Below, one piece after another: positions 1-46,881 of a DNA stretch of 46,881 bases. Below the pieces are notes generated by a model, which was not told the DNA's origin, searched no databases, and saw nothing but the letters and a program-made list of their open reading frames with translations. Both the position numbers and the translations under genes were made by a program. Each line of letters begins with the position of its first letter. The stretch's first letter is position 1. The DNA comes from a virus: the IMG/VR virus record IMGVR_UViG_3300033997_000067, positions 1-46,881 of that record; one strand, 5' to 3'.

Positions 1-17
1 GCCGCGACACAGAGAGT

Positions 18-45
18 TTGACAGCTTGTTACATTAAGGTATTAT
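18..45 (+). promoter_or_regulatory. Promoter of tRNA-Ser
   Basis: A perfect -35 box TTGACA (18-23) is followed after 16 bp by TATTAT (40-45). A GC-rich discriminator (GCCGCCGC) follows, as is usual for stably expressed, stringently controlled tRNA promoters. The tRNA begins at 64. This is host DNA to the left of the att core, so the tRNA keeps its own promoter after integration. Confidence 0.75.
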
Positions 46-63
46 TGCCGCCGCAAAACAGCT

Positions 64-151
64 GGAAGCGTGGCCGAGTGGTTTAAGGCAACGGTCTTGA
101 AAACCGTCGATGGGCAACTATCCTAGGGTTCGAATCCCTACGCTTCCGCCA
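64..151 (+). tRNA. tRNA-Ser(UGA), prophage integration target
   Basis: An 88-nt class II tRNA with acceptor stem GGAAGCG/CGCTTCC, anticodon TGA in the loop TTGAAAA, a long variable arm, the T-loop GGTTCGAATCC and an encoded CCA (149-151). The 5' part (64-91) lies outside the att repeat. The 3' part (92-151) is within it and is repeated at 46755-46814. The integrated phage therefore rebuilds a complete, promoter-driven gene at the left end. Confidence 0.97.
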
Positions 152-218
152 TCTTTAAAGCCCCTGAATACGGGGCTTTTTGTGTTTCTGGGGTATGCGT
201 TTACGCCGTTTGATTCGG
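92..218. repeat. Left att copy, 127-bp direct repeat
   Basis: Positions 92-218 are identical to 46755-46881. The repeat starts in the anticodon stem, covers the tRNA 3' half, the terminator and about 39 bp beyond, and is cut off by the window end on the right, so its full length may be greater. Crossover probably occurs in the anticodon loop region, as in other integrases that use tRNA genes. The integrase stop codon lies 55 bp beyond the end of the repeat. Confidence 0.9.
157..183 (+). terminator. Rho-independent terminator of tRNA-Ser
   Basis: Stem AAAGCCCC (157-164) pairs with GGGGCTTT (172-179) around a 7-nt loop, followed by more T residues. It lies inside the att repeat and so occurs again at 46820-46846. 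On the minus strand the same hairpin may also end the integrase transcript, although the T run there is weak. Confidence 0.8.
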
Positions 219-272
219 GAAGGTGTTCCGCATCTTTTAAGTGGCGTTCCGCAACCTGGATTGTTTATCCCA

Positions 273-1340
273 TCATCGGGTGGGTTTTACAACCTCACCG
301 ACGCGGCGGTAAACCACCTCTGTTATGCGCTTGTCGGTATGACCGAGCAGCCTGCTTGCGTGGGCCAGGTCCTCGATTTCGCTGGCGGCCTTTGGGCGAA
401 TGTCCCGGAACTGGAAGCCCTTGATCTGCTCGGCCAGGGCTGGGTCCATGTCCTCAGTCGCCCTGTCTGCCGCTACCTTTCTCGCGTCATCCCACCGGAG
501 TCGAAGCATCGACTTTGTTACGTTGCGGCCGTCCTCTGTATTGATCAGGTAAGGGCCGCGCACGCCTCGCTCCCTACGCTGCAACAGCAGCCGCTCAAGC
601 AGCAGCGACAACTGGCTTTGTTCACCGTCAGTGGCCAGTCGTATCCGAAGCTTCTTGGCCGTCTTGCCCTGGTCGATTTGTAGGTGCCCGTCGATTACGT
701 CTGATGCCCTAGAGGCCAGTACATCGGCAGGTCGCTGACCGGTGAGGTAGGCCAGGTCCATCGCATCCTTGAGTTCGGGGACGGCGACTGCGTACACCGC
801 ATCCCAGATTGCAGGGCCAGCATAGAAGTCCCGCGGCTTCTCCTTGTTCTTGCGAACCCCGGCCGCTGGGTTGACCTGAGAAGTCACGCCCCACTCCCTT
901 GCCATGTTGAAGATGTGCGACAGCAGGGCGATTTCTCGATTTGCCCGCACCTTCCCAGTGCGCCTGTCGCGGTATTGAGCAAGCGTGTGCGGCGTGATCG
1001 CTTCGATGGGCGCGTCGCTGAAAGCCTTCCGGAGCTGCCGAAGCTCGGCCAGATTGTCCTTCTGCGTCCTGGGCTTCTTGGTTGGTATGACATCTCGCTC
1101 GTATCGATCGAAGAGATGGCTCATCAGGCGGGTGACCTTCGGCACGGCTTTGCTATCAAGCTTCGCCCATTCCACCTTTGCCACGTCCAGATCGCTCCCC
1201 AGTGGTATCTCCTTTCGGTTTCCCTCCTCATCCCTCCCGTTGTAGTAGTACCCAATCCAGACCTTTCCATTTTTCCGCTTGCGGCTGCGCCGGATCATGC
1301 GTGGCGGGAGATCCCTGTTTCCTGCTTTCTTCTGGCGCAT
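273..1340 (-). CDS. int: Tyrosine-type site-specific integrase
   Basis: A 355-residue phage integrase that catalyses attP x attB recombination at the adjacent tRNA-Ser. An N-terminal basic arm-binding region (KNGKVWIGYYYNG) is followed by a core-binding domain and a catalytic domain. The visible catalytic residues are Arg in TGQRPADVL (about residue 203), the FRDIRP motif carrying the second Arg (about 315), His334 in LLGHTDKR and the nucleophile Tyr344 in VVYRR. The gene follows the DUF4224 gene by 3 bp and reads toward attL. It is the last gene of the left operon, so it can also be expressed from PL after induction. Confidence 0.95.
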   Translation of the reverse strand: MRQKKAGNRDLPPRMIRRSRKRKNGKVWIGYYYNGRDEEGNRKEIPLGSDLDVAKVEWAKLDSKAVPKVTRLMSHLFDRYERDVIPTKKPRTQKDNLAELRQLRKAFSDAPIEAITPHTLAQYRDRRTGKVRANREIALLSHIFNMAREWGVTSQVNPAAGVRKNKEKPRDFYAGPAIWDAVYAVAVPELKDAMDLAYLTGQRPADVLASRASDVIDGHLQIDQGKTAKKLRIRLATDGEQSQLSLLLERLLLQRRERGVRGPYLINTEDGRNVTKSMLRLRWDDARKVAADRATEDMDPALAEQIKGFQFRDIRPKAASEIEDLAHASRLLGHTDKRITEVVYRRVGEVVKPTR

Positions 1341-1343
1341 CCA

Positions 1344-1580
1344 CTACCCCACCCGCGACAAATCCAAAGTCCATGCTTCTGCCGCGACGTTCGTTGTCGT
1401 CGGCTTCACTCCTGCCATTTTCATCCGGAAGTAAATCCGGCCGATGATTGGGCGTCTCGCCCTGGTCAGCGTGTATTGCCAGCCGTTATTGGCAAGCCAC
1501 GCAATTTGCTTGCTTGGGATCTGGTAGCCGGTCAGGCGGGCTACTTCCTCCTCGTCGAGGATCTCGCTTGCTTGTTCCAT
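1344..1580 (-). CDS. DUF4224 family protein, probable excisionase or integrase cofactor
   Basis: A 78-residue protein beginning MEQASEILDEEEVARLTGYQIPS, the typical DUF4224 pattern, with a short winged-helix-like core (ELTGY, KQI.WL..NGW). These genes sit directly upstream of integrase genes in many Pseudomonas and Burkholderia prophages and are thought to help control the direction of recombination. ATG at 1580 is preferred because GGAGA lies 8 bp upstream. A GTG at 1595 would add five residues. The role is inferred from position and family. Confidence 0.7.
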   Translation of the reverse strand: MEQASEILDEEEVARLTGYQIPSKQIAWLANNGWQYTLTRARRPIIGRIYFRMKMAGVKPTTTNVAAEAWTLDLSRVG

Positions 1581-1625
1581 GGGGATGGTCTCCACGCCGC
1601 CGGTGGCGGCAGAGGTGGGGATGGG

Positions 1626-2204
1626 TTACGACTTGAATTCAGCTGCAGGGCAAAGTGCCCGCGCATAATCGAGCAGGTTGGCGGACCACTCGCGACCGAC
1701 ACCATCGTCGAAGGCGAATAACATCCCTCCCAGTCCTTTGCGGAGCGACTCGTTCTCGGCCTGCAGCTTGGCGGTGTAGTCGGCCAACTCCCGATGGTTG
1801 CTCTGCCACTCCTCCGCCATGATCTCGAAGTGCTCGTCAGGCTCCCATGGTGACGGAATCACGTTGGCCACCCATTCACCCCACGCTTCCACGCATTCGC
1901 CCTTGGCGATGCGGTCGGCTTTCAAGCGATGACCTGCGTCCCGAATCTCCTGAGCCTGTCGTTCGGCGTCTTCCTTGTTTAAGCACGGGTATATCTCGCC
2001 AGGGCCGACCGAATGCATTGCCCACAGCTCGACCCTTGGCTCTGCCAGCTTGGTGCGCAGGACCGTGACCAGGGGGCGGATTGGGTTGGCCGCTTCTAGC
2101 TCGGCCAGGATGGTTTCCAGCGTGGCGCGCTCGAGCGTGACAACCTCGACGGCTGGTGATGGCGGAGCCGTCATGGCCTCAATAATCTGTTCTATTCCGG
2201 ACAT
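1626..2204 (-). CDS. Hypothetical phage protein with a C-terminal coiled coil
   Basis: 192 residues, with no enzyme motif that I recognise. The N-terminal third is helical (ERATLETILAELEAAN). The middle segment VELWAMHSVGPGEIYPCLNKEDAERQAQEI resembles small early proteins seen repeatedly in Pseudomonas phages. Residues of about 140-160 (LADYTAKLQAENESLRKGL) form a short coiled coil. It is part of the left operon, 45 bp upstream of the excisionase-like gene. Function unknown. Confidence 0.7.
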   Translation of the reverse strand: MSGIEQIIEAMTAPPSPAVEVVTLERATLETILAELEAANPIRPLVTVLRTKLAEPRVELWAMHSVGPGEIYPCLNKEDAERQAQEIRDAGHRLKADRIAKGECVEAWGEWVANVIPSPWEPDEHFEIMAEEWQSNHRELADYTAKLQAENESLRKGLGGMLFAFDDGVGREWSANLLDYARALCPAAEFKS

Positions 2205-2255
2205 GGTTCATCCTCGCCCGCGCATGTCGGCGGGCTTGAGTTGTAGGGGGAGGGG

Positions 2256-2456
2256 TTAGGCTTCGGTGATGGGCGCTGGGATGGCCTTGGCTTTCCACTC
2301 GGCGTCCATCTTCCAGGCTATGCAGGGCGGTTCTGTCTTGCTCTTGTAGCCGCCAAGCCAGTAGTAGCCGCTGTGCTTGGATGTTCCGCAGACGCTGCAG
2401 GTGTGCCAGCTACCGAAGCCCCGAGCAGAGAATGGCTGGTACTGGTGGTTGTTCAC
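2256..2456 (-). CDS. Small hypothetical protein with one CxxC motif, GTG start
   Basis: 66 residues containing WHTCSVCGTSKHSGYYWLGGYKS and a later Cys, so half of a zinc-ribbon-like site is visible. The start is GTG at 2456, overlapping the stop of the 16-residue ORF upstream as GTGA. No clear Shine-Dalgarno sequence precedes it, so translation probably depends on coupling to that tiny ORF. Confidence 0.6.
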   Translation of the reverse strand: MNNHQYQPFSARGFGSWHTCSVCGTSKHSGYYWLGGYKSKTEPPCIAWKMDAEWKAKAIPAPITEA

Positions 2457-2503
2457 CGCGGGCCCCGATAGATCAGGTAGGCCATGTAGGCGAGGGCGAT
2501 CAT
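2453..2503 (-). CDS. Tiny hydrophobic peptide ORF, 16 residues
   Basis: The peptide is MIALAYMAYLIYRGPR. A good ribosome site (AAGGAG, 8 bp from ATG) precedes it. Its start overlaps the stop of the NinX-like gene as ATGA, and its stop overlaps the next start as GTGA. The hydrophobic stretch could enter the membrane. It could also be only a coupling device that delivers ribosomes to the GTG start at 2456. Confidence 0.4.
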   Translation of the reverse strand: MIALAYMAYLIYRGPR

Positions 2504-2871
2504 GGCATCAGCTCCTTGGGCACTTGGACGGTATCGCCGAGTTTGGTGGTGACGACGGCGCTGCAGATCGCAATCGGTGGCGTGTGGCAACCCGCGACCC
2601 ATTCGTCTCCAAGCGCACTCCACAGGCCGCATTTGAAATCCAGGCATACGCGATACTTGTCGACCAGAGCACCTGCCAGCGCCCAGTCCTCCCACGGGTT
2701 GTAGCGCTTGGTGTGCTGAATGGCCTGGCCCTGGTACCGGGCGAACACGCGCCAGGGGGTGCCGTACTCAGGCGGGACCAGGATCAGATCCAGGCCTTCA
2801 GCAATCCCGACCGCCCAGCCCAGGGCCTCGCCGGCCAGGTCTGCCGTCTTCATTTCGATCAGGTCGGTCAT
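2500..2871 (-). CDS. DUF2591 family protein (NinX-like)
   Basis: 123 residues starting MTDLIEMKTADLAGEALGWAVG and containing NPWEDWALAGALVDKY, which match the phage DUF2591/NinX pattern (L.GxALDWAVA near the start, then P...W...G.LI). These proteins are common in lambdoid early operons and have no settled biochemical role. Start and stop overlap the neighbouring genes by four bases on both sides, indicating translational coupling. Confidence 0.7.
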   Translation of the reverse strand: MTDLIEMKTADLAGEALGWAVGIAEGLDLILVPPEYGTPWRVFARYQGQAIQHTKRYNPWEDWALAGALVDKYRVCLDFKCGLWSALGDEWVAGCHTPPIAICSAVVTTKLGDTVQVPKELMP

Positions 2872-3248
2872 GGCGTATCTCGCTTTTTGCTTGCGCGAAG
2901 ACTGTAGATCGCGTCCAGCATCACCCCGATTTCCTCATCGCTCAGTGAATCCGGGCGGTAAACAATGGTCGTGAATTCGGACCGGTTCTTGCTCGCGCGG
3001 ATATCCGCTAGGTCCTTTTCAGTGACCGGAGAGATGGTGGCGCCGTAGGCAGTACCGACCTCTCGACCGTAGGTTTTATTGAACCGTCGGTCGCGGTCAC
3101 CCACGATGATCTGGGTAGCGGTCACCCGCTCGACTGCAGCGATGCTCTTGCGCAGATAGCGGTAGTTTCCGCCCTCGGTGACGACCACCTCATCTCCGGA
3201 CTTGAGCGATTCTCTCCAAGCCTTCGCCTTCTCATAATTCTCAGTCAA
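2868..3248 (-). CDS. Hypothetical phage protein, TTG start
   Basis: 126 residues (TENYEKAKAWRESLKSGDEVVV...). The segment SGDEVVVTEGG..YRYLRKSIAAVERVTATQIIVG reads like a small SH3-like or KOW-like beta barrel, but this is only a pattern impression. The start codon is TTG at 3248, with GAGAGG about 8 bp upstream, and it overlaps the upstream stop as TTGA. Function unknown. Confidence 0.65.
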   Translation of the reverse strand: MTENYEKAKAWRESLKSGDEVVVTEGGNYRYLRKSIAAVERVTATQIIVGDRDRRFNKTYGREVGTAYGATISPVTEKDLADIRASKNRSEFTTIVYRPDSLSDEEIGVMLDAIYSLRASKKRDTP

Positions 3249-3496
3249 AGCTGATACCTCTCATCATTCCAGGCCACCGGTGCGGCAGCCGGTGTAGGTT
3301 CGGGTTGTGTTTCGTGCGGGGAGAGCTGGCGCTCGTTGCCGGCCTGCAGCTGTCTGTCGGGGATGCAGCTGATCGACGACTCGTTGAGGATGTAGCAGGT
3401 GACGCCGCGGCGGGCGTCGTGCTGCACGTCGATGTAGCGCTCGTCTGCGCTGGCGCCGGTGGCCAGCAGCAGGAGGCAGAGGGCGAGGCGGGTCAT
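3245..3496 (-). CDS. Small secreted hypothetical protein
   Basis: 83 residues from ATG at 3496. This start has GGGAGG about 7 bp upstream and overlaps the upstream stop as ATGA. An N-terminal signal peptide (MTRLALCLLLLATGASA) is followed by a mature part with two Cys (VTCYILNESSISCIPDRQ) that could form a disulfide in the periplasm, and a Pro/Ala-rich tail. Secreted proteins in phage early operons are often cargo or superinfection-control factors. No specific role can be assigned. Confidence 0.65.
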   Translation of the reverse strand: MTRLALCLLLLATGASADERYIDVQHDARRGVTCYILNESSISCIPDRQLQAGNERQLSPHETQPEPTPAAAPVAWNDERYQL

Positions 3497-3939
3497 CAGT
3501 AGTCCTCCCAGTTCAGTTCTTTGATGAAGTCGCCGCCCGCGCACAGCCGCTCATCCGCGATTACGTCCACCCCCTTGAGGTCTTCCAGGGCAGTCTTCGC
3601 ACGCTCCATGGCGAGCTGTGCGTGACCGAGCTGGCGCCGCTTCCTGACTTTGTAGGAATGAAGTGCCTTCGCCTTGTCCGGGTATGCGAACCTGCGTCCG
3701 TGCGACTCTTTCAGAACGCGCTTGATAAGCGGGCTCTTCCGACCTTCTGCCACGCACACCCGGGCCAGACCAACAAAGCGATAGGGAGCAATCCAATAGC
3801 AGTGCTCCGACTCGCGAAGTACGACAAAGCGCTGGCAGACGATCGTTACTCCATCAGGGCTGATCTCGTCGGCGTATCGGAAATGGTCCGGCCAGGCCGG
3901 TTGCTTTTCTGCGGGCATGACTTCGTCCTTGGCCGCCAT
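3496..3939 (-). CDS. Hypothetical phage protein
   Basis: 147 residues, with a compact N-terminal half (DGVTIVCQRFVVLRESEHCYWIAP) and a basic helical region (YKVRKRRQLGHAQLAMERAKTALEDLK). It resembles small uncharacterised proteins of Pseudomonas phages. It overlaps the secreted-protein gene downstream by four bases. Confidence 0.65.
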   Translation of the reverse strand: MAAKDEVMPAEKQPAWPDHFRYADEISPDGVTIVCQRFVVLRESEHCYWIAPYRFVGLARVCVAEGRKSPLIKRVLKESHGRRFAYPDKAKALHSYKVRKRRQLGHAQLAMERAKTALEDLKGVDVIADERLCAGGDFIKELNWEDY

Positions 3940-3996
3940 ATCGCGGCAGTGAATAGAGGGGAGAGGGGTTACAGTTGGAAGGAGTACAAATGTGCT

Positions 3997-4629
3997 CTAC
4001 AGCGCGCCGCGGTCACGCATGAACTGGAAGCCTTGGCGGATCTCGCTAAGGCGCACCTCGCCTTGAAGGTCGACGTTGCGCAGCGCTACACCTAGGAAGT
4101 CCATCACCTGCTGGTCGCTCCATCTGCACGGATCAGCAACCAGCGCGCTCGCATCCGCGCTGGCGGATATGGTGGCGTCAATTTTCTCCGGCAGGGGATG
4201 GCGTGGCCAATCGAGGAACTTGCGAGTCTCGCGCAGCAGTGCATCCCGCTCGGCCAGCTGAGCGCGCAGGTCAACCAGGTCGGTAGTCGAGTTCGGCAGC
4301 GTCTTGCGCAATGATTGGATTTCAGCGCGCAGCCGCTCAACCTCACCAGGATCGGCGTGAGTGTAGAGTGGCTTATGCTCTGGAGTCTGCTTGCTGTAGG
4401 AAAAGTGCTTATGCCCATCGTCACCGATGAACATCCACACCGCCGGCTTGCCCTGGTGCTGCTCGGCTGGCTGGGCCAACAAAGCACTAAGCTCTTCAAC
4501 TGCCTTGAGGCGCTCAGGCTCCAGGGCGTCCCAGTTCTGGCGACCGGTGTAATCCTTGGTGGCGCGCTCAAGCAGCTCACGCGGCACGCTGACCATCTCG
4601 GTATTGCTGGATCGGTTTTCTGTGGGCAT
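3997..4629 (-). CDS. Hypothetical protein with a central coiled coil
   Basis: 210 residues from ATG at 4629 (MPTENRSSNTEMVSVPRELLERA), which has GAGGT 7 bp upstream. An upstream in-frame ATG at 4695 lacks a ribosome site. The segment VSVPRELLERAT is the start module of many phage proteins of the DUF551-associated type, and KPAVWMFIGDDG.KHFS..KQTPEHKPLYTH is a common phage module of unknown function. A heptad region (EVERLRAEIQSLRKTL) follows. The gene is divergent from the plus-strand gene at 4707. Confidence 0.7.
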   Translation of the reverse strand: MPTENRSSNTEMVSVPRELLERATKDYTGRQNWDALEPERLKAVEELSALLAQPAEQHQGKPAVWMFIGDDGHKHFSYSKQTPEHKPLYTHADPGEVERLRAEIQSLRKTLPNSTTDLVDLRAQLAERDALLRETRKFLDWPRHPLPEKIDATISASADASALVADPCRWSDQQVMDFLGVALRNVDLQGEVRLSEIRQGFQFMRDRGAL

Positions 4630-4706
4630 GGGGATACCTCGCGGGTTGGCGCCGCGGTGCTGTTTTGAGGTATTGATGTCATTCAATTCACGCAACGGAG
4701 TGAGCG

Positions 4707-4898
4707 ATGATCATCGGCGAGAAGTTCATTTTTGAGGTTGGCGATCCTGTGATCGACCAAGGCGACTCGGAGCGGCGGGTGGGGCTGGTCATTGCGATCG
4801 AGCAGGACGAGAGCGGCGAGAAGGTATTGCTTGTTGAGGCTGAGGGGAATCCAGGGCAAACATGGCGCATCTTAGATAAGGACGCGGTCTTACCCTAA
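4707..4898 (+). CDS. Small hypothetical protein on the opposite strand of the left operon
   Basis: 63 residues (MIIGEKFIFEVGDPVIDQGDSERRVG...), acidic, reading like a small beta barrel. GGAGTGAGCG precedes the ATG with good spacing. It is the only plus-strand gene inside the early-left block and its last codons overlap the end of the DpdA-like gene at 4895. It could be expressed from its own promoter in the 77-bp divergent gap at 4630-4706. Function unknown. Confidence 0.6.
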   Translation: MIIGEKFIFEVGDPVIDQGDSERRVGLVIAIEQDESGEKVLLVEAEGNPGQTWRILDKDAVLP

Positions 4899-5620
4899 AG
4901 GGCCATTTCCACTTGTTTTTCCCGAGTCCAGATCGGGGCGCTGGTGTGCGCCTCGATACGGTCGGCGATCACGCTGGCGCGCTGGCCCGCCGATGGTGGG
5001 GTGTACATACCGAACCGGCTGATGCTTCCGCCGTTGACCGCGGCGTTGGTGCTGTCGGCTGATGCCAGGGGCAGGCTCTGGAAGATTGCCGGGTCAAGCA
5101 TTCGCAGACCGTGCAGTCGGCATTGGGGGCGGCCCTGGTCATCGCAGATGGCATCCATCGCGGCGCCCATACGCTTCCACCAGGCGGCGGTGCCTGGTGA
5201 TTGCCACTGCCCGGAGCTGCCCAAGGCGACCGTTCGCCAGGCTTGCGACAGGCGCTGCAGTCGTTCTATCGACTCCTGCATGTGCCAGACCGGCACGCCC
5301 GGCAGGCGGCTAGGCCACTGCTCGAGCAAGCGGTCGTTGGCGTCTTCGTCGCCGTCGATCACGTCAGGGATCAACGCCCAGTCGAAGCCTGGGTGCCGGT
5401 GCCAGTCATCCACCCAGCGGGTGTATCCCTCGACATCGACCTGGCCGCCTTTCTTCCAGACCGTGAAAGCGCCGTTGTCCAAGACGAAGGACTGACAGGT
5501 CTCGGCTACGATACCCATGTCATCCTGCCGCGGGAACGGCACCAGGGCGTGCCGACCAGCCAGCAGCCGTGCTGCATCTTGCCGTGTGCCGCCGATGGGC
5601 GTGCCGTGGTAATGGATCAT
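4895..5620 (-). CDS. DpdA/tRNA-guanine-transglycosylase-like protein (putative)
   Basis: 241 residues. The arrangement recalls phage DpdA-type TIM-barrel proteins, relatives of tRNA-guanine transglycosylase that put 7-deazaguanines into DNA. An Asp sits in SFVLDNGAFTVWK (D48). WALIPDVIDGD (residues 81-91), VWHMQES and ALGSSGQW follow. HGLRML then SADSTNA (D189) sits where a catalytic Asp would be expected. This is recognition by motif order, not a search. No preQ0 pathway genes are visible here, so a host precursor would be needed. It is coupled (ATGA) to the next gene and lies close to a C5 methyltransferase. An alternative is a related TIM-barrel protein of other function. Confidence 0.5.
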   Translation of the reverse strand: MIHYHGTPIGGTRQDAARLLAGRHALVPFPRQDDMGIVAETCQSFVLDNGAFTVWKKGGQVDVEGYTRWVDDWHRHPGFDWALIPDVIDGDEDANDRLLEQWPSRLPGVPVWHMQESIERLQRLSQAWRTVALGSSGQWQSPGTAAWWKRMGAAMDAICDDQGRPQCRLHGLRMLDPAIFQSLPLASADSTNAAVNGGSISRFGMYTPPSAGQRASVIADRIEAHTSAPIWTREKQVEMAL

Positions 5621-5862
5621 CCGCTCAGCCTCACCGTTTCGATCTCGACGCCCTGGTGCACGGCCTTGATCACCTGGTCGCCACCGAAGCGTTCGGCCAA
5701 CTGGTCGGCGATTTGTTCGTGCCAGCCCTGCTTGATCAGTGCAGTGGCGGTCTTGATGTGCTCAACACGGATCATCGCCAGGCTACGGATTTCCAGGCTG
5801 TAGATGATCACCTCGGCGTCGCTCGGGCAGACCGCGGTGAATGTGTGGCGATAGATGTTCAT
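5617..5862 (-). CDS. Small hypothetical protein
   Basis: 81 residues (MNIYRHTFTAVCPSDAEVIIYSLEI...). The segment EVIIYSLEIRSLAMIRVEHIKTATALIKQGWHEQIADQLAERFGG reads as a mixed alpha/beta small domain. It overlaps the methyltransferase gene upstream and the DpdA-like gene downstream by four bases each, so the three genes are co-translated. Function unknown. Its position suggests a role with one of those two enzymes. Confidence 0.65.
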   Translation of the reverse strand: MNIYRHTFTAVCPSDAEVIIYSLEIRSLAMIRVEHIKTATALIKQGWHEQIADQLAERFGGDQVIKAVHQGVEIETVRLSG

Positions 5863-6665
5863 GGGCGGTCCTGACTGGAGTGGCTATTGGTTTCGAGGTA
5901 AGCGGCTATGAACTGCGTTGCCGCTTCAGCATTGATGGCGTTTCCATAGGCGCGCAGGCGCTCCACGAGAGTGGGATATCCTGCAACCAGCGGGACAGTT
6001 CCGGATTCAAGTAGCCGACTTGCTCCGTCGGCGCCGACCATAACGAGCGGGGTAGACAGTGCATCCTGGCTGCGTCTACAAGAGTCACCCCATCGTGATG
6101 CCTGCTGTCTGGATTGCTTCGTCCGGATGTCCTGTTGCGTCCGCCACGAGCGTCGGTGACCGTCGGTGTTGGCCACGAGATACAGCCGCTGTCGCCCATT
6201 GGCAGAGCCGATCCCCGCAGAGCAGATATCAACCGACCCGAAGGCGTACCCCTCTGCCTCCAGGTCAGTTTGAACAAGGTCGATCCAGAGCAGGCCAGCC
6301 TGGCTTGCAACCTGCTCACCAAAGACGACTGGAGGGCCGCGCTCTTTGATGAGGTGATGCCAGGACGGCCATAGGTGCCGCTTATCAACAAACCCAGAGC
6401 CTTTGCCTGCCGAGGAGAAAGGTTGGCACGGACAGGAACCGGTCCAAACAGGTCGATCATCTGGCCAGCCGGCGCGGCGAAGGGCGTAGGACCAAACGCC
6501 GACGCCGGCGAAGAAGTGGCATTGGGTGTAAGGCTTGAGTTCATCGGGGTGTACGTCCTCGATCGAGCGTTCATCAACATCGCCTGGAGCGATATGGCCC
6601 GCGGCAATAAGGTTGCGGAGCCACTGCGCGGCGTATGGGTCGATTTCGTTGTAATACGCGGCCAT
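5859..6665 (-). CDS. DNA (cytosine-5-)-methyltransferase
   Basis: 268 residues, probably protecting phage DNA from host restriction. Motif I HFFAGVGVWSYAL (50-62) binds AdoMet. PCQPFS (79-84) carries the catalytic Cys80. GEQV (116-119) takes the place of the usual ENV motif VI, GRQRLYLVA matches motif VIII and YGNAINAEAA matches motif X. The target-recognition part is short, as in other small phage enzymes. A ribosome site GAGGAG precedes the ATG. The ENV to GEQV change is found in some phage members and need not mean loss of activity. Confidence 0.88.
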   Translation of the reverse strand: MAAYYNEIDPYAAQWLRNLIAAGHIAPGDVDERSIEDVHPDELKPYTQCHFFAGVGVWSYALRRAGWPDDRPVWTGSCPCQPFSSAGKGSGFVDKRHLWPSWHHLIKERGPPVVFGEQVASQAGLLWIDLVQTDLEAEGYAFGSVDICSAGIGSANGRQRLYLVANTDGHRRSWRTQQDIRTKQSRQQASRWGDSCRRSQDALSTPLVMVGADGASRLLESGTVPLVAGYPTLVERLRAYGNAINAEAATQFIAAYLETNSHSSQDRP

Positions 6666-6723
6666 GCGGCTCCTCGCCGGGGAGGCGTTATCGTTGAATA
6701 GGGGAAGGCGCTGGTGGGTAGCG

Positions 6724-7878
6724 CTATCGCTTCGGATAGGTTTGCGTCAGGCCGCCGTTGACCACATGGCCGCGACGCAGCGCCAAGTTGGCCAGGGCCG
6801 CCCGGTCTTTCTGGCTATGGCTGGCCTGGCCAAGCAGGCCGAAGTAGCTGTTTGCCGTCTCGCGCAGGTTCTCTGCTGGCGCTGCACCCGTTCGCTTCAA
6901 GGCCTGGGCAACCGACTTCTTGCGGGTGGTGCGCCGCCAGGGCTTTATCACATGCCCAACGAAGTCCACGCCACGGTCAATTGGCTGCAGGATGGTCTTT
7001 GAAGGGTTGAGCCTGACGCCAAGGCTCGGCAGGAAGTCTTCGATTTGCCGCAACCAATCGTTCAGCTGTTGCGGCGACTCATGCAGCAGCACGAAATCGT
7101 CGACGTAGCGGATGTAGTGCTTCGCGCCGAGCGTGTGTTTGCAGAACTTGTCCAGGGCGTCGAGGTAGACATTGGCGAAGAACTGCGACGACAGGTTTCC
7201 GATCGGCAGGCCAAGGTAAGCCGGCTGCGCGGTGAGACGCTTGTGCTGCGGCACGCGGTTGAACAGGTGAGCCGGACTGCGCTCGACGTAGTTTTCACGC
7301 GGGTCGTGCATCAGCACCTGCAGGGCCAGCTGCCTAAACCACGGATCATCGATGCGCTGTTCCAGCTGGCGCCCGAGCACGCGCTTGTCGATCGACACGA
7401 AGAAGTTGGCCAGGTCGCACTTGAGGTAGAAGCCAGGCCGCGACCAGTTCTGCGTCTGGCTGCGGATCTTCGCTTCGAGCCGCTTACCGGCGTACAGCGT
7501 GCCGCGTCCTGGGATACAGGCGCAGCTGTCCGCTATGAAGCTGCTCTCGATGCCTGGGCCGATGCGGTTGTACAGCAGGTGGTGCACGATGCGGTCGCGG
7601 AAGTCGGCGGCCCATACCTCGCGAGCCTTTGGCCGAGTGACCACAAAGCATATGGAACGGCCTGGCCGGTATTGGCCGGTGACCAGGTCGCGGTGTAGCG
7701 CCGTCAGGTTCTGCTCCAGGTTCATTTCGAAAGCCAGCGCGCTGTTGCTGTTGCGCTTCGAGCGCCGGCAATCGTAGTAAGCCTGAACCAGTTCGCTGAA
7801 CCGGTAGGGTGTCGAATCTGCGGACGGGGCGGACACGGAGCTCGTTGTTCTTGTCGTTGTTGTTCTGATTGCCATCAT
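6724..7878 (-). CDS. Reverse transcriptase of a diversity-generating retroelement
   Basis: The enzyme copies the TR RNA with errors at adenines for transfer into VR1 and VR2. The reading frame gives up to 384 residues. Seen are the catalytic Asp region FYLKCDLANFF (about 150-160), DGR motif 4 GLPIGNLSSQ (about 223-232) and YVDD (258-261). The RT homology starts near residue 25 (YRFSELVQAYYDCRRSK), so the start codon must lie inside the TR: ATG at 7878 or 7875, or GTG at 7836. None has a convincing ribosome site. No maturase or endonuclease domain is evident, as in DGR enzymes. It follows avd and TR in the order typical of Bordetella BPP-1. Confidence 0.92.
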   Translation of the reverse strand: MMAIRTTTTRTTSSVSAPSADSTPYRFSELVQAYYDCRRSKRNSNSALAFEMNLEQNLTALHRDLVTGQYRPGRSICFVVTRPKAREVWAADFRDRIVHHLLYNRIGPGIESSFIADSCACIPGRGTLYAGKRLEAKIRSQTQNWSRPGFYLKCDLANFFVSIDKRVLGRQLEQRIDDPWFRQLALQVLMHDPRENYVERSPAHLFNRVPQHKRLTAQPAYLGLPIGNLSSQFFANVYLDALDKFCKHTLGAKHYIRYVDDFVLLHESPQQLNDWLRQIEDFLPSLGVRLNPSKTILQPIDRGVDFVGHVIKPWRRTTRKKSVAQALKRTGAAPAENLRETANSYFGLLGQASHSQKDRAALANLALRRGHVVNGGLTQTYPKR

Positions 7879-7918
7879 CGAAGTTCATGTTGAATGCGTT
7901 GTTGGCTGAGCGCTGCGA
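7818..7918 (-). repeat. DGR template repeat (TR), 101 bp
   Basis: Read on the minus strand it runs from TCGCAGCGCTCAGCC to CCCGTCCGCAG. The core is strikingly rich in AAC codons; I count 32 adenines in the 101 positions. It aligns without gaps to VR1 (8506-8606) and VR2 (9181-9281). The first 15 and last 26 bases are unchanged in both VRs, while the AAC-rich centre is diversified. The last part, GAGCTC followed by a GC-rich stretch, corresponds in position to the homing signal. The 5' end of the RT frame lies within it. Confidence 0.95.
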
Positions 7919-8081
7919 CCGGTCGTGCTATCTACGTCGCCCCGGTGATCACTCATCGGGGAAACTGCGCTGGACCTACACGGACGCTTTAGACCGGCGG
8001 TATCCATGGATGCGCATGGCGGTGCTCACAGAGCAGCGGCACGACCAGATTCAATTCGCACAGGACTGAAGGCCGTGACCT
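7919..8081 (-). ncRNA. Spacer upstream of TR, probable part of the DGR template RNA
   Basis: 163 bp between avd and TR with no credible gene. A perfect 7-bp hairpin (CTGAAGG 8066-8072, CCTTCAG 8079-8085) stands at the avd stop codon. In BPP-1, RNA flanking the TR is needed for cDNA priming and for binding the RT-Avd complex, so this segment is likely to be functional RNA. That is inference from the known system. Confidence 0.45.
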
Positions 8082-8438
8082 TCAGGCAGCGGGCGCGGAT
8101 GGGGTGGAGCGCTTCCAGGCATTGGCCTGCTTCCCGATGGAGGTGGTTACCTCCATGGTGGCGGCATGCTGGGGGACGCTGATGAAGCGGCTGTCCTTGA
8201 ACAGTCGCATCAGCAGCTCAATCACCTGCACCTTCTCTACCAGGTCGATCAGGTGCGGGCGCTTGTCTCGGGCAGCATTCGCCCTGGCAATGAGCATGAG
8301 CACGTCAATGCACTCGTCGATCACCCGGCGCCCAAGCGACTGTTTCAGCTCGCGAGGTATATTGCGGGTGAGGTTGGTCGCCATCTGCAACAGGCCGCTG
8401 GCGGCTTTGTAGATGGACAGATCGGTGTGCATTGCCAT
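8082..8438 (-). CDS. avd: Avd-like DGR accessory protein
   Basis: 118 residues, nearly all helical (YKAASGLLQMATNLTRNIPRELKQSLGRRVIDECIDVLMLIARANAA), with the four-helix-bundle look of Avd and related bacterial 23S-intervening-sequence proteins. Avd forms a pentamer that binds the RT and the template RNA and is required for cDNA synthesis. The surface is basic, fitting nucleic-acid binding. The start at 8438 has AAGGAGG about 8 bp upstream. It sits between the VR1 target and the TR, the classical avd position. Confidence 0.85.
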   Translation of the reverse strand: MAMHTDLSIYKAASGLLQMATNLTRNIPRELKQSLGRRVIDECIDVLMLIARANAARDKRPHLIDLVEKVQVIELLMRLFKDSRFISVPQHAATMEVTTSIGKQANAWKRSTPSAPAA

Positions 8439-8459
8439 GTCATGCCCCTCCTTGGGCTG

Positions 8460-8476
8460 CCGCCCGTGCCGGGCGG
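8460..8476. promoter_or_regulatory. Hairpin downstream of VR1
   Basis: CCGCCCG (8460-8466) pairs with CGGGCGG (8470-8476) around a 3-nt loop. It lies between the VR1 target gene and avd, 29 bp past the end of VR1. There is no T run on either strand, so it is not an ordinary terminator. In BPP-1 a DNA hairpin or cruciform just downstream of VR increases homing; this one is a candidate equivalent. Confidence 0.45.
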
Positions 8477-8479
8477 TTA

Positions 8480-8489
8480 AATGAATGAA
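8480..8489 (-). promoter_or_regulatory. VR-flank element copy 1
   Basis: AATGAATGAA on the plus strand (TTCATTCATT on the coding strand), separated by 16 bp from the 3' end of VR1. The same 10 bases occur at the same distance from VR2 and are absent beside the TR. It may belong to the target-side homing signal. Confidence 0.4.
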
Positions 8490-9098
8490 TTACTGAATGA
8501 TCTCGCTGCGGACGGGGCGGACACGGAGCTCGCTGCCCTTGCCGTAGCAGTTCTGATCGCCATCAACGAAGTACATGAAGAACGCGCTGTAGGCTGAGCG
8601 CTGCGAAGATGACCAGTACGCAGCATCGCGGAACGCCTCGGGACCGCCTTCACGGAATGCCTCGTGTGCCGTCTGGGCTGGATCTTCTTCGGTGTACAGC
8701 AGGCCGACCGGCTCGCTGTTGGGGTTGTCGCCGCTGCGGGCGTATTGCCAGTTTTCTTCGGTGGTCGGCTTGAAGTGTCGGTATTGGAGTTCCTGAACGT
8801 CACGTGCAGGGATCGCCCAGTCGCTGTAGCCGCCAATAGCCAGGGCCAGGACCTGTTTGGCGAGCTCGCTACCAGTGGAAGCCATGGCTTCGGTGTTGGC
8901 TCGGCTGTTCGTGAAGCTGTCGGCGCCCTCAATCTTGACGCCGTACTCGCCCCAGGCGCCCACCAGCTCATGCTCAGCTCCGGCAGTGATGTGCAGGCAG
9001 CGCACACCGGTATCAGGGTCGCGGGTGATGCCGGTGACAAAGCCGCCGCCGTAGGCCTGGCCGATTGCTGGAGTTTCTGCTTTTTCAACTGCGCTCAT
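8490..9098 (-). CDS. DGR variable protein 1, C-type-lectin-like fold
   Basis: 202 residues, from ATG at 9098 with AAGGAG 6 bp upstream. The C-terminal domain (about 115-200) has the hallmark YWSSSQRSA...FVDG...LRVRPVRS of DUF1566/FGE-type C-lectin folds used as DGR ligand-binding domains. The diversified residues lie at about 170-189. The N-terminal region GGFVTGITRDPDTGVRCLHITAGAEHELVGAWGEYGV has a counterpart in variable protein 2. No signal peptide, tail-fibre repeat or membrane anchor is seen. It is on the early strand, so assembly into the virion is not evident. Its ligand is unknown. Confidence 0.9.
   Translation of the reverse strand: MSAVEKAETPAIGQAYGGGFVTGITRDPDTGVRCLHITAGAEHELVGAWGEYGVKIEGADSFTNSRANTEAMASTGSELAKQVLALAIGGYSDWAIPARDVQELQYRHFKPTTEENWQYARSGDNPNSEPVGLLYTEEDPAQTAHEAFREGGPEAFRDAAYWSSSQRSAYSAFFMYFVDGDQNCYGKGSELRVRPVRSEIIQ
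8506..8606 (-). repeat. DGR variable repeat 1 (VR1), 101 bp
   Basis: Gap-free match to the TR with 15 substitutions, all at TR adenines by hand alignment. Examples are AAC to TAC, AGC, TTC, TGC and GGC; GAT to GTT; and AAT to GAT. One change (GCA to GCG) is silent. Invariant TR positions include ATG, GGC and CAG. The pattern is the signature of adenine-specific mutagenic retrohoming. Confidence 0.95.
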
Positions 9099-9124
9099 GT
9101 GCTGCTCCTTGACGTGCAGGCAAC

Positions 9125-9144
9125 AAAAAAGGCGCTGCTGCGCC
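9125..9144 (-). terminator. Rho-independent terminator between the two DGR target genes
   Basis: On the minus strand, GGCGC-AGCA-GCGCC (9144-9131) can be extended by G-T pairs and is followed by TTTTTT (9130-9125). It comes after the variable protein 2 gene and before variable protein 1. It should reduce read-through into VR1, avd and RT unless antitermination operates. It may also act as the VR2-side hairpin. Confidence 0.65.
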
Positions 9145-9154
9145 CCTGTGTTCG

Positions 9155-9164
9155 AATGAATGAA
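9155..9164 (-). promoter_or_regulatory. VR-flank element copy 2
   Basis: AATGAATGAA on the plus strand, 16 bp from the 3' end of VR2, exactly as beside VR1. Nearby bases are also partly conserved (AATGA at 8496-8500 and 9171-9175), so homology of the two target genes extends past their stop codons. Confidence 0.4.
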
Positions 9165-9167
9165 GGA

Positions 9168-9749
9168 TTAAATGAAGTATCTGCGGACGGGGCGGACACG
9201 GAGCTCGTAGTACTCGTCGCCGTAGTACTGAAGGCCATCACCGAAGTGCATGAGGAATGCGAAGTCGGCTGAGCGCTGCGAGCTGCTCCAGTAGGCGCCT
9301 TCCTTGATCAGGTTGTGCATCCAGGCTTGGTAAAGCTGTGAGGCCGCCGGAAGGTCGAAGTCGGAATGACCTTCGTTTTGGTATGCCCTGGCCGCCTCAG
9401 CAGCAGGGTGGCCGCCCTCGGAAATCAGTGCATCAGTGTTCGCCTTGCCGTCATGGCGACTGGTTGCCTTCGACTCCTGATTGCGGCCGCCCCATTCATG
9501 CTCGCCTACATCCTCATGAGCAAAGATCAGGTAGTGCGCCTGCACGTCGCCGATTGCTGGAACAAATCCGCCGTTGATGCCGCCTTGGCCGGGCCATGGC
9601 TGGCCTATCGGCGGCGCGACGATCACCGGCTGATTGCTTGCAGGCGCCAGTTGAGCCAGGGCACTTACCAGAGCGAGCTCAGCAAGCTTTGGCCGCGCCA
9701 TCTTGAACTTCAGGCCGTTATGCTCCAGCTTGACCATTTCGGATTTCAT
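9168..9749 (-). CDS. DGR variable protein 2, C-type-lectin-like fold
   Basis: 193 residues, from ATG at 9749 with GGAG 7 bp upstream. The C-terminus YWSSSQRSADFAFLMHFGDG...LRVRPVRR is the variable lectin-like domain. The N-terminus (about 1-50) is basic and Pro/Ala-rich and differs from protein 1. The middle (GGINGGFVPAIGDVQAHYLIFAHEDVGEHEWGG) aligns with protein 1 in pattern. The two genes look like diverged paralogues that share one template. It is read from the left operon. No secretion signal is visible. Confidence 0.9.
   Translation of the reverse strand: MKSEMVKLEHNGLKFKMARPKLAELALVSALAQLAPASNQPVIVAPPIGQPWPGQGGINGGFVPAIGDVQAHYLIFAHEDVGEHEWGGRNQESKATSRHDGKANTDALISEGGHPAAEAARAYQNEGHSDFDLPAASQLYQAWMHNLIKEGAYWSSSQRSADFAFLMHFGDGLQYYGDEYYELRVRPVRRYFI
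9181..9281 (-). repeat. DGR variable repeat 2 (VR2), 101 bp
   Basis: Gap-free match to the TR with 16 substitutions, all at TR adenines by hand alignment. Examples are AAC to GAC, TTC, CTC, CAC, TAC and GGC; AAT to CTT; and AAG to GAG. VR1 and VR2 were diversified independently: most shared variable codons carry different outcomes. Confidence 0.95.
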
Positions 9750-9819
9750 AGATTTCTCCAGGGTGAAGTCCGCCCTCCATGGCTGGTGGCGGTTATTTGG
9801 TAACGTGACAGGGTTGTTA

Positions 9820-10179
9820 TCAGGCGTTGGCGATCAGCAGCAGGCCAGTGTCGTCAGGATCGTCGCCAAGCATCAGGGCTGGCGTACGCAGCTCACGGCT
9901 GAGCCGGAATCGCTCCAGGCTCTGCTCCACATATTTTGAAATCACGATTTCGTGGCGCGGAGCACTGAGAAAGTGGCGGGCCGCTTCAGGCCCTAGCTCA
10001 TGGATACGGTGGATCATCAGGGTCATGGCCTCGCCGTTTTCCTCGACTTCAGCCCATCCCATAATGTCGGCTAGGGCCTGGCGGGTACCTTTGCCAGCCT
10101 TCATGCGCAGATCCTCAATTCCTGCCCTGGCCTCTTTCTTCTTGCGCTTTTCGTCGCGCTCTTGAGGCGTCATCGCCAT
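9820..10179 (-). CDS. Hypothetical phage protein, RHH/DUF-type small early protein
   Basis: 119 residues, with a very basic start (MAMTPQERDEKRKKKEARAG) followed by a helical domain (GTRQALADIMGWAEVEENGEAMTLMIHRIHELGPEAARHFL). Similar proteins recur in Pseudomonas phages beside recombination genes. The layout suggests a small DNA-binding regulator, but I see no definite helix-turn-helix. The ribosome site AAGGAGG lies 6 bp before the ATG. Confidence 0.65.
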   Translation of the reverse strand: MAMTPQERDEKRKKKEARAGIEDLRMKAGKGTRQALADIMGWAEVEENGEAMTLMIHRIHELGPEAARHFLSAPRHEIVISKYVEQSLERFRLSRELRTPALMLGDDPDDTGLLLIANA

Positions 10180-10264
10180 ACGGCACCTCCTTCAATCCGC
10201 TGGGCGGGATGTGCATGTGCAGCTGTCGGCGGCGCTGCTGCGTGAGTTTTTGAATTCGCCTCAT
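10115..10264 (-). CDS. Possible small Arg-rich protein
   Basis: 49 residues (MRRIQKLTQQRRRQLHMHIPPSGLKEVPYG...). ATG at 10264 overlaps the preceding stop as ATGA, and GAGGTG lies 9 bp upstream. The reading frame runs 65 bp into the following gene in another frame. The composition is typical of out-of-frame reading, so this may be spurious. Confidence 0.25.
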   Translation of the reverse strand: MRRIQKLTQQRRRQLHMHIPPSGLKEVPYGDDASRARRKAQEERGQGRN

Positions 10265-10425
10265 GGGTGGCACACCTCAATCGGTGTTTTCTTTGTCGAG
10301 CCGGAAGGCATGACGACCAGCAGGCGGTTGTTCCCTCGGTATACGCCCCAAGGCTGGCCAGTTGACCTGGCCATGGCCGCCGCGTACTTCACAGCAGGCA
10401 CGGGCTGGGCGATTGTGGCGATCAT
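10261..10425 (-). CDS. Small hypothetical protein coupled to SSB
   Basis: 54 residues (MIATIAQPVPAVKYAAAMARSTGQPWGVYRGNNRLLVVMPSG...). The start overlaps the SSB stop as ATGA. The segment PWGVYRGNNRLLVVMPSG is a sensible beta-rich core, and the protein resembles short proteins that follow ssb in Pseudomonas phages. Function unknown. Confidence 0.6.
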   Translation of the reverse strand: MIATIAQPVPAVKYAAAMARSTGQPWGVYRGNNRLLVVMPSGSTKKTPIEVCHP

Positions 10426-10910
10426 GCGCCGACCAGGTGGTGGAGCGGGGCGAACGGGATGTCGTCGTCGAAGCTTTCGTAGTCCGGGCCGTTCGCGCCC
10501 TGCTGGTTCTGCTGCTGAGCGGCTGGCCGCTGTTGGGAGCGCTGTTGCTGCCGGGGCTGCTGTGCTGACTGGTTGCCCTGCGACTGCTGCGGCGGGCTGC
10601 CGGCAAACTTGATGATGATCACCCGGCCGGTGAGCTTCACGCCTTGGGAGCGGTCGGACTTGGTGTAAGTCTCGACATGCGCATCGTCGATGGTGAAGTG
10701 GACCTGCTGGCCCTTGAGCAGGTATGGCGCCATGGCCTCGGCCTGCTTGCCCCAGAGCGTAGCGTCGACCCACTGAGTCGGGCGCTTGCCATCCTGACCT
10801 TTGCGGCCGTATTCACAGGCGATGGCGATGTTGCATACCGGGTCGCCGGCAGTGGTGTAGCGCAGTTCAGCGTCGCGGCCAATGCGACCGATATCGGTAA
10901 GAGTTGGCAT
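10422..10910 (-). CDS. ssb: Single-stranded DNA-binding protein
   Basis: 162 residues: an OB-fold (GRIGRDAELRYTTAGDPVCNIAIACEYGRKG...QWVDATLWGKQAEAMAPYLLKGQQVHF, residues 7-75), then a Gln-rich linker (QQPRQQQRSQQRPAAQQQNQQG) and an acidic tip FDDDIPF. The tip, which normally ends the protein and docks partner enzymes, is followed here by nine more residues (APLHHLVGA), as in some phage SSBs. It protects ssDNA during replication and works with the ERF and exonuclease genes next to it. Confidence 0.93.
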   Translation of the reverse strand: MPTLTDIGRIGRDAELRYTTAGDPVCNIAIACEYGRKGQDGKRPTQWVDATLWGKQAEAMAPYLLKGQQVHFTIDDAHVETYTKSDRSQGVKLTGRVIIIKFAGSPPQQSQGNQSAQQPRQQQRSQQRPAAQQQNQQGANGPDYESFDDDIPFAPLHHLVGA

Positions 10911-10924
10911 CGTGATTCCTTGAG

Positions 10925-11542
10925 TTATGCGGCCGCGCCGAGCACTTTGTTCATGCGCTCGTCGAGAATTTCGTAGAAGGTTTTCACCCGCTCAGTGAGC
11001 TTGCGGATCATTACTTCGTCGCGATACACGCGCTTGACGAAGAGCGGCATGCCTGGCCAGTAGCTGATGAAGTCCAGCCATTCGCGCTCGGATACCCACA
11101 GGCCGCCCTGGCACTGGGCGACATGCTCCTTGGGTACCTCGCCGGCCAGGATCACGCCCACCTGAAATTTTGGCAGCTTGGTCTTGATCTCGGTGAGACC
11201 CTGGTCGCCGACCAGCGCGTCAGGGGAGTAGCCGATTCCGTGGTTGAGGATGATGCCGACCGAGCGGGTCTTGATGCTCTCGCGGTCCTCGTAGAGCCCG
11301 CGCGCGACGCCCTCCAGCTCATGGCCTCGGATGGTGGCCTTGGTCTGGAACGGAATCTCGGCGGCCTCTTCAGTGATCCGCTCACCGATGAGCTGATCCA
11401 TGTAGGTGAAGGCCGCCACGCCGAAACCGGCTTCGCCTTTACCGGAAACCAGCAGGCAGTCAAGTTCGGAGCAGGTGATGATGCCCAGCCGCAGGGCAAG
11501 CCACTCAGGGGTGCCCTGTTCGATATCAGTGATGATCTGCAT
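10925..11542 (-). CDS. YqaJ/lambda-type 5'-3' exonuclease
   Basis: 205 residues, from ATG at 11542 with AGGAGG 6 bp upstream. The pattern GTPEWLALRLGIITCSE (start), a central DALVGDQGLTEIKTK (the Asp-Glu-x-Lys nuclease core) and HVAQCQGGLWVSEREWLDFISY is that of YqaJ-like viral recombinases. It resects double-stranded ends to give 3' overhangs for the ERF protein. The C-terminus ends near the ssb gene. Its start overlaps the erf stop region by 17 bp. Confidence 0.9.
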   Translation of the reverse strand: MQIITDIEQGTPEWLALRLGIITCSELDCLLVSGKGEAGFGVAAFTYMDQLIGERITEEAAEIPFQTKATIRGHELEGVARGLYEDRESIKTRSVGIILNHGIGYSPDALVGDQGLTEIKTKLPKFQVGVILAGEVPKEHVAQCQGGLWVSEREWLDFISYWPGMPLFVKRVYRDEVMIRKLTERVKTFYEILDERMNKVLGAAA

Positions 11543-12302
11543 CTTGGGCCTCCTGTGGCGCCGATTCATTCTGCTTGACTGATTTGCTGAGCATCCCCAG
11601 CACCTGGTCGAACGCCGCTTTCTCCACCGCTGACGGCGTTCCGTGGATGTTGGCGAATGCGGCCTTTGCCTTGTCGCTGCAGCGCTCCAGCAGCATGGCC
11701 AGTTGGGTGGCCTGGACCGAGGTAACACGCGGCGTCACCACGGCGCCGTTGCCGTCGTCGTCCTCGCCGGTGGTGGTGAAGTTGAGTAGGGCGCCGGCGG
11801 TGTAGCGCTTTCCGTAGCTCACGCTCGATGCGACGGCCTGAACACCGTTCTTGCTGCCGCTGGTGTCTGCCGGAAGGACAAGCGAGGTTGTTTCACGGTG
11901 GCCGGCCCGGTGGCTCAGCACGCCTTCTACCTCAATGCCGCGCTCGTTCCTTGGGGTGCGGAATGAGAGGGCGAAACCGTGCCGTGCGAGCACAGGCTTG
12001 ATCATCTCGTTGATGTCCTCCCACAGTGCATATGTGCTCTGAATGCGCCCGCCTTTGTCCTTGATCCCGCCGCGCTCGCCGATGACGGGCAGTTCTTCCT
12101 GCATCGCGGCCAGCGCTTCGTCGAACTGCTGCTTGGCCTGCAGCGCCTGGATGTTCTGGTGCATCACCATCAAACGCTCCATCTTGTCGATGTCTGCGTT
12201 GGGGGACATGGCGACCTGCTGGATGATCTGCAGAACGGTGACCGACTCGGCGGCAATGGCCGGCGGCTGGGATTGGGTTTCGACCCTGGCTACGTTGCTC
12301 AT
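11526..12302 (-). CDS. erf: ERF family single-strand annealing protein
   Basis: 258 residues. The segment FDEALAAMQEELPVIGERGGIKDKGGRIQSTYALWEDINEMIKPVLARHGFALSFRTP (about 60-117), followed by a strand-rich region with TTSLVLPADTSGSKNGVQAVASSVSYGKRYTAGALLNFTTTGEDDDGNGA, is the classic ERF domain. It anneals resected strands and with the exonuclease makes a Red-like pair that can circularise or recombine the phage genome. GAGGT precedes the ATG. Confidence 0.93.
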   Translation of the reverse strand: MSNVARVETQSQPPAIAAESVTVLQIIQQVAMSPNADIDKMERLMVMHQNIQALQAKQQFDEALAAMQEELPVIGERGGIKDKGGRIQSTYALWEDINEMIKPVLARHGFALSFRTPRNERGIEVEGVLSHRAGHRETTSLVLPADTSGSKNGVQAVASSVSYGKRYTAGALLNFTTTGEDDDGNGAVVTPRVTSVQATQLAMLLERCSDKAKAAFANIHGTPSAVEKAAFDQVLGMLSKSVKQNESAPQEAQDADHH

Positions 12303-12310
12303 GGCGCACC

Positions 12311-13435
12311 TCAGTAGGAAATGGAGACGTTCGGGATCTTGCGCTGGGCGATCAGGGTGACCGCTTGTTTGGCGCAGGCTTCTGGCATGCCGCCGGCGAT
12401 GAAAGCTTCCAGCGCTGAACGGTTGATGCTGCGGCGATGGGCTTCGTCGCGCTCACGGGCTTCTTGCTGGCGAAGGATCTCGGCTGCAGCGGCATCAGCA
12501 CGGCGGCGCTCGTCCTGGCGGGCCAGCTCGGCCGCTTCATCCTGACGGCGCGCGGCCTCTTGGCGCTCCTGCTCCATCCGTTGCTCGGTGGCAACGCGGT
12601 CGGCCTCGGCCTGAGCCCGGGCGCACTCGGCTTGCTCGGCCTGCAACTTGAGCTGCAGGCGCTGGCTTTCGGCTTCTCGCTCTTGTGCAGCGGCCTGGTC
12701 GATCAGCTCCTGCTCACGGCGTGCTGCGGCTTCCCGCGCTGCCTGCTGCTCCTGAGCCACGCGCCGGCGCTCCTGCTCGACCGCCACCTCCTGTGCTAAC
12801 CGGATGCGGTCTTGCTCGGCGCGCTCTTCTGCTTCGCGGCGCAGGCGGGCCAGCTCGGCCTGTTCGGCTTCGTATTGCTGGCGGGCAGCCAATGCAGTGC
12901 GCAGCACCTTCAGCGAGTCTTCCTTGGCCCGGGCGGCTTCGGCTTCGAACTCTTGCCACTGCTCGCCCAAGGCGACGGTCTCAACCTTGGCGATGCGATC
13001 AGCCAGGTCTTCGGCGGTGATGCCTTCCAGGTCCTTGGCGTTGAGCTTCAGGTGGGCAATGGCGCTGTTGTGCCGATCTACCCGGGCATCCTCAGCGGCC
13101 TGCCAGTCGTTCAGCGGCTTGCGCACTTCGTCGCGAAGCTTGTCCATTTCAGTGACGAACTCGCGCAACTCGGCCTCGACGACCTTCGGCATCTCCTTGA
13201 GGCGGCGCAAGTAGTCTCGACCAGGATTCTCCACTGCTTTCTTGGACCGGCTCACTTCAGCTGCCAGACTGGCGATGCGTTCTCGCCCTTTACGGGTGGT
13301 CAGATCTGGCACTTCGCCGCATACCTGCGACCTGGTGTGCTCAAGGAAAGGTTTCAGGCCACCCAGCACGTAGATAGCCGGGGCGTTCTCTTCGCTGATG
13401 TCGTCGACGGTGATCAGTTGCTGTTGTGCGGACAT
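12311..13435 (-). CDS. Long coiled-coil protein of the recombination module
   Basis: 374 residues. After an N-terminal globular part (about 1-190, with a helical DUF1351-like pattern) there is a near-continuous Glu/Arg/Ala/Gln coiled coil from about 190 to 345 (EQAELARLRREAEERAEQDR...). A short terminal domain (RSALEAFIAGGMPEACAKQAVTLIAQRKIPNVSISY) follows. Proteins of this architecture precede ERF or Bet genes in many phages. A structural or DNA-bridging role with ERF is inference. The start has GAGGTG about 8 bp upstream. Confidence 0.75.
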   Translation of the reverse strand: MSAQQQLITVDDISEENAPAIYVLGGLKPFLEHTRSQVCGEVPDLTTRKGRERIASLAAEVSRSKKAVENPGRDYLRRLKEMPKVVEAELREFVTEMDKLRDEVRKPLNDWQAAEDARVDRHNSAIAHLKLNAKDLEGITAEDLADRIAKVETVALGEQWQEFEAEAARAKEDSLKVLRTALAARQQYEAEQAELARLRREAEERAEQDRIRLAQEVAVEQERRRVAQEQQAAREAAARREQELIDQAAAQEREAESQRLQLKLQAEQAECARAQAEADRVATEQRMEQERQEAARRQDEAAELARQDERRRADAAAAEILRQQEARERDEAHRRSINRSALEAFIAGGMPEACAKQAVTLIAQRKIPNVSISY

Positions 13436-13614
13436 TGGGACACACCTCGCGCTCCATGCGAGCGCCGTCAGTTGGAATAAGGGAGTGCCAGGTCACCCGG
13501 GTATGAGGTTGGCCCAGGCCCTGGCTGCGGTGGATGGTTGCGCGCTCTCGCCGCTTACGCTCCCGAAGGGGTACGGTTATCCCCGATGGGGCCCGCCGTG
13601 CGCCGGGTGTGAAT
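13436..13614. other. 179-bp gap without a supported gene
   Basis: It contains short hairpins (for example GCGCTC/GAGCGC near 13456-13473). A minus-strand open frame of 102 codons crosses into the coiled-coil gene but has low-complexity, Arg/Pro-rich translation, so I do not call it. Confidence 0.4.
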
Positions 13615-13731
13615 TCAGGAAGTGAGGGTGCCGGCCAGGGCGCTTGCAAGCATCCAGGCAGTGCAGATGAAGAGGGTGGTGAAGCTGCCTCGCCAGAAGG
13701 CGAAGCGGCGGGCGCGCTGGTAGCTGGTCAT
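13615..13731 (-). CDS. Small single-span membrane protein
   Basis: 38 residues (MTSYQRARRFAFWRGSFTTLFICTAWMLASALAGTLTS). A basic N-terminus is followed by a hydrophobic segment (about 17-35). ATG at 13731 overlaps the upstream stop as ATGA. An in-frame ATG two codons upstream is less likely. It is too short for the usual gene-calling cut-off. Function unknown. Confidence 0.55.
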   Translation of the reverse strand: MTSYQRARRFAFWRGSFTTLFICTAWMLASALAGTLTS

Positions 13732-13904
13732 GGGCATGGCCTCGGCCGCGCGATGGGGCGGCGCTTCAGCCAGTCAGCCTTGATCGGGTAGGGCAGGTCC
13801 GCGACACGCATGCCCATCGGGAACCGCAGCGTGCCGCGCACCTGGGCGGCGTTCACTTCTTCGACCTGCTCGTCGATGAGCGTCTTCACGATTGGCGTGG
13901 TCAT
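13728..13904 (-). CDS. Small hypothetical protein
   Basis: 58 residues (MTTPIVKTLIDEQVEEVNAAQVRGTLRFPMGMRVADLPYPIKADWLKRR...). Both ends overlap neighbours as ATGA, and AAGGAGG lies 6 bp before the start. The composition is normal for a real protein. Function unknown. Confidence 0.6.
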   Translation of the reverse strand: MTTPIVKTLIDEQVEEVNAAQVRGTLRFPMGMRVADLPYPIKADWLKRRPIARPRPCP

Positions 13905-14104
13905 GCAGCCTCCTTGCGCCGTTCGGCAATACGCCGGATGCGCTCGCAGTAGTGTTTGAACTCGTTGGAGTCGATGGCCAAGAGAGAGAAGTAGGCAACC
14001 ACCAAGGTCTCGGCCTTGGCCTCCTCCACAGGGCCAGAGCCCGGTAAAAGCATCGTCTCCATTGCGGACTCGATGGCGCTAACTGCCAGGCTATGAGGGC
14101 TCAT
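13901..14104 (-). CDS. Small helical hypothetical protein
   Basis: 67 residues (MSPHSLAVSAIESAMETMLLPGSGPVEEAKAETLVVAYFSLL...RRIAERRKEAA). Helical with a basic end. Coupled to both neighbours by four-base overlaps. Function unknown. Confidence 0.6.
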   Translation of the reverse strand: MSPHSLAVSAIESAMETMLLPGSGPVEEAKAETLVVAYFSLLAIDSNEFKHYCERIRRIAERRKEAA

Positions 14105-14517
14105 AGCCGCGCCTCGTCTGCCTCGTACTGCAGACCCTGATCGGCGTACTGGTCGAGCATCGACTCAGCGATCTCGTACAGCTTGCCTCGGCAGTGATCG
14201 CTCTGGCCGACAACATCCTCGACCATGCTTTTCACTGGGCCACCGGCCTGTGCCTGGAGCAGGAGGAGGGCCAAGGCGTTGAGGTCGTCCTTCTCAGCCT
14301 CCTGCAGAGCGCGAAGGTGCTCGGCCACCTTGGCCACGAACTGGTCTTGGCGGACGCCAACCGGGCCACCAAAGCGTTGCCGGATAAGCACGTCGCAGCC
14401 GCCTACCAACTCTTCGGCCTTGCTCTCGATCCAGGCCTGAGCCGCTTCCTGATGCGCCGAGTCGTCGTCCGGCTCAGCATGGTCATACCGCCATTGTGCT
14501 GCTCGAAGTGCGCCCAT
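14101..14517 (-). CDS. Helical hypothetical protein
   Basis: 138 residues, rich in Ala, Glu, Leu and Gln, mostly helical (VAKVAEHLRALQEAEKDDLNALALLLLQAQ). It overlaps the downstream gene by four bases. No family is recognised. It belongs to the run of small early-left genes. Confidence 0.6.
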   Translation of the reverse strand: MGALRAAQWRYDHAEPDDDSAHQEAAQAWIESKAEELVGGCDVLIRQRFGGPVGVRQDQFVAKVAEHLRALQEAEKDDLNALALLLLQAQAGGPVKSMVEDVVGQSDHCRGKLYEIAESMLDQYADQGLQYEADEARL

Positions 14518-14537
14518 GGTCGCCTCCAGGTGGTGGG

Positions 14538-14948
14538 TTACTCGGTAGGATCGTCTGGCAGAGGGTGCCAGTGAGTGGTGATCGGCCGGGCGACTTCGCC
14601 GGGGCCGTCAGCGCAGGTTTCGATGTGCTGGCAGGATTCCTCGGCTTCGTACCAGGCGCCGCCTTCGGTATCGCTCGAATCCGCCTGCCAACAGTCCAGC
14701 TCGGCAGCGAAGCAATTCCAGTTCGGCCACTTGCGCCACACGACGACGGTTTGGCCATTGTCTGGCTTGGCGTCTTCGCACTTGATCCAACCGTTGCCAC
14801 GCGACAGGAGCGCCGTTATCGCAACTGCATGGCCTGCCACGGCCTTGTGCTCGGTCAGGGCGGTAACGCTGACGACTGTGAGGGATGTGCCGCCTTTTGC
14901 AGTCCACGATCCGTCAAGGTTCTGCTTCACATCGATAGGGATGCTCAT
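14538..14948 (-). CDS. DUF551-domain protein
   Basis: 136 residues from ATG at 14948, which overlaps the upstream stop as ATGA. The N-terminus (MSIPIDVKQNLDGSWTAKGG...VTALTEHKAVAGHAVAITALL) may be a small separate domain. The C-terminal part, WIKCEDAKPDNGQTVVVWRK...ITTHWHPLPDDPTE, fits the DUF551 pattern (WIxx..P..G..VLVW...THWMPLP). Phage DUF551 proteins are common but uncharacterised. Confidence 0.7.
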   Translation of the reverse strand: MSIPIDVKQNLDGSWTAKGGTSLTVVSVTALTEHKAVAGHAVAITALLSRGNGWIKCEDAKPDNGQTVVVWRKWPNWNCFAAELDCWQADSSDTEGGAWYEAEESCQHIETCADGPGEVARPITTHWHPLPDDPTE

Positions 14949-15172
14949 GACTTCACCCGGGCGGCGATCATTGCGTCGGCCAGTTCGTAGCACTCGGCTA
15001 CCAGATGCTCGCGTTTGGCACCCGAGGTGTTCGGATCGGCGCACAATCCTTGCAGGGCCTTGGCCGCGAAGTAGTCGCGCAGGGTCATGCCGTCATGCGG
15101 CAGGTGACCCTGATATGACTCGCCACTGGGCAATGTGACCGGAAACGCCGGTCCGCTGGTGTCTTTGCTCAT
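14945..15172 (-). CDS. Small phage protein of the GPAFP type
   Basis: 75 residues (MSKDTSGPAFPVTLPSGESYQGHLPHDGMTLRDYFAAKALQGL...). The pairing of GPAFPV with GMTLRDYFAAKAL is a familiar module in phage early regions, of unknown function. ATG at 15172 with GAGG 8 bp upstream is preferred over upstream in-frame codons. Confidence 0.65.
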   Translation of the reverse strand: MSKDTSGPAFPVTLPSGESYQGHLPHDGMTLRDYFAAKALQGLCADPNTSGAKREHLVAECYELADAMIAARVKS

Positions 15173-15287
15173 CGTGTGAACCTCGGTTGGCAACCGCATG
15201 AGGCAGATGCCAGCGCAGGTGACCAACCCGAGCCGTGAAGCTCGCTGGCACCTGTCTGATGCGGTCGAAGTGAAGGGAAGGGTGGGG

Positions 15288-15473
15288 TTAGGCAGCGAAC
15301 AATTCACGCTGCTGTGGTTCTGGCAGCAAGTAGACGACGAGCTGCTCGGTCGGCCATTCGGTGACGTCGGTCCAGTCGCCGTAGAAGCGCTGGCGCTCGG
15401 CCGGGTGCAGCCACCGTCCTTGCTGCTTGTCCGGGCTGATGCAGAAGGTGAAACCCTGGTCTTTCAGGCTCAT
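15288..15473 (-). CDS. Small hypothetical protein
   Basis: 61 residues from ATG at 15473 (MSLKDQGFTFCISPDKQQGRWLHPAERQRFYGDWTDVTEWP...), with GGAGG 7 bp upstream. A second possible start at 15500 would add nine residues and overlap the upstream stop as ATGA but has a weak ribosome site. Function unknown. Confidence 0.6.
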   Translation of the reverse strand: MSLKDQGFTFCISPDKQQGRWLHPAERQRFYGDWTDVTEWPTEQLVVYLLPEPQQRELFAA

Positions 15474-15496
15474 CGTTTGACCTCCAGGCGGTTGGC

Positions 15497-15655
15497 TCAT
15501 TTGCACAGCTGCCGAAGCCCGGCGCGCATAGCTGTCTGCAAATGGATTCTCAGCGCGTTCTCGAGGAGCACGCTCCCCTCGGCCCTGTCGATGGCGTCGC
15601 AGATCTCGCGACCCTCTTTGGTGTCTGGCTTGAACTTCACTTTCACTAGTCGCAT
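15497..15655 (-). CDS. Small hypothetical protein, first gene of the left operon
   Basis: 52 residues (MRLVKVKFKPDTKEGREICDAIDRAEGSVLLENALRIHLQTAMRAGLRQLCK), with GGAG 7 bp before the ATG. Basic and helical. It is the first gene after the 390-nt leader and so is a candidate early regulator, such as an antiterminator, although no arginine-rich N-type motif is clear. Confidence 0.55.
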   Translation of the reverse strand: MRLVKVKFKPDTKEGREICDAIDRAEGSVLLENALRIHLQTAMRAGLRQLCK

Positions 15656-16045
15656 AGCTTTCTCCAGTGGATTCCCAAAGCACCCGGTCGCCCAGGTGCT
15701 TCAGTGAATCGTTCTGTATCGCCGCGACCCGCTACTGGCGTCGGTCGCTGGCTTGAATCGTTTTTGCTGGTCACTAACCGTGCCGCCGATATCCGGTAGG
15801 CACAGCTCGATTCCTCCCTACTACCGCCGGGGAAGGCGGGGCGCATTGCATGCCCGGGTCGTTCTCTCGGTTAAGGCGTTTCGCCTTCGTCAGCCGTACA
15901 GGGTTGTCCCTGTCGTGGGCAGCCTTTCGGGGCTGTCTGACGCTGGTCGCCGGTAGAGGCAATGCGGTCTGTTGGTTGTTGCGCTGGCTTGTTAAAGAGC
16001 GGTGAGGCTTGAGGGCCTCCCGAGGGGCTGTGTAGCGCCTCGATG
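15656..16045 (-). ncRNA. Structured leader RNA of the PL operon
   Basis: About 390 nt from the predicted PL start to the first gene, with no gene in it. In transcript order there is a boxA, then a three-way junction made of outer stem CGTCAG/CTGACG (15942-15937 with 15893-15888) enclosing CAGCC/GGCTG (15935-15920) and ACAGGG/CCCTGT (15913-15898). Next to it is AAGGCG/CGCCTT (15887-15873), then CCGCC/GGCGG (15839-15824). Further on a GCACC/GGTGC hairpin lies just before the first gene. Such an array in an early leader suggests processive antitermination (lambda nut-like or HK022 put-like). That function is inference. Confidence 0.5.
15989..16001 (-). promoter_or_regulatory. boxA-like antitermination site
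   Basis: CGCTCTTTAACAA on the minus strand, close to the bacterial boxA consensus (TGCTCTTTAACA) that recruits NusB/NusE. It lies about 45 nt after the predicted PL start, a typical distance for a nut site. Confidence 0.6.
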
Positions 16046-16051
16046 GAATGA

Positions 16052-16080
16052 ACAATACCGCCGGTATTTTTCGTGGTCAA
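16052..16080 (-). promoter_or_regulatory. Early-left promoter PL
   Basis: On the minus strand, TTGACC (16080-16075), a 17-bp spacer and TATTGT (16057-16052). Both hexamers are overlapped by operators OL1 and OL2, so repressor binding would block the promoter. It drives the leader and the whole left operon. Confidence 0.75.
16054..16068. promoter_or_regulatory. Operator OL1
   Basis: AATACCGCCGGTATT, an almost perfect 15-bp palindrome and the best match to the operator consensus. It covers the PL -10 edge and spacer. Confidence 0.8.
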
Positions 16081-16093
16081 TACCTCCGGTCAT
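16079..16093. promoter_or_regulatory. Operator OL2
   Basis: AATACCTCCGGTCAT, centred 25 bp from OL1 and touching the PL -35 box. It is a weaker version of the same palindrome. Confidence 0.7.
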
Positions 16094-16240
16094 ATTTTTC
16101 TTGTACCTACAGAAAAGGCCGCGCTACTTGGGCAGTGGTAGCTGGTGACGCTCTGCTAAAATCGCCGGCAATCAGTGGCCGAATGGAGCTGCTTGCAGAG
16201 CAGCGTCGATAGGATGTGGCAGAGGATGAAAAGGATGGAG

Positions 16241-16819
16241 ATGACTAAAACAGCCGGTATCGCATTTATTGCGCTACTGGTGTCGGCAGGCTGCCTGGCA
16301 GCCGAAAAGGAAAGCCTAAAGATTGATCGTGGCGCCATGCGCGGCTACGTAAAGCAATACGATGGGTGTAAGGCATCTTGGGTGGAGGCAACCCAAGGGA
16401 TAGCTCTTTCCGGAGAGGGTTGTGAAAAGCTATCGGTAGACACGATCTTGGATGACGCCGCGGCGGCCTACCTTGATCTCAAAAAGGAAGGGCGGTATGC
16501 CAATTTTTCTGAGAAAAGCGCAATAGGCAAGGATCCTGAGCCTGGATACTCAGAGCAGGAAGCAAGCCTTGCGGCGTTAGCCATATGGAAATCCGGGTGT
16601 TCAGATTTCAAGAGCGGCATGAATGCTGGGAATTTCCTAGGATGGTTGCGACTCGGAAATGCAGAAAAGGCACATCAAGGAATCAAGAAAACCGCCGTTA
16701 CGAGGCTTTACATGGATGGGTGGGATACGGCCCGAAATCTCAACGGAGTAGTAAATTGCAACGACATGGCCATTTCCAGGGTGGATGATTACGTCTCCGG
16801 CATAGATATCAGAAAGTAG
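16241..16819 (+). CDS. Secreted or lipoprotein-like cargo protein in the immunity region
   Basis: 192 residues from ATG at 16241, with AAGG 6 bp upstream. An earlier in-frame ATG at 16175 has no ribosome site. An N-terminal signal segment MTKTAGIAFIALLVSAGCLAAEKES ends in either a weak lipobox (VSAGC) or a signal peptidase I site (CLAA/EK). The mature part has several Cys and no recognised domain. Base composition is more AT-rich than the flanks, as in acquired morons. It faces cI tail to tail, the place where lysogenic conversion or superinfection-exclusion genes often sit. Confidence 0.7.
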   Translation: MTKTAGIAFIALLVSAGCLAAEKESLKIDRGAMRGYVKQYDGCKASWVEATQGIALSGEGCEKLSVDTILDDAAAAYLDLKKEGRYANFSEKSAIGKDPEPGYSEQEASLAALAIWKSGCSDFKSGMNAGNFLGWLRLGNAEKAHQGIKKTAVTRLYMDGWDTARNLNGVVNCNDMAISRVDDYVSGIDIRK

Positions 16820-16841
16820 ATCTTGGCTTTCCCTACACAGA

Positions 16842-16863
16842 AAGCCCGCCCTGCTGCGGGCTT
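16842..16863. terminator. Bidirectional terminator between the cargo gene and cI
   Basis: AAGCCCGC (16842-16849) pairs with GCGGGCTT (16856-16863) around a 6-nt loop. It lies just past the cargo gene stop and about 30 bp past the cI stop on the other strand. The T runs are short on both sides. Confidence 0.6.
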
Positions 16864-16893
16864 CGCATATTGGGGCAGAGCTCAAGACTCAAC

Positions 16894-17751
16894 TCAAAGA
16901 TCTCCACCGCGCCAGATCACTTTCCCTATGATTCTGTGCTCGTTCGCATCATCAGTAGTAAGCATCCGATCTGGATGGGCTTCTTTGTTTCCGTTGTCGC
17001 TGCGGATGATCCAGGCGCCCCGGGTTGACTTCACCAGACGCTTCACGATCGCCGTTTCACCGTGGGTTAGCACGAATACTTGGCCGTCTGCTGGCTCGAT
17101 CTTGGACTGGTCGACCAGAAGTACGTCTCGATCGTTTATTGTCGGCCACATGCTTTCACCATCCGCATAGATCACCAGCAGCTTCTCTGGCTTTACGCGT
17201 TTGACCTTCAGCCATTCGCGCTTGAAGGCGAGGGTGGCCCTGATCTCAACGTGCGGATTTTCGACCCCAAGCCCTGCAGCTGCCTTTGCGTCGTATTGAG
17301 GGATGTAGGCGTATCGATCATCTAAGGCATCGTCTGACTCCGCCCCATTAGGCAGTGGCGTGTTTGCAGCTTCCTTGTTGGCGGAATATCGATGGGGCTC
17401 TTCCTGCACTGCATCCGCCGCCTTGCCATCTGGATACTCGAGCCGACCATATTCTGTGAACGGAAGGTCTACCCGCATTTCATCGTACTGCTTGGCGATG
17501 GTTGGGCTGAATTCTGCGATTGGAACCTGCAGCATCCTCGCGAACACCACTGCAGCCTTGAGGCTCAAGGCGGTTCTACCATTCATGAAGTGGCTAACGG
17601 CGCCCTGCGTGACGCCATCACCAAGCTCGTTTGCGATCTTTTCCTGCGTGAGGTTTAGCGCCGCGCGCTTGCCCTGGAAAATCTCTTTCAGCCGGCGGCT
17701 GTCTTCGATCTGCCAGTCAGTAAGGGGGAGCTTTCTAGAGTTCTTCGTCAT
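16894..17751 (-). CDS. cI: CI-type phage repressor with S24 peptidase domain
   Basis: 285 residues, keeping the lysogenic state by binding the OL and OR sites. The N-terminal XRE helix-turn-helix spans about 18-78 (LNLTQEKIANELGDGVTQGAVSHFMNGRTALSL). A linker carries the autocleavage site Ala159-Gly160 (AAAGLGV). The LexA-like peptidase has Ser200 (DGESMWP) and Lys237 (ETAIVKRLV). RecA-stimulated self-cleavage is therefore expected. The start has no Shine-Dalgarno and the predicted PRM start is only a few bases upstream, so the message is probably near-leaderless, as lambda cI is from PRM. Confidence 0.95.
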   Translation of the reverse strand: MTKNSRKLPLTDWQIEDSRRLKEIFQGKRAALNLTQEKIANELGDGVTQGAVSHFMNGRTALSLKAAVVFARMLQVPIAEFSPTIAKQYDEMRVDLPFTEYGRLEYPDGKAADAVQEEPHRYSANKEAANTPLPNGAESDDALDDRYAYIPQYDAKAAAGLGVENPHVEIRATLAFKREWLKVKRVKPEKLLVIYADGESMWPTINDRDVLLVDQSKIEPADGQVFVLTHGETAIVKRLVKSTRGAWIIRSDNGNKEAHPDRMLTTDDANEHRIIGKVIWRGGDL

Positions 17752-17760
17752 TGCTGAATG

Positions 17761-17788
17761 GTATTACCTGCGGTATTCGCTCAACCAA
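17761..17788 (-). promoter_or_regulatory. Repressor maintenance promoter PRM (putative)
   Basis: On the minus strand, TTGGTT (17788-17783) and TAATAC (17766-17761) with a 16-bp spacer. The predicted start is about 3 bp before the cI ATG. OR1 (17763-17777) overlaps the -10 box, which would allow CI to repress its own gene. Confidence 0.5.
17763..17777. promoter_or_regulatory. Operator OR1
   Basis: ATTACCTGCGGTATT, the operator site nearest cI. It overlaps the predicted PRM -10 box. Confidence 0.7.
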
Positions 17789-17801
17789 TATCGCCGGTAT
17801 T
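17787..17801. promoter_or_regulatory. Operator OR2
   Basis: AATATCGCCGGTATT, centred 24 bp from OR1. It overlaps the PR -35 box and the PRM -35 edge. Confidence 0.75.
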
Positions 17802-17829
17802 GACGAGCAACAATACCGGCGGTCATACT
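17800..17829 (+). promoter_or_regulatory. Early-right promoter PR
   Basis: TTGACG (17800-17805), an 18-bp spacer and CATACT (17824-17829). OR2 overlaps the -35 and OR3 the -10. It drives cro and the replication operon. Confidence 0.6.
17812..17826. promoter_or_regulatory. Operator OR3
   Basis: AATACCGGCGGTCAT, centred 25 bp from OR2. The three right sites and two left sites share the pattern AATACC-N3-GGTATT. Confidence 0.7.
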
Positions 17830-17861
17830 GGCGGCGCAGATCCATTGTTGAGGACGTCGCC

Positions 17862-18056
17862 ATGCGCCGTATCCCGCTTTCAGAATTCGCAAAAGAGCAT
17901 GGCCATACGAAGGCAGCCCAACTGCTCGGCTGCACGCAGGGAGCCTTGAGCAAGGCTATCCGTGTTGGCCGAGATGTGTACGTAACGGTCTTGGATGATG
18001 GAACGCTGAGCGCTCAAGAGCAGCGTCCTTTCCCATCCCAAAAATCAGCTGCCTAA
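17862..18056 (+). CDS. cro: Cro-like repressor
   Basis: 64 residues from ATG at 17862, with GAGG 8 bp upstream (MRRIPLSEFAKEHGHTKAAQLLGCTQGALSKAIRVGRDVYVTVLDDG). The helix-turn-helix is TKAAQLLGCTQGALSKAIRVGR (about 16-37), followed by a beta strand for dimerisation, as in Cro of lambda-type phages. First gene of the right operon, divergent from cI, with the three operators in between. It should bind the same operators and favour lytic growth. Confidence 0.85.
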   Translation: MRRIPLSEFAKEHGHTKAAQLLGCTQGALSKAIRVGRDVYVTVLDDGTLSAQEQRPFPSQKSAA

Positions 18057-18086
18057 CCAATTTCAACCGCAAGGAGCAGTACCCGC

Positions 18087-18287
18087 ATGTATGCAGACCA
18101 ATCCCACAAGCGTGATACGCCTCGGAAGGTCCGTTTCAACAAGACCCTGGACCGAATCTTGGCCAGGGCAGCAGAGCGCGCCGAGGAGCAGCACGCCACC
18201 TACCTGTACCTGATGATCGAGTGGGCAGTGGAGAACGGTGCGATCGAAGCCCTGAGCAAGGACGACAAGCAGTCTAGCGCGGCCTAG
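18087..18287 (+). CDS. Small early protein, possibly ribbon-helix-helix
   Basis: 66 residues (MYADQSHKRDTPRKVRFNKTLDRILARAAERAEEQHATYLYLMIEWAVENGAIEAL). A KVRFNKTL strand followed by two helices suggests an Arc/CopG-like fold. It lies where lambda has cII but shows no similarity to it. AAGGAG precedes the ATG. Confidence 0.6.
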   Translation: MYADQSHKRDTPRKVRFNKTLDRILARAAERAEEQHATYLYLMIEWAVENGAIEALSKDDKQSSAA

Positions 18288-18305
18288 AGGCCCTATGGAG
18301 GTCAC

Positions 18306-18512
18306 GTGGCTGAAATCGACTACGAGCACCTGAGTGATGGTGCGAAGAGACAGATCAGTGCTTTTGCCCTCAGCAAGGGCTTAAGCATCGACCAGGCGCT
18401 CGAAGCTGTTGCTATCGAGTTCCTGGCCATGGGTGGACCGAGCCGTCTCGGGAGACCAAAAGCACAGGTAGTCCAATTGGTCCCTAAGGAGGGCCTCAAG
18501 GGCGACTTATAG
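18306..18512 (+). CDS. Small hypothetical protein, GTG start
   Basis: 68 residues (AEIDYEHLSDGAKRQISAFALSKGLSIDQALEAVAIEFLAMGG...). The start is GTG at 18306 with GGAGG 5 bp upstream. Mostly helical with a basic end (RLGRPKAQVV). Function unknown. Part of the cro operon. Confidence 0.6.
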   Translation: MAEIDYEHLSDGAKRQISAFALSKGLSIDQALEAVAIEFLAMGGPSRLGRPKAQVVQLVPKEGLKGDL

Positions 18513-18543
18513 GCCGACGGCCTGAGCAGAGAGGGAGATATCG

Positions 18544-18729
18544 ATGAGCAAGAGAGACATTGACCCGAGGGAGCTAGAAACGCTGCACGAAGTGCTTGTT
18601 CGAGTGCTGCCTGTGGCCGTTTTGAGCGATATGACAGCCCTGGCAATCGAATGTGCCAAGGCTGTCCGAGCAGCTTTCGATGAGGCTCTAGACGCTACTG
18701 AGCCGCAGCCTCGTCAGCCGAGCGCTTGA
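18544..18729 (+). CDS. Small hypothetical protein
   Basis: 61 residues (MSKRDIDPRELETLHEVLVRVLPVAVLSDMTALAIECAKAVRAAFDEALDA...). Helical and hydrophobic in the centre. GAGAGGGAG precedes the ATG. Its 3' end overlaps the convergent gene at 18695. Confidence 0.5.
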   Translation: MSKRDIDPRELETLHEVLVRVLPVAVLSDMTALAIECAKAVRAAFDEALDATEPQPRQPSA

Positions 18730-18880
18730 AGTGCTCCGTCAGCTGCTTGTGGGTAGCAATGATGCTTCGAGCTTCATGTGTAACACCCCCTGTTTTCAGC
18801 TGGCCAGCACGGATCAGCTCGATAACTACCTGAAGGGCAGCAGTTTCTGCGGTGCTGTTGAGCTTAACAACGTCAGTCAT
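18695..18880 (-). CDS. Small hypothetical protein, antisense to the right operon
   Basis: 61 residues (MTDVVKLNSTAETAALQVVIELIRAGQLKTGGVTHEARSIIATHKQLTEHFKRS). A strong ribosome site AAGGAGG lies 7 bp before the ATG. It resembles short proteins found near Rha genes in Pseudomonas phages. Being opposed to PR transcription, it may be expressed in the lysogen. Confidence 0.6.
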   Translation of the reverse strand: MTDVVKLNSTAETAALQVVIELIRAGQLKTGGVTHEARSIIATHKQLTEHFKRSADEAAAQ

Positions 18881-18967
18881 GTCCGGCCTCCTTGGACCTT
18901 TTGAGTGGAATCAAAAAGCTACCACGGATGCGCCGGACACCCAATGCATCACCGCAACACCAAATCG

Positions 18968-19006
18968 CAGAGACAAAAAAGCCGGGTTCGCGGCCCGGCT
19001 CTCTGC
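18968..19006. terminator. Long bulged hairpin upstream of rha, terminator on the minus strand
   Basis: AGCCGGG (18980-18986) pairs with CCCGGCT (18994-19000). GCAGAG (18968-18973) can also pair with CTCTGC (19001-19006), leaving an A-rich bulge. On the minus strand the inner stem is followed by TTTTTT, a good rho-independent terminator that would block antisense reading from the replication region. Confidence 0.55.
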
Positions 19007-19036
19007 ATAACAAAACTCTGTTCAGGAATCTTACCT

Positions 19037-19840
19037 ATGCAGAACCAAAGTGTACAGGCCCTGATGCGGCACGCGCCACAAAATGCGGTCCACGATTCTG
19101 TGGCGCGCACGATGTCGTCGCGTGAAATCGCCAGTTTGACTGGCAAGCGTCACGACAACGTGAAGCGTGACGTCGTGGCCATGCTCAAAGACCTCAAGGT
19201 CGATCCCCTCAATTTTGAGGACATCTACCTGGACGGGCGGAATCGTGAGCAAGTGCAGTATCTGCTCGATCGTGAGCATACCGACTGCCTGTTAACGGGC
19301 TATAGCCCGGCCCTGCGCATGAAGGTAATCCGACGCTGGCGTGAACTTGAAGGCCAGTCCGAGGCGCGCCAGGCAGTCATGGCCAATGGCACCAAGGTGA
19401 TCGGCGAGATTGCCATCATGGAGTGCTTCACGCGCCTGCTTAAGCCTGCTGCGTCGTGCCAGATGCAGATGCTCACAAAGATCGCCGAGAACAACGGCCT
19501 CGATCCGAAATTTCTGCCTGGCTATGCCGTGGATGCTCCGCCAGATGCAGTAGGGGGCAGCTCGCTGCCAACCAAAGCACTGACCGCGCTGCTCAAGGAT
19601 AACGGCATCCGCATGTCACCTGCATCGTTCAACAAGGCCTTGCAGCAGGCCGGCGTGCTCAAGGTCATGCAGCGCAAGAACTCCAAGCAGGAGACGGTCA
19701 CGTTCTGGGCAATCACTGACAAGGGGCTGCGCTATGGCAAGAACCTGACCAGCCCTCAATGTCCCCGCGAAACCCAGCCGCACTGGTACGTGGATCGCTT
19801 CCCTGAACTGGCCGAGATGGTCAGGAAGGGGCGCCCATGA
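19037..19840 (+). CDS. rha: Rha family phage regulatory protein with antirepressor-type C-terminus
   Basis: 267 residues from ATG at 19037 (MQNQSVQALMRHAPQNAVHDSVARTMSSREIASLTGKRHDNVKRDVVAML). The N-terminal domain fits Rha, and PALRMKVIRRWRELE is its conserved end. The C-terminal half (SSLPTKALTALLKDNGIRMSPASFNKALQQAGVLKVMQRKN...FWAITDKGLRYGKNL) looks like the DNA-binding tail of phage antirepressors. The 5' coding region holds an inverted repeat also found upstream of terS. Frames further upstream (18905) have no ribosome site. Confidence 0.82.
   Translation: MQNQSVQALMRHAPQNAVHDSVARTMSSREIASLTGKRHDNVKRDVVAMLKDLKVDPLNFEDIYLDGRNREQVQYLLDREHTDCLLTGYSPALRMKVIRRWRELEGQSEARQAVMANGTKVIGEIAIMECFTRLLKPAASCQMQMLTKIAENNGLDPKFLPGYAVDAPPDAVGGSSLPTKALTALLKDNGIRMSPASFNKALQQAGVLKVMQRKNSKQETVTFWAITDKGLRYGKNLTSPQCPRETQPHWYVDRFPELAEMVRKGRP
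19072..19107. repeat. Inverted repeat copy A, inside the rha start
   Basis: CGCGCCAC (19072-19079) and GTGGCGCG (19100-19107) form 8-bp arms. Inner bases AAAAT and ATTCT nearly extend the pairing. A closely similar element is at 25207-25241. Confidence 0.6.
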
Positions 19841-20292
19841 AATACGTGACTCTTGTTGTAGAAGATACTGCCGAGCCGATTCACCTGGGCATGGCGCTGG
19901 CTGGCGGCCGCGTTACTGCGGCTGGCATAGGTGACTATTCCCTGTACTGCGACCTGATGGAGGCCGCCAAGGAGCTAGTGCTGCTGCTTGAGGGTGGCAT
20001 CCCGCCAGGACACGACTCTCTCGACGCTGCAGCGCGCACTGTCCGCGAGATCATCACCAGGCTGGACGATGTCGGGGATGGGGTCCAGTCCGAGCACGAA
20101 GCCATGCGCGCGGACGCCAAGCGGTATCGTTACATGCGCGACTTCCCCTACAACAACCTCGCTAGGGCGGTAGGGATCACTGATGGCCGCCATTTCTGGC
20201 TTCAGTACGATGCTGCTGACCAAGCTGTCGATAAGGCGATGTCCGATGACGCCGAGCTTCTTGCGTGCATGGCCAAGGAGCACGACCAATGA
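19837..20292 (+). CDS. Hypothetical phage protein
   Basis: 151 residues. The second half MRADAKRYRYMRDFPYNNLARAVGITDGRHFWLQYDAADQAVDKAMSDD is the common phage ADAKRYR.LR module of unknown function. It overlaps rha by four bases and the initiator gene by four bases. Confidence 0.65.
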   Translation: MKYVTLVVEDTAEPIHLGMALAGGRVTAAGIGDYSLYCDLMEAAKELVLLLEGGIPPGHDSLDAAARTVREIITRLDDVGDGVQSEHEAMRADAKRYRYMRDFPYNNLARAVGITDGRHFWLQYDAADQAVDKAMSDDAELLACMAKEHDQ

Positions 20293-21017
20293 GCATGGAG
20301 TTGATGGTCAAGGCCATGAAGACCAAGGTCGGCAATCCGCTGCGTAAGCTGGTGCTCATCAAGCTGGCCGACAACGCCAGCGACCAGGGTGAATGCTGGC
20401 CGTCATACCAGCACATCGCCGACCAGTGCGAGATCGACCGAAGCACCGTTCGCAAGCACATCAAGCACTTGGAGGCTCAAGGCCTGGTACGCATCGAGAA
20501 CCGCGAAGGGCCGAAGGGCAACTCCACCAACCTGTACTACCTGACCTTGCGTAACCCTGTAGGCCAAAACAGCACCCCTGTAGGCCCAGAAAGCACAGGT
20601 GTAGGCCCACAGCCTACACCCCCTGTAGGCCCAGAAAGCACCAGAACCAGTCACTCTTTTGAACCAGTCACTGAACCAGTAGAGCAGACGGTCGCTGCCG
20701 CTCCCTCGGCGAAGAAGAAGGCCCCCAAGTTTGACCCCATGACCTGCAAGCCTGCCAACGTGAGCGAGCAGACTTGGGCCGACTGGTGCCAGCACCGCAA
20801 AGAGATCCGCAAGCCGCTGACCGCCACAACCTGCGCGAAGCAGGCTAAGACCCTGGCTGGCCACCACGCGCCCGACGCCGTGATCAATCAGTCCATCAGT
20901 AACGGCTGGACCGGCCTGTTCCCGGAGAAGGTGCTGCCGGGTGCAAAGCAGGGCCAGCACCGCAGCGGCCCCGACTTCAACGACACCAGCTGGGCTGATG
21001 ACTTGGGTGACCTATGA
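20289..21017 (+). CDS. Helix-turn-helix replication initiator, lambda O-like
   Basis: 242 residues. The N-terminal winged helix (about 10-90) contains GECWPSYQHIADQCEIDRSTVRKHIKHLEAQGLVRIENREG, the pattern of phage replication initiators. A Pro/Gly/Ser/Thr-rich linker (about 92-125) is encoded by near-repeats that may be origin iterons. The C-terminal part (FDPMTCKPANVSEQTWADWCQHRKEIRKPLTATTCAKQAKTL) is a DUF-type domain often found in such initiators. It is followed directly by the P-like gene, as O is by P. Confidence 0.75.
   Translation: MSMELMVKAMKTKVGNPLRKLVLIKLADNASDQGECWPSYQHIADQCEIDRSTVRKHIKHLEAQGLVRIENREGPKGNSTNLYYLTLRNPVGQNSTPVGPESTGVGPQPTPPVGPESTRTSHSFEPVTEPVEQTVAAAPSAKKKAPKFDPMTCKPANVSEQTWADWCQHRKEIRKPLTATTCAKQAKTLAGHHAPDAVINQSISNGWTGLFPEKVLPGAKQGQHRSGPDFNDTSWADDLGDL
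20558..20680 (+). repeat. Iteron cluster inside the initiator gene, candidate replication origin
   Basis: TGTAGGCC occurs at 20558, 20579, 20600 and 20624 (21-, 21- and 24-bp steps), mostly within longer near-repeats ending AGCAC. GAACCAGT follows at 20644, 20661 and 20673. Lambda also has its origin iterons inside gene O. Coding constraint for a Pro-rich linker is an alternative explanation. Confidence 0.5.
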
Positions 21018-21775
21018 CTGCACAGCCGAAATTGCGCAGCGTTACGCAGCTCATGGCTACCGCCGGAAATCTGCCCGCCGAGGTTCATACCCAGGCCAAG
21101 CAGCTTGACTCTGGCACCACCGAAGTGGTCAACGCCCTTTTCAAGGAACTGCAAGCCATCTTCCCGGCGTGGAAGCAGGCGTGGCCGGATGACGAGGCGC
21201 TCAAGGCTGCAAAGCGCAGCTGGATCAAGTCGTTCGTCGCGGCCGGCATCAACACCCTGGAGCAGATCCGCTTCGGCATCCAGAAATGCCGAGTGCTGGG
21301 TACCGACTTTGCTCCGAGCAGCGGCAAGTTCATCAAACTGTGCCAGCCGACTCCGGAGGAGATGGGCATTCCGCCGCTTGCGCGGGCCCTTGCAGAGGCG
21401 CTGGAGAACTTCCACCCCAGCAGGGCAGGTTCCCGCACCTGGTCGCACGCAGCGGTGCGCCACGCGGCCCTGCAATGCGAGGCGCAGAACCTGGGGTCGA
21501 TGGAGGCGGAGCGGGCAGAGAAGGTATTCGCACGGGCCTACGACATCACCATTCGCATGCTGGTCGCCGGCGAGCCTCTCGGCGACATCGCCACCGGCAT
21601 CGGCCACGACAGCCAGAAGGGACTGGCACAGCTGGCAGACGAGTACGCCAGCCAACGCCAGGTCCGCCTTCTGGAGATCCAGCAGATCCCAACCAGCGCC
21701 GCCCAGTGCCGCGCCAGCCTGCTGGCCAAGTTGAACATCAAGCGCGCCGGGCAGCCGGCCGGGGAGGGGGTGTGA
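21014..21775 (+). CDS. Replication protein P-like, helicase loader
   Basis: 253 residues, matching the phage replication protein P pattern (VNALFKELQAIFPAWKQAWPDDEALKAAKRSWIKSFVAAGINTLEQIRFGIQKCR, then FAPSSGKFIKLCQP). In lambda, P brings the host DnaB helicase to the O-bound origin. The gene overlaps the initiator stop by four bases. The C-terminal extension (about 130-253) is longer than the conserved core. Confidence 0.82.
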   Translation: MTAQPKLRSVTQLMATAGNLPAEVHTQAKQLDSGTTEVVNALFKELQAIFPAWKQAWPDDEALKAAKRSWIKSFVAAGINTLEQIRFGIQKCRVLGTDFAPSSGKFIKLCQPTPEEMGIPPLARALAEALENFHPSRAGSRTWSHAAVRHAALQCEAQNLGSMEAERAEKVFARAYDITIRMLVAGEPLGDIATGIGHDSQKGLAQLADEYASQRQVRLLEIQQIPTSAAQCRASLLAKLNIKRAGQPAGEGV

Positions 21776-21777
21776 GC

Positions 21778-22104
21778 ATGGAAGATCGCGAATTGCTGGA
21801 CCTGGCCGCCAAGGCGGCTGGGATCGACCTCGTAGGCTTTTCCGATGACGGAATGGCAGAGCGTGCCGATGGCGGATGGTGGAATCCGCTCGAAGACGAC
21901 GGCGATGCGCTGCGCCTGGCCATGAAACTTGGCATCTGCATCCAATTCATCCCGGAGTGCGACACGGCATGCGCCTACCAAGAGCGCTCAACCACTGGAG
22001 AACCGTTCAACGTGCATGTAGCCGGCCTGGGCGACATCGAGACGCGCCGAGTGGTCACGCAAGCCGCCGCCGAGATCGGCAAGGCCATGCGGGAGAGGCA
22101 CTGA
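21778..22104 (+). CDS. Hypothetical phage protein
   Basis: 108 residues (MEDRELLDLAAKAAGIDLVGFSDDGMAERADGGWWNPLEDDGDALRLAMKLGICIQF...). The segment WWNPLEDDGDALRLAMKLG is a repeated module of phage early proteins with unknown function. GGGGAGGGGG precedes the ATG. A GTG two codons upstream is possible. Confidence 0.65.
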   Translation: MEDRELLDLAAKAAGIDLVGFSDDGMAERADGGWWNPLEDDGDALRLAMKLGICIQFIPECDTACAYQERSTTGEPFNVHVAGLGDIETRRVVTQAAAEIGKAMRERH

Positions 22105-22334
22105 TGGACACCAACAAGATGCGTGACATCAAAGTTCGCCAGGTCGATGTAGGGCGTTTCGGCAAGAAGCCATTCTCCATCGTTCAAGAGAAGCGCGTAT
22201 GGGGCATGCAGCCTGTATTGCGCGATGCCGATGGGCATTACCACGGGATCGTCTCTCTGACAGGTGATGCCAAGCAGCGCCGCCAGCAGCGCAGAGAGCT
22301 TCTTCGCCAAATCAATGCAGGGGTGCAGCCATGA
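22104..22334 (+). CDS. Small hypothetical basic protein
   Basis: 76 residues (MDTNKMRDIKVRQVDVGRFGKKPFSIVQEKRVWGMQPVLRDADGHYHGIVSLTGDAKQRRQQRRELLRQINAG). Basic C-terminal helix. The start overlaps the previous stop by one base. Function unknown. Confidence 0.6.
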   Translation: MDTNKMRDIKVRQVDVGRFGKKPFSIVQEKRVWGMQPVLRDADGHYHGIVSLTGDAKQRRQQRRELLRQINAGVQP

Positions 22335-22525
22335 TCATCGACAAAGCCGAAATCATCAAGGCGCTGACTGGCAAGGATCAGTCCTACAAATCGCCATTTG
22401 CAGAAGGGCTTGAGGCTGCTTCATCCGGTGTGGCATGGGTGCAGTGTCCTTACGTCGGCGCGTATCAGGATTACGAGCGTGGCGAATGGCTGCGCGGACA
22501 TGGTGTTCACAGGAGGTCCGCATGA
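22331..22525 (+). CDS. Small protein resembling ribosome modulation factor (Rmf/CrpP-like)
   Basis: 64 residues (MIIDKAEIIKALTGKDQSYKSPFAEGLEAASSGVAWVQCPYVGAYQDYERGEWLRGHGVHRRSA). The order A.G..AA..G....CPY.......WLRG matches the short Rmf-type family that dimerises or inhibits ribosomes. Similarity is by eye and the protein is short, so the role is uncertain. It overlaps the previous gene and the ninB start by four bases. Confidence 0.45.
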   Translation: MIIDKAEIIKALTGKDQSYKSPFAEGLEAASSGVAWVQCPYVGAYQDYERGEWLRGHGVHRRSA

Positions 22526-22992
22526 GCGAGAAGATCAGCGTCAACTCTCAGGCCAAGCTTTCCGAAGCCGTGACGATGCTCACCCGCCTGTTCCGCGAGA
22601 AGAAGTTCGTCGTGGTCAGTCTGCGCCCGGGCAAAGACCGCACCCTGGACCAGAACGCTCTGTGGTTCGCGTTCTACAAGCGCATCGCCGAGATGACCCA
22701 GATCGGCGACGCCTCGGATGCCCGCAAGTACTGCAAGCTGCACCACGGGGTGCAGATCCTGCTGAACGAAGACCAGGACTTCCAGGCGGCGTGGTACCGC
22801 GTCATGCGCCACCTGTCCTACGAGGAGAAGCTGGACATGATGGGCGACTGCAAGCTGTTCGGCCCGGACGGAATGCCGGTGACCAGTCTGTTCAACCGCG
22901 CCCAAGGCATCGCCTACACCGAGCGCGTCGTGGCGGACTTCGCTGCCCGCGGCGTGGTGTTCAGCGACCTACTGGGGGAGGCCGCGGCATGA
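22522..22992 (+). CDS. ninB: NinB-like recombination protein
   Basis: 156 residues from ATG at 22522, with AGGAGG 6 bp upstream. The segment VVVSLRPGKDRTLDQNALWFAFYKRIAEMTQIGDASDARKYCKLHHGVQIL fits NinB (Orf of lambda), a recombination mediator that binds SSB and ssDNA. It is followed by NinG with an ATGA overlap, the same order as in the lambda nin region. Confidence 0.88.
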   Translation: MSEKISVNSQAKLSEAVTMLTRLFREKKFVVVSLRPGKDRTLDQNALWFAFYKRIAEMTQIGDASDARKYCKLHHGVQILLNEDQDFQAAWYRVMRHLSYEEKLDMMGDCKLFGPDGMPVTSLFNRAQGIAYTERVVADFAARGVVFSDLLGEAAA

Positions 22993-23594
22993 CACTGGCC
23001 AAGGAGATCAAACCGAAGAAGTGCAGGGCCCCAGGTTGCGGCAAGCACTTCAAACCGACCATGACTACGCAGAAGGTGTGCAGTGTCGACTGTGCTCGGG
23101 CAATCGCGAAGTGCCCGAAGTTGCAGAAGGTAGCGGCACGAGCGATTGCCCAGCAGAACCGCACTGACGCCAAGGCGCGCCGGGAGAGACTCAAGACGCG
23201 CCGCGAGCACATGGCTGAGGCGCAGACCGCGTTCAACGCCTACATCCGTGAACGCGATATCGGGCTGCCGTGCATCAGCTGCGACTCGCTGCCCAGCGAC
23301 CACGACCTCATCACCGGCAGCCGTTGGGACGCCGGCCACTACCGGTCGGTTGGCGCCTGCCCGGAGCTACGCTTCGAGCCGCTCAACGTCCACCGGCAGT
23401 GCGTGAAGTGCAACCGGAACCTATCGGGCAACGCAGTCGAGTACCGCATCCGACTGGTGAAGCGCATCGGCGCCGACCAGGTCGAGTGGCTTGAGGGGCC
23501 TCATGAGGCCCTGCGCCTGACCATCGAAGGCCTGCAGACCATCAAGGCCCTGTACAGGCAAAAACTCAAAGACCTACGGAGGGCGGCAGCATGA
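22989..23594 (+). CDS. ninG: NinG/Rap-like recombination endonuclease
   Basis: 201 residues. An N-terminal zinc-binding part (KKCRAPGCGKHFKPTMTTQKVCSVDCARAIA) is followed by a basic helix (KARRERLKTRREHMAEAQTAFNAYIRERD). The nuclease core has CISCDS, DAGHYRSVGACPELRFEPLNVHRQCVKCN, the typical NinG/Rap pattern with HNH-like His and Cys residues. Rap is a Holliday-junction endonuclease. Coupled to ninB and to the small membrane protein downstream. Confidence 0.92.
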   Translation: MTLAKEIKPKKCRAPGCGKHFKPTMTTQKVCSVDCARAIAKCPKLQKVAARAIAQQNRTDAKARRERLKTRREHMAEAQTAFNAYIRERDIGLPCISCDSLPSDHDLITGSRWDAGHYRSVGACPELRFEPLNVHRQCVKCNRNLSGNAVEYRIRLVKRIGADQVEWLEGPHEALRLTIEGLQTIKALYRQKLKDLRRAAA

Positions 23595-23719
23595 CCTGGA
23601 CATCAGCCGACACTGCCCAGCTTCTGCTGCTGAGCATGGCAATCATCGGCACCTGGTGCGCAGTTCGCGCCAGTGCAATCTCTCGCCGCCGCAAGAAGGA
23701 GAACGACCCATGCAGCTGA
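23591..23719 (+). CDS. Small single-span membrane protein
   Basis: 42 residues (MTWTSADTAQLLLLSMAIIGTWCAVRASAISRRRKKENDPCS). A hydrophobic span (about 9-25) is followed by a basic tail. The start overlaps the ninG stop as ATGA and its stop lies within the next gene. Function unknown. Confidence 0.55.
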   Translation: MTWTSADTAQLLLLSMAIIGTWCAVRASAISRRRKKENDPCS

Positions 23720-24300
23720 GCAGCGCTCGCCAGGCGTGGCACGATGCCTTGTACATCCCTCGGGACAGCCAGGGCGCCGTGATGCAGGAAATGGGGCTGC
23801 TGGGCCGCATGATCCAGAAGACCGACAAGCAGCGGAAGGCTGGCCATCAGGCTCACCAGGCACTGGCCGCCCACATCCAGCGGGCCATAGACACGTTGCC
23901 TGCCCACCTGAAGGCGTTCGGCAACCACATGTACAGCCCGATGGCCACTGCTGACGATGCCGAGGAGGCGCACGAAGCGATGTTCCGTGTTGCCTATGCT
24001 GCCGGCCCACGGATGTACGCCAAGAAGTTTGAGAAGGCTCGGCTGGTCGCCCAAGGCGTTCTCCACCGGTACCGCCGTATGCATCAGGGCGGACAGAGCG
24101 AAGGGATTGATCCGTGCCCGACGCCGGAGGCGTTCCGTGCATGGCTTCTGCATGTGTTGGGCCTGGAGCTTTCTTCCGAGCAGTGGTCCCGCGAGTGGGA
24201 GGCGTTCATCGACGCATGCTTCGTCGCATGCAATGATCTGGACAAGGAGGCTCTTGTGCCTGTGTCAAAGTGCCTGAAGATCATGAAGGAGGCGGCATGA
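23710..24300 (+). CDS. Hypothetical protein in the position of a late regulator
   Basis: 196 residues from ATG at 23710, with AAGGAG about 8 bp upstream (MQLSSARQAWHDALYIPRDSQGAVMQEMGLLGRMIQKTDKQRKAGHQAHQALAAHIQRAIDTLPAHLKAFGNHMYSP...). The family is recurrent in Pseudomonas phages between ninG and the lysis or terminase genes. By position it could be the Q-type late antiterminator, but no zinc finger or known Q motif is visible, so this is inference only. Confidence 0.65.
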   Translation: MQLSSARQAWHDALYIPRDSQGAVMQEMGLLGRMIQKTDKQRKAGHQAHQALAAHIQRAIDTLPAHLKAFGNHMYSPMATADDAEEAHEAMFRVAYAAGPRMYAKKFEKARLVAQGVLHRYRRMHQGGQSEGIDPCPTPEAFRAWLLHVLGLELSSEQWSREWEAFIDACFVACNDLDKEALVPVSKCLKIMKEAA

Positions 24301-24473
24301 ATTTCTCGGAAGATGAGCTGGAGTTGTTTCGCCAGTGGTTCAATGCTGTAGAGGATCTCAATCCAAAATATCTAGAGCGGAAGGATTACTTGCTGGCCAA
24401 GAAGGTTCTTGATGAGCTGGGCGCCAGGGCTCCGAATTCCATGCTCGAAAAGCTGGAGAAATTAAGTAGTTGA
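24297..24473 (+). CDS. Small hypothetical protein
   Basis: 58 residues (MNFSEDELELFRQWFNAVEDLNPKYLERKDYLLAKKVLDELGARAPNSMLEKLEKLSS), helical and acidic. The start overlaps the preceding stop as ATGA. Last gene before the terminator at 24541. Confidence 0.6.
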   Translation: MNFSEDELELFRQWFNAVEDLNPKYLERKDYLLAKKVLDELGARAPNSMLEKLEKLSS

Positions 24474-24540
24474 CCAAATGTCCGGCTGGTGTCACCATTT
24501 CGCCATCCTGATAATTTTGCCTTTGGCAAACGTCACTCTG

Positions 24541-24566
24541 AACCCGGCCATGAGCCGGGTTTTTTA
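24541..24566 (+). terminator. Rho-independent terminator at the end of the early-right operon
   Basis: AACCCGGC (24541-24548) and GCCGGGTT (24554-24561) with a 5-nt loop, followed by a T run. It separates early from late genes, so a Q-like antiterminator may act here. Confidence 0.85.
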
Positions 24567-24614
24567 TTGCGCCAAGAGGCCCTCAAAAGGCCCTGCATTT
24601 CCAAGGACAACCCT

Positions 24615-24938
24615 ATGGCCGAACCAACCAGCACTGCTGCGAGCGTAGTGCTCGGCAAGTACGGGGTAGTCATGGCTGCATTCATCGGGTCGATCCTCTC
24701 TCTAGGATTCCTGAAGGACCTGACCCGCTTCCAGGCTGCTACCGCAGTCGCCACTGGCTTCGGGTTCTCGGTCTACCTAACCCAGCCAGTAACCGCCTGG
24801 CTCGCCCCAAAGCTTGATCTGGCAGTAACCGATGACCTGCTGTGTGGCGTTGCATTCGTGCTCGGCCTTACAGCCATGAACATCATCCCGGCAATCAAGG
24901 CTGCCATGGGGTCGTTCGTCGCAGCGCGAGGTGCGTGA
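24615..24938 (+). CDS. Holin-like membrane protein
   Basis: 107 residues, from ATG at 24615 with AAGGA about 7 bp upstream. Three hydrophobic segments are visible (about 11-32, 42-60 and 68-100), as in class I holins. The charged ends are short. It should form lesions in the inner membrane and let the endolysin reach the wall. The endolysin is not adjacent but 20 kb downstream, the last part of the late operon. Confidence 0.65.
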   Translation: MAEPTSTAASVVLGKYGVVMAAFIGSILSLGFLKDLTRFQAATAVATGFGFSVYLTQPVTAWLAPKLDLAVTDDLLCGVAFVLGLTAMNIIPAIKAAMGSFVAARGA

Positions 24939-24939
24939 T

Positions 24940-25203
24940 ATGAACAGCATCCTGGTTTCAGCGATGACAGGGCTGGACGTGTTCCTGTGCGTGATGGTCG
25001 TGCTTGCTGCCTGCGAATACCTGCGCAAGGTTCGGCCGGCTGATCAGCCTCTACTGAGCATTTCGTTTTACCTGGTGGCCATTGGCGGCTTCGGCGCTTT
25101 CGTCACCGCCCTGCAAGGACACTGGGTCAACCCATTCGGCGTAATGCTTCATGCCGGAGTAGTGGCGTATGCATGGGCTCGGCGTGGTCACGTCTTCAGC
25201 TGA
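24940..25203 (+). CDS. Second small membrane protein, holin or antiholin candidate
   Basis: 87 residues from ATG at 24940, with GAGG 8 bp upstream. Hydrophobic spans at about 5-25, 36-55 and 63-80. Directly after the first holin-like gene, which suggests a holin/antiholin pair. The family is not recognised. Confidence 0.55.
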   Translation: MNSILVSAMTGLDVFLCVMVVLAACEYLRKVRPADQPLLSISFYLVAIGGFGAFVTALQGHWVNPFGVMLHAGVVAYAWARRGHVFS

Positions 25204-25206
25204 TAT

Positions 25207-25241
25207 GCGCCACAAAATCAACATGCGCAATTCCGTGGCGC
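25207..25241. repeat. Inverted repeat copy B, upstream of terS
   Basis: GCGCCAC (25207-25213) and GTGGCGC (25235-25241). The left 12 bases are identical to copy A in rha (19073-19084) and the right end ATTCCGTGGCGC differs from copy A by one base. It lies 13 bp before the terS start, between the second holin-like gene and terS. Confidence 0.6.
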
Positions 25242-25253
25242 GGAGAATTCAAA

Positions 25254-25823
25254 ATGGCATTGACCCCTAAGCAGGAGGCCTTCTGCCTGGCCTACCTGAA
25301 GACGGGTAATGCCAGCGAGGCGTACAGGCAGGCGTACAGCGCCAGCAACATGAAGCCTGAGACCATCAACAACAAGGCCAGCGCCTTGCTCAAGAAGGGT
25401 GAGATCGGGGCGAGGGTTGAGCGGCTCAATCAGTCGGCTGTGACTGACTCGGTTATGACTCGCCAGCGTGCACTTGAGCGCCTGAGCCTGATTGCTGAGA
25501 CATCAATCACCGACATCCTTGAGTTCGATCGGCGCGAGATCGACAGCCCTGATGGGCCGGTAACCGAAACCATCTGGCGCATGAAGGACAGCATCGAGAT
25601 TCCCGAAGTGGCAGCGGCGACTATCAAGTCGGTGACCATGACCAAGTTCGGGCCGAAGATTGAGATGTATGACCGCCTTGGTGCTATTCAGCAGCTTGCC
25701 CGCATGCAGGGCTGGGAGTCAGCTCAGAAGCACGACCACACCAGCAGCGACGGCAGCATGAGCCCCAAAGGGAAATCGCTTGATGACTTCTACGGCGATG
25801 TACCAGTTCAATCCAAACCTTAG
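25254..25823 (+). CDS. terS: Terminase small subunit
   Basis: 189 residues from ATG at 25254, with GGAG 8 bp upstream. The start ALTPKQEAFCLAYLKTGNASEAYRQAYSASNMKPETINNKASALLKKGEIGARVE is the helix-turn-helix DNA-recognition domain of XtmA-type small terminases. It binds the packaging site, perhaps near the inverted repeat just upstream. The gene overlaps terL by about 40 bp. Confidence 0.9.
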   Translation: MALTPKQEAFCLAYLKTGNASEAYRQAYSASNMKPETINNKASALLKKGEIGARVERLNQSAVTDSVMTRQRALERLSLIAETSITDILEFDRREIDSPDGPVTETIWRMKDSIEIPEVAAATIKSVTMTKFGPKIEMYDRLGAIQQLARMQGWESAQKHDHTSSDGSMSPKGKSLDDFYGDVPVQSKP

Positions 25824-27141
25824 AGACTTCTGGCGTACTCGTAAGCCATACAAGCTGCTCAAAGGCGGCAGGTTTTCATCGAAGACCCAAGACGCGGGCG
25901 GCATGGCTGCCTTCCTGGCCCGCAACTACACCGTTAAGTTCCTCTGCATCCGTCAGTTCCAGAACCGTATCGCCGACTCGGTGTACACGGTCATCAAGGA
26001 AAAGATCAATCAGGCCGGCTGGGCTGATGAGTTTGACATCGGTGTATCGTCGATCAAGCACCGCACGACCGGGTCAGAGTTCCTGTTCTACGGCATTGCC
26101 CGCAACCTGAACGACATCAAAGGCACCGAGGGTGTCGATGTCTGCTGGATCGAGGAAGGCGAAGGCCTGACCGAAGAGCAATGGTCTGTGATCGACCCGA
26201 CCATCCGAAAGGAAGGCTCGGAGATCTGGATTCTGTGGAACCCGGACCTGATGACCGACTTCGTGCAGGCCAAGCTGCCGAAGCTGCTAGGTGATGACTG
26301 CATCATCAAGCACATCAACTACCACGATAACCCGTTCCTCTCCGGCACGGCCCGAGCCAAGGCCGAGCGCCTCAAGGAGGCCGACGAAGAGTCATATCGG
26401 CATATTTACCTTGGCCAGCCGCGCACCAACGATGATGCCGCTGTAATCAAGTTCTCCTGGGTGGAGGCATGCGTTGATGCGCATCTGAAGCTCGGGCTGA
26501 GCCTTTCTGGTGCCAGGGCGGTTGGCTATGACGTGGCCGACAGCGGCGACGACAGCAACGCCTGCGCCATTTTCGACGGCGCCATCTGCTATTCGCTTGA
26601 CGACTGGAAGGCTGGCGAGGATGAGCTGAACGAGTCAGCCATGAGGGCTTGGGCTCACGTGCAGGGCGGCAGGCTGATCTACGACAGTATCGGTAACGGT
26701 GCGCACGTTGGATCGACCCTGAAGGCGGCCAGGATCTTTGGCGGCTACTTCAAGTTCAACGCGGCAGGCGCAATCGTCAGCCCGGAGAAAGAGTACGCCC
26801 CGAAGATCAAGAACAAGGACAAGTTCGAGAACCTGAAGGCCCAGGCCTGGCAGGACGTTGCCGACCGCATGCGCAACACGTTCAACGCGGTCACGAAGGG
26901 CCACAAGTTCAAGCCATCCGACCTGATCAGCATCTCGGGCGACCTGCGCAAGATCGAGCAACTGAAGCTCGAACTGTCCACGCCTCGAAAGCGCTACAGC
27001 AAGCGCGGTCTGGACATGGTCGAGACCAAAGAAGAACTGGCAAAGCGCGGGGTCGCATCGCCGAACCTTGCAGATGCATTCGTCATGGGCGCATGTCCGC
27101 ACTTGGTGGCGAACGTAAGGCCTATCCGCGAACTCCTCTGA
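25783..27141 (+). CDS. terL: Terminase large subunit, PBSX type
   Basis: 452 residues from ATG at 25783. ATP-binding Walker A-like LLKGGRFSSKTQDAGG (about 26-41), Walker B with the catalytic Glu in VDVCWIEEGEGL, and coupling motif region WILWNPDLMTD. The C-terminal RNase H-like nuclease begins near VGYDVADSGDDSNACAIFDG with its Asp residues, and ends near SPNLADAFVMG. It drives and cuts DNA during packaging. Alternative starts at 25780 (TTG) and 25798 are less or equally plausible. Confidence 0.93.
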   Translation: MTSTAMYQFNPNLRDFWRTRKPYKLLKGGRFSSKTQDAGGMAAFLARNYTVKFLCIRQFQNRIADSVYTVIKEKINQAGWADEFDIGVSSIKHRTTGSEFLFYGIARNLNDIKGTEGVDVCWIEEGEGLTEEQWSVIDPTIRKEGSEIWILWNPDLMTDFVQAKLPKLLGDDCIIKHINYHDNPFLSGTARAKAERLKEADEESYRHIYLGQPRTNDDAAVIKFSWVEACVDAHLKLGLSLSGARAVGYDVADSGDDSNACAIFDGAICYSLDDWKAGEDELNESAMRAWAHVQGGRLIYDSIGNGAHVGSTLKAARIFGGYFKFNAAGAIVSPEKEYAPKIKNKDKFENLKAQAWQDVADRMRNTFNAVTKGHKFKPSDLISISGDLRKIEQLKLELSTPRKRYSKRGLDMVETKEELAKRGVASPNLADAFVMGACPHLVANVRPIRELL

Positions 27142-27156
27142 ACCATTGGTGACTAC

Positions 27157-28542
27157 ATGAGCAAGAAGGGCTTAGCGCCGGCCGACAAGAAGCTGGGCAA
27201 AGCCCTTGTGAAGGCCGCGAAGCAGTACGAGGCGACGATCCGGTCTTCGTCGGATGGCCTGGTCAACGTCGTGTCGGGCCTCGGCACCCAGAAGGCCAAG
27301 CGCTCGCACAACCAGTTCGAATACGGGTTCCTGAACAACTTCCAGCAGCTCGACGCGGCCTACCAGACCAGTTGGCTTGCCCGGGCGATTGTGGACTACC
27401 CAGCCGAGGACATGACCCGCGAATGGCGCACCCTCAAGTGCGACGACGCTGACGTGATCCGGGCCGAGGAAGACCGCTTGAACCTGCCTGCAATGGTGAG
27501 CGAGGCAACAAGCTGGGCACGCCTGTACGGTGGCGCTGGCATCCTCATGCTGACCAATCAGGACCTGACCAAGCCGCTCAAGCCGGAGAAGATCAAGAAG
27601 GGCGATCTGTACCGCCTGCTGGTGATCGACCGCTTCGACATGACGGCGATGGACCTGAACCAGACCAACATCCTGGCCGCGAACTACTTGCAGCCGGAGT
27701 TCTACACCATCGCTGCCGGCGCCCAGATGATCCATTGGACGCACTTCGCCCGGTTCGCTGGTGCCAAGTTGCCACGCCGCCAGCGCGCACAGACGCAGGG
27801 CTGGGGAGACTCAGAGCTGCGTAAGTGCCTCGACGACGTGATGGACATCGTAGCCAGCAAGGACGGCATCGCCGAGCTGATGCAGGAAGCTAACGTCGAC
27901 ATCATCAAGCGTGTTGGCCTCTCAGATGAACTCGCCAGCGATCAGGATGACGCTATCACGGCGAGGTACGCCCTGTTCAGCATGATGAAGTCCTCGATCA
28001 ACCTGGCGCTGCTGGACGACGAAGAGACCTACGACCGCAAGACCCTAGACCTGTCCGGGGTGGCGCCCGTGCTCGACCTACTGATGACTTGGATCGCCGG
28101 TGCCGCTGGTATCCCGGTGACGCGCCTGTTTGGCGAGTCTGCCAAGGGCCTGGGCAACGATGGCCAGGGCGACGACACCAACTATTACAACCATCTCTCA
28201 TCGCGGCGACTCACCCAGATTGACCCGGGTTTGCGTCAGCTCGATGAAGTGCTGGTGCGCTCGGCGACGGGCCGTTGGATCGATGACTTCAACTACGCCT
28301 GGAACCCTTTCAAGCAGCCGGACATCGTCCAGATTGCCGCGGCGAACAAATCCAAGGCCGAAACCGACATCCTCTACAAGGACGGCGGGATCGTCACCAC
28401 CAGCCAGATTCAGCGCCGCTTGCAGGCCGAAGAGCTCTACCAGTTCGACGACGACAAGATCGCCGCGCTGGAGGAGAACGAGGACCTGGACATGTTCAAT
28501 GACCCGGTGGGTGATGATGACGATCAGCCAACTGAAACGTAA
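27157..28542 (+). CDS. Portal protein, DUF1073 type
   Basis: 461 residues. The pattern LVNVVSGLGTQKAKRSHNQFEYGFLNNFQQLDAAYQTSWLARAIVDYPAEDMTREWRTLKC and the later PVTRLFGESAKGLGNDGQGDDTNYYNHL is that of DUF1073 portals. It forms the dodecameric DNA gate of the capsid. Directly after terL. The C-terminus is acidic and shows no fused Acb1-type domain. Confidence 0.9.
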   Translation: MSKKGLAPADKKLGKALVKAAKQYEATIRSSSDGLVNVVSGLGTQKAKRSHNQFEYGFLNNFQQLDAAYQTSWLARAIVDYPAEDMTREWRTLKCDDADVIRAEEDRLNLPAMVSEATSWARLYGGAGILMLTNQDLTKPLKPEKIKKGDLYRLLVIDRFDMTAMDLNQTNILAANYLQPEFYTIAAGAQMIHWTHFARFAGAKLPRRQRAQTQGWGDSELRKCLDDVMDIVASKDGIAELMQEANVDIIKRVGLSDELASDQDDAITARYALFSMMKSSINLALLDDEETYDRKTLDLSGVAPVLDLLMTWIAGAAGIPVTRLFGESAKGLGNDGQGDDTNYYNHLSSRRLTQIDPGLRQLDEVLVRSATGRWIDDFNYAWNPFKQPDIVQIAAANKSKAETDILYKDGGIVTTSQIQRRLQAEELYQFDDDKIAALEENEDLDMFNDPVGDDDDQPTET

Positions 28543-28660
28543 ATTGGGGCTGCCATTCAACATCAATCCCACCTTCAGGCAGATGCGCGAGCACGGCATC
28601 TGGCCGCCATTTCGACCAGCTGTTGCGCCAACGGCGCCTCCACCATTACCGAAGAGGTGA
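28517..28660 (+). CDS. Possible small protein after the portal
   Basis: 47 residues (MTISQLKRKLGLPFNINPTFRQMREHGIWPPFRPAVAPTAPPPLPKR). It overlaps the end of the portal gene in another frame. The first 30 residues look like a compact helical protein, and the end is Pro-rich. It ends at the ribosome site of the next gene. Confidence 0.4.
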   Translation: MTISQLKRKLGLPFNINPTFRQMREHGIWPPFRPAVAPTAPPPLPKR

Positions 28661-28665
28661 GATGT

Positions 28666-28959
28666 ATGTCGCTTTACGTACAGAGCCCGCTTGGCGTGCT
28701 TGTGAGTCAGGAAGAGTCCGTCGCTCTCAGCAATCTGGCGGATATGGCTGTGAATCTTGATAACAGCAGCACTCTTGCTGCGCAAGAAATAGCAAAAAAG
28801 TTCTTCGCTCTCCTCAGCATGACTGCTGATGACCTTATGGCCGCCCATATCAAGCTTTCTGGTGGCTGTGCAGCTTGCGGACAAACTGATGCCGGGCAGA
28901 CCGGTGAGTATCCGTGCAAGGTGTGCGGACTGCCGATGGAGCACGATCAGAAGGCGTAA
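28666..28959 (+). CDS. Small protein with two CxxC motifs
   Basis: 97 residues from ATG at 28666, with GAGG 8 bp upstream. A C-terminal zinc ribbon GGCAACGQTDAGQTGEYPCKVCGLPME (about 67-93) carries two CxxC pairs. It lies between portal and minor head genes. Function unknown. Confidence 0.65.
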   Translation: MSLYVQSPLGVLVSQEESVALSNLADMAVNLDNSSTLAAQEIAKKFFALLSMTADDLMAAHIKLSGGCAACGQTDAGQTGEYPCKVCGLPMEHDQKA

Positions 28960-28962
28960 TCC

Positions 28963-29778
28963 ATGGACATGATCGGCATCCAGTACAACGCCAAGCTGCA
29001 GCGCCTGGTGAAGCAGGTAAAGGCCGACATCTCCAAGGAAATCATGCCGCTGGTTCGCCAGCTGGCCCCGGAGTACACGCAGGACGCGGTGGCCACCACT
29101 GACGCCTGGTCCGACCTGATCACCAACGCTATGAGCTTCCTGTTCGCCAAGTGGCAGAACGAGCGGGTCAGCGCGGGCGCCCAGCGCATCGCCAGCGAGT
29201 TCGTTCAGGCCTCTGTGAAGAAGTCCGAGAGGGACATGAAGAAGTCGGTCGGTATCGACGTCTTCAGCGGCTCCAAGACGATGCAGGACTACCTGCATGC
29301 CTCGGCCCAGCAGAACGCCCAGCTGATCAAGTCCATCCCGGCCAAGTACCTCGAGGAGGTGCAGACGCTGGTCATGGGAAACATGCGCTCCGGCATGCGG
29401 CCTGGCTACATCGAGAAGGCGCTACAGGAGCAGTTCGGGGTGACCCAGCGTCGCGCCAAGATGATCGCCCGGGACCAGACCTCGAAGATTCAGGGCGAGC
29501 TGGCTGAGAAGCAGCAGAAGGAAGCGGGCTTTTCCTACTTCCAGTGGATCGACTCCGACGACCAGCGCGTCCGGCACCGCCACCACGAGATCGCCAACAA
29601 GGTCACCGCCTACGGGAAAGGGATCTACCGCTGGGACGACCTTCCGCTGAGCGACAAGGGCGTTCCGATCAAGCCAGGATCTGACTATTCATGCCGTTGC
29701 ATCGCGCGCCCAGTGAGCGCGCGCGAGGTCAAGGCCAACCAAGACGCCGGGAAGACCAATCCAGGCGTGTACCGATAA
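28963..29778 (+). CDS. Minor head protein, Mu gpF-like
   Basis: 271 residues. The C-terminal segment RAKMIARDQTSKIQGELAEKQQKEAGFSYFQWIDSDDQRVRHRHHEIANK and the end PIKPGSDYSCRCIARPV are the SPP1 gp7/Mu F head morphogenesis signature. It probably attaches to the portal and is packaged in the head. Follows the portal, as in most such phages. Confidence 0.9.
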   Translation: MDMIGIQYNAKLQRLVKQVKADISKEIMPLVRQLAPEYTQDAVATTDAWSDLITNAMSFLFAKWQNERVSAGAQRIASEFVQASVKKSERDMKKSVGIDVFSGSKTMQDYLHASAQQNAQLIKSIPAKYLEEVQTLVMGNMRSGMRPGYIEKALQEQFGVTQRRAKMIARDQTSKIQGELAEKQQKEAGFSYFQWIDSDDQRVRHRHHEIANKVTAYGKGIYRWDDLPLSDKGVPIKPGSDYSCRCIARPVSAREVKANQDAGKTNPGVYR

Positions 29779-29802
29779 CCCAATCCAAGGCGAGGCCGCC
29801 AC

Positions 29803-30975
29803 ATGAAGTGCACGGTTTTTGACCGGGCTGGGTACCGCATTACCCAAAGGGAATACACCGACGAGGGGTTCCTCAAGGTGCCGGGCCGCGTGGCTAGGAC
29901 CGGGATTCAGGAGTACCTGGCTCGTGAGCTGCAGCTGGACGGCGATCCGAACCGCATTGTTCGCGTTTACCGGCCGCCCGAAGAGGTGTTCGCCCAGGCG
30001 TCACTCGACACGTACGACGCCAGCGACATCACCAACGATCACCCGAAGGAACTGGTTACCGCACTGACCTACAAGGGCGTGGCGGTCGGGGTTGTGCGTG
30101 GTCCTGGCCGGCAAGACGGCGACTTTGTGGTCTGCGACCTGATCGTCAAAGACCAGAAGACCATCAGTGACATCAACGCCGGAAAGTGCGAGATCTCCGC
30201 CGGCTACACCGCAGTTTACGAGCATTCGCCGGGCCTCACCGCTGACGGCCAGGCCTACGACTACATCCAGCGCGACATTCGGATCAATCACGTCGCCATC
30301 GTAGATAGAGCGCGGGCAGGTGCCAACGCTCGCGTTTTCGACACCAACCCAGGAGGCAACACGATGCCTGTACTTATCACCACCGATAGCGGGCGCAGCG
30401 TTGATGTTGCTGATCCTGCGAACGCCCAGCTGGTCGCCGACTCGTTCGACCGCCTGCTGAAGCGTGCTACTGATGCAGAGGCCAAGGTCTGCCAGGCGCA
30501 AGAGTCCGCCGACAAGGCCCAGGCCGCCGCCGATGCTGCCAACGAGAAGCTGGAAGAGGCGCGCAAGGCGTCTGGCGACGAAGCCATTGCCGCCCGCGTG
30601 AAGGCCATCAGCACCACCCAAGAGCTGGCCCGCAAGGTTGCCGGCGACGGCTTCACCTGCGACAGCCTGGACGTGACCGAGATCAAGCGTGCCGCGCTTG
30701 CCGTGGCCCTGCCGAAGCGTGACTGGTCGGACAAGTCAGCCGGCTATGTCGAATGCGCGTTCGACGCCGAATCCGAGAAGGATGAGGACGAGGAAGACGA
30801 CGACAAGAATCCCAAGAAGCCAACAGGTGACGCCGCCACCTTGATCGCGCAGCTGGCCCAGCTGGCCAAAGACGGCGCCGGCCCGGCAGCAACTACCGAC
30901 GCTGCGCCGAAGCAGACCCCGTACCAGGCGCACAAGCAAACCCTGTCCTGCGCCTACAAACAGAAAGGAGCCTAA
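29803..30975 (+). CDS. DUF2213 protein, prohead protease/scaffold-like
   Basis: 390 residues. The N-terminal DUF2213 domain (about 1-185) contains ASDITNDHPKELVT, KCEISAGYTAVYEHSPG and RINHVAIVDRARAGANARV, the His/Ser pattern of phage prohead proteases. The C-terminal half is a coiled coil (DRLLKRATDAEAKVCQAQESADKAQAAADAANEKLEEARKA) with an acidic stretch, as in scaffold proteins. It is likely to help assemble and mature the prohead. Confidence 0.85.
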   Translation: MKCTVFDRAGYRITQREYTDEGFLKVPGRVARTGIQEYLARELQLDGDPNRIVRVYRPPEEVFAQASLDTYDASDITNDHPKELVTALTYKGVAVGVVRGPGRQDGDFVVCDLIVKDQKTISDINAGKCEISAGYTAVYEHSPGLTADGQAYDYIQRDIRINHVAIVDRARAGANARVFDTNPGGNTMPVLITTDSGRSVDVADPANAQLVADSFDRLLKRATDAEAKVCQAQESADKAQAAADAANEKLEEARKASGDEAIAARVKAISTTQELARKVAGDGFTCDSLDVTEIKRAALAVALPKRDWSDKSAGYVECAFDAESEKDEDEEDDDKNPKKPTGDAATLIAQLAQLAKDGAGPAATTDAAPKQTPYQAHKQTLSCAYKQKGA

Positions 30976-30977
30976 CC

Positions 30978-31472
30978 ATGCCAGTTATCGGTGGTAACGC
31001 AATCAACCATGGCGTCGCTTACGCGGGCATGGTCGCTGACGGCGAGGTGTCCAACGGCGTCTCGAAGGTCAACAAAGGCAGCGCGAACATCGCGTACGGT
31101 CTGGGTGTTGTGACTGACGGTGACGACGGCGCCAAGCTGCCGGTCGCCGCTTCGACCGCTGCCCAATTCATCGGCGTCGTGCGTCGCGAACTGAACCGCG
31201 CCTACGCCCAGGGTGAAACCTTCGGCGCCGTCGCCAAGCGCGACATGACCGTCGAGACCATGGCGCCAATCTGGGTAACAGCCCGCGTCGCGGTGGCCAA
31301 GGATGACCCGGTCTACCTGGTCGTCGGCGACGGCACCGGCACCAACCAGGGCCAGTTCTCCAACGTGGTCGGCGCTGCCGCCACTCTGGCTGTGCTGATC
31401 CCGAACGCCAAATGGGTCAGCTCGGCCGGCGCCGGCGCTCTGGCAAAAATCTCTCTCAAGGTCGGGGGCTAA
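30978..31472 (+). CDS. Capsid decoration or cement protein (DUF2190-like)
   Basis: 164 residues, beta-rich, Gly/Ala/Val-rich. The segment AAQFIGVVRRELNRAYAQGETFGAVAKRDMTVETMAPIWVTARVAVAKDDPVYLVVGDGTG...FSNV is typical of structural cement proteins encoded just before the capsid gene. Stop of the DUF2213 gene lies 2 bp upstream. Confidence 0.8.
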   Translation: MPVIGGNAINHGVAYAGMVADGEVSNGVSKVNKGSANIAYGLGVVTDGDDGAKLPVAASTAAQFIGVVRRELNRAYAQGETFGAVAKRDMTVETMAPIWVTARVAVAKDDPVYLVVGDGTGTNQGQFSNVVGAAATLAVLIPNAKWVSSAGAGALAKISLKVGG

Positions 31473-31477
31473 TCGAC

Positions 31478-32506
31478 ATGACCCAGCTTAAGAAAATCGT
31501 CGTGGCCATCGACGCAGCGATTGCGTACCAGATCGGCCGCGACAACCTGCAGGTTACATTCAACGACGGCCTGCCAACCGTCGACGACGGCCTGGCGTTC
31601 TACATCAGCCAGCTGGCCAGCCTGGAATCTCGTATCTACGAGACCAAGTACGCCGCGATCAACTACGCCGAGCTGATCCCGGTCCATACCGACCTGCCAG
31701 AATGGGTGGATCAGTGGGACTACATCAGCTTCGACGCAGTCACCATCGGCAAATTCATCGGCGCGAATGCCGACGACCTGCCCGATGTTGCGCTGTCCGC
31801 GAACAAGTCGTCGGTGCCGATCGGCTACGCCGGCAACAAGTACAGCTACAGCCTGGACGAGCTGCGCAAATCGCAACAGCTGCGTATCCCTCTGGATACC
31901 ACCAAGGCCCGCATGGCCTTCCGTGGGGCCCAAGAGCACACCCAGCGCGTGGCGTACTTCGGTGACGCTTCCCGCAATATGACCGGTCTGTTCAACAACC
32001 CGAACCTGGCGCTGTCGAACTCGACCCTGAACTGGTACGACCCGGCTACCACCGGCGACCAGATCGTCGCTGACCTGAACAAGATCCTGGTTGATGTCTA
32101 CATCAACTCGGCGACCGTCCATGTCCCAGACACGCTGATCATGGATGCCGCCCGCTTCGCGTTCATCTCGAACAAGCGGATGGGCACCATCACCGACAAG
32201 ACGATCCTCGAGTACTTCCGCACCAACAACCAGTTCACTGCGCTGACCGGTCGGCCGATCGAGATCTACAGCCGTCTGCAGCTCTCTGCTGCTCAGCTGG
32301 CCGCTGCTGGTGTGTCCAACGGCAACAAAGACCGAATCGTGGCGTACGAGCGCAACGACGAGAACCTGGGCATGCAGGTGCCGATCCCATGGCGTTCCCT
32401 GGCTCCGCAGATGTGGAACCTCAAGGTCAACGTGCCGTGCGAGTACAAGATCAGCGGCGTTGAATTCCGCTACCCGTTCTCTGGCGCGTACCGCGACCAG
32501 TTCTAA
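31478..32506 (+). CDS. Major capsid protein (DUF2184 type)
   Basis: 342 residues from ATG at 31478. The pattern YETKYAAINYAELIPVHTDLPEWVDQWDYISFDAVTIGKFIGANADDLPDVALSANK, KYSYSLDELRKSQQLRIPLDTTKARMAFRGAQEHTQRVAYFG and the C-terminal WRSLAPQMWNLKVNVPCEYKISGVEFRYP is that of DUF2184 capsid proteins with the HK97 fold. Confidence 0.9.
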   Translation: MTQLKKIVVAIDAAIAYQIGRDNLQVTFNDGLPTVDDGLAFYISQLASLESRIYETKYAAINYAELIPVHTDLPEWVDQWDYISFDAVTIGKFIGANADDLPDVALSANKSSVPIGYAGNKYSYSLDELRKSQQLRIPLDTTKARMAFRGAQEHTQRVAYFGDASRNMTGLFNNPNLALSNSTLNWYDPATTGDQIVADLNKILVDVYINSATVHVPDTLIMDAARFAFISNKRMGTITDKTILEYFRTNNQFTALTGRPIEIYSRLQLSAAQLAAAGVSNGNKDRIVAYERNDENLGMQVPIPWRSLAPQMWNLKVNVPCEYKISGVEFRYPFSGAYRDQF

Positions 32507-32574
32507 CCAGTCGATCCTTGGCCGCCTCCGCTATGCCCGGGGCGGCGGCCAACGATTCCGGGCGAGGATTCAAC

Positions 32575-32808
32575 ATGTTCCTGAAGAACGAAGCAGCACG
32601 ACTGATCACCATCAACCACTTGGTCGATGGCGTGGAGACCAGCTACCCGATCCTGCCTGGTGAAAACCCAGCGGTCGAAGTGCCGGATGAGGCCGCCAAG
32701 ATCGATTTCGTCAAGGCTCTGCTGAAGAACGGTGACCTGCGCCGCGTTGGTGCTGATGAACTGCCTACCGACGAGGAAGATGACGCGCCGGACAAAGGCA
32801 AGAAGTAA
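32575..32808 (+). CDS. Small acidic protein after the capsid gene
   Basis: 77 residues from ATG at 32575, with GAGG 7 bp upstream (MFLKNEAARLITINHLVDGVETSYPILPGENPAVEVPDEAAKIDFVKALLKNGDLRRVG...). Acidic and Lys-rich tail. Possibly a head-associated protein; the family is not recognised. Confidence 0.6.
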   Translation: MFLKNEAARLITINHLVDGVETSYPILPGENPAVEVPDEAAKIDFVKALLKNGDLRRVGADELPTDEEDDAPDKGKK

Positions 32809-32851
32809 CACCCGGGCGCCTGGCGCCCACTCATTCATAGCTGGAGAGCCC

Positions 32852-33271
32852 ATGATAATCACCCCCGAGATGATTGCGGCTTTCCGCAGCAATCCCCTGA
32901 TGAAGGCGTTCACCGACGCAGTGAAGTGGCCGGACAAGTTCATCGTCGAAGCATTGTGCGAAGCCGGCACCGAGACGGGATCAAGCCGCTGGGGCGCTCT
33001 TGAGCTGACCTGCGACAACTTCAAGTGGCGCGGCATGCAGTACTTCGCGGCGCACTGGCTGGCGACCAACTTTTCCACCCTTGGCTCCACGGCGGCCCCC
33101 GGCTCCGATGCGCGCCTGAACGTGGCCCAGAAGTCGGTCGGTGACGAATCGATCGCCTACCGCGTGCCGCGGATGATGGACGCGGGTACCGACTGGCTCA
33201 CCTACACAAACTACGGCCAACAGTTCTATCGGCTCAAGAAGCGCGCCGGGATGGGCGCCAAGGCGGTCTGA
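32852..33271 (+). CDS. Head-tail connector, DUF4054 type
   Basis: 139 residues. FRSNPLMKAFTDAVKWPDKFIVEALCEAGTETGSSRWGALELTCDNFKWRGMQYFAAHWLA... and the end DWLTYTNYGQQFYRLKKRAGMGAKAV resemble DUF4054 connector proteins, which sit below the portal. GAGAG precedes the ATG. Confidence 0.75.
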   Translation: MIITPEMIAAFRSNPLMKAFTDAVKWPDKFIVEALCEAGTETGSSRWGALELTCDNFKWRGMQYFAAHWLATNFSTLGSTAAPGSDARLNVAQKSVGDESIAYRVPRMMDAGTDWLTYTNYGQQFYRLKKRAGMGAKAV

Positions 33272-33870
33272 TGATCAATCTTGACCTGATTGGCTTTCAG
33301 GAACTGGAAGACCAGCTGTCCCAAGAGCTGGCCACGCTGAGGTCCAACCAGATCGTCACCATCGGCATTCATGAGGAAGCCGGTGACGTCGAGTCTGGCG
33401 ACATCACCATGGCCGGGCTGGGCGCGACCCATGAGTTCGGTGCAGAGGTGAAGCACCCCGGCGGCACGTCCTACGGCTATGCCACCAAGGCCGCCGCCGA
33501 TCGCGACGAGGTGCGATTCCTAAAGACCGGTACCGGCTACATGCAGCTCGGTGTGACCCAGCCGCACAACATCACGATCCCGGCCAGGCCATGGCTTGAG
33601 CCTGGCGTACAACAGGCCACGCCACTGATCCTTGAAGCGATCGAGGCAGGCCTGAGCGCTGACCAGCCGATGGACCAGATTCTGGAAACGGTTGGCGTTA
33701 TCGCCGCTGGCGAGGTGAAGGTGTACATGACCCAGCTTCGGACACCGCCTAATGCTGCATCAACCATCCGCAGGAAGGGCAGCAGCAACCCTCTTATCGA
33801 CACTGGCGCCATGCGCCAGTCGGTAACCCACCAAGTGTCCATTGGGCCGGCGACGGAGGGCCTGGAATGA
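33271..33870 (+). CDS. Tail completion or virion morphogenesis protein
   Basis: 199 residues. MAGLGATHEFGAEVKHPGGTSYGYATK, then NITIPARPWLEPGVQ and the end NPLIDTGAMRQSVTHQV form the pattern of HK97 gp10/Mu gpG-type tail completion proteins. The start codon overlaps the connector stop by one base. Confidence 0.75.
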   Translation: MINLDLIGFQELEDQLSQELATLRSNQIVTIGIHEEAGDVESGDITMAGLGATHEFGAEVKHPGGTSYGYATKAAADRDEVRFLKTGTGYMQLGVTQPHNITIPARPWLEPGVQQATPLILEAIEAGLSADQPMDQILETVGVIAAGEVKVYMTQLRTPPNAASTIRRKGSSNPLIDTGAMRQSVTHQVSIGPATEGLE

Positions 33871-34235
33871 GCTTGAGTATGGAGGGCCACATTGACGACG
33901 TGTTCGTCAGTGTCGAGGCCTCTCGCACTGTAACCGGCGGCGGATGGGTTGATGGCATCTGGACTCCGAGGGGCGCCGTGACCACGCCCTACATCGTGAA
34001 CATCCAGCCTGCCAGCGATCGGGAAGTCGATTTCCTGCGCCAGGGCGGCGAGCGGATCACCGATGTGCGGCGCATCTACATCAACCAGGGCGAGATGCAG
34101 CTGATCGACCAGACCGGTACCTGGGCGTTCCTGGGCCAGCAGTGGAAGGCCGTCAAGGTCGACAACCGCTACTGGCGGAACTACTGCAAGGTCATCGTTA
34201 TGCGGATTGACGATCAGTCAGGTGGCCCAGCATGA
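33867..34235 (+). CDS. Head closure or neck protein
   Basis: 122 residues, beta-rich (GGWVDGIWTPRGAVTTPYIVNIQPASDREVDFLRQGGERITDVRRIYINQGEMQ...). Position between connector and neck terminator genes and the overall pattern suggest a head-closure protein. Overlaps both neighbours by four bases. Confidence 0.6.
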   Translation: MSLSMEGHIDDVFVSVEASRTVTGGGWVDGIWTPRGAVTTPYIVNIQPASDREVDFLRQGGERITDVRRIYINQGEMQLIDQTGTWAFLGQQWKAVKVDNRYWRNYCKVIVMRIDDQSGGPA

Positions 34236-34777
34236 CCAACCAAGAACTATTCGCAAAGCTGCGCCCGATTGTGATGCTGGCGACCGGCGTGCCTGAGTGC
34301 CTGTTGGCGGATCAGATCGGCCCCGGCAGCATGCCTGCGCCGCAGGGTGCCTACGCGACGATCACGCCCAGGCAGTCCGTCAGTGAGCGCGGCCAGGCCA
34401 ACATCATTTCGCGCAACGTGCCGGGCAACCAGGTGGAGGTGGATGTCCGGGCGCAGATCATGTGCTCGGCCAGCGTCAACTTCTACCGCGGCGAGGCACT
34501 GATGTACGCCGAACGCCTGAAGCAGGCCAACAAGCGGCCCGACGTGAGCATGATGCTGTTCAAAGCTAAGATCGGCTGGAACAGCACCGACGCAGTCAAC
34601 AACCTCACCAGCCTGCAGTCGGCCAACTTCGAGCAGCGGGCGCAGATCACTCTGCGCTTGATGTACGAGACCAGCAGCCTCCCGGCAATCAACAACATCC
34701 TGAGCGCCAGCGTGGCGTTCGAGAATGAGAAAGCGCAGGTCATCCAGACCTTCAGCGTGGAAGTCGACCCCACATAA
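34232..34777 (+). CDS. Neck terminator protein, LIC_12616-type
   Basis: 181 residues (MTNQELFAKLRPIVMLATGVPECLLADQIGPGSMPAPQGAYATITPRQSVSERGQANIISRN...). The pattern matches the LIC_12616 family encoded before DUF3383 sheath genes in KPP10-like tail modules. It probably ends the tail at the neck. Confidence 0.7.
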   Translation: MTNQELFAKLRPIVMLATGVPECLLADQIGPGSMPAPQGAYATITPRQSVSERGQANIISRNVPGNQVEVDVRAQIMCSASVNFYRGEALMYAERLKQANKRPDVSMMLFKAKIGWNSTDAVNNLTSLQSANFEQRAQITLRLMYETSSLPAINNILSASVAFENEKAQVIQTFSVEVDPT

Positions 34778-34795
34778 CCCATTGGAGCTAGCACA

Positions 34796-35938
34796 GTGAG
34801 CTATCCAGCATCCAACATCATCCGGATCAATGCCCGGATCAGCCCGGCTGGCCTGGGCAACGCGAACTTTGCCAGTGCCATGCTGTTCGCGCCGCAGCTT
34901 GAGCTGCCGGTGGGCTTTGCGCCGGACACGTACCGGACGTATTTCACGCTGCCTGCGCTATCTAAAGACTTCGCCGACACCACTGAGACCTACAAGGCGG
35001 CCCAGCGCTGGCTTGGCGGCACTCCTGCTACTCGCGAGCTGAAGGTTTATGGTGTGGCCACCGCTGATACCACCCGCGTGCAGACACTGAACAAGGCTCG
35101 CAACCTGCTCTGGTGGTACTGGACCATGTGGACGGCGCCTATCCTGGCCGTCAAAGCTGACGTGCTGGCTATCGCCCAGTGGTGCGAAGACAACACCAGC
35201 ATGTTCATCGACAATCAGACCAGCGCAGCAGTTGTTGAAATTCGCAACCCTGCGATGACCACTGACGTGGCGAGCGCGCTGACTGCTGCCGGCTTCCGAC
35301 ATGCGTTCACCGCTGCGCATGCCACTGATGCCTACTCCGGGTCAGCCCTGGCCAAGCACTTTGCCGCGGTGAACTACAGCGCAGACCGATCGACGATTAC
35401 CGGTGAGTTCAAGAAGTCGCCTGGCGTAACTGCGGAAAACCTGTCCGGCACGGCATACACGGCCATGCAGAGCGACAAGAAGAAAGCCGTCTTCTACACC
35501 GTGGTAGATAACCAGGGCTCGACCGACTCCGGCCGGTGGATGAACACCCTGACGCACAGCACCTATGGCGAGTTCATTGACGACGTGGTCAATCTCGACG
35601 CGTGCGTCAACTACCTGACGACTTCGCTCTACAACGCAGTGGCGAATCAGACCACCAAGCTTGCCCAGACCCCAGTCGGCCAGGCCGTGCTGATCGGCGC
35701 CGCACGGGCGACCATGCAGCAGTTCATCAATAACGGATACCTGGGCCCGCGGAACTACATCGACCCGGACGACGGACTGGAGAAGTACACCGCCGGCTTC
35801 GAGATCCTGACCAAGCCCGAGGACATTCTCGACTTGTCCGATGCTGACCGTAGCGCCCGCAAGTCTGCACCGCTGCGCATTCGCCTGTTCCGCGCCGGCG
35901 CAATTCATGTGGTTGACGTTGATCTTGACGTTTATTAA
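34796..35938 (+). CDS. Tail sheath-like protein (DUF3383), GTG start
   Basis: 380 residues. The start is GTG at 34796 with TTGGAG about 6 bp upstream. SYPASNIIRINARISPAGLGNANFASAMLFAP, the central YSADRSTITGEFKKSPGVTAENLSG and the end DLSDADRSARKSAPLRIRLFRAGAIHVVDVDLDVY are the DUF3383 pattern. These proteins are tail sheaths of contractile phages. Its presence is the main reason to predict a myovirus. Confidence 0.85.
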   Translation: MSYPASNIIRINARISPAGLGNANFASAMLFAPQLELPVGFAPDTYRTYFTLPALSKDFADTTETYKAAQRWLGGTPATRELKVYGVATADTTRVQTLNKARNLLWWYWTMWTAPILAVKADVLAIAQWCEDNTSMFIDNQTSAAVVEIRNPAMTTDVASALTAAGFRHAFTAAHATDAYSGSALAKHFAAVNYSADRSTITGEFKKSPGVTAENLSGTAYTAMQSDKKKAVFYTVVDNQGSTDSGRWMNTLTHSTYGEFIDDVVNLDACVNYLTTSLYNAVANQTTKLAQTPVGQAVLIGAARATMQQFINNGYLGPRNYIDPDDGLEKYTAGFEILTKPEDILDLSDADRSARKSAPLRIRLFRAGAIHVVDVDLDVY

Positions 35939-35950
35939 TAGGTGATCTGA

Positions 35951-36358
35951 ATGTCCCTGAATAATTTCTCGAACGACCTGACAGTCGTCACCATCAATGG
36001 CCGGCAGATCCAGGACTGGGGCGAAACCGCTACCCCTTACACGGACGCGCCGATCGACCTTCGCAGCCAGTTGCGCCGGGGGCAGGGCGGGAATGCCGTC
36101 CGCCTCGACCGCCAGAACCCAGGCCGCGAGGTGAACATCTACCTCAACCCAGGATCGTCCGACTCGGCATACGTGCAGGGCCTGCTGAACTCGAACGCCA
36201 ATATCACGCTGACCTTCACCCAGATCGGTACGCTGGAAACGGCATTGGGCTCCGAAGGCGTGATCGTGAACGACGGCCAGCGCGGCCGGGCCGGCTCCAC
36301 CATCACGGACGACCAGTTCACGATGCACTTCAATATCTGGGAAGCGACAAAGGGCTGA
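35951..36358 (+). CDS. Tail tube protein (DUF3277)
   Basis: 135 residues (MSLNNFSNDLTVVTINGRQIQDWGETATPYTDAPIDLRSQLRRGQGGNAVRLDRQNPGREVNIYLNPGSSDSAYVQGLLNS...), the DUF3277 pattern. By position after the sheath and by size it should be the inner tail tube. Confidence 0.85.
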   Translation: MSLNNFSNDLTVVTINGRQIQDWGETATPYTDAPIDLRSQLRRGQGGNAVRLDRQNPGREVNIYLNPGSSDSAYVQGLLNSNANITLTFTQIGTLETALGSEGVIVNDGQRGRAGSTITDDQFTMHFNIWEATKG

Positions 36359-36361
36359 TAG

Positions 36362-36763
36362 ATGAGCGTTAAATCATTCACCGTGGGCGGCGTGCAGTAC
36401 AACGCCGCCATGGCCAGCGCTGTCGACCAAGACCGCCTGATGTCCCTGCTGTCTGCCGCCGTGCTGGAGCGATTCGCCACGGCGGCGGGCGCCGGACTGG
36501 AAGTGGACGATCAGGTGCTTTGCGCCATGTTCATGTCGATGCGCCAGGACGTAAAAGCCCAGGTCGCGCAAATGATCATGGCTCGCGTGCTGATCAACGG
36601 CACCGAGCGCCCGGTCACCGTCGCCGACTTCGGTGGAAAAATGGTGCATTACAACCAGCTCCTGGCTGAACTCCTTCGCTGGAACCTCGGAGATTTTTTC
36701 GACTGGCTGCGCGTCGCCCACGCCGAAGAAAAGGGGCGCCAGGCGCAAGGCGCAGCGCAGTAA
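36362..36763 (+). CDS. Tail assembly chaperone, short product (G-like)
   Basis: 133 residues, helical. Lies between tube and tape measure, the place of lambda G. The end of the frame contains the -1 slippery heptamer at 36730, and the -1 frame continues into the T-like segment, so a GT-type fusion of about 188 residues is predicted. Both products would assist tube polymerisation around the tape measure. Confidence 0.75.
   Translation: MSVKSFTVGGVQYNAAMASAVDQDRLMSLLSAAVLERFATAAGAGLEVDDQVLCAMFMSMRQDVKAQVAQMIMARVLINGTERPVTVADFGGKMVHYNQLLAELLRWNLGDFFDWLRVAHAEEKGRQAQGAAQ
36730..36736 (+). promoter_or_regulatory. Programmed -1 frameshift site
   Basis: A_AAG_GGG in the zero frame fits X_XXY_YYZ. 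After slippage the reading passes the zero-frame stop at 36761 and stays open to 36924, where the tape measure starts. Confidence 0.65.
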
Positions 36764-36774
36764 ATTGGTTCCTG

Positions 36775-36924
36775 ATGCGGCCATGCGTTGGAATCGTAGG
36801 GCTCTGTCCGCCGCTGTGCACCTGGGCCAGCCTGGGCGACGGCACCCTGTCGCTCGTCGACGTTGAGCGATTCCACCAGGCCATGGACGAGATACTGGCC
36901 GCGCATGAAGAGAGGATCCGCTGA
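36775..36924 (+). CDS. Tail assembly chaperone, frameshift extension (T-like, DUF6889-like)
   Basis: 49 residues if read alone from ATG at 36775 (MRPCVGIVGLCPPLCTWASLGDGTLSLVDVERFHQAMDEILAAHEERIR). The segment SLGDGTLSLVDVERFHQAMDE resembles the DUF6889-type small protein that precedes tape measures. No clear ribosome site, so it is more likely to be made by frameshifting from the upstream gene. Its stop overlaps the tape measure ATG. Confidence 0.65.
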   Translation: MRPCVGIVGLCPPLCTWASLGDGTLSLVDVERFHQAMDEILAAHEERIR

Positions 36925-38402
36925 TGTCGGTCAAGACGCTGAAGTCATTCCTGATTGGTATTGGCTACGACACCCGCGGCCTTGAGGCTGGCGAGAAAAA
37001 AATCTCCAGCAGCCTCCAGGGCCTCAAGGGGCGTGCGCTGCAAATATCCGGCGCCCTAGTTGGGGCGTTCAGTGCTGGCGCGGCGAGTATCGCGGCAACC
37101 GCTACCAGTGTTGACCGTCTGGCTGCATCTACGCAGAACCTGAGAACCTCGACCAACGCAGTCTACAACTACGGCAATGCCATACGGCTGATGGGTGGCG
37201 AGGTGAGCGAGGCCCTTGAGGCAATCACCCGCTTCGAGGAAATACAGAACAACCTGCGCCTGAAGGGTGATGCTGGTCCTGTGGGCGACCTGGCCACCGC
37301 CGGAATTGACGTCAGCTCGCTGTACCAGACCAACACCGGCGAGGAGTTCATGCGGGCTCTGTCCGACATGATCCCTCGCCTGGATGAGGGGCAGAGGGCT
37401 CAAGTGCAAAACGCGCTTGGCCTGTCTGATGCGACCTTCAGAGCTCTTTCGGGCGGAGCTGATCAGCTGGACAGCCTGGCCAAAAAGGCAAATGGTCTGG
37501 CCGGCGACCTTGATGGCCTTACCGAGAACAGCAGGAAGTTACGCGAGAGTTCGGCAGAGCTGGGCCTTGTCATCGAAGGCGTGCGCAATGAGCTGGCGGA
37601 CAAGTTCCTCCCCAGCCTCATCGGCGCGAGCAATTGGCTGAACAAGCTGATTGAGAACAACCGAGAAGGCATCTCTAAGGCCATCGACTATGCAGCAGAG
37701 AACGACGGTGCAACCGCAGCAGTAGGCTTGTCTGCGGGGGCGTCGCTGGCCGGAGTTGCCGCCTCAAAGATTGGCTTAGGCGCTGTTGGTGGCGCAGCCT
37801 CATCTGCTGGCACGTTTGGCTTAGCGACTGTCGGTGGCGCAATAGGCGCAAGCGAGCTGAGCGAGTACTTGAACGGCAAGCTACCAGGCTACGGCCAGGC
37901 TTCCCGTGAGTTCGACGACTGGCTGAAAGAAATTACCGGGCTGAAGGCGATAAAAAGTCCACTGCAGTTGATCAACGAGGTGTTCGCGCCAGGAGATCGC
38001 GATCATAGAGAACAGGCACAGGATGCCGGTTACCTCGTCGAAGATCGGGCGTCGCCTCAGCTTTCGCCGCCTGAACAGCGCAGCATATGGCCTCAAGGCG
38101 ATGAGCGCGCAGATCCCATGCCAGGCTACGATCACATTCAGCTAAAAAAATCAGAGGTCTACGGAGACATAGGTGTCATCGACAGTGTGCCGGCGGTTGA
38201 CCGGGACGCGAAAAATGAGGACCGCCAAGCCAGCGCCGAGGCGCTGGCGGGAGCGCTTACCAGAGCTCCATTAAAGGTGCAAAACAACCTAGACATGACC
38301 ATCCAGCTCGACGGGCAGGCTCTAGAAAGCAAAATCATGCAGGTGAATGAGCGCCAGAATTACGAGACGTTGAGTGACCTGGCAACGACCACGGAGCGAT
38401 AG
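36924..38402 (+). CDS. Tail tape measure protein
   Basis: 492 residues. N-terminal KSFLIGIGYDTRGLEAGEKKISSSLQGLKGRALQISGALVGAFSAG, long helical region, a hydrophobic Gly/Ala-rich segment (about 255-310, AAVGLSAGASLAGVAASKIGLGAVGGAASSAG) that may enter the membrane, and a polar C-terminus. The short length implies a tail of roughly 70 nm by the usual 0.15 nm per residue rule. Confidence 0.88.
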   Translation: MSVKTLKSFLIGIGYDTRGLEAGEKKISSSLQGLKGRALQISGALVGAFSAGAASIAATATSVDRLAASTQNLRTSTNAVYNYGNAIRLMGGEVSEALEAITRFEEIQNNLRLKGDAGPVGDLATAGIDVSSLYQTNTGEEFMRALSDMIPRLDEGQRAQVQNALGLSDATFRALSGGADQLDSLAKKANGLAGDLDGLTENSRKLRESSAELGLVIEGVRNELADKFLPSLIGASNWLNKLIENNREGISKAIDYAAENDGATAAVGLSAGASLAGVAASKIGLGAVGGAASSAGTFGLATVGGAIGASELSEYLNGKLPGYGQASREFDDWLKEITGLKAIKSPLQLINEVFAPGDRDHREQAQDAGYLVEDRASPQLSPPEQRSIWPQGDERADPMPGYDHIQLKKSEVYGDIGVIDSVPAVDRDAKNEDRQASAEALAGALTRAPLKVQNNLDMTIQLDGQALESKIMQVNERQNYETLSDLATTTER

Positions 38403-38404
38403 CC

Positions 38405-39061
38405 TTGAGTATCGTCAATATCTTCACCCGTCAGGCTCCAACGATTGCCGGTTATTCATTTGATGCTGTGCTGGAGGACACGTTTGAGGCAACGGTGACG
38501 ATCACATCCATCCCGATTGAGTCAGGCGTCAGGATTGCCGGTCACCGAATCCTGAACCCCTTCAAGTGGACCATGACCGGGGCGATCAGCAACAACCCGG
38601 TCAAGGTGCAACTGACGGACTTTCTCGGCGGCGCGCTTTCCAACCTGACCGACAACCCAATCGTCTCCACGGTTGCCGGCTTGTCGGCGGGCTGGCTGGC
38701 CGGCAGCGATGAGACCAGGGCAAGCACCACCCTCGACTTCCTGATCTGGCTGATGCAGTCCTACGACCCGTTCGACATCGACGCCGGCGACATCCTGCTC
38801 AAGAACATGGCCATCACGCGCCTCTCCAGAACCAAGGAGCCGCGTAACGAGGGCGGCCTTGAGTTTGTAGTCGAGATGCAGGAGGTGATTGAGCTGGATC
38901 GAATTGGTCGAGATTACCAATGCACGCAAAGCCAGCTTCGTGATGGTGACCCATCAAAGTCGGCATTAACCCGCGCAATCAACCGCGGCCATGCGATAGC
39001 CAAAGAGGCATCCGACAGCGTCGTAAAGTCGGTTAACGGAATTCTTGACGGAGTCGCCTGA
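38405..39061 (+). CDS. Baseplate protein, Dit-like
   Basis: 218 residues (MSIVNIFTRQAPTIAGYSFDAVLEDTFEATVTITSIPIESGVRIAGHRILNPFKWTMTGAISN...). The strand-rich N-terminal half fits the Dit-like N-terminal family found after tape measures in this tail type. It probably forms the first ring of the baseplate hub. Confidence 0.7.
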   Translation: MSIVNIFTRQAPTIAGYSFDAVLEDTFEATVTITSIPIESGVRIAGHRILNPFKWTMTGAISNNPVKVQLTDFLGGALSNLTDNPIVSTVAGLSAGWLAGSDETRASTTLDFLIWLMQSYDPFDIDAGDILLKNMAITRLSRTKEPRNEGGLEFVVEMQEVIELDRIGRDYQCTQSQLRDGDPSKSALTRAINRGHAIAKEASDSVVKSVNGILDGVA

Positions 39062-39369
39062 TGTACACAATCCCACTGCGTGCCGGGTCCGCCAATGCCC
39101 ACCAGCGGTTCGGCGTGCAGCTTGGCGATAACCTGATCGACTTTGAAATCGACTTTATCTCATACCTCGATGTGCCGGCATGGTCCATGAACCTGCTGCG
39201 CGATGGCAGCCGAATCGTCGCCGGCGCAATGCTTGAGCCTGGCAGCGACATAATCAAAAGCTACCGAACTGGTATTGGGCAGATGGTGTTCACCGGCAAA
39301 GACGTGACCCTGGACAACCTTGGTGTCGAAAACTTCCTCGTCTGGATACCTCCTTTGGTGGAAACATGA
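39061..39369 (+). CDS. Baseplate plug protein
   Basis: 102 residues (MYTIPLRAGSANAHQRFGVQLGDNLIDFEIDFISYLDVPAWSMNLLRDGSRIVAGAMLEPGSDII...), matching the phage baseplate plug family. Overlaps neighbours by one to four bases. Confidence 0.75.
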   Translation: MYTIPLRAGSANAHQRFGVQLGDNLIDFEIDFISYLDVPAWSMNLLRDGSRIVAGAMLEPGSDIIKSYRTGIGQMVFTGKDVTLDNLGVENFLVWIPPLVET

Positions 39370-40781
39370 GAAAGCAAGTCTGGTCGATCGATGTGAATGG
39401 GCAGCCGTACATCAGCCAGCAGATCGGCAGCCGGCAGTTCCGCATCCAGTTCAATATCGACATATCCCCAGGCGATGCGCTTTCGTTCGCGGACATTCGG
39501 TTATACAACCTGGATAAGGGGTCAAATGTTGCGCAGAAGTCCAGCATCGTCCTTCGGGCCGGCTATGAAGACAATGTCGACGCGGTGTTCACCGGATACG
39601 TGACCAATACCATGCGCGAGCGCGAGCCAGGCTCGCCAGAGATCATCACAAGACTGATCTGCAGGTCTGGGCAGCCGGCTACCGATCGGGCGTCTGCCCA
39701 GCTTTCATTTGGTGTCGGAACCAGGGTAGAGGAAGTCATACGCGCCCTTGCCGCTGCGTGGCCGCTTCCAATCGATATCGACAACGCTCAGTTTGCCGAC
39801 GCCAGGCCGCTTTCTTCGGGCCTTGTGGTTGACGGCGATATCCCGAAAGCAATGACAGAACTGGCATACGCCTACAAATTTGAATGGATGCAGGATCGCG
39901 GGCGCATCGTCGTTACCAAGCCGAACATGCCGCGCACCACAACGATGGTGAGGGTTGATCAGTTCAGCGGAATGATCGGCATCCCAGAGGTTTCCCGCGG
40001 GCCCGACGGCCTTGGCGTATTCGTCGCGGTGCAGCTCAATCCCGCACTACGAATCAACGGAAGGATAAATGTAGAAAGCGAGTTTGCCACCTTCAATACC
40101 GGGAATTTGTTCGTCTCTGAGCTCAGCGGTGACGCGACCGCAAATGGTGAATACAACATCTTCGCGATGAAGCATTCAGGCGATTCGCACAGCGACCTGT
40201 GGAGAACCGAAATCGACGGCCTGCGCGCCGGGACCACGCCAACCGCTACCGAGACCGCAACCCAGCAAAACGGAAAGCTGGTTTGGGGCGCCAGGGTTGA
40301 CCAGGCATTCCGCGTCAAGGTCCGCGAGATAGGCGGCCGACTCTCTATAGACCCGAACTGGCTCATGGCCGTGATGGGCTTCGAGACTGGTTACACGTTC
40401 AGTCCAGCAGCGCGAAACCCAGGCAGTACAGCAACGGGCCTTATCCAGTTCCTGGAAGCGTCCGCGCGCGAGGTCGGTACGTCCACCGCTCAGCTCGCCC
40501 GCATGACTGCCGTGCGCCAGCTCGACTATGTCGAGTCCTACTACCAGACCTACGCGGGAAGAATCCGTAACCTCGGCGACGCCTATCTTGCCGTGCTATG
40601 GCCGGCCGCTATAGGGCGCCCTGACTCCTATGTCATGTGGGAGCGAGACACCGGACCATACCAGCGCGAGTACGCAGCGAACTCAGGTCTCGATGTAAAT
40701 CGTGACGGGAAAATCACCCGCGGTGAGGCCGTCGCATCGGTGAACACCGCCTACATGCGAGGACAGCAGTTCGTGCGCTGA
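39366..40781 (+). CDS. Baseplate hub protein fused to a lytic transglycosylase
   Basis: 471 residues. Residues 1-300 are a beta-rich hub (VWSIDVNGQPYISQQIGSRQFRIQFNIDISPGDALSFADIRLYNL...). From about 318 there is an SLT-like domain with the probable catalytic Glu340 in WLMAVMGFETGYTFSPAARNPGSTATGLIQF. A 12-residue EF-hand-like loop D443-V-N-R-D-G-K-I-T-R-G-E454 lies near the end. The fusion should let the tail tip open peptidoglycan at entry, perhaps with Ca2+ dependence. Confidence 0.85.
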   Translation: MRKQVWSIDVNGQPYISQQIGSRQFRIQFNIDISPGDALSFADIRLYNLDKGSNVAQKSSIVLRAGYEDNVDAVFTGYVTNTMREREPGSPEIITRLICRSGQPATDRASAQLSFGVGTRVEEVIRALAAAWPLPIDIDNAQFADARPLSSGLVVDGDIPKAMTELAYAYKFEWMQDRGRIVVTKPNMPRTTTMVRVDQFSGMIGIPEVSRGPDGLGVFVAVQLNPALRINGRINVESEFATFNTGNLFVSELSGDATANGEYNIFAMKHSGDSHSDLWRTEIDGLRAGTTPTATETATQQNGKLVWGARVDQAFRVKVREIGGRLSIDPNWLMAVMGFETGYTFSPAARNPGSTATGLIQFLEASAREVGTSTAQLARMTAVRQLDYVESYYQTYAGRIRNLGDAYLAVLWPAAIGRPDSYVMWERDTGPYQREYAANSGLDVNRDGKITRGEAVASVNTAYMRGQQFVR

Positions 40782-40815
40782 TCTATCGCCAACGCTACGA
40801 GATCAAGAGGTTCGC

Positions 40816-41523
40816 ATGGTTAGAACAGAAGGCCGCGCAAAACAGGCCAAGATGCTTCGTGACGCCTTTCGTGAAGTTATGAAAGGGGTTTGCACGTCTA
40901 TACCTGGGCACGTTCTGACTTTCGATGCGGAAACCCAGCTAGCCAAGTTACAAGTCGGCGTTCTACGAGTGGACATTAACGGCGCGGAGTTCACCGTCCC
41001 GCCGATCATCGAGGTTCCTGTGCACTTCCCGGGCGGCGACTATTGCATGGAGTACCAGATCGACCCAGGCTGCGAGGGCGACATCCTTTTCTCTCAGCGC
41101 TGCATTGACGGGTGGGTGCAGAGTGGCGGTATCGCCTCGAACCCGGTTGGACGCTTCCATAACATGCAGGATGCCATGTTCCTGCCGGGATTCAGGTCTC
41201 AGCCCAATGTTTTGCCGGGCTTCCAGAACAACGGCGTGCGAATGCGCAACCGGTCTGGAACGCAGTTCGTATGGCTGAAGAACGACGGCAGCATCTGCAT
41301 GGATAACGGGGTCGCCAGGTTCAACGTTCTCGCCGACGGCACAACCCTGATGCAGAACGGCGCCGGCAGCTTTCAGTTGCAGGCGGACGGCACCTTCCTG
41401 ATTAACGGGCTGAAGATCACGCCGGACGGCAACGTCATCACCGCCGCCGGCGTCAACCTCAATACGCATCGCCATAGCGGTGTAACCCCGGGCTCCGGGA
41501 CAAGCGGAGTTCCAGTTCCATGA
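40816..41523 (+). CDS. Membrane-puncturing spike, gp138-like
   Basis: 235 residues. GVCTSIPGHVLTFDAETQLAKLQVGVLRVDINGAEFTVPPIIEVPVHFPGGDYCMEYQIDPGCEGDILFSQRCIDGW is the OB-fold start of Gp138 spikes. The repetitive beta part (DNGVARFNVLADGTTLMQNGAGSFQLQADGTFLINGLKITPDGNVI) forms the spike, and the tip HRHSGV is a likely metal-binding His cluster. Confidence 0.88.
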   Translation: MVRTEGRAKQAKMLRDAFREVMKGVCTSIPGHVLTFDAETQLAKLQVGVLRVDINGAEFTVPPIIEVPVHFPGGDYCMEYQIDPGCEGDILFSQRCIDGWVQSGGIASNPVGRFHNMQDAMFLPGFRSQPNVLPGFQNNGVRMRNRSGTQFVWLKNDGSICMDNGVARFNVLADGTTLMQNGAGSFQLQADGTFLINGLKITPDGNVITAAGVNLNTHRHSGVTPGSGTSGVPVP

Positions 41524-41870
41524 CTGTACGCAGGCTTGACGACGAGACAGGCGACATCGTGACGCGCGGTCAGCAGTTCATTACCGGGCAGTCCGAGGTT
41601 GCGCAGACGGTGCTGACCCGACTGCGCCTGTTCCTGGGCGAGTACTTCCGGGACATCACCGACGGCACGCCATGGTACGAGCAGATCCTGGGCAAGTTCA
41701 CCAGCCTCTCCGCTGCCGAGGCGGCGCTGAGGGCTAGGATCGCCAACACGCCCGGCGTGATTCGGCTCACCAGCTTCTCCGCTGACTTCAACATCGACAA
41801 CCGCAAATACAGCGTAACCGCTGGGATTCTCACCAAGTTCGGCCTGGAAGAGGTAACACTGAATGGCTAG
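41520..41870 (+). CDS. Baseplate wedge protein, gp25-like
   Basis: 116 residues. VAQTVLTRLRLFLGEYFRDITDGTPWYEQILGK and the end RKYSVTAGILTKFGLEEVTLNG are the gp25/W pattern. Overlaps the spike and J-like genes by four and eight bases. Confidence 0.85.
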   Translation: MTVRRLDDETGDIVTRGQQFITGQSEVAQTVLTRLRLFLGEYFRDITDGTPWYEQILGKFTSLSAAEAALRARIANTPGVIRLTSFSADFNIDNRKYSVTAGILTKFGLEEVTLNG

Positions 41871-43083
41871 CCTGACTTCTACCGGCTACGTGCTGCAGAC
41901 GCAAAACGACTGGTTCGCCCAGGAGCGTCAGTTCTACCTGAACATTGACCCGCTGTGGAACCTGGACGCTTCGACCCCGGACGGGCTGAAGATGGCGCAT
42001 GACGCCGAGATATTCTACGCCCTGGACGAGACGCTGCAGCAGGCCTACAACTCGAAAGACCCGAGCAAGGCCAAGGGCAATGACCTTGACATTGTTTGCT
42101 CGCTGACTGGCACCATCCGCTCAGGCGGCTCTCGATCCAGCGTGCAACTGACCATTACGGCCACTCCCGGAACGCCAATCCCGTCTGGTAACCGATTTGA
42201 GTCCGTCACCACCGGCAGCCGCTGGACGACCGATCAGGCCGTAACGGCTGACTCGCGGGGCGTGGCTACCGTCAATGCAACATGCACCGTCGTCGGGCCA
42301 ACCCAGGCCGATGCGAACACAATCACCCGCATCGTTGATGTGGTGGCAGGCCTGGCAAGCGTTACAAACGCCACTCCGGCAACACCAGGCACTGACGGTC
42401 AGCGCGACGAACAGCTACGCGTAACCCGGGCGACGGCAGTAGGGCGCCCCGGTAACAATCAGATCGATTCCACTTACGGCGAGCTGTACGCGGTGCCTGG
42501 CGTGCGCCGCGTCAAGATCTACGAGAACGACACCGATAGCTCGGCCGTATCAGTCGACAACCCTCACGGCCTACCAAGGAAATCGTATGCGGTGATCGTC
42601 GACGGCGGCACCAATAAAGACATCGCCATGGCGATCTATCTGAAGAAGAACCCAGGGCCTCTCCTGTATCAGGCCGGTACGCCGTTCGAGGTTGAGGTTA
42701 CATCTCCAAAATACCCGACCAACAAGAAGGTGATCCGCGCCAGCCGCCCAATCTACGTGGACATGTTCCCGGTCATTCACGTCGTCAACGATGGAACGCT
42801 ACCGGCCAACGCCGACCAGCTCATCAAGGAGGCGATGATGAAGTACGCGGCAGGTGGTCTGATCCCGGCCGACGTTGGCTTCAAGATCAGCGGGTTTGAT
42901 ATTGGCGAGACCGTGCCGTTCAGCACGATCTTCACGCCGGTCAACAAGGTCATCGGGGCATACGGCAACAGCTACGTCGACCTTCCTTCGTCAAGACTCA
43001 ATGGCGTCCAGGCGAACGCGGTCATCGCCTACAACCAGATGTCCCGATGGACGGAGAGCAACATCACCGTAGTGATCAAGTGA
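41863..43083 (+). CDS. Baseplate J-like protein
   Basis: 406 residues. DWFAQERQFYLNIDPLWNLDASTPDGLKMAHDAEIFYALDETLQQAYNS at the start, then ATPGTDGQRDEQLRVTRATAVGRPGNNQIDSTYGELYAVPGVRRVKIYEN, are the baseplate J/gp47 signature. Forms the wedge arms with gp25 and the next protein. Confidence 0.9.
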   Translation: MASLTSTGYVLQTQNDWFAQERQFYLNIDPLWNLDASTPDGLKMAHDAEIFYALDETLQQAYNSKDPSKAKGNDLDIVCSLTGTIRSGGSRSSVQLTITATPGTPIPSGNRFESVTTGSRWTTDQAVTADSRGVATVNATCTVVGPTQADANTITRIVDVVAGLASVTNATPATPGTDGQRDEQLRVTRATAVGRPGNNQIDSTYGELYAVPGVRRVKIYENDTDSSAVSVDNPHGLPRKSYAVIVDGGTNKDIAMAIYLKKNPGPLLYQAGTPFEVEVTSPKYPTNKKVIRASRPIYVDMFPVIHVVNDGTLPANADQLIKEAMMKYAAGGLIPADVGFKISGFDIGETVPFSTIFTPVNKVIGAYGNSYVDLPSSRLNGVQANAVIAYNQMSRWTESNITVVIK

Positions 43084-43724
43084 TGAACATCCCAGACCGC
43101 ATTTACGCGCAATACCGCGACAAGCCGAAGGCTGTTGATTGGTACGGGATCGCCAGAAAGCTCGGCGGGAGCATTGAGGATGCCGCCCAGGCTGTGCGCA
43201 AGAGCTATGACATCGATACCGCTGAAGACGAACAGCTCAACGTGATAGGCAGGATCGTTGTAGCGCCTCGCAGTTTTGTGGGTTCGATGCCAATGAACCC
43301 CGGCCTGTTTGATCTGACCGACGGGTCGGAGTTCGGTGATGACGAAGCGATGTTCAGTACCTTGACGATCGACCAGGATGGGCAGCTTTCAGACGAGCTA
43401 TACCGCCTGGTCATCAAGGCCAAGATCATAAAAAACAACGGCGACGCAACCATAGAAAACATCCTCGACGGGATGAATTTCTTGCTCCCGCACGCAGAGG
43501 TTTTGCGTGTGACCGATGGCGAAGACATGTCCTTCAGCATCGAGTTCTACGGTCAGATCAGCAACCTTGAGCGATTTGCACTACTGAATGCTGGGCTAGT
43601 TCCGAAGCCGCAGGCAGTGAGATTTAACGGATTTCTTGAAGGTTTCAAGATGGTCGAATTCGGTGATATGGACGCTGAATTCGGTGATGAAGACTCGCAA
43701 TTCTCAGGTTACATAGGGGCATGA
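43083..43724 (+). CDS. DUF2612 baseplate or tail protein (gpI-like)
   Basis: 213 residues from ATG at 43083. RIYAQYRDKPKAVDWYGIARKLGGSIEDAAQAVRKSYDIDTAEDEQLNVIGRIV followed by SDELYRLVIKAKIIKNNGDATIENILDGMNFL is the DUF2612 pattern. By position after J it links the baseplate to the fibre. The C-terminus carries the imperfect repeat EFGD..AEFGDEDSQFSG. Confidence 0.82.
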   Translation: MNIPDRIYAQYRDKPKAVDWYGIARKLGGSIEDAAQAVRKSYDIDTAEDEQLNVIGRIVVAPRSFVGSMPMNPGLFDLTDGSEFGDDEAMFSTLTIDQDGQLSDELYRLVIKAKIIKNNGDATIENILDGMNFLLPHAEVLRVTDGEDMSFSIEFYGQISNLERFALLNAGLVPKPQAVRFNGFLEGFKMVEFGDMDAEFGDEDSQFSGYIGA

Positions 43725-43725
43725 A

Positions 43726-44625
43726 ATGTCATTAAAGCTCAATGAGCGCTATCCAGGGCGATTCAATAACCCATCGGCGCAGTACCCCCAAGGGTCATTC
43801 AAAAATAGAACCGCTCCCAATGCGAAAGATGGCTCTTATCTCGAGCAGGACTGGGCAAACGATAAAGAGGGCTTTTTCCAGTCCTTACTTTCGGCTGCCG
43901 GAATTGGCGCTAATGGTGCGGTCGACAAGGTTGGGGCCTCTCAGGCTTATGACGCGTTGATCATTTTGGCGGGGAACAGAATAAAGTCGGTAAAGCGCCA
44001 AGTAATAACCGCCAGTGGCACATACACACCTTCACCGGGCATGGTTTTTTGTGATGTGGAACTGCTCGGTGGGGGCGGTGGCGGCGGTGGTTCTGCTGGC
44101 GCCTCAGGCCAGGGCTCGGCCGGTGGCGGCGGCGGTTCGGGTGGGTATTGCCGCAAGATTTTCACAGCGGCAGCTATCGGCGCGTCGACCTCGGTCATGA
44201 TTGGTGGCGGCGGGTCCGGCGGCGCAGCGGGCACTAATAACGGCTCATCCGGCGGTACATCGTTGTTCGCTGGGGCGCTTGCTGCAAATGGCGGTGGTGG
44301 CGGTATCTGCGGTAGCACAACAGCTGGTACTGGTGGCAACTCACAAGGCGGTGACGGTGGCGCGAGCGGCGGTGGCGACCTTAACGGTACTGGTCAGGTC
44401 GGCTCGCCAGGTCTGGCTTTTGGCTCATCTGGGGGGCTTGGCGGTTCCGGCGGATCATCTCCGTACGGTGGCGGCGGCCGCCCGGCCTACCCAACAAGCC
44501 TCGGTGGGCACTCCGGCAGAGGTTTTGGCGCAGGTGGTTCGGGAGCTGCATCTACGACCACTTCATATGCTGGCGGAGCGGGCTCTCCAGGGTTTGCCCT
44601 AATAACCGAATACTGCATCGTATAA
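43726..44625 (+). CDS. Tail fibre with glycine-rich tip
   Basis: 299 residues. The N-terminus (1-100) contains DGSYLEQDWANDKEGFFQSLLSAAGIGANGAVDKVGASQAYDAL, a fibre attachment segment. From about 112 it is highly glycine-rich (runs of up to 8 Gly), like polyglycine-sandwich adhesin tips, where loops between glycine segments bind the receptor. It ends FALITEYCIV. It is not a DGR target and has no VR. Confidence 0.85.
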   Translation: MSLKLNERYPGRFNNPSAQYPQGSFKNRTAPNAKDGSYLEQDWANDKEGFFQSLLSAAGIGANGAVDKVGASQAYDALIILAGNRIKSVKRQVITASGTYTPSPGMVFCDVELLGGGGGGGGSAGASGQGSAGGGGGSGGYCRKIFTAAAIGASTSVMIGGGGSGGAAGTNNGSSGGTSLFAGALAANGGGGGICGSTTAGTGGNSQGGDGGASGGGDLNGTGQVGSPGLAFGSSGGLGGSGGSSPYGGGGRPAYPTSLGGHSGRGFGAGGSGAASTTTSYAGGAGSPGFALITEYCIV

Positions 44626-44635
44626 GGAGAAAGAA

Positions 44636-45025
44636 ATGCGTAACGCATTGATTGAAGTAAGTACGGGGCTCGTGGTTAACGTCATCGAACTTGGTTCCGA
44701 TGGTGACTGGAATCCGCCAGAGGGTTGTGAAACTGTTCCCACGAGCACTGGCGGCATTGGTGACTCGTACGCGAACGGCGTTTTCACTCCTGCCCCAGCT
44801 CCAAGGAAGACGAAAGACCAACTCCTGCTGGAGAACCAACAAAAGTTACAGGAGTTGAAAAACTCCGCATCACAAGCAATGTCGCCGTTACTGCTGATTA
44901 TGCAGTTGGGCGGCGCCTCTGACGCTGAGGTGGCGTCAGCCAAGGCTTGGCAAGACTATTACCGATCGCTCCAGCTTGTTGATCTGACCATTGCAGACCC
45001 GGAGTGGCCGACGATACCAGCATAA
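44636..45025 (+). CDS. Tail fibre assembly chaperone
   Basis: 129 residues (MRNALIEVSTGLVVNVIELGSDGDWNPPEGCETVPTSTGGIGDSYANGVFTPAPAP...). The pattern of N-terminal beta part, FTPAP linker and helical C-terminus is usual in small fibre assembly proteins. AAGGAGA lies 6 bp before the ATG. Confidence 0.8.
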   Translation: MRNALIEVSTGLVVNVIELGSDGDWNPPEGCETVPTSTGGIGDSYANGVFTPAPAPRKTKDQLLLENQQKLQELKNSASQAMSPLLLIMQLGGASDAEVASAKAWQDYYRSLQLVDLTIADPEWPTIPA

Positions 45026-45047
45026 AAGTACTTATCGAATAATCAGG

Positions 45048-45069
45048 CCGCCGTTGAGCGGTTTTTTTT
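45048..45069 (+). terminator. Probable terminator after the fibre genes
   Basis: CCGC (45048-45051) and GCGG (45058-45061) with a 6-nt loop, followed by eight T. The stem is short, so part of the transcripts may continue into the endolysin gene 20 bp downstream. Confidence 0.5.
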
Positions 45070-45084
45070 CGCCTGGAGAAAAGC

Positions 45085-45711
45085 ATGCCTATCACCGAAC
45101 AGCAGTTGCTGCAGATCCTCCCCAAAGCCCGCCCCGTCGCGGGCGTTTTTTTGCCAGCAATCAACCGCGCCGCGCTGCGCTGGAAGATCGACAGCCGGGT
45201 GCGCATGGCTGCGTTCCTCGCGCAGGTCGGCCACGAATCCGGCCAGCTGCGCAACCTGGTGGAGAACCTGAACTACAGCGCCGAAGCCCTGGTGCGCACC
45301 TGGCCCAGCCGGTTCACCTCGCAGACCGCCGGCGCTTACGCCCGGCAGCCCGAGAAGATAGCCAACCGCGTCTACGCCGGCCGGATGGGCAATGGCCCCG
45401 AATCCTCGGGTGACGGCTGGCGGTACCGGGGGCGCGGCCTGATCCAGCTGACTGGCCGGGACAACTACCGCGCCGCGGCCCAGGGCTTGGGCCTGCCTCT
45501 GCTCGAGCAGCCTGAACTGCTCGAGCAGCCCGAGCACGCAGCTGCTTCTGCCGCCTGGTGGTGGGCCACCCATGGCCTGAACGAACTGGCCGACGCCGAC
45601 CGCTTCAGCGATATCGGCAGCATCATCAACACCGGAAAGCCTGGGCGAGTGCCACATGGCGCAGCTGAGCGGAAAGCGCTGTATGACCTTGCCGTTCGGG
45701 TGCTGGCGTGA
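45085..45711 (+). CDS. Endolysin, glycoside hydrolase family 19
   Basis: 208 residues without a signal peptide, needing the holin for export. MAAFLAQVGHESGQLRNLVENLNYSAEALVRTWPSRF holds the catalytic Glu51, and VYAGRMGNGPESSGDGWRYRGRGLIQLTGRDNYR is the GH19 core. AAWWWATHGLNELAD and SDIGSIINTGKPG complete the fold. The short tandem LLEQPELLEQP is a small internal duplication. Confidence 0.93.
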   Translation: MPITEQQLLQILPKARPVAGVFLPAINRAALRWKIDSRVRMAAFLAQVGHESGQLRNLVENLNYSAEALVRTWPSRFTSQTAGAYARQPEKIANRVYAGRMGNGPESSGDGWRYRGRGLIQLTGRDNYRAAAQGLGLPLLEQPELLEQPEHAAASAAWWWATHGLNELADADRFSDIGSIINTGKPGRVPHGAAERKALYDLAVRVLA

Positions 45712-46211
45712 ACGGCTGGGGCGTTCGAGTGATCGCGCTGATGGCCGTTGTCGGGTCGTACTGGATCGTCTACCAGCACGGTCGGTCTGTTGAGCGCGCC
45801 GAGGCAGCAACAGCATCTGCGCAACGGGACAGCGGCGATCGCCTGGCCGAGGTGCTGGGCGAGCGCGGAGAACGCCAGGAAGAACATCGCCGCGCAGCGG
45901 CACACGAGGAGGTGAGGGCGCATGCTCAGGAACAACGAACAATCGCTGAAGGCGCTGCTGCTGGGGCTGATGCTGCTGGCCAGCGGCTGCACGACGAAGC
46001 CGGCAAACTCGCTGCCGCCGTCAGTTGCCCCAGCACGGATCCCGCCGTTGCCTCTCGAAGCAAGGCAGCCACCCGCGCCGCCATGGTGCTCTCCGAACTG
46101 CTCGACAGGTCTGTCGAAACGAATCGAGAGCTGGCGGCAGCGTTTGACCGCGCCCGAGTAGCAGGCTTGGCGTGCGAGGCGTCCTATGCCGTGCTTAGGG
46201 GCGGGCCTTAA
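45708..46211 (+). CDS. Rz: i-spanin, Rz-like (DUF2514)
   Basis: 167 residues. An N-terminal membrane span (VRVIALMAVVGSYWIVYQHG, about 6-25) is followed by a long coiled coil. Disrupts the outer membrane with Rz1 after wall breakdown. Starts inside the endolysin stop (ATGA-type overlap) and encloses the Rz1 gene in another frame. Confidence 0.85.
   Translation: MNGWGVRVIALMAVVGSYWIVYQHGRSVERAEAATASAQRDSGDRLAEVLGERGERQEEHRRAAAHEEVRAHAQEQRTIAEGAAAGADAAGQRLHDEAGKLAAAVSCPSTDPAVASRSKAATRAAMVLSELLDRSVETNRELAAAFDRARVAGLACEASYAVLRGGP
45922..46161 (+). CDS. Rz1: o-spanin lipoprotein, Rz1-like, nested in Rz
   Basis: 79 residues in a different frame inside Rz. A lipoprotein signal with lipobox LLASGC (Cys23) leads to a short Pro-rich mature part (SLPPSVAPARIPPLPLEARQPPAPPW), the hallmark of Rz1. 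The lipid-anchored outer-membrane partner of the i-spanin. Confidence 0.85.
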   Translation: MLRNNEQSLKALLLGLMLLASGCTTKPANSLPPSVAPARIPPLPLEARQPPAPPWCSPNCSTGLSKRIESWRQRLTAPE

Positions 46212-46509
46212 CCTGCTTGTACGGGTCTGCGGCGTACCCGTCCTTATCGAGCTCGATACCGTATCGGCATCTGGCATGGTTCATGAGGCCAACATACTCG
46301 ACATAGGCGCTGTTGGCCCGCCTTTGCTCCACGGCGATCTGCGCGTGCAGCTCCTGGTTGATTTCCACCAGCTTGTTGATATTGCGTTGCGCATTGGCCA
46401 GGGCCTGTCTGAGTTGATCATTCTCGTTGCAGAGCATGTGGCACTGATGATCGAGCATTTCGACGCGAGTCGGCATGCCCAGCTCGAAGCCGGTTGTGTC
46501 GATGTCCAT
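46195..46509 (-). CDS. Hypothetical coiled-coil protein behind a LexA box
   Basis: 104 residues from ATG at 46509 (MDIDTTGFELGMPTRVEMLDHQCHMLCNENDQLRQALANAQRNINKLVEINQELHAQIAVEQRRANSAYVEYVGLMNHARCRYGIELDKDGY...). A central coiled coil lies at about 25-65. The start is chosen because an SOS box lies 19 bp upstream of it, so longer frames (46539, 46746) would begin inside or above the operator. It reads inward from attR against the late genes and overlaps the end of Rz. An SOS-induced regulator is possible but not shown. Confidence 0.6.
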   Translation of the reverse strand: MDIDTTGFELGMPTRVEMLDHQCHMLCNENDQLRQALANAQRNINKLVEINQELHAQIAVEQRRANSAYVEYVGLMNHARCRYGIELDKDGYAADPYKQVKARP

Positions 46510-46527
46510 GGGCCATCCAGATGAATG

Positions 46528-46543
46528 CTGTATGTTCATACAG
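46528..46543. promoter_or_regulatory. LexA (SOS) box
   Basis: CTGTATGTTCATACAG fits CTG-N10-CAG exactly and is symmetric over 7 bases on each side. Located just upstream of the minus-strand gene at 46509. Confidence 0.75.
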
Positions 46544-46754
46544 TATTTCGAAAGGGTGCCACCGGCCAGCGGCATCCGACGAGGCGTAGCTATGAGGGGA
46601 AGGTGAGCGGTCGGCAGGACGCCGGAGGATGGGCGAAAATCAGTTCCGCAACCAAAATTAAGCTCCTTGCACAGCGAGGGCTGCGGGAGGTTTGGTGCAG
46701 GCTCAATGCGGAACTGGTTATCTTGCAAGCTATTGTTATTTAACAAATATTTCG
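46544..46754. other. Right-end noncoding region beside attR
   Basis: 211 bp. A plus-strand frame with a GTG start at 46603 (46 residues, GAGGGG upstream) is possible but weak. The last 20 bp before the att copy are AT-rich (TTGTTATTTAACAAATATTT, with TTGTTATTTAACAA as a near-palindrome) and may hold integrase or host-factor arm sites. Nothing else is supported. Confidence 0.4.
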
Positions 46755-46881
46755 CGGTCTTGAAAACCGTCGATGGGCAACTATCCTAGGGTTCGAATCC
46801 CTACGCTTCCGCCATCTTTAAAGCCCCTGAATACGGGGCTTTTTGTGTTTCTGGGGTATGCGTTTACGCCGTTTGATTCGG
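46755..46881. repeat. Right att copy with partial tRNA-Ser
   Basis: Identical to 92-218. It carries the 60-nt 3' part of the tRNA (46755-46814) and the terminator (46820-46846) but no tRNA 5' half or promoter, so it is not a functional gene. The window ends within or at the end of the repeat. Confidence 0.9.

Follow-up and report, generated by a model that had tools for sequence, protein, structure and literature searches.

An RT-15 RNA beside the template repeat of a two-target prophage diversity-generating retroelement and a possible 5′-side layout of the template RNA

Introduction

To our knowledge, the priming of cDNA in diversity-generating retroelements (DGRs) is known in detail solely from BPP-1, whose cassette has the order mtd-avd-TR-Sp-brt: one target, located in the tail module, an accessory variability determinant (Avd) gene that abuts the template repeat (TR), and a 144-nt structured spacer (Sp; Rfam Phage_DGR) between the TR and the reverse transcriptase (RT) gene. 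An internal adenine of the spacer has a priming role (PMC12875486), and a hairpin is required for target recognition (PMC3240598). Retrons, organized as msr-msd-RT with priming from a guanosine (PMC8867640), carry a structured RNA 5′ of the template, a 5′ segment of which (a1) pairs with the template 3′ end (a2) beside the priming nucleotide. DGRs with multiple variable repeats (VRs) are already known (PMC3521204, PMC6642488) and accounted for 28.6% of the 948 DGRs that one published survey covered (PMC6642488). Cassettes in which one TR serves at least two targets with DUF1566 or C-lectin folds have been described for the Bacuni phages (PMC8143477), the nd4/nd12 tentaclin phages (PMC10743442) and the DiGReF multi-VR set (PMC3521204).

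Here, we analyze a cassette found in a 46,881-nt stretch of viral DNA (positions 1 to 46,881 of IMG/VR record IMGVR_UViG_3300033997_000067), referred to as the window, together with its relatives. Like BPP-1, it combines adenine-specific TR-to-VR transfer, an RT of the same class and an Avd with a C-type-lectin-fold target whose VR lies at its 3′ end, hairpins that follow the VRs and the order target-avd-TR-RT. In contrast to BPP-1, the targets lie in the early region, avd and TR are 163 nt apart with the structured RNA RT-15 in between, and the RT gene follows the TR without a spacer. The comparison suggests that this lineage may prime its cDNA from the 5′ side of the template.

Results

A single template for two targets diversified separately

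The cassette is a diversity-generating retroelement, a known kind (Table 1). Three gap-free 101-nt copies, all on the minus strand, were recovered exactly where a sequence-only reading of the window had placed them, in the gene order target-target-avd-TR-RT that it had given. Realignment yielded no difference between TR and VR outside adenines: 31/31 mismatches (15/15 in VR1 and 16/16 in VR2) fall on TR adenines, with eight A-to-G and seven A-to-T changes in VR1, and eight changes to T, five to G and three to C in VR2. Given 32 adenines in 101 positions, the hypergeometric chance of this is 1.9e-9 for VR1 and 3.8e-10 for VR2. The codons that differ from the TR number 11/33 in VR1 and 12/33 in VR2. 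The two VRs differ from each other at 19 positions, every one a TR adenine. The earlier proposal of one template feeding two independently diversified targets is supported. An independent scan of the whole 46.9-kb window on both strands recovered the same two VRs and no third.

Table 1. Features of the cassette and of the surrounding prophage (coordinates in the window)
Feature	Position	Strand	Description
tRNA-Ser(TGA)	64-151		Part repeated, at least 40 bp identical, at ~46755-46881
Integrase	273-1340		Beside the tRNA-Ser repeat
RT ORF	6724..7878	(-)	384 aa as called; conserved domain from ~7800; Pfam RVT_1, phrog_1423
a2 (predicted)	7812..7820	(-)	TR 3′ boundary and flank, RNA 5′-CAGAUUCGA-3′, pairs with a1; RNAalifold, covariation
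TR	7818..7918	(-)	32 adenines; overlaps RT 5′ end; alignment and scan
RT-15 structured RNA (Rfam RF03018)	7916..8098	(-)	Directly 5′ of TR, overlaps avd 3′ end; cmscan
Predicted priming region	8045 onward	(-)	Conserved GUCG, directly after a1
a1 (predicted)	8046..8054	(-)	RT-15 linker, RNA 5′-UUGAAUCUG-3′, proposed primer strand; RNAalifold, covariation
avd	8082..8438	(-)	Accessory variability determinant; Pfam bAvd 47.8 bits (cut-off 40); phrog_3206
Hairpin after VR1	8460..8476	(-)	GC-rich, 7 bp, downstream of VR1
Target 1 (T1)	8490..9098	(-)	202 aa, Lcl_C/C-type lectin fold, 'GGGF' clade; Pfam Lcl_C E 1.5e-7, slightly under the family cut-off
VR1	8506..8606	(-)	15/15 differences at TR adenines
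Hairpin after VR2	9131..9144	(-)	GC-rich, 5 bp (GGCGC-AGCA-GCGCC), then T6, downstream of VR2
Target 2 (T2)	9168..9749	(-)	193 aa, Lcl_C/C-type lectin fold, 'GQGG' clade; Pfam Lcl_C E 7e-4
VR2	9181..9281	(-)	16/16 differences at TR adenines

The motifs IGNLSSQ and YVDD, on which the RT had been recognized, are both present in its translation. Its nearest solved structure is the BPP-1 DGR RT (E 4e-37; best group II intron RT, 3e-10), it is 31% identical to BPP-1 brt, and it reaches 43 bits with the retron St85 RT model, for which the cut-off is 235. By these pairwise and profile scores, used here rather than a reference tree, the RT is not nearest to retrons or group II introns. The gene described as Avd-like is indeed an avd by Pfam bAvd, the cut-off of which it passes; it also matches NCBIfam DivGenRetAVD, yet below the family cut-off, and pairwise BLAST against the BPP-1 Avd found no similarity. 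The RT reading frame opens inside the TR, with its ATG at 7878, so that the TR portion at 7818-7878 encodes the RT N terminus in a second frame; the conserved RT domain begins 17 nt past the TR end. The window shares with nearly all relatives an RT frame that stays open across part of the TR, and in some relatives the RT ATG is located only downstream of the TR.

AlphaFold models of T1 (pLDDT 93) and T2 (pLDDT 87) both have the C-terminal domain of Legionella Lcl as their top PDB match (E 4e-6 for T2), placing each VR at the C-terminal end of a C-type-lectin-fold protein. The sequence-only reading had considered such a two-target cassette less common, which proved wrong, as two targets are the rule in this RT lineage. 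Among 74 loci with a detected TR, the window counted, targets occupy both positions in 57, and 10 more carry a third, distant target; at least two VRs lie within 3.5 kb in 91/119 loci from two further searches and in 68 of the 80 bacterial-genome loci. A tree of the non-variable target parts separates two clades with 100% support, and the target pair contains one member of each in 64/66 loci, with the order of the clades swapped in about half. Recent duplication of one target is ruled out by these two fully supported clades, which are paired across phages. The long-kept heterotypic pairing suggests that the two proteins may be partners or have complementary roles. The two targets of tentaclin phages have different topologies, whereas those described here represent two ancient paralogous clades that change places between phages. 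In five loci (L026, L029, L037, L044 and L053), the same TR also serves a third, free-standing Lcl_C target, which carries its own VR and lies ~3.6-7 kb upstream of the RT. Short DGR-target-like VR matches were also seen in L089 (PA5oct) and L090 (FBPa19), with neither an RT nor an avd annotated nearby, and are possible orphan targets.

Recent activity in related cassettes

Where two related cassettes have identical or nearly identical target scaffolds, their VRs vary almost only at TR adenines. Slot A of L007 and L019 has identical scaffolds (0/459 different), and the VRs differ at 12/28 TR-A sites and 0/76 other sites; in slot B of L079 and L081, the corresponding values are 0/496, 18/29 and 1/71, and in slot A of the same two loci 4/505, 13/29 and 0/71. 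Over 50 locus pairs, VRs differ at 654/1505 TR-A positions versus 10/3488 non-A positions, and the TRs at 93/5086. Near-identical target scaffolds with VRs that diverge in this manner point to an active lineage, in which recent and separate diversification of both targets is strongly indicated by the sequences of the relatives rather than by the window phage.

Hairpins of at least 6 bp follow 87/152 VRs, compared to 7 expected, an excess that agrees with the target-recognition hairpin of BPP-1 (PMC3240598). The survey had a minimum stem of 6 bp, a limit under which the VR2 hairpin of the window falls with its 5-bp stem. A GRNA tetraloop as in BPP-1 is not general after VRs, being found at 4/152.

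An early-region cassette in a complete prophage

The direct repeat of at least 40 bp shared by the tRNA-Ser gene and the far end of the window, together with the adjacent integrase, indicates a complete temperate prophage integrated in tRNA-Ser, with its attachment sites. The cassette lies in the left early region, on the cI-to-integrase side, in the company of ssb, a YqaJ/RecE-like exonuclease, Erf and a cytosine methylase, and outside the sheath-tail module at ~34-45 kb. It likewise occupies the early region in phages Haboob, Cruim01, phPA-G and Magia, and for Magia, the annotators had already suggested that lectin-fold proteins of this region could be targets of a DGR. A further target in the tail module was rejected: in the window, the A2 profile has no matches beyond T1, T2 and the TR, and in 16 relatives it finds just the cassette and, for some of them, one additional copy at a distance of some kb. 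Since target-profile matches in 17 phage records are confined in this way, apart from the extra copies, the targets look like early or accessory proteins. Elsewhere in the window, positions 4895-5620 match the phage queuine tRNA-ribosyltransferase family phrog_887, possibly a DNA or tRNA modification gene, and an Ant-like anti-repressor (18905-19840) lies beyond a cI-like repressor (16894-17751).

RT-15 RNA at the 5′ end of the template repeat

The gap between avd and TR, overlooked in the sequence-only reading, is occupied by RT-15, matched over its full length with a cmscan score of 159.9 bits (gathering score 82). RT-15 is located at the TR 5′ end in the window and in 20/20 non-BPP-1 loci scanned; its 3′ motif stands 17-19 nt ahead of the TR in 65/66 loci, and the TR-to-RT gap is variable. 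Phage_DGR (Rfam RF03022) is absent from the window, which has no structured spacer of this type between TR and RT, and from every RT-15 locus scanned; the BPP-1 control carries Phage_DGR RNA 3′ of the TR and no RT-15. The folding energy of the RNA in the window is not below that of shuffled sequence (z -0.28); whole-RNA energy is uninformative. No tie of RT-15 to a DGR template was found in the accessible literature, outside of which lies the original description (10.1093/nar/gkx699).

A covarying helix between RT-15 and the template 3′ boundary

RNAalifold on 70 relatives proposed a helix between the RT-15 linker (a1) and the TR 3′ boundary (a2). Pair probabilities for the helix were 0.53-0.96. 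The Rfam RF03018 model stops at the TR and hence lacks a2, leaving a1 as unpaired. We retested the helix alignment-free, by fixed anchors, which determine the first three pairs; these were therefore excluded from all statistics. Flank position 6, the most variable, pairs in 72/73 unique combinations from 173 loci, by means of G-C (34), C-G (23), A-U (6), U-G (5) and U-A (4). Across these 73 combinations, flank positions 3-8 pair in 86% of cases versus 6-62% when slid by 1-3 nt, and 0/5000 permutations reach the observed pairing. The result repeats in more divergent loci: for 55 combinations from bacterial genomes, position 6 pairs in 52/55 and overall pairing is 80%, compared to a permutation maximum of 72%, with the reservation that the viral and bacterial sets overlap (e.g., L058 and L238 appear to be a single contig) and are not fully independent. 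On an RT tree with 67 tips, counted on the merged, deduplicated locus set, position 6 changes 12 times in a1, 14 times in a2 and 16 times jointly; ~10 changes are shared, where the counts of changes and of branches predict ~1. VR flanks pair with a1 far less than a2 does (0.47 vs 0.80, p 1e-11).

In some lineages, the predicted helix is short and has interruptions: flank position 5 often lacks a pair, through an A.C mismatch or otherwise, as it does in 45% of the 55 bacterial-genome combinations, and L062-type loci have an A.A mismatch. Helices that RNAalifold placed within the TR were discounted for their many broken pairs and the descent shared by the TRs. By these comparisons of sequences, the a1/a2 helix itself is well supported, and its role in priming is putative.

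Discussion

We consider it likely that the window carries an active-type DGR whose template RNA consists of RT-15 followed by the TR, is clamped by a1/a2 and probably has its cDNA primed from the 5′ side. An RT-Avd complex would reverse-transcribe the single TR RNA, making errors where the template has adenines, and the resulting cDNA would replace the variable repeat of either free-standing C-type-lectin-fold protein. In the predicted structure, a1 is followed directly by the closing helix of RT-15, P1, the other strand of which would end just ahead of the TR; with a1 in the RT-15 linker paired to a2 beside P1, RT-15 would hold both TR ends. The polarity of a1 would be that of a primer, with its 3′ end pointing into the TR. 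In the most likely scheme, cDNA synthesis would start at the TR 3′ end from a 2′-OH just 3′ of a1, in the conserved GUCG, and would stop at P1, at the TR 5′ end, such that both template ends would be defined by RT-15, with a1/a2 as the site of initiation and P1 as that of termination. The priming residue and the part of RT-15 in recruiting RT-Avd are inferred, as is the role of the targets.

But could this be an ordinary BPP-1-type DGR that conceals its functional spacer within RT coding sequence on the 3′ side of the TR, with RT-15 acting upstream only in an accessory or processing capacity? In the DGR that has been studied best, cDNA is primed from a 3′ spacer (PMC12875486), and a conserved 5′ RNA could serve other roles. 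However, the RT 5′ end has no synonymous-site constraint, so that a hidden 3′ spacer is unsupported and was rejected as a candidate; together with the missing Phage_DGR matches and an a1/a2 helix that is tied to the TR end rather than to the RT start, this makes such an arrangement unlikely. RT-15 and a1/a2 might also regulate RT translation as an attenuator-like leader, a reading that draws on the proximity of the helix to the RT start: a2 falls where the RT gene begins, and the TR contains the RT start codon and leaves the RT frame open over part of its length. Yet what stays fixed is the spacing between RT-15 and TR and the placement of a2 at the TR end, whereas the distance from a2 to the RT varies by tens of nt and some lineages start the RT downstream of a2; we regard regulation of this kind as decidedly unlikely, and attenuation and priming could coexist. 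That the complementarity is an artefact of inheritance, a functionless pairing carried along in related sequences, has to be weighed because most loci are related and relatedness survives simple permutations. It is very improbable in view of the RT tree, where ~10 changes coincide and ~1 would be expected, the four a1-side nucleotides that are each matched by their partner, the repetition of the result in the more divergent set, and the failure of slid registers and VR flanks.

How would priming from the 5′ side relate to the described systems? On balance, we favor the view that DGRs have two RNA layouts and that, in the RT-15 lineage, a 5′ RNA that recruits the RT and primes cDNA clamps the TR ends, the retron-style priming being a permuted version of the BPP-1 spacer mechanism. 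In the BPP-1 control, the Sp segment just 5′ of the priming adenine A56 is complementary to the TR 3′ end; the RT-15 layout would thus follow the logic of BPP-1 with the primer RNA shifted to the 5′ side. The likeness to retrons lies in a structured RNA 5′ of the template and in the a1/a2 topology, in which, by covariation, a 5′ segment pairs with the template 3′ end beside the proposed priming nucleotide. Unlike in retrons, the RT is DGR-like, the product would introduce mutations as it homes into genes, and an Avd is present, and we regard the resemblance as an analogy of topology, not of descent. The RNA layout is likely the new part, whereas the two-target cassette is ordinary for the lineage.

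A compact template RNA without a 3′ spacer could be of use for protein-diversification tools. The location of the targets in the early region rather than among tail genes raises the question of what a temperate phage gains by hypermutating non-tail lectin-fold proteins. The orphan Rfam RNA RT-15 gains a missing helix and, if the reading of 5′ priming is true, a candidate function, and the two layouts of DGR template RNA that are suggested here would bear on how DGR cDNA is primed.
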